Of a stretch of 64,000 bases of DNA, positions 1 through 64,000 are shown one piece after another. The translations under genes were made by a program, and so were the position numbers. The stretch covers positions 2,404,001-2,468,000 of the forward strand of contig NC_013960.1 of NCBI RefSeq assembly GCF_000024725.1, in the 5' to 3' direction. Numbering within the stretch: position 1 is the first letter of the stretch; each line of letters opens with the position of its first letter. The notes under the pieces were generated by a model that ran no database searches, was not told the DNA's origin, and worked only from the letters and a program-made list of their open reading frames with translations. Origin of the DNA: Nitrosococcus halophilus Nc 4 (lineage in GTDB: Bacteria; Pseudomonadota; Gammaproteobacteria; Nitrosococcales; Nitrosococcaceae).

Positions 1-1
1 A

Positions 2-772
2 AATATGCGGGAAGCCAGCCAGGGGGAAGGACTTCTGGATAGTCAGCAGGTTCAATTTTATCAAGGGCTTTTTGACCAGCAGATTTCCCTTGAGTTGGCT
101 CGTAAGGGAGGATTGGGGTTGGCGGAGATGATTGCTTCCCAGTTGGGAAACAAAGTCCCGGGGAAAGAATCCCTGCCTTCAGTCCAGAAAACCGCCATTT
201 CCCGTGCTCCAATAGAGAGAATAGAGAGAGTCACGGTCACCGAGAAGCCGGAACCCGCCTTGGCAACGCCGGCTGAATTTGCCCAAACCCTTTGGCCTTA
301 TGCCCAGGAGGCGGCACGTGCTCTTCAGGCCGATCCCCGGGTGCTTCTTGCTCAAGCCGCTCTAGAAACGGGATGGGGGCGGCAGATCCTCCGCACTGAG
401 ACCCAGGAGAGTAGCTACAATCTGTTTAATATCAAGGCTGACGGTCAGTGGCAGGGCCCAGTGACTCAGGTAGGTACCCTCGAATACCGGGAGGGGGTTG
501 CGGTGCGTGAGCAAGCCCGTTTCCGAGTCTATGAATCCTTTGGGGAGAGTTTTGAGGATTACGTCACATTTTTGCAGCAGCAGCCCCGCTATCATCATGC
601 CTTAAGCCATACTCGCAATCCTGAGAGCTTTATCCAAGCCTTAGCCGAGGCTGGCTACGCGACGGATCCTGCCTATGCAGACAAAGTATTAGGGGTTTTA
701 AGGAGTGAGGCGTTAGGACAGGCTTTGGAGGAGATAATCAACTACCTCGGCCCTCAAGGCGGGAGTTTGTGA
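2..772 (+). CDS. flgJ: Flagellar rod assembly protein / peptidoglycan hydrolase FlgJ (5' end cut by window)
   Basis: FlgJ caps the growing flagellar rod and opens the peptidoglycan layer for it in the periplasm. The frame is open to the window edge, and the first visible residues (MREASQGEGLLDSQQ...YQGLFDQQ) match the middle of the N-terminal rod-binding domain, so roughly 60-70 residues lie upstream and the first in-window ATG at position 5 is not the true start. After a linker, a GH73-type glucosaminidase domain runs from about visible residue 90 to the end; the likely catalytic Glu is in ALETGWGRQ (visible residue 121). It is followed 104 bp later by flgK, the usual order flgJ-flgK-flgL. 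Confidence 0.93.
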   Translation, partial: NMREASQGEGLLDSQQVQFYQGLFDQQISLELARKGGLGLAEMIASQLGNKVPGKESLPSVQKTAISRAPIERIERVTVTEKPEPALATPAEFAQTLWPYAQEAARALQADPRVLLAQAALETGWGRQILRTETQESSYNLFNIKADGQWQGPVTQVGTLEYREGVAVREQARFRVYESFGESFEDYVTFLQQQPRYHHALSHTRNPESFIQALAEAGYATDPAYADKVLGVLRSEALGQALEEIINYLGPQGGSL

Positions 773-876
773 AAGCTCAGATTGACCCTGGAGGGGGTAA
801 TGAGGGTGAGGGTAATGAAGAGGTGCGCTTAGGGGAATTTCATCCCCGTTAGATTGTAGGCAAAGCGAAATTTACC

Positions 877-2820
877 ATGGCAACAGGCGATCCACTGAGT
901 ATAGGCCTTTCCGGGCTCTTAGCCATGCAGCGGTCCTTGGCGACCACCAGTCATAACATTGCGAATGTTAATACCCCCGGTTTTTCTCGGCAGCGCACGG
1001 AATTAAGCGCTTCCTTGCCGGAGTCTACAGCTAAGGGATTTATTGGTACCGGGGTTAATGTTGCCACGGTGCGTCGCGCCTATGATGCCTTCTTAACCGA
1101 ACAGGTACAAGGCTATACTTCTGAGTACGCCCAATTCGAAACCTTTCATGATTTGGCGGCTCAGATTGACAATCTTTTTGCGGACCCTGAGGCCGGCTTA
1201 TCCTCCTCCTTGCAGCAATTTTTTAATTCAATGCAAGAGATGGCTGATGACCCCTCTGCGCTGGCAGCTCGCCAGACATTGCTCACTGAAGGTGAAGTGT
1301 TGGCTGCCCGTTTTCATTTTCTCGATGGCCGCCTGCGTGATCTCCATGATTCGGTGAATACTCAACTTCGGGACACAGTGGTGGAAGTCAACACTCTTAC
1401 CTCCTCTATTGCGAAGCTTAACCAACGTATCTTTGAATCTCATGGGCAAAATGGCAGCCAGTCGGCTAATGATTTTTTGGATCAACGGGACCAGCTCATC
1501 GGGGAGCTTGCCCAGAAAGTGGCAGTGACGGTACTTCCCCAAGATAATGGGATGCTCAATGTGCTTATTGGCAATGGCCAGCCCATGGTCGTCGGTAACC
1601 ACAATAGCAAGCTAGCGATTCTTAGCGATCCCTACGATAGCTCCCGGTTAGATATCGGTTATACTACTGGTAGTGACGCTCTGAATATCTCCAACCATAT
1701 CACGGGGGGGGAGCTAGGCGCTTTACTCTCCTTCCGGGACCAAGCACTGGAACCATCCCGCAATCAATTGGGTCAATTGGCGCTTGGAATTACCCAAACC
1801 TTTAATGCTCAGCATCACCTAGGAATGGATCTCAAGGGAGAGCTAGGGCGCGATTTTTTTTCCCCCATTGATTCCAGCGCTCCGGTTTCCTTGCCTCGGG
1901 CGGATAATACCGGCGATGGCGTGGTGGAGATCACTGTCAGCGATGCTAGCAAACTCACTGACAGTGATTATCGGTTGGAGCGAGATGGTGTGAGCTACAC
2001 ACTCACCCGCTTGTCAGATAATCAGGTTTACTCCTTGACTAATTTTCCTGGCGGTACGGAAACTGTCGATGGGCTGACCTTAGATTTAACCGCTGGTTCC
2101 ATGGATTCGGGAGATAGCTATCTTATCCAACCTACCCGGGAGGCAGCCCAAAATTTTGGGGTGATGCTCACCGATGCTAGCCGTATTGCCGCCGCCGCAC
2201 CGATCCGTACCGAGGCAAATCTGGGGAATAAGGGGACAGGGCAAATTTCAGCGGCTTCGGTCACCAACACCAACGGTCTTCCTTTACCTGTTAATGGGCA
2301 GATTACCCTGAGCTATGATGAGGCAACGCAACAATTCAATGTGAATGGGGGACCGGGTGGCCTGTTGAGTTATGATCCCGCGACCGAGGGTGACGGCAAG
2401 GAATTCACCTTTCCTACCTTAGGGGGGATCACCTTCACTATTTCGGGCACCCCTGCCGATGGAGACAATTTTGTTATCCATAACAATACTGGGGGCGTTA
2501 GCGATAACCGCAATGCCCTCGCAATTGCCGGATTGCAGACTGAAAGTAGCCTCCAGGGCGAGACAGCGACTTACCAGGAACATTACAGCCGCTTGGTCGT
2601 GGATGTCGGCGTCCGCACTCGCCAAGCGGAAGTGAACCGGGATACCAGTGGAGCTTTGCTAGATCAGGCCGTTGAAGCCCGGGAAGGGGTATCGGGAGTG
2701 AACTTGGAGGAGGAGGCGGCCAACTTACTCCGTTTTCAACAGGCTTTTCAAGCCGCCGCCCGGGTGATCTCGGTTGCCGATGACATGTTCCAGTCTTTGT
2801 TAGGTGCAGTAGGTAGATAA
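877..2820 (+). CDS. flgK: Flagellar hook-associated protein 1 FlgK
   Basis: FlgK (647 aa) forms the first junction ring between hook and filament and is exported by the flagellar type III system. The N-terminus has the rod/hook family signature (GLSGLLAMQRSLATTSHNIAN, then NTPGFSRQR), and the C-terminus has the matching amphipathic segment GVNLEEEAANLLRFQQAFQA. The long central part is the variable surface-exposed region. The length lies in the usual range (about 550-680). The ATG at 877 has only a weak ribosome site upstream, but it is the only start that keeps the conserved N-terminus. flgL begins 3 bp after the stop, so the two are clearly co-transcribed. Confidence 0.96.
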   Translation: MATGDPLSIGLSGLLAMQRSLATTSHNIANVNTPGFSRQRTELSASLPESTAKGFIGTGVNVATVRRAYDAFLTEQVQGYTSEYAQFETFHDLAAQIDNLFADPEAGLSSSLQQFFNSMQEMADDPSALAARQTLLTEGEVLAARFHFLDGRLRDLHDSVNTQLRDTVVEVNTLTSSIAKLNQRIFESHGQNGSQSANDFLDQRDQLIGELAQKVAVTVLPQDNGMLNVLIGNGQPMVVGNHNSKLAILSDPYDSSRLDIGYTTGSDALNISNHITGGELGALLSFRDQALEPSRNQLGQLALGITQTFNAQHHLGMDLKGELGRDFFSPIDSSAPVSLPRADNTGDGVVEITVSDASKLTDSDYRLERDGVSYTLTRLSDNQVYSLTNFPGGTETVDGLTLDLTAGSMDSGDSYLIQPTREAAQNFGVMLTDASRIAAAAPIRTEANLGNKGTGQISAASVTNTNGLPLPVNGQITLSYDEATQQFNVNGGPGGLLSYDPATEGDGKEFTFPTLGGITFTISGTPADGDNFVIHNNTGGVSDNRNALAIAGLQTESSLQGETATYQEHYSRLVVDVGVRTRQAEVNRDTSGALLDQAVEAREGVSGVNLEEEAANLLRFQQAFQAAARVISVADDMFQSLLGAVGR

Positions 2821-2823
2821 TCC

Positions 2824-4026
2824 ATGCGTATCTCTACTTCCTTATTCCAGCAACGAAGCATCGATGGGATACTGGATCAGCAGGCCCAGGTCAGCAAAAT
2901 TCAACAGCAATTAGCCACTGGTCGCCGTATTCTTACTCCGGCCGATGATCCTGCAGCTGCCGCTCGCCTGCTGGATGTTCGTGAGACTTTCGAGCAACTC
3001 TCCCAGTTCCAAAGAAACGCCGACAGGGCAACGGCTCGCCTCTCCCAGGAGGAAACAGCCCTGGCAGGGGTGGGGGATTTACTGCAGCGGGTGCGGGAAC
3101 TAGCGGTGCAGGCTAATAATGGCGCTCAAAATAATGAGAATCGTGTCATGATGGCCAAGGAGGTTCGGCAGCGCCTTGACGAAATTTTGGGGCTTGCCAA
3201 CGCTCAAGATGCCAGTGGTGAATATCTCTTTGCCGGTTTTAAGGGCCGCACCCAACCCATTATCCGGGAAGGAGGGAATTTTACCTACCAGGGCGATCAA
3301 GGCCAGCGCCAGATACAGATCAGTCCCTCAGTGCAGGTGGCGGACAGTGATCCAGGCTCCGAGGTATTCCTAGCCATCCGCGAGGGGAATGGTACTTTTG
3401 TGACTGAGGCGGACCCCTCCAATAGCGGCTCGGGGGTGATAGGTCCCGGTTCGGTCAGTGGGACGTTTGTTCCTGGTGATTACACCTTGCGCTTTTCTCA
3501 GCCACAGTCCAGTGATTCCCTTACTTTCGAGGTGCTGGACTCACAAAATAACGTAGTGACCAGCGGCAATTTTGTCAGTGGGGGAGCGATTACTTTTGGC
3601 GGTGCCCAGGTAAGGGTAACCGGCACGCCTGGGGATGGGGATCGTTTCACTATCCGCTCAAGCGCCCATCAGGATATGTTCACTACTGTCCAGCGTTTTA
3701 TCGATGCTTTGGAGCGGCCAGTGAGCGACACGGCCAGTCAGGCCCGATTCAATAATGATATGAATAGGACTCTCACTGATTTGGATCAAGCGCTGGGGAA
3801 GGTTTCGGAGATCCGGGCAGGAGTCGGAGCCCGCCTTAATGCCATCGATAGCGAGCGCCAAATGAACGAAGACGTGAGTCTGCAAATGGCTAAGCTGCAA
3901 TCCTCTCTTAACGATCTTGACCTTGCCGAGGCCATCGGCCATCTCAATCAGCAGCTAACGGCTCTTGAGGCTGCTCAGCGAACCTATGTCCGGTTACAGG
4001 GCTTATCTTTATTTAGCCTTCTGTAG
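2824..4026 (+). CDS. flgL: Flagellar hook-associated protein 3 FlgL
   Basis: FlgL (400 aa) is the second hook-filament junction protein and is related to flagellin. The N-terminal helix region (MRISTSLFQQRSIDGI, then LATGRRILTPADDPAAAARL) and the C-terminal helix (LNDLDLAEAIGHLNQQLTAL) are the conserved flagellin-like D0/D1 pair. The central part, about residues 140-280, is a beta-rich variable region. It follows flgK with a 3-bp gap. The next gene begins 16 bp downstream if its start is taken at 4043. Confidence 0.95.
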   Translation: MRISTSLFQQRSIDGILDQQAQVSKIQQQLATGRRILTPADDPAAAARLLDVRETFEQLSQFQRNADRATARLSQEETALAGVGDLLQRVRELAVQANNGAQNNENRVMMAKEVRQRLDEILGLANAQDASGEYLFAGFKGRTQPIIREGGNFTYQGDQGQRQIQISPSVQVADSDPGSEVFLAIREGNGTFVTEADPSNSGSGVIGPGSVSGTFVPGDYTLRFSQPQSSDSLTFEVLDSQNNVVTSGNFVSGGAITFGGAQVRVTGTPGDGDRFTIRSSAHQDMFTTVQRFIDALERPVSDTASQARFNNDMNRTLTDLDQALGKVSEIRAGVGARLNAIDSERQMNEDVSLQMAKLQSSLNDLDLAEAIGHLNQQLTALEAAQRTYVRLQGLSLFSLL

Positions 4027-4042
4027 CCAGTGTAACATAACG

Positions 4043-5272
4043 ATGAATTTCTTGATTGGCAGGCAGCAAATTTATGATCGTGATTGGAACGTATACGGAT
4101 ATGAACTGTTATTCCGTAATTTCCAAGGCGATTCGCCTGTAATCGTTGATGGGACTCAAGCGACTAATCAAATTATTGTGGATAGCATGCTGGAGCATGG
4201 GCTAGAGAATCTGGTAGGTTTTCATTATGCCTTTATCAATTTTACCCGTGATAACATACTGAGCGGAACTCCCCTATTGCTTCCCAAGGACCGGGTCATT
4301 ATTGAAGTCCTAGAAAGTGTGGAAGTTGATGAGCCTTTGATTGAAGCACTCCACGCATTGGCTAAGCAAGGATACCGAATTGCATTGGATGATTTTATCT
4401 TCTCTGAAGAAAAGAAACCGCTAGTTAATCTTGCGCATATTATCAAGCTTGATGTGCAACATTTGAGCCGAGAGCAAAACTTGATGCATTTCGGGCTACT
4501 GCAACGGTTCCCTGTGAAAATTCTGGCCGAAAAAGTCGAAACTGCTGCACAATTCTATGAATTCAAAAAGCTGGGTTGTGATTATTTTCAGGGATTTTTT
4601 TTTAGCAAGCCATGTCTAGTTTCTGGAGAGCGTCTTGCCGCTAATGACTACGTGTTGTTTTCAGTGCTTGCGGAAATCAACAAACCTAATATAAATACCC
4701 AAGCGCTGGCCAAAATCATCTCAAGTGATGTTGGTTTGAGCTATAAACTTCTACGATACATTAACTCGGCATATTTCTCTCTGCCGCGAAAAATCATCTC
4801 CATACACCATGGGATTTTATATCTAGGTATCCGGGAGATTAGGCGTTGGGCAAATTTGATCATATTGCTCCGTTTGCCTAATGCATCAAAAGAATTGATC
4901 CGGATTGCCCTTGTGCGCGCAAAAATGTGCGAGCTGTTATGTATCGTGGCAGGCAATCATAATTGCAATAATGGTTGTGGTAATGATTGTAACTGTGAGA
5001 AATTTTTTCTAGTGGGATTATTATCAATAATAAATCAAATGCTGAAGATGCCGCTTGATAAAGTAGCTAGTTCCCTTCCCTTGGCGGAGGATGTCTTCAA
5101 TGGGCTGGCCTATCGGGAAGGCGCAATTGGAGAAGCCTTAAACTGTGCAATTAATTATGAACATTGGAACCTCTCGGCGGTCCATTATTTGAATTTGAGC
5201 CCCTTTGACATCGGGAAAATTTTTCTCGACAGTGTTGCCTGGGCAATGGAGATCAATTTGTCATTACGTTGA
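4043..5272 (+). CDS. EAL-HDOD signalling protein (YuxH/CdgJ type), with cysteine-rich insert
   Basis: A two-domain protein of 409 aa: an EAL (cyclic-di-GMP phosphodiesterase family) domain at about residues 1-200 and an HDOD domain at about 200-400. Several EAL landmarks are present: ExLxR as YELLFR (residues 20-25), an Asn in INFTRDN, EVLES in place of EAL (89-92), ALDDF (114-118), KLD, and AEKVET. The loop after DDF reads IFSEEKK instead of the catalytic G(T/S)G, so enzyme activity is doubtful. A low-complexity Asn/Cys stretch (NHNCNNGCGNDCNCEK, residues 305-320) sits inside the HDOD domain. I chose ATG 4043 because the family begins with xxIGRQQIYD; an upstream in-frame start at 3965 would overlap flgL. 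The position between flgL and fliC suggests a role in motility control. Confidence 0.88.
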   Translation: MNFLIGRQQIYDRDWNVYGYELLFRNFQGDSPVIVDGTQATNQIIVDSMLEHGLENLVGFHYAFINFTRDNILSGTPLLLPKDRVIIEVLESVEVDEPLIEALHALAKQGYRIALDDFIFSEEKKPLVNLAHIIKLDVQHLSREQNLMHFGLLQRFPVKILAEKVETAAQFYEFKKLGCDYFQGFFFSKPCLVSGERLAANDYVLFSVLAEINKPNINTQALAKIISSDVGLSYKLLRYINSAYFSLPRKIISIHHGILYLGIREIRRWANLIILLRLPNASKELIRIALVRAKMCELLCIVAGNHNCNNGCGNDCNCEKFFLVGLLSIINQMLKMPLDKVASSLPLAEDVFNGLAYREGAIGEALNCAINYEHWNLSAVHYLNLSPFDIGKIFLDSVAWAMEINLSLR

Positions 5273-5484
5273 AACAATCGGTTATTTAGTGCTGAGTCTG
5301 ATCGTTAAATAACCCGTCATCCAGTTTGAATTTCTGTGGGCGCATTTCCCGCCCCTTGGGGTAGGGAGTGGCTTTTTTATATTCTTCGCTGCTATTTCAT
5401 GACTTATTCGGGCTAGCTGCCTGTGGATGTCATAGCGCCGGCAAATAATCCCTCCCTCAATGACGAATTTTTGCCGGTATCCAC

Positions 5485-5511
5485 TAAAGTTTCCCCCCGC
5501 TTTGCCGATCC
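5485..5511 (+). promoter_or_regulatory. Sigma-28 (FliA) promoter of flagellin gene
   Basis: TAAAGTTT at 5485-5492, an 11-base C-rich spacer, then GCCGATCC at 5504-5511. This matches the sigma-28 consensus TAAAGTTT-N11-GCCGATAA at 14 of 16 positions with exact spacing. It lies about 95 bp upstream of fliC. The 5273-5606 gap otherwise shows no gene: a short frame at 5423-5629 would run over this promoter and into fliC. Confidence 0.88.
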
Positions 5512-5606
5512 TTCCCATGGAAGCGGTGAATGCGTTTTTTGCGCATCTCCGACAGAGACAACCTACCTGGGGACAAGCCCGGGCAAAATTATGAGGGAGG
5601 ATAACG

Positions 5607-7076
5607 ATGCCTCAAATTATGAATACTAATATTATGTCGCTAAATGCGCAGCGGAATCTCGATCGTTCCCAGAGCACCTTGCAGACCTCGTTACAGCGTT
5701 TGTCCTCAGGCTTGCGGATCAATAGCGCCAAGGATGATGCTGCTGGCCTGGCCATCACCGACCGGATGACGGCTCAAATTCGCGGTCTTAATCAAGCCGC
5801 CCGTAATGCCAACGATGGGATCTCTTTGGCCCAGACCGCAGAAGGTGCGTTGCATGAATCTACCAGCCTCCTGCAGCGGGTGCGCGAGTTGGCGGTCCAG
5901 TCCGCCAACGACACCAACACGGATGCTGATCGTACAAGCCTGCAGAACGAAGTGACTCAGCTCATTGCTGAGATGAACCGCATTGCCAGCAGCACTCAGT
6001 TCAACGGCAAGAGCCTGCTAGATGGCAGCTTGAGCAATGCGATCTTCCATGTGGGCGCTAATGCCGATCAGACCATTTCCGTAGGCATTGATGATGCCCG
6101 CACTAGCCGCTTGGGCGCCAATGCCACGCTAACCTCTACGGGGACTGCGGTCAGCGACGGCCAGAGCGCTGCGCTGACCAGCCCGAGCGGGGTCCTCGAG
6201 ATCAACGGTACCGCCATCACCGTGACCTCGGATGGCCTATCGACACGAGATGCAGCTGCCTCCGCCAATGCCGTGGCTGCGGGCATCAACGCCTTGTCCG
6301 CTACTACAGGGGTTTCTGCCACAGCCAATGCTACCACGGCCAATTTGGGGACCATCACGGCCGCTGCTACTGGTTTTGCTGCGGGCGATTTTGCTATCAA
6401 CGGTATCAATATCACCGCGGGGGCTATAGCGAGTGGTGATTCCGACAGCGCGTTGCGGGATGCCATCAATGCCGTGCAGAATCAAACCGGCGTGACGGCG
6501 GCCCTGAATTCCAGCAATGAATTGGTATTGACGGCTGCCGATGGTCGCAACATACAGCTAGAAACCGATGGTACCCAGGCTGACGGCGTTTCCGTATTCG
6601 GTGCCGCGACCTTTGATACCAATGGCGGTTCAGCAGTTGATATTGTAACGGTAGGAACGGTGACCCTCGACAGCGATGAAGCCTTCGTGGTGGATACGGG
6701 TATCACCCAGGCGACTCATGGCATGGCCATTACCGCAGGTACCTATAATGTGGATACCAGCAATGCCATGGAAAACGTGGATATTTCGACTCAATCTGGG
6801 GCCAACAGCGCCCTCGCCAATGTTGATCGGGCTCTTTCACAGATTGATTCCATGCGGGGTGATTTGGGTGCGCTTCAGAACCGTTTTCAATCCACTATCT
6901 CGAATCTGGAGAATGTCTCTGAGAATCTGTCAGCGGCGCGTTCCCGAATCCGGGATGCGGATTTCGCCGCTGAGACAGCGGAATTGACCCGCAATCAGAT
7001 CCTCCAGCAGGCAGGGACTGCCATGTTGGCCCAGGCCAACTCGCTGCCGCAAAACGTACTGAGTCTGCTCCAGTAA
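5607..7076 (+). CDS. fliC: Flagellin FliC
   Basis: Filament subunit, 489 aa. The N-terminal D0/D1 block ([20 protein letters not shown], then [19 protein letters not shown]) and the C-terminal block ([20 protein letters not shown], ending [12 protein letters not shown]) are canonical. The central part, about residues 170-390, is Ala/Thr/Gly-rich and is the variable surface domain. The start at 5607 has a good ribosome site (GAGGGAGGA); an in-frame ATG four codons further is an alternative that gives the more usual MNTNI start. A sigma-28 promoter lies upstream and a strong hairpin just downstream. Confidence 0.97.
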
Positions 7077-7088
7077 AGCCAAGTGAGT

Positions 7089-7127
7089 GAGCATCATGTC
7101 CGGAATACGGTTCCGGGCGTGATGCTC
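7089..7127 (+). terminator. Hairpin after fliC (terminator or mRNA-stabilising stem)
   Basis: An inverted repeat with arms GAGCATCA-tgt-CCGGAA and TTCCGG-gcg-TGATGCTC around a 5-base loop, starting 13 bp after the fliC stop. No T-run follows, so it may stabilise the abundant flagellin mRNA or give partial termination before flaG rather than act as a classical intrinsic terminator. Confidence 0.65.
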
Positions 7128-7153
7128 GTGGATAGTCTGTAAGGAATCAGCCC

Positions 7154-7552
7154 ATGAATAACAATATCCATCCAGGACTTCTGCCTGCCGTGATTCCTGA
7201 TCGAGCCTCACGAATGACTGAAATAAAAATTAATCCGCCCAGCGAGCAGCAACCCTTATCCGCTGGATCGTCTCGGCCCAAGGAGAAAGAGACTGGAAAC
7301 CGGGAAGTTGAATCTCAGAAATTGGTTGATGCGGTGCAAAGCATTAATGATTTTATGCAAAATGTACGTCGGGAATTACAATTTAGCATCGATGAGGTGA
7401 CGGGCCGTACCGTGATTAAAGTTGTTGATAGGGAAAGTGAAGAAGTCATTCGGCAGATTCCTCCAGAAGAAGTGCTGACACTGGCGCGGCGAGTAGCGGA
7501 AGAAGGGGGGCAGGGAGTAACGGATGGCACGCTCATCCAAACATTGGTTTAA
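7154..7552 (+). CDS. flaG: FlaG family flagellar protein
   Basis: 132 aa. The C-terminal half carries the FlaG signature (LQFSIDEVTGRTVIKVVDRE, then EEVIRQIPPEEVLTLA). The N-terminal third is hydrophilic and poorly conserved, as is usual. FlaG proteins lie between flagellin and fliD in polar flagellates and influence filament length; the mechanism is not settled. Start ATG 7154, with AAGGAA about 10 bases upstream. Confidence 0.92.
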   Translation: MNNNIHPGLLPAVIPDRASRMTEIKINPPSEQQPLSAGSSRPKEKETGNREVESQKLVDAVQSINDFMQNVRRELQFSIDEVTGRTVIKVVDRESEEVIRQIPPEEVLTLARRVAEEGGQGVTDGTLIQTLV

Positions 7553-7585
7553 TGGCTGGCTTATTTCTGAACGGGTGAGAGAGGC

Positions 7586-9625
7586 ATGATTACTTCGGCG
7601 GGTGTGGGTTCCGGGCTTGACATCGAGAGCTTGGTTAGCCAACTGGTAGCGGCGGAAGGCCAACCGCAGCGGCTCCGCCTCGATCGCCGGGAAGCTCGGC
7701 TGCAAACGACTCTGTCGGCCATGGGTACCCTGAAAAGTGAATTAGCTAATTTCCAAAATGCCGTTTCAGGGCTTAGCTCGCTTTCGGCTTTCCAAGGGAC
7801 CAAAGCGAGCGTTGGCAATACCAGTTTATTGACTGCTTCGGCGACGGCGGAAGCGGCTACCGGTACTTACAGTGTAGAAGTGCAGCAGCTTGCCCAAGCG
7901 CAAAAACTCGCTTCCAAGACATTCGCTGACTCCCACACTGTTATCAGCACGGGAACCCTGAGCTTTCGTTTTGGCACCTATGATGGGGACAGCAATACCT
8001 TTACGGCGAACCCAGATAAATCGGCCCAAGTGGTGACTATTGACGCTGCCCACAGTAGTCTGAGCGGTATCCGCGATGCCGTCAATGGGGCCAATATAGG
8101 GGTCAGTGCGAGTATCGTCAACGATGGGGCTGGGGATCGTCTGGTGTTCACCTCTAAAGACATGGGGGTTGCCAATAGCCTGCAAATTACCGTCGGCGAT
8201 GGTGATGGTACTGATCCGGCGGATAATGTGGATGACGACGGCTTGTCGCAACTTGCCTATGACCCCACCGCTCCAGGTGTCGGTAGTGGTAAGAATTTGA
8301 CGGAGACGGTGGCCGCCCAGGATGCCCGCCTCCTGGTCGACGGCTTGACCATCACCCGCCCCACCAATACCGCCACCGGGGTGATTGAGGGGGTGACTTT
8401 AAACCTCAAAAGTGCTGAATCCGGTTCCCCCACGACACTCACGGTGGCTTCCGATGGACAAGCCATCAGCAAATCAGTGAACAGTTTCGTGGACTCTTAT
8501 AACAGCTTGGTGGAGAGCTTAAACTCGCTTTCTTCCTATAACCCGGAGACCCGAGAAAGGGGCGCCCTGCTAGGGGATGCGAGTTTACGTGGAATAGAAA
8601 ACCGCATCCGCCGTCTCATGGGCGATGCCGTGGCCGGACTGTCTGGCCCCTACCGGGCCCTGGCCGATATCGGGATCACCACCCAGCGAGAGGGGACCTT
8701 AGCTTTAGAGGAGAGTAAGTTACAGAGTGCTATTGAGACCCATCCGGAGGCAATTGCCCGGCTGTTTGCGGTCGGTGGGGAAGCCTCGGATCCTTTAGTG
8801 CGTTTTGTTGAGGGTACGGAGACAACCCGGGCTGGTGAATATGAAGTTAATATTAGTCAATTGGCCACCCAAGGGAAGTACACGGGGAATGCGACAGGTA
8901 GTTTCCCCATTACTATCGATGCGGACAACGACGAATTCACCCTCAAAGTGGATGGCAGCGAGCTGGGGACGATATCGCTAACCCACGAAACTTATAACAA
9001 TGGCTCGGAGCTTGCCGCAGCGCTCCAGAGTCAGATTAATAGCAACCCTAAACTGAGTGAGGCAGGGGGAAGTGTGGCGGTCGAGTTTGTGAGCGACCAC
9101 CTTGAGATGACCTCTAGCCGTTATGGGAGTGCTTCAAGTGTTGAAATCCTATCGTTAGATCCTTCGCCGACCGCGACCACTACCCAAACTCTGGGTTTGA
9201 CTGTGAACAGTGGCAACGCAGGGGTGGATGTAGCGGGAACCATCGGTGGCCAAGCAGCAGTCGGTTCTGGCCGCTTCTTGACCGGAAGCGGTGGGGCGGA
9301 AGGGGTTAAGCTTGAAGTGCTTGGTGGTGCCGTTGGGGATCGGGGTAGCGTGGCCTTTTCCCGCGGAGTCGCTGCCCAGCTTAATACTTATCTCGAGCAA
9401 ATATCCGACTCGGACGGGTTTTTAGACAATCGCATTGATGGTTTGAATGATCGCGTTGCCGATCTGGGCGAGCAGCGGGAGGTTTTAGATCGGCGGCTAG
9501 TCGCCCTGGAGCAGCGTTACCGGGCCCAATTTACTGCGCTAGACAGTCTCCTTGGGCAGCTTCAAACCACAAGTAATTTCTTAAGTCAACAAATTGCCGC
9601 TTTACCGAGAAGAACTTCCCTATAG
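7586..9625 (+). CDS. fliD: Flagellar filament cap protein FliD (HAP2)
   Basis: FliD sits at the filament tip and directs flagellin folding; 679 aa. The N-terminus ITSAGVGSGLDIESLVSQLV is the family hallmark, followed by coiled-coil-forming AEGQPQRLRLDRREARLQ. The C-terminal FliD domain includes a heptad-like stretch (RVADLGEQREVLDRRLVALE) and ends in NFLSQQIAALPRRTSL. The central part is variable. It is larger than the enteric protein (about 470 aa) because of extra surface domains. The preferred start is ATG 7586, 33 bp after flaG. Confidence 0.95.
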   Translation: MITSAGVGSGLDIESLVSQLVAAEGQPQRLRLDRREARLQTTLSAMGTLKSELANFQNAVSGLSSLSAFQGTKASVGNTSLLTASATAEAATGTYSVEVQQLAQAQKLASKTFADSHTVISTGTLSFRFGTYDGDSNTFTANPDKSAQVVTIDAAHSSLSGIRDAVNGANIGVSASIVNDGAGDRLVFTSKDMGVANSLQITVGDGDGTDPADNVDDDGLSQLAYDPTAPGVGSGKNLTETVAAQDARLLVDGLTITRPTNTATGVIEGVTLNLKSAESGSPTTLTVASDGQAISKSVNSFVDSYNSLVESLNSLSSYNPETRERGALLGDASLRGIENRIRRLMGDAVAGLSGPYRALADIGITTQREGTLALEESKLQSAIETHPEAIARLFAVGGEASDPLVRFVEGTETTRAGEYEVNISQLATQGKYTGNATGSFPITIDADNDEFTLKVDGSELGTISLTHETYNNGSELAAALQSQINSNPKLSEAGGSVAVEFVSDHLEMTSSRYGSASSVEILSLDPSPTATTTQTLGLTVNSGNAGVDVAGTIGGQAAVGSGRFLTGSGGAEGVKLEVLGGAVGDRGSVAFSRGVAAQLNTYLEQISDSDGFLDNRIDGLNDRVADLGEQREVLDRRLVALEQRYRAQFTALDSLLGQLQTTSNFLSQQIAALPRRTSL

Positions 9626-9991
9626 TGGGACATGCTAAAAGGCTGTTGAAAAACCTTTGTAGGTAGCGGCGGCAGGTTTCGCTTTGTTCCTTCTACGGCT
9701 CTACGCTAGAACCTACCGACAGGGACAAAGAAATAGCGACGAGGAACAACCTAAATTCGGTTTTTAGCCGCCAATGCACGCGAATAAACGCTTAAAAAAA
9801 TGGCCTGGAATGATTTTCTGACGGGCCAACGCTTGCCTGTCTTTAAGCCATTGAACTATTTGCGTTCATAGGCGTTAATTCGCGGCTAAATATTTTATTT
9901 CGGGAAACGCTATGGAACAGGGCAGACTGCGATTGCTTTTAAAGAATAATTTAAATCGCAAAGCTGCCATAATATTGAAGAGGAACCTCTC
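9626..9991 (+). other. Intergenic region fliD-fliS with inverted degenerate repeats
   Basis: 366 bp with no convincing gene. It begins with GGCTGTTGAAAAACC, a motif often seen at the edges of old insertion elements. At 9756-9793 (minus orientation) and 9861-9890 (plus orientation) lie two copies of a degenerate GCGTTnAT-nGCGTnnATT-GCGGCTAAA repeat facing each other. A short solo end of the MITE-like element described near 23793 (TTCGGGAAACGCTAT, 9899-9913) follows. A weak -24/-12 like site (GG at 9823, GC at 9835) could serve fliS but lies inside the repeat pair and may be chance. Confidence 0.6.
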
Positions 9992-10435
9992 ATGACACGT
10001 AACGGAGCGCTACAACAATACCGCCAGATCGGTGCCCAAAGTGCCGTGACTGAAGCCAATCCCCACCGCCTCATTCAGATGTTATTGGAAGGTGTCCTAG
10101 AGAAAATCGCGGTGGCTAAGGGAGCAATGGCACGCAACGAAGTGATGCAAAAAAGCACCCATATCAGTGAGGCTATTAACATTGTTGGCGGTTTACAATC
10201 CAGTTTGAACTATGACCAAGGGGGTGAAATTGCCGCTAACTTGGATCGGCTTTATGACTATGTGGTGAGACGCCTCTTGGAAGCTAACCTTCATAACGAT
10301 GGAGCAATGCTGGAGGAAGCCAGCCGTCTCCTCAATGAAGTGAAAAATGGATGGGACGCTATTTCTGCTGCAGATTCTCAGATGGCCTATGAACCTTCTA
10401 AAGCTGCATCGCCTACTTCTACCGCGTCTCGTTGA
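9992..10435 (+). CDS. fliS: Flagellar export chaperone FliS
   Basis: FliS binds the flagellin C-terminus in the cytoplasm and hands it to the export gate. 147 aa, helical. The family pattern is clear: YRQIGAQSAVTEANPHRLIQ, LEGVLEKIAVAKGAM, HISEAINIVGGLQSSLNYDQ, GGEIAANLDRLYDYVVRRL. The start has a good ribosome site (GAAGAGGAA). It is followed 9 bp later by the FliT-like gene, matching the common fliD-fliS-fliT order. Confidence 0.95.
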   Translation: MTRNGALQQYRQIGAQSAVTEANPHRLIQMLLEGVLEKIAVAKGAMARNEVMQKSTHISEAINIVGGLQSSLNYDQGGEIAANLDRLYDYVVRRLLEANLHNDGAMLEEASRLLNEVKNGWDAISAADSQMAYEPSKAASPTSTASR

Positions 10436-10444
10436 TTTCGTGAA

Positions 10445-10804
10445 GTGGCGGTCCCTGGAGGCAATATCTCAGCGTATTCGGTTCTGGGATCAGGGACTGT
10501 GAGGGATGCCCTAGACGTTCTTCTTGTCTTAAGCCAGAAGATGCTCTTAAAGGCTCAGCAGGGTGCCTGGCAAGAGCTAGCAGATCTGCAAGCGGAGCGA
10601 GAGAGGGTATTGCAGCAAGCATTCCCTCAGGGGAAAGCGCTTGTTGCTTTCCCCTTCGCCCGGCAGCGCCTGGAACAACTCCTTTCACTCAATGAGCAAA
10701 CCGCCGCCCTTTGTCAGCAGGAGCGTGATCACTTTGCCCAAGGATTAAGAAAATTACAACAGGGCTCTCAAGCCTGCGATACCTACCGGCGTTATACTCT
10801 CTAG
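10445..10804 (+). CDS. Small FliT-like flagellar protein
   Basis: 119 aa starting with GTG, predicted mostly helical (VRDALDVLLVLSQKMLLKAQ, LADLQAERERVLQQAF, LLSLNEQTAALCQQERDHFA). No sequence motif fixes the family. Size, helical heptads and position directly after fliS all fit FliT, the export chaperone for FliD, which diverges very fast. The GTG lies 10 bp after the fliS stop. I am confident it is a gene but only moderately sure it is the FliT equivalent. Confidence 0.7.
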   Translation: MAVPGGNISAYSVLGSGTVRDALDVLLVLSQKMLLKAQQGAWQELADLQAERERVLQQAFPQGKALVAFPFARQRLEQLLSLNEQTAALCQQERDHFAQGLRKLQQGSQACDTYRRYTL

Positions 10805-10876
10805 GGACATCATTCGCTCGATTTCCTTTTGCATTCGAAATGGAAAGGGGGACCCGCGAGTGCTTTCATTGCCCTG

Positions 10877-11509
10877 ATGGCTGAGGAGAAGCTTGTGGCT
10901 GAAATAGAAAGTCAATTCCCACCGCAACCATTAGGCCAGGGGGTTTTTTATCAAAGCCAGCACCCCCTAATCTGGCGCTGTGTGAAACCTGAAGCCAAGG
11001 TCAGCGCTCTCGTTTGCCGTGATAATGAGCGGCTGCTGAAGCTTTTGAACAGCTCGATTCCTTCCCCTTTGGAGTTACTGGAGGAACAGCCGCTACTTTA
11101 TTCGGAGCTCCAGCGTCTAGAGCTGAAGGTGGATCTGTTGCTTGAGCAGATAGGGTTGCTGCTTGCCCAGCAGGCGCCACTTCCAGCAGCCGTTCCCCTA
11201 CGACTTACTGCCCAGGAGCTACAGTGGTGGGCGCAGGAGGCGCCGAGGAGTGGAGAGACTGTCCAGGTTGAAGTTTATCTAAAAGAAGAGCTCCGCCGTC
11301 CTTTGGTTTTGCTGGGCCGAGTGAAAGCACGGGAAGCGGAGACTCATGGGTACCGCGTTTGGGTGCTTTTCACCGATCTGGGCGAGGGTGTTCGGGAAGG
11401 GCTAGAGCGGTTCATCTTTCGATGGCATCGGCGCCACATCGCCCAAACTCGGAAGGGTTCCCCATCTGCGAGGAGGGAGCCTGACACTGATAGTACGACA
11501 GAATTTTGA
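10877..11509 (+). CDS. PilZ-like domain protein (putative c-di-GMP responsive)
   Basis: 210 aa from ATG 10877; a TTG at 10829 would add 16 residues, and neither start has a strong ribosome site. The N-terminal half is helical and Leu-rich (LLEEQPLLYSELQRLELKVD, LLEQIGLLLAQ). The C-terminal half (about residues 105-185) looks like a divergent PilZ barrel: LRLTAQELQWWAQEAP, a G-x-x-V turn, then strands LVLLGRVKAREAE and YRVWVLFTDL. Proteins of this layout lie between fliS/fliT and fleQ in related flagellates. The RxxxR and DxSxxG c-di-GMP binding motifs are not obvious, so ligand binding is uncertain. Confidence 0.65.
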   Translation: MAEEKLVAEIESQFPPQPLGQGVFYQSQHPLIWRCVKPEAKVSALVCRDNERLLKLLNSSIPSPLELLEEQPLLYSELQRLELKVDLLLEQIGLLLAQQAPLPAAVPLRLTAQELQWWAQEAPRSGETVQVEVYLKEELRRPLVLLGRVKAREAETHGYRVWVLFTDLGEGVREGLERFIFRWHRRHIAQTRKGSPSARREPDTDSTTEF

Positions 11510-11611
11510 CATTCGCTTCTCGGGGTGTTTAACTTTCTTTATTAATTAAAGAACGTAATTCTCTTCTTTCGTACTCCGAGACAGTGCCTTAAGAGGCAGG
11601 AAAAGCCTACG

Positions 11612-13054
11612 ATGTCCGCTGAGGTCGTATTGATCTTGGAGGGTGATAAAGAACGCGGCCAGGCCCTCCAAACGATTATCGAGTTTATTGGCTACCGTCC
11701 CGTGCTTATTGAGCCAAGCCGGGAATGGCGAAAACAAGTGAATGACCTCGATTTCCAAGCCGTGGTTGCAGTGTTGCTGGGTCGTTGCGACGAAGACCAG
11801 GCGCAGTCGGCTGCCCTCGTGAAGGAATTAACTAGTGAGGAAGGGCAATTGCCCGTATGGGTATTGATACCGAAGGAGCGCAGTCAAGAGAAAGAAAGCT
11901 GGCGCTTGCCCGGATCTCTAGGAATTCTCCGCTACCCTTTTACCCAAGCAGAGCTGACAGGGGCTTTGCAAAATGCGGAGCTTTTTCGCGAGGGCCGGCG
12001 GCAAAAAAAGGAAGGGGGACGTCCCGTAGAGCTGTTTCGGAGCTTGGTGGGCAACAGCCGCGCCATTCGAGTAGTTCGCCATTTGATAGAACAGGTTGCT
12101 GATTCTAACGCGACGGTACTGATTCTGGGGGAGTCGGGGACTGGCAAGGAGGTCGTCGCCCGCAATCTCCACTACTATTCCGCACGCCGGGGAAAACCTT
12201 TTGTGCCCGTTAACTGCGGCGCTATTCCCGGTGAACTGCTGGAAAGTGAACTCTTTGGCCATGAGAAGGGGGCTTTTACGGGAGCCATTACCTCTCGCCA
12301 AGGGCGGTTTGAGCTAGCCCAAGGAGGGACCCTGTTTCTGGACGAAATCGGCGATATGCCCATGGCCATGCAGGTAAAATTATTGCGGGTGTTGCAGGAG
12401 CGGACTTTTGAGCGGGTAGGAAGCAGCAAGCTCATTGATGTGGATGTGCGCGTTATTGCGGCCACCCACCGGGATCTGGAAGAGCAACTCAAAGAAGGGA
12501 ACTTTCGCCAGGACCTTTATTATCGCCTTAATGTTTTTCCGATTGAGATGCCGCCTTTGCGGGCACGGGTTGAAGATATCCCCCTGCTTATTAAAGAGCT
12601 GATTATCCGGATTGGGCACGAGAAGGGAGGCGCTGTCCGCTTGACGCCGGCGGCGGTGATGGCCCTCTGCCAGTACCCCTGGCCGGGGAATGTGCGAGAG
12701 CTGGCCAACCTGATTGAGCGCTTAATGATACTCCATCCCTATGGCGTTGTGGATTATCATGATCTGCCCCAGAAGTACCAAATAGATGAGGAGAAAAACC
12801 GCCCTTTTGTTCCAGAGGTATCATCGCTAGAGCAGGTCGTCGATACTTCGGAGACTCCCCGACTGCCGCGAGAAGGTTTAGACCTCAAAAAACACCTCAA
12901 CCGCATCGAATGTTCACTCATCAAACAAGCGCTGGACGAGGCCGATGGGGTCGTGGCTCAAGCCGCCAACCGACTGCGAATGCGGCGTACCACTTTAGTC
13001 GAAAAACTGCGCAAATACGGTATCCAGCGTGAAGATATAACGTCAAGATTTTGA
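11612..13054 (+). CDS. fleQ: Sigma-54 dependent flagellar master regulator FleQ (FlrA)
   Basis: 480 aa with three parts. The N-terminal FleQ domain (about 1-130) is receiver-shaped but has no phospho-acceptor pattern. The AAA+ sigma-54 activator domain (about 145-375) has Walker A GESGTGKE at 173-180, the sigma-54 contact loop GAFTGA at 220-225 and Walker [10 protein letters not shown] Fis-type helix-turn-helix follows at the C-terminus ([20 protein letters not shown]). In Pseudomonas and Vibrio this protein switches on class II flagellar genes and responds to c-di-GMP. The ATG at 11612 gives the expected N-terminus. The next gene is a FleR-like activator, with no FleS kinase between them. 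Confidence 0.94.
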
Positions 13055-13107
13055 CTTCTGCCTGAACTCACTCCTTAGTTGACTGATTCTAAAAATATTT
13101 TTTTGTT

Positions 13108-13123
13108 TGGCGTTCTTTTTGCA
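13108..13123 (+). promoter_or_regulatory. Sigma-54 type promoter upstream of fleR-like gene
   Basis: TGGCGT-N5-TTGCA: GG at 13109-13110 and GC at 13121-13122, 12 bases apart as sigma-54 requires. It matches the TGGCAC-N5-TTGCA consensus apart from two bases of the -24 box. It lies 139 bp before the fleR-like start in the 207-bp gap after fleQ, consistent with FleQ driving this operon. Confidence 0.7.
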
Positions 13124-13261
13124 TGATGATTTAAAGTGCAGAGGGCGAATGTCCCGCTGTGTTGGCACTATCAGGCAAAAGTGTGCAAAGCCGCGAATTT
13201 CCCAGCACCTGCTGGATGCTTCGATTTTTTTTAAGCTGTTGTCAAAGCAAAGGAGTAAGTT

Positions 13262-14293
13262 ATGGTGCAACCCTCGGTTCTGGTCGTTAACAATGAACCA
13301 GCTCTGCGGGTGTTGGAAAAAGATGAGCCTCTGGTGGCCATTGATCCCCATTCCCGGGCGGTAGTGGAGCTAGCGCGGCGGGTAGCTCGCAGCGAAGCCA
13401 CGGTGCTTATCAGCGGTGAGAGTGGCACGGGGAAGGAGGTTTTAGCGCACTACATCCACCGCCACTCAAGGTGTTGCGAAGGTCCCTTTGTGGCTATCAA
13501 CTGCGCTGCCATTCCAGAGAATATGCTGGAGGCCACCCTGTTTGGCTATGAAAAGGGGGCTTTTACCGGCGCCCATCAGACTCGTCCCGGCAAATTCGAG
13601 CAAGCCCAGGGAGGGACTTTGCTGCTTGATGAGATCTCGGAAATGGATTTGGATTTACAAGCTAAGTTGCTTCGCGTGTTGCAAGAACGGGAAGTGGAAC
13701 GTTTAGGCGGGTGCAAAGTGATCCCCTTGGATGTGCGGATATTGGCAACCACCAACCAGGATCTCCGGGAGCAGATAGGGAACGGCCAGTTTCGCGAAGA
13801 TCTTTATTATCGCTTAAATGTTTTTCCTTTGCAGTTGCCGCCCCTGCGGGAGCGTACCCAGGATATTTTACCCCTAGCACGGCGACTGACTGCCAGCCGG
13901 GCTGCGGCAGTGGGTCGTCTCCCCCCCCGTTTGACGCTCGCTGCCGAAACCAAGTTGCTGGCTCACCCCTGGCCGGGAAATATCCGTGAACTGGATAATG
14001 TTATTCAGCGGGCATTGATTTTGGAAGAGGGAGAAGCCATCACCGCCCAGGCGCTGGCTTTTGAAGCGGGGATGGAGGCGCCGCTTCCAAGGGGGGTAGG
14101 AGAGCTTAGCAAGGATCTCAAAAGCCATGAAAAACAGCTTATTCTCGATACGCTGGCGCGCTGTGGTGGGCGGCGGAAACAGGCGGCCGCCCAGTTAGGT
14201 ATTAGCGAGCGAACCCTGCGCTATAAACTTGCTCGGCTACGGAAGGCAGGTGTGACTATCCCTGACCCCTCGAACACAAGATTTGTACCCTGA
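13262..14293 (+). CDS. fleR: FleR/FlrC-like sigma-54 activator lacking most of the receiver domain
   Basis: 343 aa; FleR/FlrC proteins are usually about 440-470. The first 16 residues ([16 protein letters not shown]) resemble the first strand and helix of a response-regulator receiver; the sequence then jumps to the linker ([20 protein letters not shown]) and the AAA+ domain. No phospho-acceptor Asp region remains. Walker A GESGTGKE is at 52-59, GAFTGA at 99-104, and Walker B LLLDEI at about 120-125. A Fis-type HTH ([20 protein letters not shown]) ends the protein. The strong ribosome site AAGGAG before ATG 13262 supports this start. With no fleS nearby, it presumably acts without phosphorylation to activate late-class genes. 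It heads the run into fliE-fliJ. Confidence 0.88.
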
Positions 14294-14346
14294 ACCCAGA
14301 TGCCTTTAGAGAGCATCCTAGCGAATACCTGAGGGAGGCTTCTGCT

Positions 14347-14667
14347 GTGGAACCGATCAATAGCACCCAACTTCTTGAGCAAATGCGCGCTGCCGCCGCT
14401 CTAGCCGAAAATGGCTCAGCCAGGACCTCCGGGGAGGCCACGGGGAATGAGTTTGCGCTTTTGTTGGAGCAGGCCCTTAACTCGGTCAATCAAGCCCAGC
14501 AGCAGTCCAGCGATCTGGAGACGGCTTTTGTCCTCGGGGAGAGTAATGTGGATTTATCGGAGGTCATGATCGCTTCCCAAAAAGCCAGCGTTTCTTTCCA
14601 AGCCGTGCTCCAAGTCCGCAACCGACTGGTGTCTGCCTATCAAGAAATTATGAATATGCAGATCTGA
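14347..14667 (+). CDS. fliE: Flagellar hook-basal body protein FliE
   Basis: 106 aa. FliE links the MS ring to the rod and is the first rod protein exported. The family pattern is clear in the C-terminal half: [39 protein letters not shown], then [18 protein letters not shown]. It starts with GTG 14347 behind GAGGGAGG. It is followed by a 134-bp gap before fliF. Confidence 0.95.
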
Positions 14668-14801
14668 AAGGCGTCGAGGTTCAATCGAATCAACTCCAGC
14701 CTTGGGGAGGAGACCGGAGTCCATAATATCAATAAAAGAGGTCTTCTGCTTTATCTCTGGTTTCCTGGCCAATCTTGCCGGTTTCTTTGGAATTGGGATT
14801 G

Positions 14802-16502
14802 ATGGCAGACGCGAACACCCATAGAAATCCACCTGCCGCTGCCCCGGAAACGTTGCCGGCTGCGAGTTCATCCCTGGCAGTATTGCAGGCGAATATTGCG
14901 CGTTTATCCCCCCTAAAACAGGTGGGGTTGCTGCTCATGATTGCCGTCAGTGTGGCCTTAGGGGTAGGTATTTTTTTATGGTCTCAGTCACCGAATTATC
15001 AAATTCTTTATGGGGCGGTTTCTGGCAAAGAAAAGGGGGAAATTGTTGAAGCCTTGCAGAAAGCGAATATCGACTACCAATTGGATGAGGCTACGGGGGC
15101 TTTGATGGTGCCCGCCTCCCAGGTGCATGAAGTGCGGTTGCAGCTAGCGATGGAGGGTTTACCCCGGAGTGCTGGCACCGGTTTTGAACTGCTAGAACAG
15201 AACCCTGGTTTCGGCGTCAGTGAATTCCTGGAAAAGGCCCGCTATCAGCGAGTGCTGGAAGGGGAGTTGGCGCGTACCATCAGCACCCTGAACAACGTCA
15301 AGAGTGCCCGCGTCCATCTAGCGCTGCCCAAGCGGTCGGTTTTTATCCGCGACCGCAAGGTACCCTCTGCCTCGGTCGTCTTGGATCTTTATCCTGGGCG
15401 GATGCTCGCTCCAGGACAGGTGGCCGCCATCACCCACCTGGTGGCTTCCAGCATTCCCGAGTTGGAGAGCGCTGGAGTGACGGTGGTCAATCAGGAGGGG
15501 GATCTGCTCACTCAGCCGGAGCGTTCCCAAACCCTAGAGATGACGGCTAGCCAGTTCGAGTATACCCGTCGCATCGAGGAGGAATATGGACACCGGATTC
15601 AACGCATTCTGGCGCCGTTGGTGGGCGCTGATAAGGTGCGCGCTCAGGTCGTGGCTGAGGTGGATTTTACTGTCACGGAACAGACCCAAGAGCGCTATGA
15701 ACCGGAGAAAAGGGCCCTGCGCAGTGAGCAAACCGCAGAAGAAGAGCGGATTGGTGGCCGTCTTCCAGGAGGGATTCCCGGGGCGCTCAGTAATCAGCCG
15801 CCGGATGAGGCCCAGGTTCCCGAGACTCTCAATGGGGCCAACGAGGGTGAGTCCCAGCCTTCAGAACCCCCGTCAAGCCGAAGCCTGCGGGCTACTCGTA
15901 ACTATGAGTTGGATCGCACCATCAGCCATATTCGGCTAGCGCCCGGTGATATTCGGCGCCTCTCCGTGGCCGTTCTGGTAGATGAGAAACTGGTGACAGA
16001 TGCTGAAGGCAATGTCAGCACTTCACCACGCTCACCCCAGGAGTTGGAGCATATTACCGGCCTGGTCAAAGAGGCCGTAGGCTTTAATCCGGATCGAGGC
16101 GATACTATCAATGTGATTAATGCCCCTTTCGTGCCCAACGAGGAGTTGGAACCCTTACCCGAGCCCCCCTTTTGGCAACAAGAATGGTTCTGGGTAGCTG
16201 TTAAACAAGGGGGAGGGATCCTGGCGGTGTTATTTTTGTTGTTAGGTGTTTTGCGACCGACCTTCCGGAGGTTGACCACCGTGCCCGAGCCAGTGACCGT
16301 GCCTTCTCTTCCCAAGGGCAGTGACGAAGACAAAGAAGGGCTAAAAGAGGATCGGCTGACTTTGAGCAGTAACGCCCCTACGCTGCAATTATCAGGGCCC
16401 GATTCCCTAGAAGCCAACTTGGAGAGGGTTCGCAAGATGGCCGCGGATGACTCCGAACGGGTCGCGCAAGTAGTCAAAAACTGGGTCTCTGGCGATGGCT
16501 GA
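14802..16502 (+). CDS. fliF: Flagellar MS-ring protein FliF
   Basis: 566 aa inner-membrane protein that forms the MS ring and houses the export gate. There are two membrane helices: VGLLLMIAVSVALGVGIFLW near residue 50-70 and GGGILAVLFLLLGVL near residue 475. Between them lies the periplasmic ring-building region (SKSARVHLALP-like KSARVHLALPKRSVFIRD, DTINVINAPF). The C-terminal tail (ERVRKMAADDSERVAQVVKN) is the FliG-binding segment. ATG 14802 is preferred over an in-frame TTG at 14775. The stop overlaps fliG by 8 bp. Confidence 0.96.
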   Translation: MADANTHRNPPAAAPETLPAASSSLAVLQANIARLSPLKQVGLLLMIAVSVALGVGIFLWSQSPNYQILYGAVSGKEKGEIVEALQKANIDYQLDEATGALMVPASQVHEVRLQLAMEGLPRSAGTGFELLEQNPGFGVSEFLEKARYQRVLEGELARTISTLNNVKSARVHLALPKRSVFIRDRKVPSASVVLDLYPGRMLAPGQVAAITHLVASSIPELESAGVTVVNQEGDLLTQPERSQTLEMTASQFEYTRRIEEEYGHRIQRILAPLVGADKVRAQVVAEVDFTVTEQTQERYEPEKRALRSEQTAEEERIGGRLPGGIPGALSNQPPDEAQVPETLNGANEGESQPSEPPSSRSLRATRNYELDRTISHIRLAPGDIRRLSVAVLVDEKLVTDAEGNVSTSPRSPQELEHITGLVKEAVGFNPDRGDTINVINAPFVPNEELEPLPEPPFWQQEWFWVAVKQGGGILAVLFLLLGVLRPTFRRLTTVPEPVTVPSLPKGSDEDKEGLKEDRLTLSSNAPTLQLSGPDSLEANLERVRKMAADDSERVAQVVKNWVSGDG

Positions 16503-17499
16503 GGGCCAATTGTCGGGGACTGAGCGGGCGGCAATTTTATTACGTTCATTGGGCGAACAGGGTGCTGCTAAGGTGCTTAAGCATTTGGAGCCGAAAGAGA
16601 TCCAAAAAATCGGGACGACCATGGCTACCCTCCGGAGTGTTTCCAGGGAACAGGTTGACGCCGTGCTTCAAGATTTTGCAGAAAGGATACGAGAAGAAAC
16701 GGCTTTGGGGATAGGCTCTGATGACTATGTCCGCACGATGCTGCAAAGTGCCTTGGGCGAAGATAAGGCCGGAACGCTGATTGACCGTATTCTATTGGGC
16801 GGCAATACCAATGGGATTGAGCAGCTCAAATGGATGGATGCCCGTTCTATTTATCAGGTTATCCATTTGGAGCATCCTCAAGTGATCGCTATCGTGCTTT
16901 CTTTTTTAGAAAGTGAACAAGCCGCCGAAGTCCTGTCCCTGTTTGCTGCTCAGGTGAGGCTAGATATCGTGTTGCGGATTGCCACCTTGGAACGGGTGCA
17001 GCCTTCGGCCTTGGATGAATTAAACGGAATTTTGGAGGAGCAATTTTCCGGCACCCATAGTAGCCTTAAGGCTTCTTCGGTGGGGGGAGTTAAGACGGCG
17101 GCCAACATTCTCAACTTACTGGACAGTGCCGTAGAAAACGAAGTTCTGGAACAGATTAAAGAGGCTGACGCGGAATTGGGCCAGAATATCGAGGATCTCA
17201 TGTTTGTCTTTGACAATCTCCTGGAGGTGGATGATCGGGGGATCCGGTCCTTGCTGCGGGAGGTTTCTTCTGAAACGCTGATCATTGCCCTTAAGGGAGC
17301 CGCCGAGGAGCTTAAGCAGAAAATCTTCAAAAATATGTCCAAACGGGCGGGGGAGATGCTGCGCGAGGATTTGGAAAGTAAAGGACCCGTGCGCTTGAGT
17401 GAAGTTGAAGCAGCGCAAAAGGAGATTATTGCCATGGCCCGGCGTCTTGCCAAAGCGGGGGACATTTCCTTAGGAGGCGGTGGCGATGAGTACATCTAA
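16495..17499 (+). CDS. fliG: Flagellar motor switch protein FliG
   Basis: 334 aa, normal length. FliG couples the stator to rotor rotation. The N-terminus binds FliF (LSGTERAAILLRSLGEQGAA). The middle domain carries the EHPQ motif (LEHPQVIAIVLSFL). The C-terminal torque helix region (FVFDNLLEVDDRGIRSLLRE, then KRAGEMLREDLESKGPVRLS) has the conserved charged residues. It overlaps fliF by 8 bp and fliH by 14 bp. Confidence 0.97.
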   Translation: MAEGQLSGTERAAILLRSLGEQGAAKVLKHLEPKEIQKIGTTMATLRSVSREQVDAVLQDFAERIREETALGIGSDDYVRTMLQSALGEDKAGTLIDRILLGGNTNGIEQLKWMDARSIYQVIHLEHPQVIAIVLSFLESEQAAEVLSLFAAQVRLDIVLRIATLERVQPSALDELNGILEEQFSGTHSSLKASSVGGVKTAANILNLLDSAVENEVLEQIKEADAELGQNIEDLMFVFDNLLEVDDRGIRSLLREVSSETLIIALKGAAEELKQKIFKNMSKRAGEMLREDLESKGPVRLSEVEAAQKEIIAMARRLAKAGDISLGGGGDEYI

Positions 17500-18220
17500 G
17501 ATTTTGCGCCCAGGAGATCTCACTGCCTATGAGCGCTGGGAATTACCTTTAGTAGATCGAGAAGAATCCGAGGAGGCTTCTCCCTCTAATCAGGATCCCG
17601 GGCATAATGAAAAAGCTGCTGAGGCTAACCTCAGGCAGCCCGCCTCGGAAACCCAGGAGCACGCGGAAACGGCCACCCCTTCGCCATTGACGGTAGAACA
17701 ACTGGAAGCTCTCCAAAAGCAGGCCTACGAGGAAGGTTTCAACGTGGGATTGACGGAGGGCCGGAAAGCGGCGCAAAAGGAGCTGGAGCAAAAAGTAGCG
17801 CCTCTTGAGACGTTAATGGCAACTTTGAGTAAGCCTCTTCGGGAGCTTGATGAGACCGTGGAGGAAGAATTGGTGCAGCTTGGGATTGCCATTGCCCGCC
17901 AGCTGATACGCCGGGAACTGAAAACCCAACCCAGCGAGGTGGTGGCGGCAGTGCGGGAAGGATTGCATTACCTCCCCTCCCATAGCCGCCAGGTGCGGTT
18001 GCGACTCCACCCGGATGATGTGGGCGTGGTGCGCTCTGCCTTGTCCATTTCTGGAGAGGAACGACGGTGGCAAGTGGTGGAGGACCCCTCCCTCAGCCGG
18101 GGAGGATGTCAGTTGGAGACGGAACATTCCAGGATAGATGCCACGGTAGAGACTCGGCTGAAAGCCGCCATTGCCAGAGCGCTTGGCGGTGAGCGGGAAG
18201 ACGATCCGGGTAGTGAGTGA
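17486..18220 (+). CDS. fliH: Flagellar assembly protein FliH
   Basis: 244 aa. FliH is the peripheral stalk-like regulator of the FliI ATPase. The N-terminal third is acidic and unconserved. It is followed by the helical GxxxG-type region ([20 protein letters not shown]) and a C-terminal FliI-binding domain ([20 protein letters not shown]). ATG 17486 sits 6 bp after the ribosome site TAGGAGG; a GTG two codons upstream is less well placed. The stop overlaps the fliI start. Confidence 0.93.
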
Positions 18221-19655
18221 CACTGTTTCCACAACTCCCCTTCTGGGGGGCCGCTGGCGGCAAACCTTAGCCGAGTGCCGGGAGCGTTTGCTCCAAGATG
18301 AGGCTCCCCTGTTGAGGGTGGAGGGGCGCCTCATTCGAATGGTGGGGTTGACCCTGGAAGCCGTCGGGTGTCAATTGCCGGTAGGAGGACGTTGCCATAT
18401 TTTAAGACCGGGGAAGCCGCCGGTGGAAGCTGAAGTGGTCGGTTTTGCCGGAGAGCGGCTTTTTTTGATGCCCACCGGTGATCCGAGAGGGTTGGTGCCC
18501 AATGCCCCGGTGATTCCCCTTCCCCATGGCGGTGGAGTGGCGGTAGGCGCGGGGCTGCTGGGCCGAGTTCTGGACGGTGGAGGGCGTCCTTTGGATGGCC
18601 TGGGTCCTTTGCGTACCCCCCATCATGTTTCCCTGGACGGTCAGCCGATCAATCCCTTAGCACGGCAACCGATTAGGGAACCCCTGGATGTGGGGGTAGC
18701 CGCAATCAACGGGTTGATTACCATCGGCCGCGGTCAGCGCATGGGGTTGTTTGCGGGCAGTGGGGTGGGTAAGAGCATATTACTGGGCATGATGACCCGC
18801 TACGCTAAGGCGGACGTCATCGTGGTGGGGCTGATTGGGGAGCGGGGTCGGGAGGTCCAAGAATTTATCGAAAGCACTCTGGGTCCGGAGGGGTTAGCGC
18901 GCTCGGTGGTGGTGGCAACCCCCGCAGATCATTCTCCCTTGATGCGGCTCCATGGCGCCATGCTCGCCACCAGTATCGCCGAATATTTCCGGGATCAGGG
19001 CCGACAGGTGTTATTGTTGATGGATTCCCTGACCCGTTTTGCCCATGCCCAGCGGGAATTGGCTTTGGCTATCGGTGAGCCGCCAGCCACTCGAGGTTAT
19101 CCTCCGTCGGTATTTGCCAAGGTCCCCCAATTGGTGGAAAGGGCGGGCAACGGCCGCTCGGGCAGCGGCAGTATTACCGCCTTTTATACCGTGCTCACGG
19201 AAGGGGATGATGCCAATGATCCGGTGGCTGATGCGGCGCGGGCCATCTTGGATGGCCATATCGTGCTGTCCCGGCGGTTGGCGGAAGCGGGTCATTATCC
19301 TGCCATTGATATTGAAGCTTCAGTCAGCCGGGTGATGAGTCAAATCACCACGCCGGAGCACCGGCAGGCGGCCCAACAATTTAAGCAAATTTACTCCCTT
19401 TATCAGCAGAATCGGGATCTTATCAGCGTGGGGGCTTATCGCCGCGGTGGCGATCCTCGCCTCGATGAGGCCATTGATAGGCAACCCCGGTTCCAAACAT
19501 TTCTCCAGCAAGGTATGTTTCAATCGTTTTCCATTGACCAGAGCCTTAAAGGGCTTCAACAAGCATTAAGGGAACAACAACCCCCAAAGACGGCGGCACC
19601 CGTGACGAATGCTGCGGGCGTATTAAGGCATGAGGATCGGGGAGGCCGTGCATGA
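18213..19655 (+). CDS. fliI: Flagellum-specific ATPase FliI
   Basis: 480 aa from GTG 18213. FliI is the cytoplasmic hexameric ATPase of the flagellar export system, related to F1-beta. Walker A is [15 protein letters not shown] and Walker [13 protein letters not shown]; the T3SS ATPase signature [15 protein letters not shown] follows. The start is a choice: the frame is open upstream to a TTG at 18171, but GTG 18213, overlapping the fliH stop by 8 bp, gives the normal length. It overlaps fliJ by 4 bp. Confidence 0.95.
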
Positions 19656-20104
19656 TCCGCTCCCATCGCTTGCATTCCCTGCTCCAGGTGGCGGAAGCCC
19701 AGGAACAGCAAGCCGCTAGAGGATTAGGCGAGGCCCAGCGCCTGTTCCAGCAGCAGCAACAACAGCTTGAGGAAATGCACCGCTACCGGGAAGAGTATGC
19801 GCAGCATTTTCAAACCGTGGGCCGAAATGGCGTCGGTGTCCAGCAACTTCAGCAGCTACAAAGCTTTTTGACTCAACTCGACCGGGCTATTGGGCAGCAA
19901 AAGCAGCGGCTGCAGCAATACCTTCAGCAGTTAGAGCAGACGCGTAATGGATGGCTTGAGGCACGCAGTCAAGTAAAAGCTTTGAGTAAGCTTGAGGATC
20001 GGGTTCGGCAGGAGGAACGCTGTTTAGCCGCCCATCGCGAGCAGGCGGAAGTGGATGATCGGCATCAACATTGTTTCAAGACGGAGGATGGCGGCAAATT
20101 TTAG
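19652..20104 (+). CDS. fliJ: Flagellar export protein FliJ
   Basis: 150 aa, almost entirely helical and very Gln-rich ([40 protein letters not shown]), as expected for the FliJ coiled coil that sits in the FliI ring like the gamma subunit of F1. It is 4 bp overlapped with fliI. The sequence is low in specific motifs, but the position makes the call firm. Confidence 0.9.
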
Positions 20105-20134
20105 ATCTTGGAAGGCAAATTTTGCCTGCAAGAT
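20105..20134. terminator. Near-perfect palindrome directly after fliJ
   Basis: ATCTTG-ga-AGGCAAA pairs with TTTGCCT-gc-CAAGAT, starting at the base after the fliJ stop. There is no U-tract, so it could stop or stabilise the fliEFGHIJ transcript, or be an operator. It separates that operon from fliK, which has its own promoter. Confidence 0.5.
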
Positions 20135-20224
20135 GGCGAAACCTGTCCAGGTCAAAAAGCGGTGATAGGGCCGGGGGATTGAGTCTACCAGTAAAATCGA
20201 GCCTTTCTGAGGAGACAATTTTTT

Positions 20225-20240
20225 CGGCACGGGATTTGCC
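20225..20240 (+). promoter_or_regulatory. Sigma-54 type promoter of fliK
   Basis: CGGCAC-N5-TTGCC: GG at 20226-20227 and GC at 20238-20239, 12 bases apart. Only the first base of the TGGCAC box and the last of TTGCA differ. It lies 51 bp before the fliK ATG, a natural distance. FleQ or the FleR-like protein would be the activator. Confidence 0.78.
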
Positions 20241-20290
20241 TATAAGCTAGTTACTATTGGATAGGCATATAGTCTGGAGTGTAGGGGTCA

Positions 20291-21940
20291 ATGACAGCGC
20301 CGGGATTTCTTGCCCTATCTTTGCCGCGTCCTTCCCCATCTACTTCGGCAGGAAAATTTGAAGGGAACCCTGACGCCTCGGCGCCTCCCGCATCGGAAGC
20401 GGCCGGCGCCGATTTTTCCGCCCAGCTGGGGGATTTGATTGCCCAGCTTAACTCCTTGCCCGAGAACCCTCCCTCTTCTGAGGGCTTGGAAAGCACGGGG
20501 GGGCAGACCCGCTTTATCAAGAATTTGTTGAGCCTGGAACAAAAGGAAGGAGAGGAGGTTGCCTCGGGGCTGGAGTCGTCATTACCGGTACCGGCAGTGA
20601 CGACGACTGAGATTGGCTCTTTACCTGCCTGGGTGGAGACCTCGGGGAACGTTACGAAGAGTCAGGATTTACCCCAGGTTGGAGGCCCTGAATCTGACTT
20701 TATAGCAAAAAATTCGGCCTTAACCTCCAGAGAGGTCCCGGGTCTTGCGGGCATTGTGTCCGATGCAAGCAAACCGACTCCTCCGCCCCTCAACACTTTA
20801 TCCCCAGAGCAACCGCAGCTTCAGCTTAATCAAAGGAATACCCCCACTCCAGAGATTTCTACCCAGGCAGGTAGTCTGCAAGAGCCCGTCTTAGAAGTCG
20901 CCACGGAAGAAGCAGAACCGCCGGTCTCTCTTAGCCCCGCCCCCAGCAAAGGCACGGCTCCATTGACAGCGCTCGCCCCGGAAGGGGAGAAGGAGGCAGC
21001 AAACTCAGCGCTGCTAGAGGGGGATACTCTTTCTAATCTATCTTTGAAAGGAACAGCAGAGAAAAGGGAACCGCCGCTGCCCCTCAGCCAGCCTGGTTCA
21101 GGGGTGAATAAGGAACTTGCTTCCTTGGGGTTACTGGCCTCTCAGGGGAAATCAGGAGTGGAAAATTCCGCCTCGGCCCTTCAGGGGGAGTCAGGAGCAG
21201 AAAATCCCATCCTCACGGGGGGAAATTCCAAGCTTAACCCGGATTTGGACATCTCCATCGAGGAGTTGGAATCCCAGGGATTCCAGCGCCAGGGCCATTC
21301 CAGTGTTAGCCAGGTTAGCCCTGGTGGGGGCCTGTCGGCGGTAACGGCGCCAGAACATTCAACTCTGCTCCAGGGGGAGACCCAGAGGCTGGCGGAGCCC
21401 ACCCCCTTACGAGAAATGTCCCCTCCACTGGTATCCCAGGCTTCACTAGGGCCTAATCCCATGGAGACGGCCGCTCCCCCTGCCTCTGTTGAAGGTAGTC
21501 GATTGAATCTGAATTTGGAAGCTGCGCTCCAGCAGCCCCAGTGGGGAGAAGAACTCAGCGAGCGGATGACTTGGCTGATCAAAGATAAGGTCCATATTGC
21601 GGAACTGCGACTCAACCCTCCCCAACTCGGTCCCCTTGAGGCCCGCATTAACCTCCACCATGAGGAAGCGAGTATTACTTTCCATGCTTCCCAGGCGGCA
21701 GTCCGTGAAGCCCTTGAAGCGGCCCTTCCCCGCCTGCGGGATGCTTTGGCGGAGCAAGGGCTGAGTTTAGTCAATGTGGATGTGTCTCAGCAGGGTTTCT
21801 CGGAACAGCAGCGGCAGTCGGCCCAGTCGGGAAACTTGCGGGCAACTCCGGCAGAGTCCACTGAAACCGACGCCCAGGAGGGTTTAGAAAAAGATCCTCG
21901 TCCTCCCGTCCCCCAAGGGGGAGTGGATTACTACGCCTGA
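20291..21940 (+). CDS. fliK: Flagellar hook-length control protein FliK
   Basis: 549 aa. The first 420 residues are Pro/Ser/Gln-rich, low-complexity and likely disordered, which fits the molecular-ruler part. The C-terminal flg_hook domain (about 430-510) carries the conserved core LRLNPPQLGPLEARINLHHE, then VREALEAALPRLRDALAEQG, which switches export from hook to filament proteins. The stop is followed after 4 bp by pyrF on the other strand, so fliK is a single-gene unit here; fliL-M-N-O-P-Q-R is elsewhere. Confidence 0.93.
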   Translation: MTAPGFLALSLPRPSPSTSAGKFEGNPDASAPPASEAAGADFSAQLGDLIAQLNSLPENPPSSEGLESTGGQTRFIKNLLSLEQKEGEEVASGLESSLPVPAVTTTEIGSLPAWVETSGNVTKSQDLPQVGGPESDFIAKNSALTSREVPGLAGIVSDASKPTPPPLNTLSPEQPQLQLNQRNTPTPEISTQAGSLQEPVLEVATEEAEPPVSLSPAPSKGTAPLTALAPEGEKEAANSALLEGDTLSNLSLKGTAEKREPPLPLSQPGSGVNKELASLGLLASQGKSGVENSASALQGESGAENPILTGGNSKLNPDLDISIEELESQGFQRQGHSSVSQVSPGGGLSAVTAPEHSTLLQGETQRLAEPTPLREMSPPLVSQASLGPNPMETAAPPASVEGSRLNLNLEAALQQPQWGEELSERMTWLIKDKVHIAELRLNPPQLGPLEARINLHHEEASITFHASQAAVREALEAALPRLRDALAEQGLSLVNVDVSQQGFSEQQRQSAQSGNLRATPAESTETDAQEGLEKDPRPPVPQGGVDYYA

Positions 21941-21944
21941 GCCA

Positions 21945-22643
21945 TCAGAAATCCAAAATTTCTGCTTCAATTCCTTCCAGGGCGGCCATGGGATCAGGAG
22001 CCCCGGTGATGGGCCGACCAATGACCAGGTAATTAGCTCCTTTGCTTAGAGCTTCCCTCGGTGTCAGCACCCGCTGTTGGTCTCCTGAAGCCGTGCCGGC
22101 AGACCGAATCCCTGGGGTGACCAGTAAAAAGGGGGTTCCCAAAGCCTGGCGGAGTGCCGAGGCCTCCTGACCGGAACAGACCACCCCATCCAGGCCCGCT
22201 TCCTGGGTGAGCCGGGCGAGCCGCAGCACATTTTCCTCCGCAGTTCCACTCAGCCCTATTTGTGCCAATGCTGTCTGATCCATGCTGGTTAAAACGGTGA
22301 CGGCGATCAGGAACGGGCGGGAGGAGGTCTTGGCCAGCGCCTCCTGGGCCGCCTGCATCATGGATAGTCCGCCGAGGGCATGAACATTGAGCATCCATAC
22401 CCCTAGATCGGCCGCCGCAAGACAGGCGCGGGCGACCGTATGGGGAATGTCATGGAATTTTAAATCGAGAAAGATGGAGAAGCCCTGGTCGGCAAGGCGT
22501 TCGACCAAGCCGGGACCGGCCCGAGTAAATAATTCCTTGCCCACCTTCAGCCGGCACCGGGCGGGATCAAGTTGGCGGGTAAGATTGAGCGCTTGCTCTC
22601 CATTGGGATAATCCAAGGCAATGATAATACGGGGTTCTTCCAT
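21945..22643 (-). CDS. pyrF: Orotidine 5'-phosphate decarboxylase PyrF
   Basis: 232 aa, cytoplasmic; decarboxylates OMP to UMP in the last step of de novo pyrimidine synthesis. The catalytic Lys/Asp array is in [19 protein letters not shown]. The N-terminus [14 protein letters not shown] and the C-terminal phosphate-binding loop ([23 protein letters not shown]) are typical. Gene and strand mark the end of the flagellar block: it converges on fliK with a 4-bp gap. Confidence 0.97.
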
Positions 22644-22708
22644 GGTGTTCTCCAGCGGTTTCTAGTCCTGGAATTTTAACGGGTTTTTGCCGCAGGTTTA
22701 GCAAGCGG

Positions 22709-23035
22709 TTAGGCCAGTGCTTCCAGGCCCTTCTGATCGACCAGATTCAGCAATTTCAAGGAGGGGCCATTAGGCTTTTTCTGTCCTTGTTCCCATTTCT
22801 GTACTGTTGAAGGACTAGTATTGAGGTAAGCGGCGAACACCGCCTGGCTGGCTTTGTTTCTGGTCCGGATACGCTTGATCTGCGCTGGGGTATACTGCTT
22901 TATCGGTGGCAGGCATAGGGCGTCGAACTCACGCATGGTTTTGGCATCCATTACCCCGGCCTTGTGCAGCCCATGGGCCGTTTCGTGCACCGCTTCCAGG
23001 AGTGATTGATAGCGTTTCCCGAGTAAATGGAGCAT
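22709..23035 (-). CDS. HTH-type regulator, antitoxin-like (HigA/NadS/YiaG type), apparently without toxin
   Basis: 108 aa. A helix-turn-helix of the Xre/HigA kind lies at about residues 50-95 (YTPAQIKRIRTRNKASQAVF, AAYLNTSPSTVQKWEQGQKK, then PNGPSLKLLNLV). The N-terminal half looks like the dimer arm of antitoxins paired with RelE/HigB toxins. The toxin gene would be expected immediately upstream on the same strand (above 23035), but there are only about 190 bp there, holding repeat fragments and no RelE-like frame. It is therefore an orphan antitoxin or a plain regulator. Confidence 0.75.
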   Translation of the reverse strand: MLHLLGKRYQSLLEAVHETAHGLHKAGVMDAKTMREFDALCLPPIKQYTPAQIKRIRTRNKASQAVFAAYLNTSPSTVQKWEQGQKKPNGPSLKLLNLVDQKGLEALA

Positions 23036-23070
23036 GAATACTAACCTACCAGGACCTTAACTTCTTAGCC

Positions 23071-23103
23071 TAACTATATCTCTCCTATAAGGAAAACGCT
23101 ATA
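23071..23103 (-). repeat. Solo end of the 94-bp MITE-like repeat
   Basis: Read on the minus strand it is TATAGCGTTTTCCTTATAGG followed by AGAGATATAGTTAG, matching the left end of the full copies at 23793 and 24754 apart from a few bases. No partner end is visible nearby. It lies 36 bp upstream of the HTH gene start and so may contribute to its promoter region. Confidence 0.65.
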
Positions 23104-23135
23104 TTGGTCATTGTTGATCACCCCTCATGAATCTT

Positions 23136-23167
23136 GCGTTTATTCGCGTGCATTTGCGGCCAAAACC
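23136..23167 (+). repeat. Degenerate GCGTTTATTCGCGTGCAT... repeat
   Basis: GCGTTTATTCGCGTGCATTT followed by GCGGCCAAAACC. Read in reverse, the same sequence occurs at 9756-9793 with few changes, and a looser copy at 9861-9890. This motif family with its 10-12 base period (GCGT..AT..GCGT..AT..GCGGC) is a dispersed bacterial repeat that I recognise by pattern; its role is unknown. Confidence 0.6.
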
Positions 23168-23224
23168 CCTTTAAGATAATAAATATGAACCCGGATGCCT
23201 TGGTTAAAACCATTACTTTTAGCA

Positions 23225-23776
23225 ATGTGGAAAGTTTTTCTTAGTTCTACCGCCCGGGATCTCGCTGATTACCGCCAGGCAGTGTATGAGGCGATCCACC
23301 GTCTCGATGGTTTCCATTGTGTGCGGATGGAAGATTTCGGGGCCCGTGATACGGTCGCAGATACATTTTGCCGGGAGAAGGTGGCGAAGGGAAAAGAAGG
23401 CCAAGCCTACCCCTGGGGCAATGAACCGGATTCTAACAAAGCCAATTATATTGATACGGGGATTGGCGCCACCAGCCCCGTAGGCTGTTTCCCAGGCGGG
23501 GCTAGTCCTTACGGTTGCGAGGAGATGAGCGGCAATGTCTGGGAGTGGACCCGCAGCCTTAAGGGCGATTATCCCTATCCCGAGGAAGGCAAAGAACGGC
23601 AGAAGCGGGAGGATTTGCGGGCCCGGGTGTTGCGTGGCGGCGCGTTTAATTCTGGTGCCAAGCTCGTGCGCTGCGCTTACCGCTTCCCCAACGCTCCTGT
23701 CGTTCTTGCCCTCTTCATTGGGTTTCGAGTGGTGGTGTCCCCCTTTTCTCTGACCGATGAATCCTCTGATCTCTGA
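23225..23776 (+). CDS. Shrunken DUF4062-FGE-sulfatase fusion; C-terminus resembles a DGR variable protein
   Basis: 183 aa from ATG 23225 ([20 protein letters not shown]...). Residues 1-55 are the start of a DUF4062 domain, a module of signalling and defence-like proteins. At about residue 55-60 ([20 protein letters not shown]) the sequence jumps into the C-terminal part of a formylglycine-generating-enzyme/C-type-lectin fold ([31 protein letters not shown], then RVLRGGAF ... [10 protein letters not shown]). The rest of DUF4062, any middle domain and the first half of the FGE domain are missing, so this is an in-frame deletion remnant or a minimal derivative. Residues 141-164 look like a hypervariable patch (see 23631-23740). 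No strong ribosome site is seen. Confidence 0.72.
23631..23740 (+). other. Candidate DGR variable region (VR) at the 3' end of the FGE-like gene
   Basis: This encodes the segment between LRGG and IGFRVVVS. Compared with usual template-repeat proteins of this family, which are full of Asn (AAC/AAT) codons, the matching positions here read ttt, aat, tct, ggt, gcc, ctc, tgc, tac, ttc, ccc, aac, gct, gtc, gtt, ctt, gcc, ctc, ttc. All end in C or T while the first two bases vary, the footprint expected from adenine-specific mutagenic retrohoming. The flanks (RVLRGG, VRCAYR, IGFRVVV) stay conserved. No reverse transcriptase, Avd or template repeat is in this window, so the system would have to act from elsewhere. 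Confidence 0.6.
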
Positions 23777-23792
23777 TCCGCCGCGCTGGTTT

Positions 23793-23886
23793 ACAGCGTT
23801 TCCCAAATAGGAGAGATACGGTTGGATTGAGAACGTAAGGCCCGACTAAGCCGATATTCGTATCTCATTTATTCGGGAAACGCTAT
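23793..23886 (+). repeat. MITE-like repeat, copy 1 (94 bp)
   Basis: Begins ACAGCGTTTCCC and ends GGGAAACGCTAT. The terminal inverted repeats extend to about 27 bases (…AAATAGGAGAGATACG against CGTATCTCATTTATTC…). It has the same length as copy 2 at 24754 and is about three-quarters identical to it. It carries no coding capacity. It lies 16 bp after the FGE-like gene and 19 bp before the IS1-family element. Confidence 0.8.
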
Positions 23887-23930
23887 AAGCCTAGATGAGA
23901 AGTTTGGTAGTCCTGCATTATGAGTGATAA

Positions 23931-24374
23931 TCAGGATCGGGTTGTTGGGCAAAGGGTCGCATTATAATGGTGGACAAAATACCAAATAGCGCCGACATGG
24001 TTTTCTAATTTCTTGGAGAAAGAGAGTGCTTTTCTGACTAAACGCGAAACACGCTGTCTGAGCGTACAATTAAAGCGTTCAATGTGGCTTGTTTGTCCCG
24101 TTTCTTTGCCCACGCTGCGATGGCGTGGCCCTGGGAAGATAGCCTCATAGGCTTCCCAAAAATCGGTGTAACTTACGGCCCGCTGCCGATAAACGGCGGG
24201 TAAGGACTGCCATAATCCTTGTGCCCCTGTTTGACTCCGATCGCCGATATAAACCCCCACAACTTCTTGGGTGTCCCTATCGAACGCTAACCACACCCAT
24301 TGTTTATTGCCCTTTCTGGCGACAAACGACCAAAGCTCATCGCACTCAAGGGTTAAACGAGCTCTGGACTTTTT
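23931..24374 (-). CDS. IS1-family transposase, InsB-like catalytic part (via -1 frameshift)
   Basis: About 147 residues in the -1 frame relative to the InsA-like frame, beginning at the A8 run. The DDE residues can be assigned as Asp in LECDELWSFV, Asp in AVSYTDFWEAY and Glu in SHIERFNCTLRQRV. The first frame-local start (GTG 24296) lies after the first Asp, so an independent product would be inactive; this argues for the frameshift fusion. The stop TGA at 23931-23933 lies inside the left inverted repeat region. Confidence 0.87.
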   Translation of the reverse strand, partial: KKSRARLTLECDELWSFVARKGNKQWVWLAFDRDTQEVVGVYIGDRSQTGAQGLWQSLPAVYRQRAVSYTDFWEAYEAIFPGPRHRSVGKETGQTSHIERFNCTLRQRVSRLVRKALSFSKKLENHVGAIWYFVHHYNATLCPTTRS

Positions 24375-24649
24375 TTTATCTCCACTCGCCGCGGTGTATG
24401 CGCATATTTATCGTTCACATAATATTGCAACCAGCGCTCTGAAACGCCCGTGACTCGGACAATCCCTGCCAGCGGAATTCTCTCTAAGAGCAATTTATCA
24501 ATCAGCTCTTTCGTCTCTTGAGTAATGGAGCAATTCTTGGGGTCCTCCACGAATTGCCGACCGCAGACTTTGCATAAAAATTTGGGTGTCCCGACCCCAT
24601 TACTCCCATTTTTGACAATATGAGTACCACCGCATCGGGGACAGTTCAT
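24353..24649 (-). CDS. IS1-family transposase, InsA-like part (zinc finger/HTH)
   Basis: 98 aa from the ATG at 24649, preceded by a clear AAGGAG. The N-terminal zinc-ribbon motif is CPRCGG...CKVCGRQF, followed by a helix-turn-helix (LLLERIPLAGIVRVTGVSER). The frame ends in EIKKSPELV just after the A8 run; slipping back one base there gives KKKSRARLTLECDELWSF and joins the DDE part. As in IS1, the unshifted product would act as a repressor and the fused product as transposase. Confidence 0.88.
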   Translation of the reverse strand: MNCPRCGGTHIVKNGSNGVGTPKFLCKVCGRQFVEDPKNCSITQETKELIDKLLLERIPLAGIVRVTGVSERWLQYYVNDKYAHTPRRVEIKKSPELV

Positions 24650-24753
24650 GGCTATCTCCTTGAGAAATCTATACATACATAATATAAATATAGCGCATAA
24701 TCACTCAATATGCAGCACTACCGAGAAGTTTTGTGATGAATTCATACCAATTT

Positions 24754-24847
24754 ATAGCGTTTCCCTTATAGGAGAGGTACAGTTAAATTGAGGGATTAGG
24801 GTCCTGGTAGATTGATATTTGTGTCTCATCTATTCGGGAAACGCTAT
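24754..24847 (+). repeat. MITE-like repeat, copy 2 (94 bp)
   Basis: ATAGCGTTTCCC ... GGGAAACGCTAT, with the same layout and exact length as copy 1. It starts 22 bp after the right target duplication of the IS element and ends 24 bp before the start of the HepT-like gene, so it forms that operon's leader. The two copies lie in the same orientation. Confidence 0.8.
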
Positions 24848-24871
24848 GGCAAAAGGATGGAGAAACGCACA

Positions 24872-25297
24872 ATGAGTGCACAAGACATCCGCTGGATACA
24901 GCGTTTCAACCACTACAAGATGGCGTTGGCGCGGCTGGAAGAGGCGGTCGACCTTGCAGGGCAGCGTCCCCTCTCCCGGCTGGAAGAGCAGGGGTTGATT
25001 CAAGCTTTTGAATTTACCCACGAACTAGCATGGAATACGCTCAAAGACTTCCTGGAAAACCTCGGCGTAGGCCCTTTGTATGGTTCCAAAGACTCGACCC
25101 GCGCAGCATTCAAACGCGGTTTGCTGGAAAACGGCGAAATCTGGATGGACATGATTCGTGACCGTAACCTGACTTCTCACTCCTACAATGAAGACACTGC
25201 AAGAAGCATTGCCTCGGCCATCCTGGATTTTTATTATCCGGAATTCTGTGTACTGGTGCGGAAATTGGAAGGATTAAAATACACCCATCCAGAATGA
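24872..25297 (+). CDS. HEPN-domain toxin of HepT/HI0074 type
   Basis: 141 aa, all-helical, of the nucleotidyltransferase substrate-binding (HI0074) group. The HEPN catalytic motif RX4HXY is present as RNLTSHSY (R98, H103, Y105). In HepT this motif cuts RNA, and the Tyr is the residue AMPylated by the partner. ATG 24872 gives the family start MSAQDIRWIQRF; upstream ATGs at 24812 and 24857 are in frame but less likely, one lying in the MITE copy. It overlaps the antitoxin by 4 bp (ATGA). Confidence 0.88.
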   Translation: MSAQDIRWIQRFNHYKMALARLEEAVDLAGQRPLSRLEEQGLIQAFEFTHELAWNTLKDFLENLGVGPLYGSKDSTRAAFKRGLLENGEIWMDMIRDRNLTSHSYNEDTARSIASAILDFYYPEFCVLVRKLEGLKYTHPE

Positions 25298-25605
25298 AAT
25301 ACGGTCTGAGAGAATCTGTCATCGAGAAAATCTGCGCCGTTCTGGCTCGCCATCCGCAGGTAGAAAAGGCGATTCTGTATGGCTCGCGCGCTAGAGGGAA
25401 TTACAAGACCGGCTCGGATATTGACCTGACTCTAGTAGGCGGCGCCGGTTTGACTCTCTCGGTGTTGGGCAAAATCATGGATGAACTCGACGACTTGCTT
25501 TTGCCTTACACTTTTGATCTCTCCATTTTTAACCAGATCAGCGATCCTGAGGTCATCGACCATATCCGGCGTGTGGGGGTTGTATTCTATGAACGGAGGG
25601 AGTAG
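25294..25605 (+). CDS. Minimal nucleotidyltransferase antitoxin (MntA/HI0073 type)
   Basis: 103 aa. The nucleotidyltransferase motif GSX10DXD is exact: G30-S31, then RARGNYKTGS, then D42-I43-D44. The third carboxylate is probably in YTFDLSIFN. In characterised pairs MntA blocks HepT by adding AMP to its Tyr. It is translationally coupled to the HepT-like gene by the 4-bp overlap. A small GC hairpin (25631-25646) follows at about 25 bp. Confidence 0.9.
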   Translation: MKYGLRESVIEKICAVLARHPQVEKAILYGSRARGNYKTGSDIDLTLVGGAGLTLSVLGKIMDELDDLLLPYTFDLSIFNQISDPEVIDHIRRVGVVFYERRE

Positions 25606-25745
25606 ACACGCCAAAATAGCATCAAAAAAAGGCGCGCCATTGCGCCATTATTGATGCGCTGGTTTCGGATCGATAATTGGCCTCGGAGTGCTACAACATA
25701 AAGGCTTATCTTCCCTGGAATATGTTATCCTCTGGAATCATTTGA

Positions 25746-26900
<1,155 letters not shown>

Positions 26901-26934
26901 TCAACAATTTAGTTCGAACTGGGAGGCAAGTCAC

Positions 26935-27279
26935 GTGTCAACTGTGCTAGATCTTTTCATTTCGTCAGCTTGGGCCCAGGAGCCGGCAGCGGCGCCACCC
27001 CAAGCGGGACTGTTTAACATCATCTTCCTGTTGGTCCTACTGGTTTTATTTTATTTCCTCTTGATTCGGCCTCAGCAAAAGCGGGCCAAAGAACACAACA
27101 AGCTGGTGGAAGGGTTACAAAAAGGGGATGAAGTGATGACCGAAGGGGGCATTATGGGGCGCATCACGGAATTGGCGGAAAGTGTCGTGGCCTTGGAGGT
27201 CAGCGAGAATGTTGAAATCAAAATACGACGCCAATCCGTTGCCTCGGTATTGCCCAAAGGCACCCTTGAAAAGCTTTAA
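26935..27279 (+). CDS. yajC: Sec translocon accessory subunit YajC
   Basis: 114 aa. One membrane helix (GLFNIIFLLVLLVLFYFLLI) precedes the family hallmark RPQQKRAKEHNKLVEGLQKG and a small cytoplasmic domain. The start is GTG 26935 (VSTVLDLFISSAWAQ), well spaced from GGGAGGC; the frame is open further upstream inside tgt but that would overlap it. YajC joins SecDF in the inner membrane. Confidence 0.94.
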   Translation: MSTVLDLFISSAWAQEPAAAPPQAGLFNIIFLLVLLVLFYFLLIRPQQKRAKEHNKLVEGLQKGDEVMTEGGIMGRITELAESVVALEVSENVEIKIRRQSVASVLPKGTLEKL

Positions 27280-27299
27280 AAATCGTTAAGTTACCCTCG

Positions 27300-29156
27300 A
27301 TGAACCGTTATCCTCTTTGGAAAAACTTGCTTGTGCTGGTTGTGGTGCTCGTTGGCATTCTCTACGCTGCACCTAATTTGTTTGGAGATACCCCGGCGTT
27401 ACAAATCTCAGCGACTCGGGGGGCTAGCCTGGAACCGGAGATCTTGACTCGGGTGGAGCAACTGCTCAAGGAACGAGGCTTGGACTATCAATCGGTCCGT
27501 TTGGAAGACCAGCGCCTTTTGGTTCGCCTCCGCCAAGCGGAGACCCAGCTCAAAGCCCAGGACGCCCTGAGGGAAGAATTGGGTTCGGATTACTCGATCG
27601 CCTTGCACTTGGCCCCTGCGACCCCCAGTTGGTTGCGAACCATTGGGGGACTCCCCATGAACTTGGGCTTGGATCTCCGTGGCGGGGTGCATTTTTTAAT
27701 GGAAGTGGACATGGAGGCCGCAGTCCAGCAGGCGGAAGAGCGCTATGTGGAAGATCTGCGATCCTTGTTGCGGGAGAATCGGCTCCGTTACCTCAGCATT
27801 GGGCGGCTTGGCGCCGGGGGCGTGGAGATCAAGTTCCGTAATACGGAGCAACGGGATCAAGCCGAAACCCTCATCCATGATGAATATTTCGACTTGCTGT
27901 TGCAGCCTGTGGAGGAGGGCGGTTCCCCGCGCCTGGAGATTACTTTAAGCGAAGAGGAAAAACGGGAAATCCAGCGTTTAGCCTTACAACAGAACATCAC
28001 CACTTTGCGTAATCGGATTAATGAGCTCGGGGTGGCCGAACCCACTATCCAGCAGCAGGGCCGGAATCGCATTGTGGTGCAATTACCGGGTGTCCAGGAC
28101 ACGGCCCGAGCTAAGGAAATTCTGGGCGCGACGGCAACTTTGGAGTTTCGCTTGGTGGATGTGACCCATGAGGTCCAACGGGCGGTGGAAGGCAGAGTAC
28201 CCGCCGGCTCCCGCCTCTATTATGAGCGGGGTGGGGCGCCCATCTTGCTCAAGAAGCGGGTGATACTGACCGGTGATCATATTATCGATGCCGCCTCGGG
28301 GATTGATCAGCAAAGCGGCAGTCCTGCGGTATTTGTCACCCTCGATGGACAGGGCGCCCGACTCTTCAGCAAGGTCACAGGGGAAAATATTGGTAAACCC
28401 ATGGCGGTGGTCTTTATCGAGACCAAGACCGAGACCCGGATGGAGGAAGGCGAATCGGTCAAGCTCCACCGGCGGGTCCCCGAGGTAATTAATGTGGCCA
28501 CCATCCGGGATCAACTGAGCAAGCGCTTCCAGATCACCGGGCTTGATTCCACCGAAGAAGCCCGTAACTTGGCTTTGTTGCTAAGAGCAGGAGCGTTGGC
28601 TGCACCCATTGATATCATTGAGGAGCGGACCATCGGTCCGAGCCTGGGGCAGGATAATATAGAAAAGGGCTTTCAGTCCGTGCTGATTGGCTTTGCCCTG
28701 GTGCTGGTGTTTATGGCGCTCTACTATCGGGTCTTTGGTCTCATTGCCGATTTGGCGTTGACGGTCAACCTGGTGCTGTTAGTCTCACTGCTTTCTTTAC
28801 TGCAAGCAACGCTCACCTTGCCCGGGATTGCCGGCATTGTGCTTACGGTGGGTATGGCAGTCGATGCCAATGTTTTGATTTTTCAGCGTATTCGTGAGGA
28901 ACTTCGCAATGGCAATAGCCCCCAGGCCAGTATCGAGGCGGGTTATGCCAATGCCTTATCGACCATTGCGGATGCCAACATTACTACCCTGATCGCCGCG
29001 ATAGTATTATTTGGATTTGGGACAGGGCCTATCAAAGGCTTTGCGGTCACTTTATCCTTGGGTATCCTCACCTCCATGTTTACTGCCATTATTGGCACCC
29101 GGGCAGTGATCAACCTCATTTATGGAGGGCGGCGCAAAGTAAGGCTAGCCATTTGA
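27300..29156 (+). CDS. secD: Protein-export membrane protein SecD
   Basis: 618 aa, six membrane helices: one N-terminal (LLVLVVVLVGILYAAPNLF) and five at the C-terminus. The large periplasmic P1 domain lies between. Family motifs are GLDLRGGVHFLMEVD (residues about 122-137) and, in the membrane part, GMAVDANVLIFQRIREEL, which carries the conserved Asp/Arg of the proton-driven motor. Secretes by pulling on the emerging chain with SecF. It lies 20 bp after yajC and 9 bp before secF. Confidence 0.97.
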   Translation: MNRYPLWKNLLVLVVVLVGILYAAPNLFGDTPALQISATRGASLEPEILTRVEQLLKERGLDYQSVRLEDQRLLVRLRQAETQLKAQDALREELGSDYSIALHLAPATPSWLRTIGGLPMNLGLDLRGGVHFLMEVDMEAAVQQAEERYVEDLRSLLRENRLRYLSIGRLGAGGVEIKFRNTEQRDQAETLIHDEYFDLLLQPVEEGGSPRLEITLSEEEKREIQRLALQQNITTLRNRINELGVAEPTIQQQGRNRIVVQLPGVQDTARAKEILGATATLEFRLVDVTHEVQRAVEGRVPAGSRLYYERGGAPILLKKRVILTGDHIIDAASGIDQQSGSPAVFVTLDGQGARLFSKVTGENIGKPMAVVFIETKTETRMEEGESVKLHRRVPEVINVATIRDQLSKRFQITGLDSTEEARNLALLLRAGALAAPIDIIEERTIGPSLGQDNIEKGFQSVLIGFALVLVFMALYYRVFGLIADLALTVNLVLLVSLLSLLQATLTLPGIAGIVLTVGMAVDANVLIFQRIREELRNGNSPQASIEAGYANALSTIADANITTLIAAIVLFGFGTGPIKGFAVTLSLGILTSMFTAIIGTRAVINLIYGGRRKVRLAI

Positions 29157-29165
29157 GACGCGGAT

Positions 29166-30110
29166 ATGAAGCTATACAAGAAATCTTTTCGTATTGATTT
29201 TATGGGCAAGCGCCGCCTCGCCTTGATATTTTCCGTGGCGCTGCTCCTCACCTCCTTGGGTTCACTAATTTTCCAGGGCCTTAATTTCGGTATCGACTTC
29301 ACCGGGGGGACTCTGCTGGAAGTGGGGTATGAGCAGCCGGTAGAGCTATCGGACGTGCGCCAGGACTTGGGAGAGGCAGGGTTTGGCGGCGCCATTGTGC
29401 AGCATTTTGGCACCACCCGGGATGTCCTTATTCGCTTGGCACCGGGGGCCGAACGTAATAACGCCGAGCTCAGCAACGAAGTGCTGGCCACCTTGCAGGC
29501 CAATGGGGATAACCCGGCGACCATGCGGCGGGTGGAATTTGTGGGGCCGAAAGTGGGTGAAGAACTCACCGAGCAAGGGGGCCTAGCGATGCTATATGCG
29601 CTGATTGGAATTCTGATTTATGTTTCTCTGCGCTTCGAGTATCGGCTTGCCATTGGTTCGGTGGCGGCCTTGGTTCACGATGTGCTTATCGTGCTGGGCC
29701 TATTCTCGCTCTTGCAGCTTGAGTTTGACCTTACGGTGCTGGCGGCCCTTCTTGCGGTCATTGGTTATTCCCTCAACGATACTATCGTGGTGTCGGACCG
29801 TATCCGGGAAAATTTCCGCAAAATACGCAAAGGCACGGCGGTGCAAGTGGTCAATACTTCCCTGAACCAGACTTTATCCCGTACCGTGATGACCTCTTTG
29901 ACCACCTTGCTGGTTCTTTTCGCCCTATTTATATTTGGCGGTGAGGCAATTCATAGTTTTTCCATGGCCCTTATCATGGGAGTCCTGGTGGGAACCTATT
30001 CTTCCATCTATATCGCGAGCCCTACGGCCTTGGCTTTGGGAATCAGCAAAGGAGATTTAATGCCCGCGCCTGTTCCTAAGGAAGGCGCGAAGCTGGATGA
30101 CCGGCCCTAG
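29166..30110 (+). CDS. secF: Protein-export membrane protein SecF
   Basis: 314 aa with six membrane helices. The hallmark FGIDFTGGTLLEVGYEQP follows the first helix; the C-terminal half has VIGYSLNDTIVVSDRIRENF, the partner of SecD's motor motif. It ends the tgt-yajC-secDF operon. The following 665 bp contain no gene I can support but do contain a perfect palindrome 91 bp after the stop. Confidence 0.97.
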   Translation: MKLYKKSFRIDFMGKRRLALIFSVALLLTSLGSLIFQGLNFGIDFTGGTLLEVGYEQPVELSDVRQDLGEAGFGGAIVQHFGTTRDVLIRLAPGAERNNAELSNEVLATLQANGDNPATMRRVEFVGPKVGEELTEQGGLAMLYALIGILIYVSLRFEYRLAIGSVAALVHDVLIVLGLFSLLQLEFDLTVLAALLAVIGYSLNDTIVVSDRIRENFRKIRKGTAVQVVNTSLNQTLSRTVMTSLTTLLVLFALFIFGGEAIHSFSMALIMGVLVGTYSSIYIASPTALALGISKGDLMPAPVPKEGAKLDDRP

Positions 30111-30200
30111 AATGTTGACAAGGTTGGAAGGGGTTAACTCTTGGCAGAGACGGACCGCTCTTCCGCCTTATTTGCTTTTATGCATTCAGAACTAATCCGC

Positions 30201-30232
30201 CTATATCCCCGCCCAATTGGGCGGGGATATAG
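30201..30232. terminator. Perfect 32-bp palindrome after secF
   Basis: The half-site CTATATCCCCGCCCAA is followed exactly by its reverse complement. In RNA it gives a 14-bp stem with a 4-base loop followed by a G-run, not a U-run. It probably stops or protects the secDF transcript; a DNA-level role is possible. Confidence 0.6.
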
Positions 30233-30515
30233 GGGGGTCTTGCTAACCGTAACCTGTTTCTACCGCCCTTTCCCCGGTTTGCGCCCCAAATATAGTGGTC
30301 TAGCCGTTGTCGCCAAGGATGAATTTCAATTCTCTCCCATCCTCCTAAACATGGCGGTTGGAGATATCCAAGTGAGCTACTAGCGGACTGGATGGCATCG
30401 CCGGGTCACCTCAAGGGGGTAGCAGGTCAGTGGCCGGAAAGTCGGAATTCATCACACTTTTCCTGTATCTTCCCTGGGTTTTTAAATACCTATGAATAAA
30501 ATATGAGGTGTTTTA

Positions 30516-30615
30516 GGAGCGAGCCGGTGGTGTTCCGCAAACCCGTTTTCCCTCCCTGAAAAAAGGGTTTGTGGGGACTTCCCTGTCCCCTGGCTCCACG
30601 CCACCGGCTCGCTCC
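30516..30615. repeat. 100-bp multi-stem inverted-repeat element
   Basis: Outer arms GGAGCGAGCCGGTGG (30516-30530) and CCACCGGCTCGCTCC (30601-30615) pair perfectly over 15 bp. Inside are two further stems: CAAACCC (30538-30544) with GGGTTTG (30565-30571), and GGGGAC (30573-30578) with GTCCCC (30585-30590). The layout is a three-way junction. It may be a MITE, a REP-like element or a structured RNA. Confidence 0.65.
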
Positions 30616-30775
30616 AAGAATACTTTAAAACTTTCACTGAGATACTAAATAAGTGGTCAACTGCCGTTTCAAGGATCATACTTTGCCAGTTATCTCTAGG
30701 ACAGCTATCATGAGAATTTCTCTATACAATGAGCGTTTTTAATTATTGTCTCCTTAGAAAAATGGTTTTTCTCAG

Positions 30776-31279
30776 ATGCTGAGATATTTCTTATCCTTGT
30801 GTTTATTGCGTTCAGGACCGGCCGATGCCCCTCCTTCGTCGGCTTTGTTGACCCAAACCCTGCTGGCCTATCTGGGGATAGGTTGGTTGATTTCTATGCT
30901 CCATTTGGAGTTTGTTGATGGGTTGCTGTCGAGCACCGTGGATACCGTCCTGTTAATCGGTATGACTGGGGGATTGCTGGCGGTGCGGGGTTACACGGCC
31001 CGTTTACAGCAGACTTTAATTGCGTTAACGGGGGCAGGAATTATTCTTGGAATTCTAGCGCTGCCCCTGTTGTTATGGCTCGATGCGGCCCAGCAAGCGG
31101 GGCTTCCACCTGGGGTGGTCTCCTTATTGCTGTTTGGACTGATGATTTGGAGCTTGGCGGTAACAGCCCATATTATGCGTCAGGCGCTGTCGGTCTCTTT
31201 CACGGTGGGAGTCCTTATCGCGGTAATTTATGCCTTGGTTTCTATTCAAGTGATGAATTTTCTTTTTCCTCCCGCTTAA
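30776..31279 (+). CDS. Uncharacterised integral membrane protein
   Basis: 167 aa with about four membrane helices (LLTQTLLAYLGIGWLISMLH, VDTVLLIGMTGGLLAVRGY, LIALTGAGIILGILALPLLL, VSLLLFGLMIWSLAV, FTVGVLIAVIYALVSIQVMN). No family recognised; it resembles small Yip1-like or unknown proteins found beside mpl in related genomes. mpl starts 14 bp after its stop, so they are co-transcribed, which is only weak evidence for a cell-envelope role. Confidence 0.7.
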   Translation: MLRYFLSLCLLRSGPADAPPSSALLTQTLLAYLGIGWLISMLHLEFVDGLLSSTVDTVLLIGMTGGLLAVRGYTARLQQTLIALTGAGIILGILALPLLLWLDAAQQAGLPPGVVSLLLFGLMIWSLAVTAHIMRQALSVSFTVGVLIAVIYALVSIQVMNFLFPPA

Positions 31280-31293
31280 GTGAGACGCCGTTG

Positions 31294-32667
31294 ATGCACC
31301 TCCACATCCTGGGGATTTGCGGCACCTTTATGGCTGGGTTGGCGCTTTTAGCGCGAGAGCGTGGATTTCATGTCAGCGGCTCTGATGCCAATGTTTATCC
31401 GCCCATGAGCGAGCAATTGCAGGCCGCGGGTATTGGGGTCCATGAAGGTTATGAGCCAGCAGCTTTGTCACCTACCCCGGATCTAGTGGTAGTGGGCAAT
31501 GCCCTCTCTCGCGGTAATCCCGCCGTCGAGTATGTCCTGGCGAAGGGATTACCCTATACTTCGGGACCCCAGTGGTTAGCCGAACAGATTTTACAAGGGC
31601 GGTGGGTATTGGCAGTAGCCGGTACCCACGGCAAGACCACCACCAGTAGCCTGTTGGCGTGGATACTCGAGTACGCAGGTCATGGGCCGGGGTATCTTAT
31701 CGGTGGAGTTCCCAGGGATTTTGGTGTTTCGGCCCAGTTGGGGCGGAGCCCCTATTTTGTGGTCGAAGCGGATGAATATGATACGGCGTTCTTCGATAAA
31801 CGTTCCAAGTTTGTCCATTACCGTCCCCGAACACTGGTCCTCAACAACCTGGAATATGACCACGCCGATATCTTTCCCAACCTAGAAGCCATCCAGCAGC
31901 AATTTCACTATCTGGTGCGCACGGTACCCAGTAATGGGCTTATCCTTGCGCCAGCAGGGGACAATGCTCTGGAAGCCGTACTGGCCATGGGGTGTTGGAC
32001 CCCGGTGGCCCCTATTGGCATGGCCAAAGAGAAGGATTGCGCTCTGACTGCTGCCGCCGTGGCAGAGGATGGCAGCCGCTTTGAAGTGTGGCGTGAGGGT
32101 GCCTACCAGAGCCAGGTTTCTTGGTCGTTGCTTGGTCACCATAATGTGGCCAATGGCTTGGCGGCTATTGGTGCCGCCCATCATGCCGGGGTACCCATTG
32201 AGCAGGCTTGTCAGGCGCTGGAACGGTTTCAGGGGGTGCGAAGGCGTCTAGAGGTTTGCGGCAAGGTGAAGGGGGTGACGGTTTATGACGATTTTGCCCA
32301 CCATCCAACCGCTATTGCTAAGACCTTAGCCGGGCTACGGGCACGGGTTGGCGAGGCTCGTCTCATCGCCGTGTTGGAGCCTCGTTCCAACACCATGAAA
32401 TTGGGTATCCATAAGGAGAGCTTAGCACCCGCCCTAACCTTGGCGGACCGGGTGCTCCTGTACCAACCTCCCGATCTTGCTTGGCCCTTAGCGCCCGCGT
32501 TCCATTCTCTCGGAGCTAAGGCCTCGGTCTTCGCTGATATCCAGGCTATTGTGGATAATTTGTGTGCCCATGCCCAGGAGGGGGACCATATCGTGATTAT
32601 GAGTAACGGGGGATTTGGTCATATCCATCAACGACTGCTCAAGGCCTTACAAGGGGGAGGGCAATGA
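31294..32667 (+). CDS. mpl: UDP-N-acetylmuramate:L-alanyl-gamma-D-glutamyl-meso-DAP ligase Mpl
   Basis: 457 aa, normal length. Re-attaches recycled murein tripeptide to UDP-MurNAc in the cytoplasm. N-terminal Rossmann motif HLHILGICGTFMAGLALLAR, the Mur ligase P-loop AVAGTHGKTTTSSLLAWIL, EADEYDTAFFDKRSKF and DDFAHHPTAI are all present. ATG 31294 is chosen because the upstream in-frame part (from 31075) lies within the preceding membrane-protein gene. It overlaps ubiX by 4 bp. Confidence 0.96.
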   Translation: MHLHILGICGTFMAGLALLARERGFHVSGSDANVYPPMSEQLQAAGIGVHEGYEPAALSPTPDLVVVGNALSRGNPAVEYVLAKGLPYTSGPQWLAEQILQGRWVLAVAGTHGKTTTSSLLAWILEYAGHGPGYLIGGVPRDFGVSAQLGRSPYFVVEADEYDTAFFDKRSKFVHYRPRTLVLNNLEYDHADIFPNLEAIQQQFHYLVRTVPSNGLILAPAGDNALEAVLAMGCWTPVAPIGMAKEKDCALTAAAVAEDGSRFEVWREGAYQSQVSWSLLGHHNVANGLAAIGAAHHAGVPIEQACQALERFQGVRRRLEVCGKVKGVTVYDDFAHHPTAIAKTLAGLRARVGEARLIAVLEPRSNTMKLGIHKESLAPALTLADRVLLYQPPDLAWPLAPAFHSLGAKASVFADIQAIVDNLCAHAQEGDHIVIMSNGGFGHIHQRLLKALQGGGQ

Positions 32668-33278
32668 ATCCGAGGGAAGTGGCGGTAGCCATGACCGGGG
32701 CTTCCGGTATTGTCTATGGGTTGCGGTTACTGGAGTGTTTGCTCAAGGCAGAAGTGTCGGTGCATCTTTTGGTTTCTAGTGCGGCCCAGACGGTGGTGGC
32801 CATGGAAACTGATTTGCGCTTTCCCCCTCGACCCCGGGACTTGCAAAGATACTTAGCGGCTCATTTTTCGGTGGCGCCTGAATTGCTTCATTGCTATAGC
32901 GAGATCCAGTGGACTGCTCCTTTAGCCAGCGGTTCCCACCGCATTCAATCGATGGTGGTTTGTCCCTGCACGGTGGGGGCCATTTCGGCTATTGCCCGGG
33001 GGGCTAATGACAATCTTATCGAGCGAGCCGCGGATGTGATGCTTAAAGAGCAGCGCAAGTTGGTTCTGGTGCCTAGGGAAGCACCCTTCTCGGTCATCCA
33101 TTTGGAGAATATGTTGAGTCTAGCTCGGCTGGGTGCGGTTATTCTTCCTGCAAATCCAGGTTTTTACCATCAACCTCGCCGGGTTGAGGACTTGGTGGAT
33201 TTTATTGTCGCCCGGGTTCTAGATCATTTGGGGGTAGAACAGCATTTGCTGGCCCGATGGGGGGAAACTGCTTCGTGA
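32664..33278 (+). CDS. ubiX: Flavin prenyltransferase UbiX
   Basis: 204 aa. Makes the prenylated FMN cofactor needed by the decarboxylase UbiD in ubiquinone synthesis. Motifs: AMTGASGIVYGLRLLECLL (FMN binding), VVCPCTVGAISAIARGANDN, and LVLVPREAPFSVIHLENML. The ATG overlaps the mpl stop (ATGA). It converges on ubiB with a 41-bp gap and no clear terminator. Confidence 0.96.
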   Translation: MNPREVAVAMTGASGIVYGLRLLECLLKAEVSVHLLVSSAAQTVVAMETDLRFPPRPRDLQRYLAAHFSVAPELLHCYSEIQWTAPLASGSHRIQSMVVCPCTVGAISAIARGANDNLIERAADVMLKEQRKLVLVPREAPFSVIHLENMLSLARLGAVILPANPGFYHQPRRVEDLVDFIVARVLDHLGVEQHLLARWGETAS

Positions 33279-33319
33279 GTTGAGGCTGAGAGCGTGGAAT
33301 TGGCCTTTCTGATTTAGAT

Positions 33320-34996
33320 TTAGTTTCGCTCTAAACGCCAGGCGGCAATGATGAATATAAAACCCACGCCTGCCAATAGCCAGCTGAGGAGGGGCACGCC
33401 CGCTAACAGGATGGGGGTATAATCGCTCAGGCCATGGATGGTGGCTGCCCCTACCAAGAGGGCCGCCCCTGCTACGGCGGCCGTGGTGCGCAAGCTCGCA
33501 CGGCGTATCTCTTGATGCAATTCTTTGAGATCATCGGCAGAGAGGCGTACCTGCAAGTGCCCTTTGCTGGCTTGTTTTGTGACCTCGTGGATGAGCAAGG
33601 GAAGTTCAGGTAGGGCATTTGCCCAGCGGGGAGCATTTTGTCGTAGGTTGTTGTAGGCGGCATGGGGGCCCGCCTGCTCGCTCATCCAACGCTCCAAGAT
33701 GGGCTTAGCGGTTTGCCATAGGTCTAGATCTGGATAGAGATCACGACCTAGGCCCTCAATATTCAACAAGGTTTTTTGTAGTAACACCAGTTGGGGTTGG
33801 ACCTCCATATGAAAGCGGCGGGCAGTTTGGAATAGCCGGGTAAGCAGCTGGCCAAAGGAGATTTCCTTCAAGGGGCGGTCAAAGATAGGCTCACAAACGC
33901 TGCGAATGGCAGACTCAAACTCATCAACCCGGGTGCCGGGGGGAACCCACCCTGCATCCACATGGAGTTCGGCCACACGCCGGTAGTCATGGTTGAAAAA
34001 GGCCAGAAAATTCTCTGCGAGGTAGCGTTGATCTTCGGGTCCCAGAGTCCCCATAATGCCGAAATCAAGAGCAATATAATAAGGGTTTTGGGGATCTTCA
34101 GCGGAGACCAGGATATTTCCTGGGTGCATGTCGGCGTGAAAAAAGTTATGGCGAAAAACCTGGGTAAAGAAAATTTCTACGCCGATTTCGGCGAGCCGTT
34201 TGAAATTTATCTCCTGACGCCGGAGTTCGTTGATATTACCAATAGGGATGCCTTGAACTTGCTCCATGACGAGCACATTAAGGCGGGTGTAATGCCAATA
34301 CACCAGGGGCACATAGAGTTTAGTGGAACCGATGAAATTACGCCGTAATTGAGAGGCGGAAGCCCCTTCTCGGAGCATGTCCAACTCGTCATATAAATTC
34401 TTTTCTAATTCTGCCACGATTTCGCGGGGACGTAATCGTGGTCCTTCCGACCAATAGCGTTCAGCAAGGCCCGCTAGCATATAAAGAAGATCCACATCGC
34501 CCTGGATAACCCGTTTGATCCCGGGCCGTACAACCTTAACCACGACTTTGCTTCCGTCATGTAGCTGAGCGGTATAAACTTGGGCAATAGAGGCCGACGC
34601 TAGGGGTTCCTCCTCAAAAATTGCAAAAGCTTCGGAAATACGCTGGCCATAGGCTGTTTCGATGATTTCTTTCGCCTCTTCACTGGGGAAGGGCGCCACA
34701 TGATCTTGCAGTAAAGTAAGTTCTTCTGCGATATCGTCCGGTAACAAATCCCGGCGAGTGGATAACAGTTGGCCGAATTTGACGAAGATAGGCCCAAGAT
34801 CTTCCAGGGTATGGCGGATTCGCACTCCCCGTGGTGCCGTGGTGGAGGTTTTCCGCCACCAGTATCCGGGGGTAACGTAAATCAAAAATCGTAAGGGACG
34901 AAACAGACGTGTGGCCAGGATTACTTCATCCAATCCATGGCGCAGCAGGGTCCAATTAATATACGCTAAGCGCAGAAACTGACGAATTAAATTCAT
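33320..34996 (-). CDS. ubiB: Ubiquinone biosynthesis regulatory kinase-like protein UbiB
   Basis: 558 aa of the ABC1/ADCK/UbiB atypical kinase family. The KxGQ motif is in FVKFGQLLSTRRDLLPDDIA, followed by the A-rich loop (ASASIAQVYTAQL), VVKVVRPGI, HADMHPGNIL and ALDFGIMG. Two C-terminal membrane helices (TAAVAGAALLVGAATIHGL and LLAGVPLLSWLLAGVGFIFI) anchor it in the inner membrane. It overlaps ubiJ by 4 bp in the ubiE-ubiJ-ubiB order. Confidence 0.97.
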   Translation of the reverse strand: MNLIRQFLRLAYINWTLLRHGLDEVILATRLFRPLRFLIYVTPGYWWRKTSTTAPRGVRIRHTLEDLGPIFVKFGQLLSTRRDLLPDDIAEELTLLQDHVAPFPSEEAKEIIETAYGQRISEAFAIFEEEPLASASIAQVYTAQLHDGSKVVVKVVRPGIKRVIQGDVDLLYMLAGLAERYWSEGPRLRPREIVAELEKNLYDELDMLREGASASQLRRNFIGSTKLYVPLVYWHYTRLNVLVMEQVQGIPIGNINELRRQEINFKRLAEIGVEIFFTQVFRHNFFHADMHPGNILVSAEDPQNPYYIALDFGIMGTLGPEDQRYLAENFLAFFNHDYRRVAELHVDAGWVPPGTRVDEFESAIRSVCEPIFDRPLKEISFGQLLTRLFQTARRFHMEVQPQLVLLQKTLLNIEGLGRDLYPDLDLWQTAKPILERWMSEQAGPHAAYNNLRQNAPRWANALPELPLLIHEVTKQASKGHLQVRLSADDLKELHQEIRRASLRTTAAVAGAALLVGAATIHGLSDYTPILLAGVPLLSWLLAGVGFIFIIAAWRLERN

Positions 34997-35682
34997 GGCT
35001 GTTGCTGTAACCGTTGAACGCGCGCTTCCAGTCGCTCTGAATCGGCCCGAAGAGAGTCGATGGCATCGAGAAAGGTGGCAACTTCGCCACGATCAGGCAA
35101 TAATCGAGTTTCTTCGCGTAAGTATTCCGCTAGATCTTGGCTGAGGGCTCCGGTGGCCTGTCGACTCCAAGTCATCAAGCCGCGTATCCCATTGCCGAGT
35201 TGATGGGCCAAGATATCTCCCGTATAGCGTGATAATAGTTCTTCCCAGTCCAGGTCAAGGTTCTGGAGCAGTGTTCTGAGCTGCCGGCCAAGCTCTATAT
35301 CGCCATGGATTTGGACCTCACCGGCAAGCAAAAGACTGGAATCGGCGGGAGCGGCCGCCATCCGTAGAAGGCCCAAGGGTGTGCCTGATAGGGTCGCCGT
35401 GGGGGGCAAATCGCTGGAAGTATCCAATAAAATGCCATCAGCGGTCGGTTCAACGAAAATTTGTAAATCCAGACCGCGAAGTTCCACCGCAATGCAGCGA
35501 CCTGATAGGGCAGCTACCCGGGCCAAGCTATCAGGATCAAGACGTAAAGAGGCATTAATCGAGGCCTCAACGGGGGCTAATAAAATAGAGGGCACGTACA
35601 CGGTGTGGTGTCCTATGGGTCCCAGGCCTATATTAGGATAATGGAAAATATCGCTTTGTAATAAAAAATTTAGGGCAACCAT
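34993..35682 (-). CDS. ubiJ: Ubiquinone biosynthesis accessory factor UbiJ (SCP2 domain)
   Basis: 229 aa from ATG 35682. UbiJ binds lipid intermediates and scaffolds the Ubi complex. An SCP2-like sterol-carrier fold spans about residues 30-130 (CIAVELRGLDLQIFVEP, LSGTPLGLLRMAA, VQIHGDIELGRQLRTLLQNL). The C-terminal helix (VATFLDAIDSLRADSERLEA) is coiled-coil. The first 30 residues are not typical; a GTG at VYVPSILL could be the true start. ubiE ends 16 bp upstream, which makes 35682 reasonable. Confidence 0.85.
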   Translation of the reverse strand: MVALNFLLQSDIFHYPNIGLGPIGHHTVYVPSILLAPVEASINASLRLDPDSLARVAALSGRCIAVELRGLDLQIFVEPTADGILLDTSSDLPPTATLSGTPLGLLRMAAAPADSSLLLAGEVQIHGDIELGRQLRTLLQNLDLDWEELLSRYTGDILAHQLGNGIRGLMTWSRQATGALSQDLAEYLREETRLLPDRGEVATFLDAIDSLRADSERLEARVQRLQQQP

Positions 35683-35698
35683 TCTGACCCCAATCGGG

Positions 35699-36445
35699 TC
35701 AGTATTTATAGCCCCTATGGAGGGCAACAATGCCCTGGCTTAAGTTATGAAAATCACAGTGATCAAATCCTGCAGATTGCATCATGGCGCAGAGGGTTTC
35801 CTGATCCGGGTGCCGGCGAATAGATTCTACTAAATAGCGATAACTATCCGCATCTCCGGTTACCCATTTGCCAATTCGCGGCAAAGCCCAAAAAGAATAG
35901 GCATCATAGGCAGGAGCCAACCAAGGTGCAGGTTTGGAAAATTCCAGCACCAGGAGTTGGCCACCTGGTTTCAAAATTTGGTACATGGAATGTAAGGCAG
36001 TTTCTTTTTGGGTGACATTGCGCAGGCCAAAAGCGATAGTGATTCGATCAAAATAATTGGCGGGGAAAGGCAAGCTTTCTGCGTTGGCCTGGACGTAGCT
36101 TATATTGCCTACTTTGCCCAGGTTCGTCAGCCGTTCCCGGCCTTTCTCCAGCATGCTTGAATTGATATCTGCAAGGACCACTTGGCCCTTATTGCCGACA
36201 CGGTCAGCAAATACTTTAACCAGATCTCCCGTGCCGCCCGCTAAGTCTAGGACTCGCATGCCAGGCCGAATACCGCTGAGTTCAATAACAAAACGCTTCC
36301 ACAGGCGGTGGATGCCGAGGGACATAAGGTCGTTCATCAGATCATAGCGGCTGGCGACAGAGTGAAAAACTTCGGCGACCTTATGTGCTTTTTCCTCTAG
36401 AGGGACCTCCTGAAAACCAAAGTGGGTCGTTTTTTTTTGCTCCAT
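35699..36445 (-). CDS. ubiE: Ubiquinone/menaquinone C-methyltransferase UbiE
   Basis: 248 aa SAM-dependent methyltransferase. Motif [18 protein letters not shown], and the UbiE signatures [17 protein letters not shown] and [20 protein letters not shown] are intact. It methylates the benzoquinol ring in ubiquinone synthesis. It leads the ubiE-ubiJ-ubiB operon on the minus strand and lies 7 bp after the DUF971 gene. Confidence 0.97.
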
Positions 36446-36452
36446 TCTTGAT

Positions 36453-36845
36453 TTAGTCCGTACTTGAATCTTTTGTTTCAGGTTCCCTGCGTTGATAGCC
36501 CGCTTGCTGCAAGCGATCTAAATATTCTTGCCAAAGAGGGGTTTGCTCTTGCCCTAGTTTGTAAAGGTACTCCCAAGAGTAAAGGCCGGTATCGTGTCCG
36601 TCATCGAAGCGGAGTTTAACCGCATAATTGCCAACGGGCTCGATGTCTTTGATGTTAACGGTTTCTTTGCCAATGAGGAGGATCTCTTGTCCTGGGCCAT
36701 GCCCCCGGACCTCTGCTGATGGGGAGTAGACCCGTAGAAATTCGCAGGGAAGTGTAAAATGAGCGCCATCGTCAAAGCAGAGTTCAAGCAGGCGGGAGTT
36801 TCGGCGAAGCTTGATCTCTGTAGGTTGGGGGTGCTGTGTTGCCAT
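36453..36845 (-). CDS. DUF971 (gamma-butyrobetaine hydroxylase-like N-terminal) protein
   Basis: 130 aa. The DUF971 pattern is evident: [68 protein letters not shown]. These small domains occur alone in many proteobacteria and are sometimes linked to iron-sulfur proteins; the role here is unknown. It lies between hslU (32 bp) and ubiE (7 bp), a common order in gammaproteobacteria. Confidence 0.9.
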
Positions 36846-36877
36846 AATTTTGAAGCCAGAGGCGTTGCTAAAGGCTC

Positions 36878-38203
36878 TTAGAGAATATAGCGCGAGAGAT
36901 CTTCATCCTGGGCCAAATCAGCTAGCTGTGTGTCTACATAGGCGGCGTCAATGGTGACTTCTCGACTGGCATGCGCATCCGCTTCAAAGGAGAGTCCTTC
37001 GAGTAGACGTTCCATGACAGTATGCAGGCGCCGAGCACCAATATTCTCCGTACGCTCATTGACGTGCCAAGCGATTTGGGCAATGCGGGCAATTCCATTT
37101 TCGGTGAAATACAAGGAGACTCCCTCAGTCTTGAGTAGGGCGGTATACTGCTCGGTAAGAGAAGCGCTCGGTTCGGTCAAAATACGCACAAAATCATTCA
37201 CACTAAGGGCGCTGAGCTCAACCCGAATGGGTAGACGCCCTTGCAATTCCGGAATGAGATCTGAAGGTTTGGCCAGATGGAAGGCACCTGAAGCAATAAA
37301 TAAGATGTGGTCGGTCCTTACCATGCCATGCTTTGTGGAGACCGTACTTCCCTCTACCATGGGGAGTAAGTCACGCTGCACACCCTCACGAGAGACATCC
37401 GTCCCGGAGACTTCTGAACGCTTGGCGATCTTGTCCATTTCGTCGAGAAATACAATACCATTCTGTTCGACGTTATCCAGGGCGCGCGCCTTTAAGTCCT
37501 CATCATTAATGAGCTTTCCGGCCTCTTCTTCAGTCAGCAATTTGAATGCCTCACGGACCCGCAGCCGACGGGTTCGAGTACGGCTGCCGCCAAGATGTTG
37601 GAACATATTCTGAAGCTGGCTGGTCATTTCCTCCATGCCCGGGGGAGCCATGATTTCCACTCCCATGGAAACAGCCGCTAATTCAACTTCAATTTCCCGG
37701 TCGTCTAATTTTCCCTCCCGCAGCATTTTGCGGAATTTTTGCCGAGTGCTTGAATCCCCTTCTGTTGTTTCACCAGCCATAGCCCGCGAGGGGGGTAAGA
37801 GGGCATTGAGGATTCGCTCCTCTGCCGCATCCTCGGCTCGGTCGCGAACCTTTGCCATTTCCTGTTCGCGAGTCATTTTGATGGCAATGTCCAGCAAATC
37901 ACGGATAATCGATTCCACGTCTCGGCCAACATAGCCGACTTCGGTGAACTTGGTCGCTTCGACCTTAATAAAAGGGGCGTTGGCTAGCTTTGCAAGGCGC
38001 CGGGCAATTTCAGTCTTGCCCACGCCGGTGGGGCCAATCATGAGAATGTTTTTGGGTGTGATCTCATGGCGCAGTTCTTCACTCAGCTGGCGCCGACGCC
38101 AGCGATTACGAAGAGCAACGGCTACAGCTCGTTTAGCTGCCGTTTGGCCGATAATATACTTATCCAGTTCCTGAACGATTTGTCGAGGGGTGAGTTCGGG
38201 CAT
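36878..38203 (-). CDS. hslU: ATP-dependent protease ATPase subunit HslU
   Basis: 441 aa AAA+ unfoldase that feeds HslV. Family start [20 protein letters not shown], Walker [16 protein letters not shown], Walker [16 protein letters not shown], arginine-finger region and the C-terminal tail EDLSRYIL that docks into HslV. ATG 38203 is preferred; an in-frame ATG eight codons upstream would nearly touch hslV. The gap to hslV is 20 bp. Confidence 0.97.
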
Positions 38204-38223
38204 AATGTCCTGTTTTAGGGGTT

Positions 38224-38784
38224 TCAATCGGAGAGTTCTTCAATGGTTAGGTAGCTGTTGGTATAAATACAGATATCAGCAGCAATATTCAGGGCTTTTT
38301 CGGTAATGGCGCGGGCACTGAGGTCCGTGTTTTCGAGTAGCGCACGGGCCGCCGCTTGGGCATAAGGGCCCCCTGAGCCAATGGCAATCAAGCCATATTC
38401 GGGTTCAATGACATCACCATTCCCCGAGATAATATAAGAAGCCTTGGGGTTAGCCACGGCCAGTAGGGCCTCAAGCCGCCTAAGAGAGCGATCAGAACGC
38501 CAATCCTTGGCTAATTCTACGGCAGCGCGGGTTAGGTTGCCTTGGTGTTTTTCCAATTTAGCCTCAAAGCGCTCAAAGAGCGTAAAGGCATCAGCCGTCC
38601 CGCCGGCAAAGCCGGCAACGACTTGCCCATGAAATAGGCGCCGCACCTTACGGGCATTGCCTTTCATGACAATATCATTCATGCTGACTTGACCATCACC
38701 CCCCATAACAACTTGCTCTTGGCGCCGTACCGAGAGAATGGTTGTGCCTCGAAACTGTTCCAAAGGCTTATGCTCCTCGTTCAA
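38224..38784 (-). CDS. hslV: ATP-dependent protease peptidase subunit HslV
   Basis: 186 aa, a proteasome-like threonine peptidase. The catalytic Thr should be exposed by removal of the first 13 residues (cleavage in [11 protein letters not shown], Thr14), a longer leader than the single Met of the E. coli protein. [20 protein letters not shown] and [19 protein letters not shown] follow as expected. Partner hslU lies directly downstream. Confidence 0.96.
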
Positions 38785-38893
38785 ATTGTTTCTTAGCTTT
38801 TAGATTCTACACCAAGAAGCGTATTCCACACTATGCACCGGTAAGAGGGCATAAATTGGAAGGCTCCCCATTTCCTTCAGTGGTTTTCCTCTG

Positions 38894-39883
38894 TCAGCCA
38901 CGTGCCAACAGTTTATATTCCCAGTCTAACGAAGTTTTGACGATAAAATCCAGGTTATCATACTGCGGTTGCCAACCTAATACGCCCCGGATTTGTTCAG
39001 CAGCAGCGATTAAGCGAGGTGGATCGCCGGGGCGGCGGGCACATTTCACTACCTTTAGAGGGCGGCCATGAACACGTTGGACGGCGTCAAGTACTTCGCG
39101 GACGCTGTAGCCATGACCGTAGCCACAGTTTAAGATAGTAGATTGGTTGCCTTGTTTAAGATAGTCCAGGGCTAAAATATGAGCTTTTGCTAAATCCTCC
39201 ACGTGAATATAGTCGCGGATTCCCGTGCCATCGGGGGTGGGATAATCGGTACCAAAGATAGATACTTGATCTCGCTTTCCTACCGCAGCTTCACAAGCAA
39301 CTTTGATGAGTAATGTGGCTTCACGGGTTGACTGACCAATACGTCCGGTGGGGTCGGAACCGGCAACATTAAAATAGCGAAGAATCACATAATTAAGATT
39401 GCTTGCTTGAGATAAATCGCGTAGCATCCATTCGCTCATTAGTTTGGAAGTGCCATAGGGATTGATAGGGGCAGTCGGGGTGTCCTCGGTAACCAAGGGA
39501 GTAGAGGGGGTGCCATAGGTGGCCGCGGTGGAGGAGAAGATAAAGTATTTTACTCCTGCCGCCGTGCAGCACTCTAGGAGATTCCGGGTGTGGCAAGTAT
39601 TATTGGCGTAATACTTGAGTGGATTAGCAACGGATTCTGGGACGACAGTGTGGGCGGCAAAGTGCATTACGGTGTCTACCTGGTACTCTTTCAGAAGGCT
39701 TCTTACCAGTTCGCTGTCTTTAGTGTTTCCAATCACGAGATCGGCGTTGATAACAGCATCGGCAAAACCCGTTGAGAGGTTATCTAGGACGACGACGCGA
39801 TGAGACATCGCGGTCAGCTGCTGGACCACATGGCTGCCGATGTAGCCTGCGCCGCCAGTGACGAGTATTCCTTTTTGTGCCAT
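38894..39883 (-). CDS. galE: UDP-glucose 4-epimerase GalE
   Basis: 329 aa short-chain dehydrogenase/epimerase. NAD-binding motif ILVTGGAGYIGSHVVQQL at the N-terminus, catalytic Ser-Thr region (FSSTAATYG) and YxxxK as NPYGTSKLMSEWML; the substrate loop is GTGIRDYIHVEDLAKAHILA. It supplies UDP-galactose for envelope polysaccharides. It stands alone, 109 bp from hslV and before the tRNA cluster. The 39884-40060 gap shows nothing I can name. Confidence 0.95.
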   Translation of the reverse strand: MAQKGILVTGGAGYIGSHVVQQLTAMSHRVVVLDNLSTGFADAVINADLVIGNTKDSELVRSLLKEYQVDTVMHFAAHTVVPESVANPLKYYANNTCHTRNLLECCTAAGVKYFIFSSTAATYGTPSTPLVTEDTPTAPINPYGTSKLMSEWMLRDLSQASNLNYVILRYFNVAGSDPTGRIGQSTREATLLIKVACEAAVGKRDQVSIFGTDYPTPDGTGIRDYIHVEDLAKAHILALDYLKQGNQSTILNCGYGHGYSVREVLDAVQRVHGRPLKVVKCARRPGDPPRLIAAAEQIRGVLGWQPQYDNLDFIVKTSLDWEYKLLARG

Positions 39884-40060
39884 AGCTTTAAATCTCCAAT
39901 CTCGGTAAAATGCTTATTTTATGTATTAACTGCCGTGGTTGTAATAGGGGGTAGAATAGGCAATCACCAATAGGGGGTTATCGTCATAAAATCAAGCTTG
40001 GAAGCATATCTGGTATTGACATTACAGCAAGAATGCACAAGAATATTATGTTTACGTCTG

Positions 40061-40145
40061 GGAGGGGTTCCCGAGCGGTCAAAGGGATCAGACTGTAAAT
40101 CTGACGGCTCAGCCTTCGGAGGTTCGAATCCTCCCCCCTCCACCA
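40061..40145 (+). tRNA. tRNA-Tyr (anticodon GTA)
   Basis: An 85-nt class II cloverleaf with a long variable arm. Acceptor GGAGGGG pairs with CCCCTCC, anticodon loop ACTGTAAATC gives GTA, T-loop GGTTCGAATCC, and CCA is encoded. First of three tRNAs in the tRNA-tuf operon. Confidence 0.96.
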
Positions 40146-40205
40146 GCTCCAAGTGACGGGAGGAGTAACCTCTTAGATGAATCCTGCTAACCTTTGAATA
40201 CATTA

Positions 40206-40279
<74 letters not shown>

Positions 40280-40336
40280 TGACTCGGGTTAAGTTGGTCC
40301 CTAGGTGCATTTTTCGTAGGTGTATGATGTTGCTAC

Positions 40337-40412
<76 letters not shown>

Positions 40413-40498
40413 AAAAAAATTTTGAATAACATATCAGTCATGTCGCAATTATTGCGTTGTCAGGTTTATGTGACTCTCAGGTAAGGGGGTATCCATCC

Positions 40499-41689
40499 AT
40501 GTCCAAGGCGAAATTTGAGCGGAAGAAGCCGCATATCAACGTAGGCACGATTGGTCACGTAGACCATGGTAAGACGACGTTAACGGCGGCGTTGACGAGG
40601 GTGTTAGCGGAGCAATATGGAGGGGAGTTTAGGGCCTATGATCAGATAGACAACGCGCCGGAGGAGCGGGAGCGAGGGATTACGATAGCGACGGCGCACG
40701 TGGAATATGAGACGGAGGCTCGCCACTATGCGCACGTGGACTGTCCTGGTCATGCGGATTATGTGAAGAACATGATTACGGGTGCGGCGCAGATGGACGG
40801 GGCGATATTGGTGGTATCGGCGGCGGATGGTCCGATGCCGCAGACGCGGGAGCATATTTTGTTGGCGCGTCAGGTGGGGGTCCCGTTCATTTTGGTGTAT
40901 TTGAACAAGGCGGACATGGTGGACGACCCGGAGCTATTGGAGCTTGTGGAGATGGAGGTTCGGGAGCTGTTGGACAGTTACCAGTTTCCGGGGGATGACA
41001 CACCGATAGTGGTGGGCAGTGCGTTGAAGGCTTTGGAAGGGGACACGAGCGAGATAGGGATTCCGTCGATATTGAAGTTAGTGGAGGCGATGGATGCGTA
41101 TATTCCGGAGCCCCAGCGTGCGGTGGACCAGCCATTTTTGATGCCGATAGAGGATGTGTTTTCGATATCGGGCCGGGGGACGGTGGTGACGGGCCGCGTG
41201 GAGCGAGGGATTGTCAAGGTGGGTGATGAGATAGAGATCGTAGGGATGCGGGAGACGCAGAAGACGACCTGTACGGGAGTGGAGATGTTTCGCAAGCTCT
41301 TGGACGAGGGTCGAGCGGGGGACAATGTGGGGGTCTTGTTGCGGGGGACCAAGCGCGAGGATGTGGAGCGCGGGCAGGTACTTGCCAAGCCGGGTTCGAT
41401 TACGCCGCACACGAAGTTTCATGCGGAGGTGTATGTTCTTTCCAAGGATGAGGGGGGTCGGCACACGCCGTTTTTCACGGGGTATCGTCCGCAGTTTTAT
41501 TTTCGGACCACGGATGTGACCGGCGCCATTGATTTGCCCGAGGGGGTGGAGATGGTGATGCCGGGGGATAATATTCAGATGACGGTCAGTTTGATTGCGC
41601 CCATTGCGATGGAGGAGGGCTTGCGTTTTGCGGTCCGCGAAGGGGGGCGTACGGTAGGGGCCGGCGTCGTCAGTAAAGTTATTGAGTAA
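40499..41689 (+). CDS. tuf: Elongation factor Tu, copy 1
   Basis: 396 aa GTPase that brings aminoacyl-tRNA to the ribosome. P-loop [14 protein letters not shown], switch 2 DCPGHADY and the NKADM motif are present. ATG 40499 gives the standard [23 protein letters not shown] lies just upstream, and the longer frame from 40457 is not needed. It is the same as copy 2 (57151-58341) at every base from the second base of the start codon to the stop. Codon use is strongly NNG (GCG, ACG, TTG, GGG), unlike the neighbouring genes. Confidence 0.98.
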
Positions 41690-41699
41690 ACGTAGGAGC

Positions 41700-41749
41700 A
41701 GGGGCGAGTTTGAAGTATCATCTGAGTAATTCATTCAGTTTCCGCCCCT
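41700..41749 (+). terminator. Hairpin after tuf copy 1
   Basis: AGGGGCG (41700-41706) pairs with CGCCCCT (41743-41749) around a long loop that contains a small CTG/CAG stem; ATCTTATTTCT follows. It is a plausible but not strong intrinsic terminator before tRNA-Trp. Confidence 0.5.
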
Positions 41750-41797
41750 ATCTTATTTCTAGTGTTTATTGTGTCAATAGTTCTGTTTACTTTAACT

Positions 41798-41873
41798 AGG
41801 CCAGTAGCTCAATAGGCAGAGCGGCGGTCTCCAAAACCGCAGGTTGGGGGTTCGATTCCCTCCTGGCCTGCCA
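41798..41873 (+). tRNA. tRNA-Trp (anticodon CCA)
   Basis: A 76-nt cloverleaf. Acceptor AGGCCAG pairs with CTGGCCT, anticodon loop CTCCAAA gives CCA, T-loop GGTTCGATTCC, CCA end encoded. The place between tuf and secE is common in bacteria. Confidence 0.96.
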
Positions 41874-41949
41874 TCTAGTTAAGTATTCACGCAAGGGTTT
41901 TTTTACCAGATTAAATATATTAACGCCGTCTTTGGTTTCCGAAATTATT

Positions 41950-42288
41950 ATGGCAGACACCATTAAACTTGCGGTCGCAATATTGTTGCTAGGTACCGCT
42001 ATTGGGCTATTTTATTATTTTAATGAGCAATCTACGCTTTTGCGTGTGCTAGGGCTACTTACCGCAGTGGGCATTTCGTTGGCAATCTTGGCAAAAACGA
42101 CCCGGGGTCAAGCTGCGTTGAGCTTTGCTGGGGAGACCCGAACCGAGTTTCGGAAAGTCGTTTGGCCGTCACGACAAGAAACTATTCGTACAACGCTTAT
42201 TGTGTTGCTAATGGTAATGGTGATGGCAAGCATACTGTGGCTGTTTGATACGCTGCTGATGTGGATTGTCCGTCTATTGACCGGGTAG
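41950..42288 (+). CDS. secE: Preprotein translocase subunit SecE
   Basis: 112 aa with three membrane helices (LAVAILLLGTAIGLFYYF, LLRVLGLLTAVGISLAILA and the last LIVLLMVMVMASILWLF), as in enteric SecE. The essential amphipathic motif is ETRTEFRKVVWPSRQETIRT. The ATG at 41950 is preferred over a TTG at 41932. nusG follows after 9 bp. Confidence 0.95.
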   Translation: MADTIKLAVAILLLGTAIGLFYYFNEQSTLLRVLGLLTAVGISLAILAKTTRGQAALSFAGETRTEFRKVVWPSRQETIRTTLIVLLMVMVMASILWLFDTLLMWIVRLLTG

Positions 42289-42297
42289 GGGGTTAAG

Positions 42298-42831
42298 GTG
42301 GCCAAGCGCTGGTATGTGGTCCAGGCTTTCTCTGGTTTCGAACAGCAAGTGAAGCGCTCCCTTGAGGAGCGAATTCGCCGTTATGGGCTGCAGGAAAAAT
42401 TTGGGGATATCCTGGTGCCGACAGAGGAGGTCGTTGAAATGCGCGAGGGCCAAAAGCGTAAAAGTGAGCGTAAGTTCTTCCCTGGATATGTCTTGGTTCA
42501 AATGGAAATGAGCGATGAGACCTGGCATTTAGTAAGGGATGTTCCGCGGGTGCTCGGTTTTATTGGGGGAACTAGCGATAAACCGGCGCCGATCACGGAT
42601 GCTGAAGCCGAAAAGATACTAGAGCGGGTCCGGGAAGGGGCAGAGCAGCCAAGGCCAAAAATACTATTTGAGCCCGGTGAGATGGTGCGGGTAGTAGAGG
42701 GGCCTTTTACTGATTTCAACGGCGTGGTTGAAGAAGTCAATTACGAAAAAAATAAGCTTCGAGTGGCGGTGTTGATTTTTGGGCGATCCACCCCGGTTGA
42801 ACTCGATTTTGGACAAGTTGAAAAAAGATAG
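42298..42831 (+). CDS. nusG: Transcription termination/antitermination factor NusG
   Basis: 177 aa from GTG 42298. The N-terminal NGN domain ([40 protein letters not shown]) binds RNA polymerase. The C-terminal KOW domain ([20 protein letters not shown]) binds Rho or S10. It is coupled to secE. Confidence 0.97.
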
Positions 42832-42915
42832 TGGTAGTGGCTAGGAATCTGGCTGTCTAGAGGATAAGGCTTCGGGGAGGCGAGAGCGCCGTTTGCACCC
42901 GATAGGAGCAAAACC

Positions 42916-43347
42916 ATGGCAAAGAAGATAGAAGCTTATATTAGGCTGCAAGTACCCGCCGGACAGGCCAATCCAAGCCCTCCGGTAGGCCCGGCTTTGG
43001 GTCAGCGCGGCGTTAACATTATGGAGTTCTGCAAGGCATTCAACGCCCAGACCCAAGGTTTGGAGCAGGGCATGCCTATACCGGTGGTGATTACGGTTTA
43101 TTCTGACCGTAGTTTTACCTTCGTGACCAAGACACCGCCAGCTTCTGTTCTGCTTAAAAAGGCAGCGGGAGTCACCTCTGGGAGTAGCCAACCTAATACC
43201 AATAAGGTGGGTAAGGTAACCCGTGCTCAACTGGAGGAAATTGCGGAAACAAAAATGCCTGATTTGACTGCGGCAGATAAGGATGCAGCCGTCCGCACTA
43301 TTGCCGGTAGCGCACGCAGTATGGGTCTGGAAACGGAGGGGGTCTAA
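42916..43347 (+). CDS. rplK: 50S ribosomal protein L11
   Basis: 143 aa. The N-terminal proline-rich loop ([38 protein letters not shown]) and the C-terminal rRNA-binding domain ([13 protein letters not shown] end) are canonical. The 84-bp leader after nusG can fold (GGCGAGAGCGCC) and is where L1 would be expected to repress the rplK-rplA unit. rplA starts 3 bp after the stop. Confidence 0.97.
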
Positions 43348-43350
43348 GCC

Positions 43351-44046
43351 ATGGCTAAAATGGGTAAGCGGCTAGCTGGGATTCGGGAAAAGTTGGAGCC
43401 GGGGAAGGTCTATTCGGTAGAGGAAGCCATAAGCCTGCTTAAAGAGGCCGCAACGGCTAAATTTGAAGAATCAGTCGATGCCGCTGTTAACCTTGGCGTA
43501 GATCCGCGCAAGTCTGATCAAGTGGTCCGTGGTTCAACGGTATTGCCTAATGGTATTGGTAAAACAGTGCGTGTGGCGGTCTTTACCCAGGGCGCTAATG
43601 CTGATGCGGCAAAAGAAGCAGGGGCCGATGTCGTTGGGCTTGAGGATTTGGCTGAGAAGGTAAAGGCTGGCGAAACCGACTTTGATGTGGTCATTGCATC
43701 TCCAGATGCCATGCGCGTAGTAGGGCAGTTGGGTCCCATCCTAGGACCTCGTGGGCTGATGCCCAACCCCAAGGTGGGAACGGTGACCACTGATGTGGTT
43801 GGTGCTGTGACTAAGGCTAAAGCAGGGCAGGTTCGTTACCGGACGGACAAGGCGGGCATCATTCATTGTTCAATTGGCAAAGTCTCATTTGAGGTCGGTG
43901 CGCTTAAGCAAAATCTTCAAGCCCTGGTTGAAGATCTCAGGAAGCTGAAGCCTGCCTCGGCGAAAGGCGTGTACCTAAAAAAACTGACTTTGTCTACTAC
44001 TATGGGCCCTGGTATAGCTGTGGATCAAGCGACCCTTTCAGATTAG
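43351..44046 (+). CDS. rplA: 50S ribosomal protein L1
   Basis: 231 aa. The signature [20 protein letters not shown] is exact, with [19 protein letters not shown] upstream and the C-terminal [18 protein letters not shown]1 builds the mobile stalk at the E site and represses its own operon. It is followed by the 296-bp L10 leader region. Confidence 0.97.
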
Positions 44047-44342
44047 GTGGGGCGAATTTTTTAACATTTGAGTTCATCGTTTCGATGATGGGCTCTGTTT
44101 GTTGAGGGTGTTAGAGGGCCGCCTACGAATATATCCGTAGGCTGTCTAAGACCGCAGGCGTGTTGAGCTTAATAGGTTGGCGGGAGGCCAACTGGCCTGC
44201 GCAGACGGTAGGCCCTGCTACTACTACGGAATGTTGTGGCAACGGCTGCCGTAAATTGGGAAGGTTGAGGATATTTCGACCTCCAATAGGTACTTATCTA
44301 TGGACAGGGATGTGGCAGAAATTAATTAAGGAGGCAATAAGG
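44047..44342 (+). promoter_or_regulatory. L10 leader (autoregulatory region before rplJ)
   Basis: A 296-bp non-coding stretch between rplA and rplJ, rich in pairing segments (for example GCCTACGaatatatCCGTAGGC and GGCGGGAGGCCAACTGGCCTG). In gammaproteobacteria this place holds the rplJL promoter and the RNA site bound by the L10-L12 complex. The frame is open upstream of rplJ from 44160 but has no protein-like content. Confidence 0.7.
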
Positions 44343-44870
44343 TTGAGTCTTAATCTGGAAGCAAAAAAGGCTGTTGTTGCCGAGGTGGCGGCAGTTGCCT
44401 CTCAAGCTCATTCCGCTGTTGCTGCTGAGTATCGTGGACTGACTGTTGCTGAGATGACAAAGTTGCGGACAGCTGCCCGCGAGGGAAAAGTTTATCTGCG
44501 TGTGGTGCGTAATACGTTAGCGTCTCGTGCCCTGGAAGGAACCGAATTCGAGTGCATGCGCGATGGTTTAAGAGGACCCTTGATGCTGGCGTTTTCTCGC
44601 GAGGATCCTAGTGCTGCAGCGCGGCTGATTCGAGATTTTGGCAAGGAGCATGCCAAGCTTGTAGTGAAGATGGGCTGTCTTGGCGGTAGGTTGTTGCCCC
44701 CTGAGCAGGTCAAGGCCCTAGCGGAAATGCCTACTAAGGAGCAGTCAATTGCTATGCTTATGGGGGTTTTGCAAGCGCCGATCAGCAAGTTTGTCCGCAC
44801 CTTGGCTGAGCCAACAGCGAAGTTGGTGCGCACCGTTGCTGCTGTGCGGGATCAAAAACAAGCGACCTGA
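44343..44870 (+). CDS. rplJ: 50S ribosomal protein L10
   Basis: 175 aa. The start is TTG 44343 (family start xSLNLEAKKAVVAEVAAVAS), placed 7 bp after a strong AAGGAGG; the frame is open upstream into the leader. L10 anchors the L7/L12 stalk. VVRNTLASRALEGTEFE and the C-terminal L12-binding helix (ISKFVRTLAEPTAKLVRTVA) are as expected. rplL follows after 69 bp. Confidence 0.95.
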   Translation: MSLNLEAKKAVVAEVAAVASQAHSAVAAEYRGLTVAEMTKLRTAAREGKVYLRVVRNTLASRALEGTEFECMRDGLRGPLMLAFSREDPSAAARLIRDFGKEHAKLVVKMGCLGGRLLPPEQVKALAEMPTKEQSIAMLMGVLQAPISKFVRTLAEPTAKLVRTVAAVRDQKQAT

Positions 44871-44939
44871 ATTCGCGGTTAGAAGGGTGTTTGGAGCTTA
44901 GGCAACATTCTGTATTAAGCAAGGTTTACGGAGTTAACG

Positions 44940-45323
44940 ATGGCTGTAACGAAAGAAGAAATCTTAGAAACGATTTCGAATATGACTGTCATGGATGTGG
45001 TTGAATTGATTGAAGCCATGGAGGAAAAATTTGGGGTTAGCGCTGCTGCTCCAGTGGCGGCGGTGGCTGCGCCTGCAGCCGGTGCTGAGGCAGGGGCTGC
45101 AGCTGAAGAAAAAACAGAGTTTGATGTGGTAATGACAAGCTTTGGTTCTAATAAGGTGCAAGTCATTAAAGCGGTGCGTGGTGTCACGGGTCTTGGCCTT
45201 AAGGAAGCTAAAGAATTGGTAGAAGGCGCGCCTTCAGCAGTTAAGGAGGGAGTCTCTAAAGATGAAGCTGAAGATGTCAAGAAGCAACTGGAGGAGGCAG
45301 GCGCCAGCGTCGAGGTTAAATAA
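44940..45323 (+). CDS. rplL: 50S ribosomal protein L7/L12
   Basis: 127 aa. N-terminal dimer helices ([20 protein letters not shown]), an Ala-rich hinge, and the factor-binding domain [40 protein letters not shown]. Normal length. An attenuator-like hairpin follows 42 bp later. Confidence 0.98.
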
Positions 45324-45365
45324 CGCGACAGCGCGATTGTTTATTATCCGTGTGAACGGAAAATT

Positions 45366-45394
45366 GGCTGGTGGCGGTAGCCACCAGCCTTTTT
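45366..45394 (+). terminator. Attenuator between rplL and rpoB
   Basis: A perfect 10-bp stem, GGCTGGTGGC-ggta-GCCACCAGCC, followed directly by TTTTT. It has the form of an intrinsic terminator and sits where E. coli has the partial rplL-rpoB attenuator, so it should lower rpoBC expression relative to rplJL. Confidence 0.88.
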
Positions 45395-45521
45395 CCGTTT
45401 CTTTAGTTTCTGCCAAGCATGGGGCTTGGTAGGAATAGTGACCCGTCTCTAGAGAGTGCCAGCAACGCGGTGGTTACCCGCTGCTGGTTTTTTGATAGCA
45501 GGCACTCGCCGAGGTGATAAG

Positions 45522-48500
45522 ATGCCCTACTCGCTGACCGAGAAGAAGCGTATTCGTAAAGATTTTGGCAAGCTTTATAGTATACTGAAAACTCCTTTCC
45601 TGCTAGCAACACAAATCGATTCCTTCCGTAATTTCTTACAGATGGATGCACCTCCCAATAAGCGGGAGGATAAAGGGTTACATGCGGCATTCCAGAGCGT
45701 ATTTCCCATTAAGAGCTATACAGAATACGCGGAACTCCAGTATGTCAGTTATCACCTTGGTACTCCCTCGTTTGATGTTAAGGAGTGCCAAGTACGAGGT
45801 TTGACTTATGCAGCTCCACTACGGGTTAAGTTGCGCCTTGTTATTTATGACAAGGAGGCTCCCGCTAGCGAGCAAGTCGTCAAGGATGTAAAGGAACAAG
45901 AAGTCTACATGGGGGAAATCCCCCTAATGACCCCAAAAGGGAATTTTGTTATCAATGGAACAGAGCGGGTTATCGTCTCCCAATTACATCGCTCTCCAGG
46001 AGTTATCTTTGAGCACGATAAGGGCAAGACCCATTCCTCGGGGAAGTTGCTTTTTTCCGCTAGGATAATCCCCTATCGCGGGTCTTGGTTAGATTTTGAA
46101 TTTGATCCTAAGGACTGCGTCTATGCCCGTATCGATCGCCGGCGCAAACTGCTAGCGACCATATTATTACGTGCCCTTGGTTACAGCACCGAGGAAATCC
46201 TGATGATGTTCTTTGAGACTATTACAGTTCATCACCAGGGTTCAGCTTACTTATTAGATTTGCTGCCTCAGCGGCTTCGCGGCGAGTCTCTGCCCTTCGA
46301 TATTATTAACCCCGATGGCGAGGTCATTGTCGAAGCCGAGCGACGGGTTACAGCACGGCATATCAAGCAGATGGAAAAGGCGGGGATGGAGACTCTGTCT
46401 GCGCCCAAGGAATTTTTAATAGGGAAGACTCTGGCTCGAGATCTAGTGGATACCGACACCGGGGAAGTCTTGGCTAGAGCTAATGACGAAATTACAGCAG
46501 AGTTAATGGAAGCCATAGAAGGCGCCGATATCCAAGCCTTTGATCTTATCTATACCAATGATTTAGACCGTGGCCCTTTTATCTCCGATACCTTGCGGTT
46601 AGATCTTACCACTACGCCTTTGGAGGCCCAAATGGAAATCTACCGCGTGATGCGTCCTGGGGAGCCGCCGACTAAGGAGGCCGCGCAGAATTTATTCCAA
46701 AATCTGTTTTTCAACCCCGAACGCTACGATCTCTCCCCTGTGGGGCGAATGAAGTTTAATCGTCGCCTTGGGAAAGAGGATATTACTGGCCTAGGTGTAT
46801 TATCAAAAGAGGATATTGTCGATGTCATAAAAACTTTAATTGACATCCGCAACGGTTATGGCAGCGTGGATGACGTTGACCATCTGGGCAACCGCCGAGT
46901 GCGCAGTGTTGGTGAAATGGCGGAGAACCAATTTCGGGTAGGTTTGGTTCGGGTCGAGCGGGCGGTGCGAGAGCGCTTAAGCTTAGCCGAGTCGGAAGGG
47001 CTGATGCCCCAGGAATTGATTAATGCGAAACCGGTGTCGGCAGCGATTAAGGAATTTTTTGGTTCTAGCCAACTGTCGCAATTTATGGATCAGAATAACC
47101 CGTTGTCGGAGGTAACCCATAAGCGACGGGTATCTGCACTAGGGCCAGGGGGACTCACCCGTGAGCGGGCGGGTTTCGAGGTGCGCGATGTACATCCTAC
47201 CCATTATGGGCGGGTCTGCCCCATTGAGACACCCGAAGGCCCGAATATTGGTTTGATCAATTCCTTAGCGGTTTATGCTAGAACTAATCAATATGGTTTT
47301 ATTGAAACGCCTTACCGAAAGGTAGTCGAAAGCAAGGTGACCGGCGAAGTGGAATATCTGTCGGCCATTGAGGAAGGGCAGTACGTGATTGCCCAGGCAA
47401 ATGCGACTGCGGACGAGGAAGGCCGCCTGGTGGATATGCTCGTTTCTTGCCGCCACAAGAATGAATTCACGCTTTTGCCGCCGGAAAAGGTGCAGTACAT
47501 CGATGTGTCACCTAAGCAGATTGTATCGGTAGCCGCATCTTTGATTCCCTTTTTAGAGCACGATGATGCCAACCGTGCATTGATGGGGTCTAATATGCAG
47601 CGTCAGGCGGTACCCACCTTGCGGGCGGAGACCCCCTTAGTCGGTACGGGTATTGAGAAGGTTGTGGCCCGTGATTCAGGGGTGATGGTGGTTGCCCGCC
47701 GCGGAGGTATCGTGGATTCTGTGGATGCCGCCCGGGTGGTAGTGCGAGTCAATGATGAGGAAACGGCTGCTGATGAGCCCGGGGTTGATATTTACAACCT
47801 CACCAAGTATGCCCGCTCAAATCAAAATACCTGCATTAACCAGCGGCCCTTGGTGAAACCAGGTGAGGTCGTGGTAGCAGGTGATGTTCTGGCTGATGGT
47901 CCGTCAACAGACATGGGTGAATTGGCCTTGGGGCAGAATCTTCTCGTGGCCTTTATGCCTTGGAATGGCTATAACTTCGAGGACTCAATCCTTATTTCCG
48001 AGCGGGTAGTGGAGGAAGAACGGTTTACTTCTATCCATATTGAAGAGTTGAGTTGCTTTGCGCGGGACACCAAGCTGGGTCCGGAAGAAATTAGCAGCGA
48101 TATTCCTAATGTAAGCGAAGCGGCTCTATCCAAACTGGACGAGGCGGGTATCGTTTATATTGGGGCGGAGGTCAAACCCGGTGATATTTTGGTGGGCAAG
48201 GTGACCCCCAAGGGGGAGACCCAATTAACACCAGAGGAGAAGTTGCTGCGAGCCATTTTTGGGGAAAAGGCCTCTGACGTGAAGGACACTTCCCTGCGGG
48301 TCCCTTCGGGTATGCACGGCACTGTGATCGATGTTCAGGTCTTTACCCGTGATGGCGTGGAAAAAGATTCGCGGGCTTTGCAGATAGAAGAGATGGAACT
48401 GGCTAAGATCAAAAAGGATTTGCGAGATGAGTTCCGTATCGTAGAAGCAGATATCTACCAACGCTTAGAAAAGGTTTTGGTGGGTAAGATTGCTGAAGGA

Positions 48501-49607
48501 GGGCCGGCAGGATTAGGCGCGGGCAGCAAGATCACAAAAAATTACCTTGCTGATTTGTCTAAGGATCGATGGTTTGAGATTCGGTTGCGCAGTGAGGAGG
48601 CGGATAAGCAGCTGGAATGGGCTGCTGGGCAACTTAAGGAGCAACGGGCTGCGATGGACGAAAAGTTCCAGCAGCAGCGGGCCAAGCTCACTTCCGGGCA
48701 CGATCTCCCTCCCGGTGTCCAGAAGATGGTGAAGGTCTATTTGGCAGTAAAACGTCGCGTCCAACCCGGCGATAAGATGGCAGGCCGGCATGGGAACAAG
48801 GGCGTGATTTCTACTATCGTGCCTCTTGAAGACATGCCTTATATGGAAGATGGGACCCCGGTAGATATCGTCCTTAATCCCCTAGGGGTGCCTTCTCGGA
48901 TGAATATTGGGCAGATCCTGGAGACTCATCTGGGGTGGGCAGCGAAAGGCCTAGGTCGAAAGATTGGCGCTCTCCTTGATTCCAGTTCAGAGCAGCAGGT
49001 TGTTGAATTACGTGCTTTTTTGGAGCAGGTATACAACACCAGTGGCAAGAAAGAAGAGTTAAGTTCTCTGAGCAATGGGGAAGTATTGGAACTGGCAAAT
49101 AACCTGCGTAATGGTGTTCCTATGGCAACGCCAGTATTCGATGGAGCTTCCGAGAAGGAAATCAAAGCGATGCTGGAGTTGGCTGATCTGCCTACCAACG
49201 GCCAAACCGCTCTTTATGATGGTCGAACAGGAGAAGCTTTCGCCCGCCCGGTAACGGTAGGGTATATGCATATGCTTAAGCTTAATCACTTGATTGATGA
49301 CAAGATGCATGCTAGGTCGACTGGCCCTTATAGCTTAGTCACTCAGCAGCCTCTGGGTGGGAAAGCCCAGTTTGGTGGACAGCGTTTTGGTGAGATGGAG
49401 GTATGGGCACTGGAATCCTATGGGGCTGCCTATACTTTGCAGGAGATGCTCACTGTGAAATCTGATGATGTGAACGGGCGCACCAAGATGTATAAAAACA
49501 TCGTGGATGGGGATTACCGAATGGAAGCGGGTATGCCCGAGTCGTTTAATGTATTGACAAAGGAAATCCGCGCCCTCGGTATCGATATCGAACTGGAACA
49601 GGACTAA
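45522..49607 (+). CDS. rpoB: RNA polymerase subunit beta
   Basis: 1361 aa. The start [18 protein letters not shown] at ATG 45522 follows GAGGTGAT; an in-frame upstream start at 45456 is spurious. The rifampicin cluster is wild-type in form ([40 protein letters not shown]). The [20 protein letters not shown] region and the C-terminal clamp interface are complete. rpoC follows 77 bp downstream. Confidence 0.98.
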
Positions 49608-49684
49608 ATGGCCACAGAAATGGGAAAACGAGCCGATGGTCGCAATAGACATATCCGCCAGCCCTGGCTATGGAGGACCGCATA

Positions 49685-52600
49685 ATGAGAGATTTACTGA
49701 ATTTGCTTAAGCAGCAAAACCAGATCGAGGAGTTCGATTCCATACGCATTGGTCTGGCATCTCCCGATATGATTCGGGCCTGGTCGTACGGGGAGGTCAA
49801 AAAGCCCGAAACCATCAACTATCGGACTTTTAAGCCGGAGCGTGATGGGCTTTTTTGCGCTAAGATTTTTGGTCCAGTTAAAGACTACGAGTGTTTATGC
49901 GGCAAATATAAGCGTCTCAAACATCGGGGCGTGATTTGCGAGAAATGTGGAGTAGAGGTGACTCTGGCCAAGGTTCGCCGGGAGCGTATGGGGCATATTG
50001 AACTGGCCAGTCCAGTGGCCCATATTTGGTTCCTAAAGTCCCTGCCTTCGCGGATCAGTTTGCTTTTAGATATGACACTCCGCGATATAGAGCGGGTTCT
50101 CTACTTTGAAGCTTCTGTAGTTATCGAGCCAGGCATGACTCCATTGGAGCGGGGGCAGCTCTTAGCGGATGAGGCCTATCTTCAAGCTGTTGAAGAGTAT
50201 GGCGATGAGTTCGATGCCCGTATGGGAGCAGAAGCGGTCCAGGAAATGCTAAAAACCCTTGATCTCAAGGGAGAGGCCACAAAGCTGCGCGAGGAGATTA
50301 CCAACACTAACTCTGACACCAAGATTAAAAAACTTAGCAAGCGGCTTAAACTTATGGAAGCGTTTATCGATTCGGGTAATCGCCCCGAATGGATGATTCT
50401 AGAAGTGCTCCCGGTTTTGCCGCCTGATTTACGGCCGCTAGTGCCTTTGGAAGGAGGGCGTTTTGCCACCTCTGATCTTAATGATCTATACCGGCGGGTG
50501 ATTAATCGAAATAATCGTCTTAAGCGATTATTAGATCTGAATGCGCCAGATATCATTGTGCGTAATGAGAAACGCATGCTTCAGGAGTCAGTGGATGCTC
50601 TCTTGGACAACGGGCGCCGCGGCCGAGCGATCACAGGGACCAACAAGCTGCCTTTAAAATCGCTAGCCGATATGATCAAAGGCAAGCAGGGACGGTTTCG
50701 GCAAAATCTACTGGGTAAGCGGGTGGATTATTCTGGTCGCTCTGTCATTGTGGTGGGTCCAACCCTTAAGCTGCATCAGTGTGGTTTGCCCAAGAAGATG
50801 GCACTGGAACTTTTTAAACCTTTCATCTTTGGTAAGTTGGAGCGAGCTGGGCTTGCCACCACGATTAAGGCAGCAAAAAAACTGGTAGAGCGGGAAGGTC
50901 CTGAGGTATGGGACGTGTTAGAGGAGGTTATCCGCGAGCACCCGGTTATGCTTAATCGGGCCCCTACCTTGCACCGCCTTGGCATTCAGGCTTTCGAGCC
51001 GGTGCTCATTGAAGGTAAGGCGATTCAGCTCCACCCCTTGGTTTGTGTGGCTTTTAATGCTGACTTTGATGGCGACCAAATGGCGGTCCATGTACCGCTG
51101 TCCTTGGAGGCCCAGCTGGAGGCCCGCGCCCTCATGATGTCCACAAACAACATTCTGTCGCCAGCTAATGGGGAGCCCATTATTGGTCCCACCCAGGATG
51201 TAGTCTTAGGACTGTACTACATGACCTCTGAGCGGGTGAATGCCAAGGGTGAGGGGATGCTCTTCGCCGATGTCAATGAGGTACGGCGTGCCTATGAGAC
51301 AGCGGCGGTTGATCTCCATGCAAAAGTTTCCGTACGTATTACCGAAACGGATCTCTCTAAACCTGAAGGTGAACGCGAAACGACCCGTATCGTGAGGACT
51401 ACAGTGGGACGAGCACTGCTCTCAGAGCTCTTGCCGCCAGGGTTGCCCTTCGAGTTAGTCGATAGGAATATGACTAAAAGGGAGATTTCCAAGCTGGTCA
51501 ATATCTGTTATCGGCGCCTAGGCCTTAAGACCACAGTGGTGTTTGCTGATCGCCTGATGTATCTCGGCTTCCGGCAAGCGACTCTGAGTGGTATTTCCAT
51601 AGGTGTTGATGACATGGTGGTGCCAGAGGAAAAGCAACCCATTCTTGCTAGGGCGGAAGAAGAAGTTAAGGAAATTGAGGAACAATACGCCTCAGGCTTG
51701 GTTACCAATGGCGAGCGGTATAATAAAGTCGTGGATATTTGGTCCCATACCAATGACCAGGTAGCCAAGGCCATGATGGAGCGGTTAGGGAGTGAAGAGG
51801 TGGAGGACGCAGAGGGTAAAGTCGTCAAACAGCAAACCTTTAACTCCATCTATATGATGGCCGATTCTGGGGCCCGGGGATCGGCTGCCCAGATCCGTCA
51901 GCTTGCAGGTATGCGGGGTTTGATGGCTAAGCCTGACGGCTCGATCATTGAAACTCCAATTACGGCTAATTTCCGTGAAGGGCTAGATGTCCTGCAATAC
52001 TTTATCTCTACCCATGGGGCTCGTAAAGGTTTGGCTGACACAGCCCTAAAAACGGCTAATTCTGGATACTTGACTCGGCGCTTAGTGGACGTCGCCCAGG
52101 ATTTGGTCATCACAGAAGATGACTGTGGTACCACCCGTGGGATTAGCATGACTCCTCTGGTAGAGGGGGGTGACGTTGTAGAGCCGCTACGAGAGCGGGT
52201 GCTAGGTCGGGTATTGGCCCTTGATGTTTTTGTGCCAGGGAGCAATGAAGTGGCGATACCCGCCGGCACCCTGCTGGATGAATCCTGGGTCGATCATCTT
52301 GAAACCCTAGGCATCGATGCGGTGAAGGTCCGTTCACCTATTACCTGTGAGACCCGTTATGGGGTCTGTGCGGGTTGCTATGGGCGAGATCTGGGGCGTG
52401 GCCACCGTATCAATGTGGGTGAGGCCGTTGGGGTCATTGCGGCTCAATCCATCGGTGAGCCAGGTACGCAGCTGACTATGCGCACTTTCCATATTGGCGG
52501 CGCAGCATCCCGAACAGTCACCACCAATAGCATTGAGATTAAGTATAAGGGCAGTATCCGGTTGCATAATGTCAAGATAGTTCAGCATGAAAGTGGTAAA

Positions 52601-53896
52601 TATGTTGCTGTCTCTCGCTCCGGGGAAGTCCATGTGGTGGATGAGCAGGGGCGTGATCGGGAACGTTATAAGATTCCCTATGGCGCTGAGCTTTCGGTGG
52701 GAGATGGCGATGTGGTGGAACCGGGTCAAGTAGTGGCCACCTGGGATCCCCATACTCATCCCGTGATTACAGAAGTGGCGGGCAAAGTCAGACTTCAGGA
52801 TTTTGTGGAAGGCACCACCGTGGAACGCCAGGTTGATGAGGTCACTGGCTTGACTAGCCTCACCGTGCTTGATCCTAAGCAACGAGGCGCCGCTGCTAGG
52901 GAATTGCGCCCGATGGTTAAGCTAGTTGATGAAACAGGAAGTGACTTATGCATTGCAGGAACGGATATCCCTGCCCATTATTATTTGCCAGCAGGGGCTA
53001 TCGTTTCGGCAGAGGATGCTACCATGGTCGGTGTGGGTGATGTGCTAGCGCGATTGCCCCAAGAATCCAGTAAGACCCGCGATATTACGGGTGGTTTGCC
53101 GAGGGTGGCCGACCTATTCGAGGCACGTAAACCGAAAGACCCCGCGGTCCTTGCCGAAATTTCGGGGACCGTAAGTTTTGGTAAGGAAACTAAGGGTAAA
53201 CAGCGGCTTATTATCACTGGAAGCGATGGCGAACGGCATGAAGAATTGATCCCCAAGTGGCGTCAAGTCAATGTATTCGAAGGTGAACACGTTGAAAAAG
53301 GTGAAGTGATCGTTGATGGGCCGCCTGCGCCCCATGACATTCTACGTCTACGGGGTGTGGAAGAGTTAACTCAATATATTGTTAACGAAGTCCAGGATGT
53401 ATATCGCTTACAAGGGGTGAAAATCAATGACAAGCACATTGAAGTCATTGTTTGCCAAATGCTTCGCAAGGTGGAAATAATAGAACCTGGAGATACCAGC
53501 TTTCTTAAGGGTGAGCAGGTTGATAAGGCGAGATTGTTGGAGGAAAATGAAAAGGTAGAGAAAGATGGCAAACTATCTGCCCGTTTTGAGCCGGTGCTTC
53601 TTGGTATCACCAAGGCCTCACTAGCGACAGAATCTTTCATCTCGGCCGCCTCCTTCCAAGAAACTACGCGTGTGCTCACGGAAGCAGCCGTAACAGGCAA
53701 GAGCGATGAGTTGCGCGGATTGAAGGAAAATGTGATTGTGGGCCGCTTGATTCCTGCGGGGACGGGATTAGCTTATCACTCTGAGCGGCGTCGCAAGCGG
53801 CATATGTTAGAGCAATCAGAAGCCCTAACCGGGGAAGCAAGTTCTTCTCGTTATGGGGAGGGTGAAATTTCTGAGTCAGGTGCTGCGACTGCTTGA
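49685..53896 (+). CDS. rpoC: RNA polymerase subunit beta'
   Basis: 1403 aa from ATG 49685 ([20 protein letters not shown]) behind GGAGGA; a start five codons upstream is less likely. The zinc site is [20 protein letters not shown], the catalytic Mg loop [12 protein letters not shown], and the trigger loop region [20 protein letters not shown]. The second Zn site ([13 protein letters not shown]) is intact. Ends with the typical Ala/Glu-rich tail. Confidence 0.98.
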
Positions 53897-53938
53897 CAAA
53901 AAAGCTCATCGAGCCTAAAATCTCCAGTTTCCTACGTA

Positions 53939-53971
53939 GGCGTCCTCCTTGAAAAGGTCAAGGAGGACGCC
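53939..53971 (+). terminator. Strong hairpin between rpoC and rpsL
   Basis: GGCGTCCTCCTTG (53939-53951), a 7-base loop and CAAGGAGGACGCC (53959-53971) form a perfect 13-bp stem. There is no U-tract, only GTAAGTTT. It marks the border between the rpoBC and str operons; termination or RNase III processing is likely. A small CCGAC/GTCGG stem at 54016-54029 follows. Confidence 0.7.
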
Positions 53972-54073
53972 GTAAGTTTAGAAATTAGAAACCCAAATCC
54001 TGAAGCGTTCACTCTCCGACAGTTGTCGGCGTTTGGGCGCTTAACTTTATTTTGTCCGGAGTATTCAGAATCC

Positions 54074-54448
54074 ATGGCTACCATTAACCAGTTGGTTCGC
54101 AAGCCGCGGGTACGGCAGAGAAAGAAAAGTAATGTACCTGCATTGCAGGCCTGTCCCCAGAAGCGGGGAGTCTGTACTCGGGTCTACACGACGACGCCCA
54201 AGAAGCCTAACTCGGCTTTGCGTAAGGTAGCCCGTGTGCGCCTAACCAACAGCATGGAAGTCACCTCCTATATTGGGGGTGAAGGGCATAATTTACAGGA
54301 ACACTCTGTGGTCCTGATTCGGGGTGGTCGTGTTAAGGACTTGCCCGGTGTGCGTTACCACATTGTACGGGGTTCCTTAGATACAGCAGGGGTAGGGGAT
54401 CGTCGGCAGGGTCGTTCCAAGTATGGGGCCAAGCGCCCGAAGGGCTAG
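54074..54448 (+). CDS. rpsL: 30S ribosomal protein S12
   Basis: 124 aa. ATG 54074 gives [20 protein letters not shown]; the longer frame from 54023 is spurious. The decoding-centre motif [18 protein letters not shown] has the usual Lys residues (streptomycin-sensitive form). [20 protein letters not shown] is also canonical. Confidence 0.98.
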
Positions 54449-54484
54449 TGATACCCCCTTATCTATAGAGGTTGGATGAAATAA

Positions 54485-54973
<489 letters not shown>

Positions 54974-55019
54974 GTATCTGGTGGTTCGGATTATTTCTTC
55001 AAATTAAGGATTTGCTGTC

Positions 55020-57113
55020 GTGGCCCGGAAGACCCCTATCGAACGCTATCGTAATATTGGCATTATGGCCCATATTGATGCCGGTAAAACTACTACCACT
55101 GAACGTATCCTGTATTACACAGGTGTCTCCCATAAGATTGGTGAGGTTCATGATGGTGCTGCCGCTATGGACTGGATGGAGCAGGAACAGGAAAGGGGAA
55201 TTACGATCACCTCGGCAGCAACAACCTGTTTCTGGAAAGGCATGGAGAGGCAATTTCCCGAGCACCGGGTCAATATTATTGATACGCCGGGGCACGTGGA
55301 TTTCACCATTGAGGTAGAACGCTCTCTGCGGGTGTTAGATGGTGCCGTTGCCGTATTCTGTGCCGTAGGGGGGGTTGAACCCCAATCAGAAACGGTATGG
55401 CGGCAGGCAAACAAATACAAAGTCCCCCGCTTGGCATTCGTTAATAAGATGGATAGACAGGGGGCTGATTTCTTCCGAGTCGTCGGGCAAGTTCGTACCC
55501 GGCTGGGGGCTAATCCCGTTCCTATTCAGGTTCCTATTGGGGCTGAGGAAAATTTTAAGGGGGTGGTTGACCTTATAAAGATGAAGGCCATCTATTGGGA
55601 TGAGAGCAGTAAGGGTATGTCTTTTGAAGAAAAGGACATACCGGAGGATCTGCAAGCCACTTGCGATGAATATCGGGAAAAGATGGTGGAAGCCGCTGCC
55701 GAGGCCTCCGAAGAATTAATGGAAAAGTACCTTGAGGGAAGCGAACTGTCGTCGGAGGATATTACCAAGGGTCTTCGTACCCGCACCTTGAATGGAGAAA
55801 TCGTTCCGGCTTTGTGCGGTTCAGCCTTTAAAAATAAGGGGGTTCAGGCAGTATTGGATGCGGTCATTTCTTATATGCCTTCTCCCGTTGAAGTTCCCCC
55901 TATCAAAGGCATCCAACAAGATGAGACCGAAGTCAAACGCCATGCCTCTGATGAAGAGCCGTTTGCTGCTCTAGCTTTTAAGATCGCCTCCGATCCCTAC
56001 GTGGGAAACCTTACCTTTTTCCGGGTTTATTCTGGGGTGTTAAGTTCAGGGGATACGGTCTACAACGCGGCTTCTGGAAACCGCGAGCGCATTGGCCGCT
56101 TGCTTCAGATGCATGCTAATAGCCGGGAAGAAATTAAAGATGTGGGGGCGGGTGATATCGCCGCTGCGGTTGGTCTAAAAAACGTGACTACGGGTGATAC
56201 CATATGCGATATGGACCATATCGTTTTATTGGAGCGGATGGAGTTTCCCGACCCCGTAATCTCCGTTGCCATCGAGCCTAAAACTAAGGCGGACCAAGAA
56301 AAGATGTCCCTTGCCCTTGGAAAGCTGGCTAAGGAGGATCCCTCTTTTAGAGTTCGAACGGATGAAGAATCTGGCCAGACCATTATCTCGGGAATGGGGG
56401 AGTTACACCTTGATATTATTGTTGATCGCATGAAGCGAGAGTTTAAGGTGGAGGCTAATGTAGGTGCTCCCCAAGTAGCTTATCGGGAAACAATACATCA
56501 GAGTGTGGAGCAAGAAGGAAAATTTGTACGCCAGAGCGGTGGTCGTGGTCAGTATGGTCATGTATGGCTTCGGATCGAACCTCAAGAGCGGGGTAAGGGG
56601 TACGAGTTTGTCAACAAAATCGTGGGGGGGGCTATCCCCAAGGAATTTATTCCTGCCGTTGACAAGGGGATAAAAGAGCAGACCGAGAACGGAGTTATTG
56701 CGGGATATCCCGTAGTGGATGTCAAGGTCACGCTATATGACGGTTCATACCACGATGTAGATTCTAGTGAAATGGCCTTTAAAATTGCAGGTTCTATGGC
56801 TTTCAAGGAGGGAATGCAAAAAGCAGATCCCGTGCTGTTAGAACCTGTTATGAAGGTGGAAGTAGTAACCCCTGAGGAATACATGGGTGATGTGATGGGT
56901 GATCTTAATCGGCGTCGTGGTATGGTCCAGGGAATGGATGACTCCCCTAGTGGCAAGGTCATTCGTGCGGAGGTGCCATTGGCGGAAATGTTCGGTTATG
57001 CCACTGATCTCCGTTCGGCCACTCAGGGGCGGGCTAACTATACGATGGAGTTTTCAAAGTATAATGAGGCGCCCTCTAACATCGCTGGGGCAATTATCAA
57101 AAAGTCTCAATAA
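55020..57113 (+). CDS. fusA: Elongation factor G
   Basis: 697 aa from GTG 55020. G1 motif [21 protein letters not shown]3 [17 protein letters not shown]4 [12 protein letters not shown], then domains II-V including the domain IV region [20 protein letters not shown]. Catalyses translocation. It lies 46 bp after rpsG and 37 bp before tuf copy 2. Confidence 0.98.
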
Positions 57114-57150
57114 GATAAGATAGACAGTTATTTTTGTGAGGTGAGCGACT

Positions 57151-58341
57151 GTGTCCAAGGCGAAATTTGAGCGGAAGAAGCCGCATATCAACGTAGGCAC
57201 GATTGGTCACGTAGACCATGGTAAGACGACGTTAACGGCGGCGTTGACGAGGGTGTTAGCGGAGCAATATGGAGGGGAGTTTAGGGCCTATGATCAGATA
57301 GACAACGCGCCGGAGGAGCGGGAGCGAGGGATTACGATAGCGACGGCGCACGTGGAATATGAGACGGAGGCTCGCCACTATGCGCACGTGGACTGTCCTG
57401 GTCATGCGGATTATGTGAAGAACATGATTACGGGTGCGGCGCAGATGGACGGGGCGATATTGGTGGTATCGGCGGCGGATGGTCCGATGCCGCAGACGCG
57501 GGAGCATATTTTGTTGGCGCGTCAGGTGGGGGTCCCGTTCATTTTGGTGTATTTGAACAAGGCGGACATGGTGGACGACCCGGAGCTATTGGAGCTTGTG
57601 GAGATGGAGGTTCGGGAGCTGTTGGACAGTTACCAGTTTCCGGGGGATGACACACCGATAGTGGTGGGCAGTGCGTTGAAGGCTTTGGAAGGGGACACGA
57701 GCGAGATAGGGATTCCGTCGATATTGAAGTTAGTGGAGGCGATGGATGCGTATATTCCGGAGCCCCAGCGTGCGGTGGACCAGCCATTTTTGATGCCGAT
57801 AGAGGATGTGTTTTCGATATCGGGCCGGGGGACGGTGGTGACGGGCCGCGTGGAGCGAGGGATTGTCAAGGTGGGTGATGAGATAGAGATCGTAGGGATG
57901 CGGGAGACGCAGAAGACGACCTGTACGGGAGTGGAGATGTTTCGCAAGCTCTTGGACGAGGGTCGAGCGGGGGACAATGTGGGGGTCTTGTTGCGGGGGA
58001 CCAAGCGCGAGGATGTGGAGCGCGGGCAGGTACTTGCCAAGCCGGGTTCGATTACGCCGCACACGAAGTTTCATGCGGAGGTGTATGTTCTTTCCAAGGA
58101 TGAGGGGGGTCGGCACACGCCGTTTTTCACGGGGTATCGTCCGCAGTTTTATTTTCGGACCACGGATGTGACCGGCGCCATTGATTTGCCCGAGGGGGTG
58201 GAGATGGTGATGCCGGGGGATAATATTCAGATGACGGTCAGTTTGATTGCGCCCATTGCGATGGAGGAGGGCTTGCGTTTTGCGGTCCGCGAAGGGGGGC
58301 GTACGGTAGGGGCCGGCGTCGTCAGTAAAGTTATTGAGTAA
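57151..58341 (+). CDS. tuf: Elongation factor Tu, copy 2
   Basis: 396 aa. Same nucleotide sequence as copy 1 (40499-41689) over the 1190 bases 57152-58341, but it starts with GTG where copy 1 has ATG. Identity begins one base inside the start codon and stops right after TAA, so the conversion tract fits the coding region exactly. It is preceded by TGTGAGGTGAG as ribosome site. rpsJ starts 4 bp after the stop. Confidence 0.98.
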
Positions 58342-58345
58342 CGGC

Positions 58346-58660
58346 ATGGCCAAGCAACAAGTTATTAGGATTCGGTTAAAGGCGTTCGATCATCGCCTAA
58401 TTGACCAGTCAGCACGGGAAATTGTAGATACCGCTAAGCGCACGGGTGCCCACGTACGTGGGCCGATTCCTTTGCCTACTCGGAAGGAGCGGTTTACGAT
58501 TTTGATATCGCCCCATGTTAACAAGGATGCTCGAGATCAGTATGAGATCCGTACCCATAAACGGTTAATGGATATTGTTGAACCGACGGAAAAGACTGTT
58601 GACGCCTTGATGAAGCTAGATTTGGCTGCGGGTGTCGACGTCCAGATCAAGCTAACTTGA
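58346..58660 (+). CDS. rpsJ: 30S ribosomal protein S10
   Basis: 104 aa from ATG 58346 ([20 protein letters not shown]). [20 protein letters not shown] and [20 protein letters not shown] are typical. The 4-bp gap to tuf means the S10 operon has no separate leader here and must be read from the str promoter or from inside tuf. Confidence 0.97.
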
Positions 58661-58695
58661 TAAAACTATGTGATGGTAGGCGCGAGGATAGGCGA

Positions 58696-59346
58696 ATGGC
58701 AATCGGACTAGTCGGCCGAAAGTTGGGGATGACAAGAGTCTTTACTGACGAGGGGGAATCAATACCGGTAACGGTTATCGAGGCAACTCCAAATCGGATT
58801 TCACAGATTAAGACTCTGGAGCGGGATAGTTATCGGGCGTTGCAAGTGACATTAGGTGAGAAGCGACCTTCTCGAGTCACCAAACCTCTAAAGGGGCACT
58901 TTGCAAAGGCGGGGGTGGAGCCAGGTCGAAAGTTGCACGAGTTTCGCCTTGCAGAGGGGGAAGGAGCAGATGCCGAGGCTGGCAGCGAATTAAAGGTTGG
59001 CTTATTTGAAGCCGGGCAGAAGGTTGATGTTACGGGTACTACCCGTGGGCGTGGCTTTGCAGGCGTGGTCCGCCGTTACCGTTTCGGTGGTGGAGACGCT
59101 AGTCATGGCAATTCGTTATCCCATCGTGCTCCAGGTTCTATTGGTCAATGCCAGACTCCGGGTCGAGTGTTTAAAGGAAAAAAAATGGCTGGGCAGATGG
59201 GAAATGTGCAGCGCACTGTTCAAAACCTTGAGTTGGTGCGGGTCGACGAGGAACGCCATTTGCTATTGGTGAAAGGGGCCATTCCTGGCGCGCCAGGGGG
59301 TGATGTGGTGGTGAAGCCTGCAGCCAAGGCCGCGGTAGGTAAGTAA
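58696..59346 (+). CDS. rplC: 50S ribosomal protein L3
   Basis: 216 aa from ATG 58696 ([20 protein letters not shown]). The rRNA-binding finger [52 protein letters not shown] is intact, including the Gln that PrmB methylates (GSIGQ). The frame is open upstream to 58657 but that part overlaps rpsJ. Confidence 0.97.
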
Positions 59347-59363
59347 GATAAAAGGAGGAAGCG

Positions 59364-59984
59364 GTGGAGCTCGCAGTGCAATCGCTCGCGGAAAACGCTG
59401 AAACGGGTATGATACAAGTATCCGATGTCGTGTTTGCTCAATACTTTAACGAGCCTCTTATCCATCAAGTGGTAACTGCTTATTTGGCTAAAGATCGAGC
59501 GGGCACGCGTGCTCAAAAAACGCGCTCAGAAGTTCGAGGCGGTGGCGCTAAGCCTTTTCGCCAGAAAGGAACTGGTCGTGCCCGGGCAGGTACCATTCGG
59601 AGTCCCCTATGGCGGGGAGGCGGTAAGGTTTTTGCCGCTAAGCCGAGGGATTATTCCCAGAAAGTAAATAAAAAAATGTATCGGGCCGCTATGCGCTCGA
59701 TCCTCTCTGAGCTTGCGCGCCAGGATAGATTGCGGGTGGTCAATGAGATTGTGTTTCCTGAGCCCAAAACAAAGGAATTAGTCAAATTATTGAGCGCTTA
59801 TGATTGGCGTAGCGTGTTGGTGGTGGTTGCTGAAGATAATCCTAATCTTGAACTGTCAGCCCGTAATATCCCGGCGGTTGCTGTAGGAAATGCGAGCAAC
59901 ATAAGTCCTGTTGATCTGATCCGGTTTGATGGAGTTCTAGCAACAGATGCTGCAATCCGTCGTTTCGAGGAGAGCCTCGCATGA
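59364..59984 (+). CDS. rplD: 50S ribosomal protein L4
   Basis: 206 aa from GTG 59364 behind AAAGGAGG. The exit-tunnel loop [36 protein letters not shown] is typical. L4 represses the S10 operon in enteric bacteria through a leader that this genome lacks at its normal place. 4-bp overlap with rplW. Confidence 0.97.
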
Positions 59985-60277
59985 ACGAGGAGCGTTTAAC
60001 TAAAATTATTTTAGCGCCTGTGATCTCGGAAAAAAGCACCTTAGTTGGGGAAAAGCATAACCAGGTGGTGTTAAAAGTGTTGCCTGATGCTAACAAGCGA
60101 GAGGTCAAGCAGGCGGTTGAGCTTTTGTTTGATGTTAAAGTCGCTGAGGTGCGTACAGCGCGTATTAAGGGGAAGAGTAAGCGTTTTGGCCGCTATACCG
60201 GTCGCCGCAGTGATTGGAAAAAGGCTTATGTATCACTGCAGGAAGGTCACGAGATTGACTTTATGGGTGCCGGGTAA
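59981..60277 (+). CDS. rplW: 50S ribosomal protein L23
   Basis: 98 aa. [20 protein letters not shown] and the loop [30 protein letters not shown] are family features. L23 docks trigger factor and SRP at the exit port. Overlaps rplD by ATGA. Confidence 0.96.
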
Positions 60278-60314
60278 GCGCAGGATTATTGCTTAATAAA
60301 TTAAGGAAACGGCT

Positions 60315-61136
60315 ATGCCGATCGTAAAAGCTAAACCTACATCCGCTGGTCGTCGGTTTGTGGTACAGATAACCTCTCCTGAGTTATATAAGGGGAGACC
60401 CCATCCGGCTTTGACTGAGAAGCTGAGCAAGAGCGGAGGCCGGAACAATCAAGGTAGAATTACTGTTCGCCACTCTGGTGGTGGGCATAAGCGACTCTAT
60501 CGAGTTATTGATTTTAAACGCAATAAAATTGGCGTTCCTGGGCGTGTGGAAAGGATAGAGTACGATCCTAATCGTAGCGCTCATATTGCACTAATCAGCT
60601 ACTCTGATGGAGAAAAGCGGTATATTATTGCACCCAAGGCGATCCGAGTTGGAACTTCTGTAACCTCGGGTCAGGATGCGCCAATTCGTGATGGGAATTG
60701 CCTTCCTCTACGGAATATTCCTGTGGGTACGCTCGTGCATTGTGTCGAGTTAAAACCAGGCAAGGGTGCCCAATTGGCGCGGAGCGCTGGCGCTTCCTGC
60801 CAGTTGGTTGCCCGTGAAGGCAGTCATGCGATGTTGCGCCTCCGCTCAGGTGAGATACGAAGAGTACCGCTTGAGTGCCGTGCGACGGTTGGAGAAGTTG
60901 GCAATGACGGGCATGGCCTGCGTTCCCTGGGGAAGGCGGGGGCTAAGCGTTGGCAGGGGAAGCGCCCCACCGTGCGCGGAGTTGCGATGAATCCCGTAGA
61001 CCATCCCCATGGGGGTGGTGAAGGTCGAACTTCAGGTGGTCGCCATCCGGTGAGTCCTTGGGGGGTTCCTACCAAAGGATATAAGACCCGCCGTAATAAG
61101 CGTACCGGGAAATTTATTGTGCGTCGACGTAAGTAA
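60315..61136 (+). CDS. rplB: 50S ribosomal protein L2
   Basis: 273 aa. [20 protein letters not shown] near the N-terminus and the peptidyl-transferase-proximal [20 protein letters not shown] at the C-terminus (with the essential His) are exact. AAGGAAACGG lies upstream of ATG 60315. Confidence 0.98.
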
Positions 61137-61157
61137 ATAACTCAGTGAGGATGAAGC

Positions 61158-61430
61158 ATGCCGCGTTCGATTAAAAAAGGCCCGTTTGTAGACCCCCACC
61201 TAACAAAGAAGGTGGCGGAGGCAAGCGCGACCCAGAGCCGACGTCCGATTAAGACGTGGTCGCGTCGCTCGATGATCGTTCCGGAGATGATTGGACTGAC
61301 AATTGCTGTGCATAATGGTCGGCAGCATGTCCCTATTTTTGTCACCGAGAATATGGTTGGTCACAAGTTGGGTGAGTTTGCCCCAACTCGTACTTTTAAA
61401 GGCCATGTGGCTGACAAAAAGTCAAGGTAA
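61158..61430 (+). CDS. rpsS: 30S ribosomal protein S19
   Basis: 90 aa. [20 protein letters not shown] start, then [40 protein letters not shown]. Complete and typical. 11 bp to rplV. Confidence 0.97.
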
Positions 61431-61441
61431 CGGAGCGAAAG

Positions 61442-61774
61442 ATGGCAACTACAGCAACACTAAAATATGCGCGGCTGTCGGCACAAAAAGGTCGGTTGGT
61501 TGCCGACCAGATTCGCGGGCTACCTGTGGATAAAGCGTTAGACGTTTTGACTTTTAGCCCCAAGAAAGCATCAGGAATTATCAAGAAGGTATTGGAGTCG
61601 GCTGTTGCTAATGCTGAGCACAACGACGGGGCTGATATCGACGAGCTGCGGGTTGCTGCCATTATGGTCAACGAAGGACCTACCATGAAGCGAATCCGTG
61701 CAAGAGCTAGAGGGCGCGCCAGTCGGATTTTTAAGCGTTCTTGCCATATCAGGGTGATAGTTGCAGAGGATTAG
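61442..61774 (+). CDS. rplV: 50S ribosomal protein L22
   Basis: 110 aa. [20 protein letters not shown] and the tunnel-lining hairpin [20 protein letters not shown] are intact. 12 bp to rpsC. Confidence 0.97.
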
Positions 61775-61786
61775 GAGAGCATAGGA

Positions 61787-62458
61787 ATGGGGCAGAAGGT
61801 ACATCCTACGGGGATTCGCCTTGGTATCGTCAAGGACTGGAATTCTAAGTGGTATGCGGACAGCAGCCAGTTTAGTGATTTGCTCAATAATGATTTGGGA
61901 GTTCGCAGCCATCTTACCAAGAAGCTATCCCATGCACTAGTCAGTAATATTCAAATTGATCGGCCAGCACGTAATGCTCGGATTACTATACATACGGCGC
62001 GTCCGGGTATTGTCATTGGGAAGAAGGGCGAAGACATCAATAACTTGCGGCAAGAAGTCTCTGAGATGATGGGGATACCCGTTCATATTAACATTCAAGA
62101 GATACGCAAGCCTGAGTTAGATGCCACCCTCGTTGCTGCAAATGTGGCGCAGCAGCTTGAGCGGCGAATCATGTTTCGTCGAGCCATGAAGCGTGCTGTT
62201 ACCAACGCTATGCGTGTAGGTGCCCAAGGCATTCGTATAAAAGTCTCTGGGCGCTTAAATGGGGCGGAAATTGCTCGCAATGAGTGGTACCGAGAAGGCC
62301 GAGTGCCGTTGCATACGCTGCGAGCTAATATTGACTATGGTTTTGCTGAGGCGAAAACCACCTATGGAGTTCTTGGTGTCAAGGTATGGATATTCAAGGG
62401 CGAAGTGTTTGAACAGCCGGATCAGCAAGTTACCGCAGGGAACTCGGCGATAAGCTAA
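61787..62458 (+). CDS. rpsC: 30S ribosomal protein S3
   Basis: 223 aa. [20 protein letters not shown] start, the KH domain loop [20 protein letters not shown], and the C-terminal [21 protein letters not shown]3 forms part of the mRNA entry and helicase site. Confidence 0.97.
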
Positions 62459-62469
62459 GGTAATAGACT

Positions 62470-62883
62470 ATGTTACAGCCGAAAAGAACCAAGTTCCGTA
62501 AGCAACAAAAAGGCAGAAACCGCGGGCAATCGCTACGGGGTAACCAAGTGGATTTTGGCGAGTATGGATTGAAAGCCATTGGTAGAGGGAAGATTACAGC
62601 ACGTCAAATCGAAGCTGCACGTCGTGCTATGACGAGATATGTTAAGCGGGGCGGGAAAATTTGGATCCGGATTTTCCCAGATAAGCCCATTACTCAAAAA
62701 CCTCTTGAAGTGCGCCAAGGAAAAGGAAAGGGTAATGTAGAATATTGGGCTGCTAACGTGCAACCTGGGCGTGTCCTTTATGAGATGGAAGGGGTACCGG
62801 AAGAGGTAGCACGAAGGGCTTTCGAGTTGGCGGCAGCTAAATTGCCTGTTAAGACGGTATTTGTTACACGGGCGGTCATGTAA
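62470..62883 (+). CDS. rplP: 50S ribosomal protein L16
   Basis: 137 aa. [20 protein letters not shown] start, [40 protein letters not shown]. The Arg in the last motif region is the usual YcfD hydroxylation area. Its stop shares a base with the rpmC start (TAATG). Confidence 0.97.
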
Positions 62884-63077
62884 TGAAAGCTCAAGAGTTG
62901 CGAACAAAGACAGTGGATGAGTTACAGAAGGAACTCCTGGAGCTCTCTCGAGAGCAATTTAAACTGCGTATGCAAAAGGGTACCGGGCAATTGGCGCGAA
63001 ATAGCGAGCTAAATCGAGTGCGACGTAGTATTGCTCGAGTTAAGACAGTGCTAACAGAGAAAGAGCAGGCGCAGTAG
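62883..63077 (+). CDS. rpmC: 50S ribosomal protein L29
   Basis: 64 aa, two helices: [20 protein letters not shown] and [33 protein letters not shown]. It starts on the last base of the rplP stop codon and ends 2 bp before rpsQ. Confidence 0.95.
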
Positions 63078-63079
63078 AT

Positions 63080-63340
63080 ATGAGTGATCAGGAGAAATCT
63101 TTACGCACCGTTATTGGTCGTGTAGTGAGTGATAAAATGGATAAGACAATCACGGTGCTTGTAGAGCGTAGAGTTGCGCATCCTCTCTATAAAAAGTATG
63201 TAAAGCGTTTCACGAAGTTACATGCTCATGACGAAAATAATGAGTGTCGAGTGGGTGATGTGGTAGCAGTCTCAGTAACACGCCCGCTCTCCAAGACCAA
63301 GACTTGGAAATTGGTTAATGTCCTTGAACGCACACGCTGA
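63080..63340 (+). CDS. rpsQ: 30S ribosomal protein S17
   Basis: 86 aa. [40 protein letters not shown] and the conserved end [19 protein letters not shown]-fold protein of the 30S body. Confidence 0.96.
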
Positions 63341-63381
63341 ATAATGGTCGTTTTCCCGATGATATTAGGTGGAGAGCAATA

Positions 63382-63750
63382 ATGATTCAAATGCAGACCA
63401 GCCTAGAGGCGGCAGATAACAGCGGTGCTCGGCGACTTGTTTGTATTAAAGTGTTAGGCGGATCGCAGCGGCGCTATGCAGGAATTGGTGACGTTATTAA
63501 AGTTGCAGTCAAGGAGGCTATTCCGCGGGGCAAGGTCAAGAAAGGTGAAGTTTATAACGCAGTGATTGTACGGACCAAAAAAGGGGTTCGTCGTGCAGAC
63601 GGATCACTTATCCGATTTGATAATAATGCCGCGGTATTATTGAATAATCAGTTACAGCCTATAGGGACTCGAATTTTTGGTCCTGTGACGCGGGAGCTGC
63701 GTGTCGAAAACTTCATGAGGATAGTTTCTTTGGCCCCGGAAGTGTTGTAG
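63382..63750 (+). CDS. rplN: 50S ribosomal protein L14
   Basis: 122 aa. [20 protein letters not shown] start, [50 protein letters not shown]. It lies 41 bp after rpsQ. Confidence 0.97.
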
Positions 63751-63761
63751 GGAGGGTGATG

Positions 63762-64000
63762 ATGCGCAGAGTACGGGTAGGCGATGAAGTTGTCGTTACT
63801 GCTGGTAGAAGTAGAGGGAAGCGAGGAAAAGTTTTACGCGTAGTGGGCGGCGGTGACCGTGTAATTGTAGAAGAGGTCAATATGGTGAAGCGGCACACTC
63901 GGCCTAATCCGGCAGATAATAAGCCAGGAGGAATTGTCGAGCAGGAAGCGCCGGTGCATATCTCCAATGTTATGCTTTACAACCCGGTTACGGAGAAAGG
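63762..64000 (+). CDS. rplX: 50S ribosomal protein L24 (3' end cut by window)
   Basis: About 79 of the usual 104-105 residues are visible. KOW motif VGDEVVVTAGRSRGKRGKVL, then VNMVKRHTRPNPADNKPGGI and VHISNVMLYNPVTEKG. Two adjacent ATGs (63759, 63762) are possible; the second is better spaced (6 bases) from GGAGG. It follows rplN by 11 bp. Confidence 0.95.
   Translation, partial: MRRVRVGDEVVVTAGRSRGKRGKVLRVVGGGDRVIVEEVNMVKRHTRPNPADNKPGGIVEQEAPVHISNVMLYNPVTEK

What the first reader, a model, noticed from the sequence alone, without database searches (positions are those of the whole stretch)
23631..23740. Candidate diversity-generating-retroelement variable region at the end of an FGE-like gene
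Seen: between conserved LRGG and IGFRVVV flanks, 18 codons that correspond to Asn-rich positions of typical DGR template proteins are ttt, aat, tct, ggt, gcc, ctc, tgc, tac, ttc, ccc, aac, gct, gtc, gtt, ctt, gcc, ctc, ttc. All keep a pyrimidine third base while first and second bases differ, as A-specific mutagenesis of AAC/AAT would leave. Known: FGE-sulfatase (C-type-lectin fold) proteins, often with DUF4062 or TIR N-termini, are DGR targets in Chromatiales and other groups. Inferred: this is a remote target of a DGR located elsewhere in the genome. This is the strongest candidate for an unusual system in the window.
Basis: partly seen in the sequence, partly recalled or inferred. Interest (0 to 1): 0.75.

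Follow-up and report, generated by a model that had tools for sequence, protein, structure and literature searches.

The report
Fossil target of a lost mutation engine
The flagged stretch is most likely the leftover tip of a large immune-sensor-like gene that a DNA-diversifying retroelement once mutated on purpose; in this bacterium the gene has lost its middle and the machine that mutated it looks broken, so it is probably a relic and not a working system.

Summary
The gene (23225-23776) is an in-frame remnant: a DUF4062 piece joined to the second half of an FGE (C-type-lectin) domain, lacking about 890 residues found in an intact relative, L023 (DUF4062-NACHT-FGE). Relatives L027 and L032 have a DGR-type reverse transcriptase on the same contig; L032 also has a template that differs from its variable region only at adenines in the aligned blocks. 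In the window's own genome the only DGR-type RT found is a 128-residue C-terminal fragment with a broken YxDD motif, overlapping a fragment of the DGR accessory gene avd, 0.9 Mb away behind another STAND-FGE gene. Three searches found no template repeat; the last method finds templates in control genomes. Best reading: a DGR-derived variable region frozen after its DGR decayed, in a gene that was itself deleted inside a transposon- and MITE-rich insert between pyrF and tgt. Decayed DGRs are already described.

The parts
23225..23776 (+). Short fused gene (183 aa from ATG 23225; 193 aa if started at ATG 23195): DUF4062 start joined to the second half of an FGE domain; internally deleted remnant
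   Evidence: Pfam: DUF4062 profile 1-52 of 82 and FGE-sulfatase profile 122-254 of 255; BLASTP to L023 in two pieces, residues 13-64 (71%) and 954-1079 (60%)
23231..23389 (+). DUF4062 remnant
   Evidence: 71% identical to L023 residues 13-64
23384..23734 (+). C-terminal half of FGE / C-type-lectin domain
   Evidence: 60% identical to L023 residues 954-1079
23642..23719 (+). Variable-region-like core (26 codons between RGG and GFR)
   Evidence: ungapped match to nine DGR templates; 10 of 10 and 16 of 16 NNY at AAY columns
23720..23743 (+). Conserved 3' end of the VR ([25 protein letters not shown]). In relatives L114 and L120 the VR reads GTCCCC where the template reads GTCCAC: an IMH-like position
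   Evidence: sequences printed; 'IMH-like' is my inference
23748..23779 (+). Short CTCTG / CTGATCTCTG repeats at and just after the gene end, shared with DGR-target ends
   Evidence: CTGAT[CT][TC]CTG in 15 of 113 VR-end flanks, its only copy in the window at 23766; YTCTG count 3 here, mean 3.5 in 10 template-linked VR ends, 0.6 in 10 control FGE ends
23009..23103 (-). MITE-like element, inverted copy upstream of the gene
23792..23886 (+). MITE-like element starting 15 bp after the stop codon
   Evidence: 20 matches listed in the genome
24753..24847 (+). Third MITE-like copy
23931..24676 (-). IS1-type transposase genes (DDE_Tnp_IS1; InsA-like zinc ribbon, the latter 25.6 bits against a cut-off of 26.1)
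22687..25708 (.). About 3.0 kb insert between pyrF and tgt; the other three genomes of the genus that were looked at lack it (two empty, one with a different insert)

Best explanation
This is a fossil of a DGR-diversified sensor gene. (1) An ancestor was a DUF4062-NACHT-FGE protein of about 1080 residues, like L023, whose C-terminal lectin-like face was rewritten by a DGR: a reverse transcriptase copied an Asn-rich template, put random bases at its adenines, and the cDNA replaced the 3' end of the gene (mechanism inferred from intact relatives and the DGR literature; not shown here). (2) The variant present at the last round was frozen when the DGR decayed. The genome now has only the C-terminal third of a DGR RT, half an avd gene and no detectable template. 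(3) The gene also lost about 890 internal codons in frame, leaving a DUF4062 stub joined to half an FGE domain, in an insert rich in MITEs and transposases between pyrF and tgt. Shown: the gap relative to an intact relative, the broken RT and avd, the failure to find a template, the empty pyrF-tgt site in two of three sister genomes. Inferred: that this VR was once written by the DGR now broken at C2:1.515 Mb or by a sister of it, the order of steps 2 and 3, and that the remnant has no function.
For: Two-piece match to intact L023. Of the ten best relatives (L023-L032) nine keep the ungapped VR layout and the tenth, L032, has it with a shifted frame. L027 and L032 have a DGR-type RT (GLPIGNLTSQ) on the same contig; L032's template and VR differ at 23 adenines and at no other base in two aligned blocks separated by a small length difference. 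Six of nine relatives' genomes have full-length hits to the DGR RT profile with E below 1e-140. Own genome: RT fragment E 2.1e-37, profile positions 234-348 of 357, VDH where L032 has VDD; bAvd fragment just over the Pfam cut-off and NF033474 at 47.9 bits, below its cut-off of 80; both directly behind an open 814-codon bDLD3-nSTAND1-FGE gene with a TIR-bDLD3 neighbour. Window identity to the template consensus is 0.73 at 30 non-A columns and 0.25 at 24 A columns. The 3' flank repeats are shared with most template-linked VRs. Empty pyrF-tgt site in two of three sister genomes.
Against: No cognate template was found, so adenine specificity cannot be tested directly. The test against foreign templates does not discriminate: L033, an FGE end whose DGR status I did not test, shows A-site enrichment about as strong as the window's. 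NNY at 10 of 10 columns also occurs in 27 of 82 VR-like segments, and some segments with no known template also reach the non-A identity of true VRs (L039 0.70, L047 0.67, L033 and L034 0.63). The closest relative, L023, matches neither of the two template-like stretches compared from its own genome (22 non-A mismatches each), and two of the nine relatives' genomes gave no RT hit, so membership of this clade does not prove that a given VR was written by a DGR.
Confidence: 0.8

Rival explanations
1. One reading: the region is a live remote target, rewritten in trans by an intact DGR elsewhere in this genome or on an element not in the assembly.
For: VR layout and 3' end look intact; remote DGR targets are described for cyanobacteria (PMC7517822, passages).
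Against: Only a truncated RT with a broken YxDD motif and an avd fragment; no template by DNA, protein or profile search, although the profile finds two template-like stretches not used to build it at 72 and 79 bits in control genomes. The target gene lacks NACHT and half of the FGE domain.
Confidence: 0.05
2. An ordinary FGE-domain gene that was never DGR-diversified; the variable columns are just the variable face of the fold.
For: Heterologous A-site enrichment is not specific (L033); 16 of the 68 comparison segments also score 10 of 10 NNY (counted by hand from the rows; they include eight segments of L023-L031, which I take to be DGR-type).
Against: Nearest relatives look like DGR targets, two with the RT on the contig; non-A identity 0.73 lies inside the 0.63-0.83 of the ten template-linked VRs (whose templates partly made the consensus) and above the 0.30-0.47 of other FGE genes of the same bacterial family, L006 and L017-L020; shared 3' repeats; broken DGR cassette in the genome.
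Confidence: 0.12
3. The 183-residue fusion is a working small protein, domesticated after the deletion, and not a dead remnant. Compatible with DGR ancestry.
For: The frame is open across the join and to the end.
Against: Both Pfam domains are cut at the join. In a model of the intact L023 FGE domain the confident core is about its first 145 residues, of which this gene lacks about 139. The model of the fusion has mean pLDDT 38, but its alignment was shallow and the C-terminal half is also poorly modelled in the intact control, so this is weak.
Confidence: 0.12

Closest known systems
DGR targets with STAND/NACHT NTPase and C-terminal FGE/CLec domain, as in Thiohalocapsa PB-PSB1 (PMC10907252; abstract, passages and section 7 seen)
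   Same: NTPase plus C-terminal FGE/CLec sensor with the VR; transposons and MITE-like repeats invade the loci and have replaced RT or TR in some
   Different: There other loci keep RT and TR and the VRs are diversified in nature; here RT and avd are fragments, no template was found, and the window target lacks its NTPase
Remote variable proteins, VP homologues and degraded DGRs of cyanobacteria (PMC7517822; passages)
   Same: A paralogue with remnant TR-VR homology and no nearby RT; a cassette reduced to an RT flanked by transposases in Anabaena sp. 90; 'removal of diversification components' already proposed
   Different: Different phylum; here the remnant target also has a large internal deletion
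DUF4062-NACHT-FGE protein L023 (Methylococcaceae MAG)
   Same: 71% and 60% identity in the two retained pieces
   Different: L023 is 1081 aa with complete domains
Truncated DGR RTs noted in the DiGReF survey (PMC3521204; passages)
   Same: RT genes cut by transposon, nonsense or frameshift
   Different: 'Nitrosococc' does not occur in its main text

Membership tests
DGR target gene (variable protein) | Encodes a C-type-lectin/FGE (or other display) scaffold with the VR at its 3' end | tested here: met
   FGE-sulfatase profile to position 254 of 255; VR-like core 23642-23719 ends 54 bp before the stop codon. Only the second half of the scaffold is left
DGR target gene (variable protein) | Near-identical template repeat whose differences fall on template adenines | tested here: not met
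   No template found in this genome; shown for relatives L032, L093, L111, L112, L115-L117, L122
DGR target gene (variable protein) | NNY codons at AAY template columns | tested here: inconclusive
   10 of 10 and 16 of 16, but the templates are from other genomes and 27 of 82 VR-like segments do as well on the 10
Active DGR in this genome | Intact DGR RT with the SQ motif and YxDD | tested here: not met
   128-aa C-terminal fragment, VDH for VDD, SQ region absent; the other RTs found are one with best PADLOC match RT_VI (type VI retron) and a group II intron maturase fragment
Active DGR in this genome | Accessory gene avd | tested here: not met
   Only profile positions 53-106 of 107, on the strand opposite to the RT fragment; a second, intact avd elsewhere was not searched for
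DUF4062-NACHT-FGE sensor protein | Complete DUF4062, NACHT and FGE domains | tested here: not met
   DUF4062 1-52 of 82, no NACHT, FGE 122-254 of 255
DUF4062-NACHT-FGE sensor protein | Anti-phage activity | not testable with these tools
   No PADLOC match at E <= 0.001 for the window protein

The most novel reading that the evidence does not exclude
The CTCTG-type repeat array just 3' of FGE-type variable regions is a conserved cis-acting homing signal of this DGR lineage across phyla, which survives in fossils and so lets orphaned or frozen DGR targets be recognised without RT or template. On that reading this organism kept a small set of once-diversified sensors (window gene, C2:1.515 Mb STAND-FGE, perhaps C2:3.087 Mb kinase-FGE) as a frozen repertoire after discarding the mutator.
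Probability: 0.3. Interest if true: 0.5.

Novelty: new member of a known kind. Interest (0 to 1): 0.3.

Why it matters
It turns a striking candidate into a case of DGR decay in an ammonia-oxidiser lineage (organism name recalled from genome size): broken RT, half an avd, no template, an open STAND-FGE target left behind and a second target collapsed by deletion. It shows that a VR-like gene end does not imply an active DGR; in two Methylococcaceae MAGs, too, VR-like ends (31 and 40 profile hits) far outnumber the template-like stretches. The shared 3' repeats, if confirmed, would give a sequence tag for finding former DGR targets.

Tried and rejected
Pfam RVT_1 alone would have missed the DGR remnant: it matched only a group II intron fragment and a retron-type RT. 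The remnant appeared with a profile of six DGR RTs. A template inside the 18 kb around the relict RT, in the window, or in L001/L002: none. Other weak own-genome hits were read and rejected: C2:2959727 (a short frame with a stop, overlapping longer unrelated frames), C2:3712778 (inside an unrelated 164-codon frame) and C2:501676 (antisense to a long unrelated frame). Fisher tests against foreign templates were rejected as a discriminator. The structure model of the fusion was uninformative. Passages of PMC8144416 and PMC6642488 were searched and add nothing used here. No paper found ties DGRs to this genus: 'diversity-generating retroelement' + Nitrosococcus, 0 papers; 'retroelement' + Nitrosococcus, 2 papers, seen in the listing only, neither about DGRs by title. 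The library holds only openly licensed papers.

Full report
What is there. The window lies at C2:2404001-2468000 of a two-contig, 4.15 Mb genome. Its contig sizes fit Nitrosococcus halophilus Nc4; that name is recalled and comes from no call. The finding sits at the 3' end of an ORF that runs from ATG 23195 or 23225 to stop 23776. Pfam sees the first 52 of 82 positions of DUF4062 and positions 122-254 of 255 of the FGE domain, meeting at about residue 64 of the 193-aa reading. BLASTP to the closest relative, L023 (1081 aa: DUF4062, NACHT, FGE), splits into two pieces: window residues 4-55 (183-aa numbering) to L023 13-64 (71%) and 51-173 to 954-1079 (60%). About 890 residues are missing in frame, including all of NACHT and half of FGE.

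The codon pattern. Nine Asn-rich templates from related DGRs align without gaps between RGG and GFR (a tenth, from L073, departs in its first half and was left out of these counts). On their columns, 15 of the 18 codons fall where at least one template has AAC/AAT and three do not. At the 10 majority AAY columns the window is 10 of 10 NNY; at the 16 any-AAY columns, 16 of 16. Window identity to the template consensus is 0.73 at non-A columns and 0.25 at A columns. The ten VRs with an adenine-specific template in the same locus (L093, L109, L111, L112 twice, L116, L117, L120-L122) range over 0.63-0.83 at non-A columns, although seven of those loci also supplied templates to the consensus; FGE genes of the same bacterial family (L006, L017-L020) range over 0.30-0.47. 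Against this, L033, L034, L039 and L047, with no template known to me, reach 0.63-0.70; 27 of 82 VR-like segments also score 10 of 10; and A-site enrichment against foreign templates is about as strong in L033. The codon pattern alone is therefore suggestive only.

Relatives. A motif scan of the 102 loci then held found DGR-type RTs (G[LI]PIGNLTSQ) in six: L027, L032, L054, L073, L088, L093. Template/VR pairs with adenine-biased differences were found in L032 (23 A, 0 other in two blocks), L054 (15 A, 1 other) and L093 (15 A, 2 other); no such pair in L027, and in L028 and L088 the best pairs were not adenine-limited. A scan of the 20 loci L103-L122 gave adenine-specific pairs in 11, e.g. L111, L112, L115-L117, L122 (L111 14 A, 0 other; L112 23 A, 0 other). 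Of nine genomes holding near relatives, seven matched the RT profile at E <= 0.001; six of them have full-length hits below 1e-140, one (G065) only 1.4e-32, and two (G064, G068) none; all nine are titled MAG. Of the window's order (63 genomes), 14 match the profile at E <= 0.001, the best after the own genome at 3.1e-30, far weaker than the relatives' RTs; I did not classify them.

The window's own genome. RVT_1 matches two places: a group II intron maturase fragment (RVT_1 plus GIIM) and an RT whose best PADLOC match is RT_VI of retrons. The DGR RT profile matches two places: the group II fragment again (1.3e-8) and C2:1514906-1515247 (-), E 2.1e-37, covering only profile positions 234-348 of 357. 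The latter is a 128-aa ORF, 50% identical to L032's RT from residue 242 on, with VDH where L032 has VDD; everything before it, including the SQ motif, is missing. On the other strand, overlapping its start, is a 60-aa ORF matching bAvd (Pfam, 41.9 bits, cut-off 40) and NF033474 DivGenRetAVD (47.9 bits, below its cut-off of 80), profile positions 53-106. Just upstream is an open 814-codon bDLD3-nSTAND1-FGE gene with a VR-like end, preceded by a TIR-bDLD3 gene; downstream is a DDE transposase ORF. This looks like a dead DGR cassette behind a surviving target, about 0.91 Mb from the window gene.

Template search. DNA search with the whole gene: only itself. Protein search with the L032 template translation, E up to 10: three FGE gene ends (the window gene, C2:3086655, C2:1515620) and one chance hit. 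Sequence profile R1 from ten templates or template-like stretches: five places at E <= 10, namely the same three gene ends (42.7, 36.5 and 21.9 bits, the window last) and two chance hits. In control genomes the same profile finds four template-like stretches at 72-89 bits; two of those (L136, L137) were not used to build it. A template of quite different sequence could be missed, but a template for this VR must share its non-A bases.

Setting. In two of the three other genomes of the genus that are held, pyrF and tgt blocks are about 105 bp apart; in the third a different 3.6 kb insert with GGDEF/PAS and KaiC-like genes lies there; in the window genome the insert is about 22687-25708. It holds an HTH gene, the remnant, an IS1-type transposase pair, a nucleotidyltransferase pair and three copies of a 95-bp MITE-like element. 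The element gave 20 matches at E <= 0.001 in the genome; two bracket the remnant in inverted orientation and another lies about 65 bp after the kinase-FGE gene at C2:3.087 Mb. MITE-like arrays replacing RT or TR are described in Thiohalocapsa DGR loci (PMC10907252 section 7).

The 3' flank. CTGAT[CT][TC]CTG occurs within 100 nt after the VR in 15 of 113 ends (the window included) against 0.0013 expected per flank, and its only copy in the window is at 23766. The motif was chosen after looking at the ends printed (window, L004, L023, L026, L027, L028, L032); 10 of the 15 hits are in ends not looked at before, though some of these are related to each other. YTCTG averages 3.5 per 120 nt in 10 template-linked ends (three of them have 0 or 1), 0.6 in 10 control FGE ends and 1.16 in 112 others; the window has 3, L004 has 1, the kinase-FGE gene 0. 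At two or more copies: 7 of 10 linked, 1 of 10 control, P 0.01. The linked set lacks L032 (shifted frame) and L111 (not counted as linked there); of 16 named control loci, 6 gave no row. YCTGA averages 0.76 per 120 nt downstream of 110 ends, 0.13 inside the same genes and 0.22 in shuffled flanks.

Structure. The fusion models at mean pLDDT 38 (11 rows, shallow).

Verdict. DGR ancestry with decay: likely (0.8). Active DGR target: very unlikely in this assembly (0.05). Relics of this sort are in print for cyanobacteria and Thiohalocapsa, so this is a new member of a known kind, of modest interest; the repeats after the VR are the part most worth a follow-up.

Noticed in passing
L123 (C2:1506001-1524000), C2:1514882-1518852: Relict DGR: TIR-bDLD3 gene, open bDLD3-nSTAND1-FGE target, avd fragment (+ strand) and RT C-terminal fragment (- strand), then a DDE transposase.
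   Followed up: yes
C2:3086487-3086927 (L005, L128): A protein kinase / peptidoglycan-binding / FGE gene with a VR-like end that scores highest of the own genome with the template profile (42.7 bits), with a MITE-like element about 65 bp after it; it lacks the CTCTG repeats.
   Followed up: partly
G063 and G069 (genomes of L023 and L030): Methylococcaceae MAGs with 31 and 40 hits of the template profile at E <= 1: dozens of VR-like ends. In G063 twelve loci (template loci included) were compared with two template-like stretches and only the VR beside its template is adenine-limited; in G069 twelve loci were compared with one of two template-like stretches (L132; L136 not used), with the same result.
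   Followed up: partly
23748-23779 and VR ends in many loci: CTCTG / CTGATCTCTG short repeats immediately 3' of DGR-type variable regions in several phyla.
   Followed up: partly
23009-23103, 23792-23886, 24753-24847: MITE-like 95-bp element with inverted ends, 20 matches in the genome; the first copy overlaps the start of the HTH ORF 22709-23035, so that ORF's first residues seem to derive from it.
   Followed up: partly
22687-25708: pyrF-tgt seems an insertion hotspot in the genus: empty in two genomes, a GGDEF/PAS plus KaiC-like insert in one, this insert in the window genome.
   Followed up: yes
24812-25605: Nucleotidyltransferase and its substrate-binding partner (NTase_sub_bind, Polbeta), a HEPN/MNT-like pair (that label is recalled).
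   Followed up: no
C2:1154005-1154559 (L002): RT with best PADLOC match RT_VI (type VI retron), next to a small ORF that looks like an HTH regulator (not tested).
   Followed up: no
L028 (4566-4799 + and about 5957-6116 on the - strand): Two VR-bearing ends in inverted orientation, identical over 60 nt of their 3' tails but with different VRs, in a Thermoflexus MAG contig.
   Followed up: no
L032 8439-8570 and 10250-10345: The L032 variable region is frame-shifted relative to its template by a small length difference, so its protein end reads out of frame.
   Followed up: no
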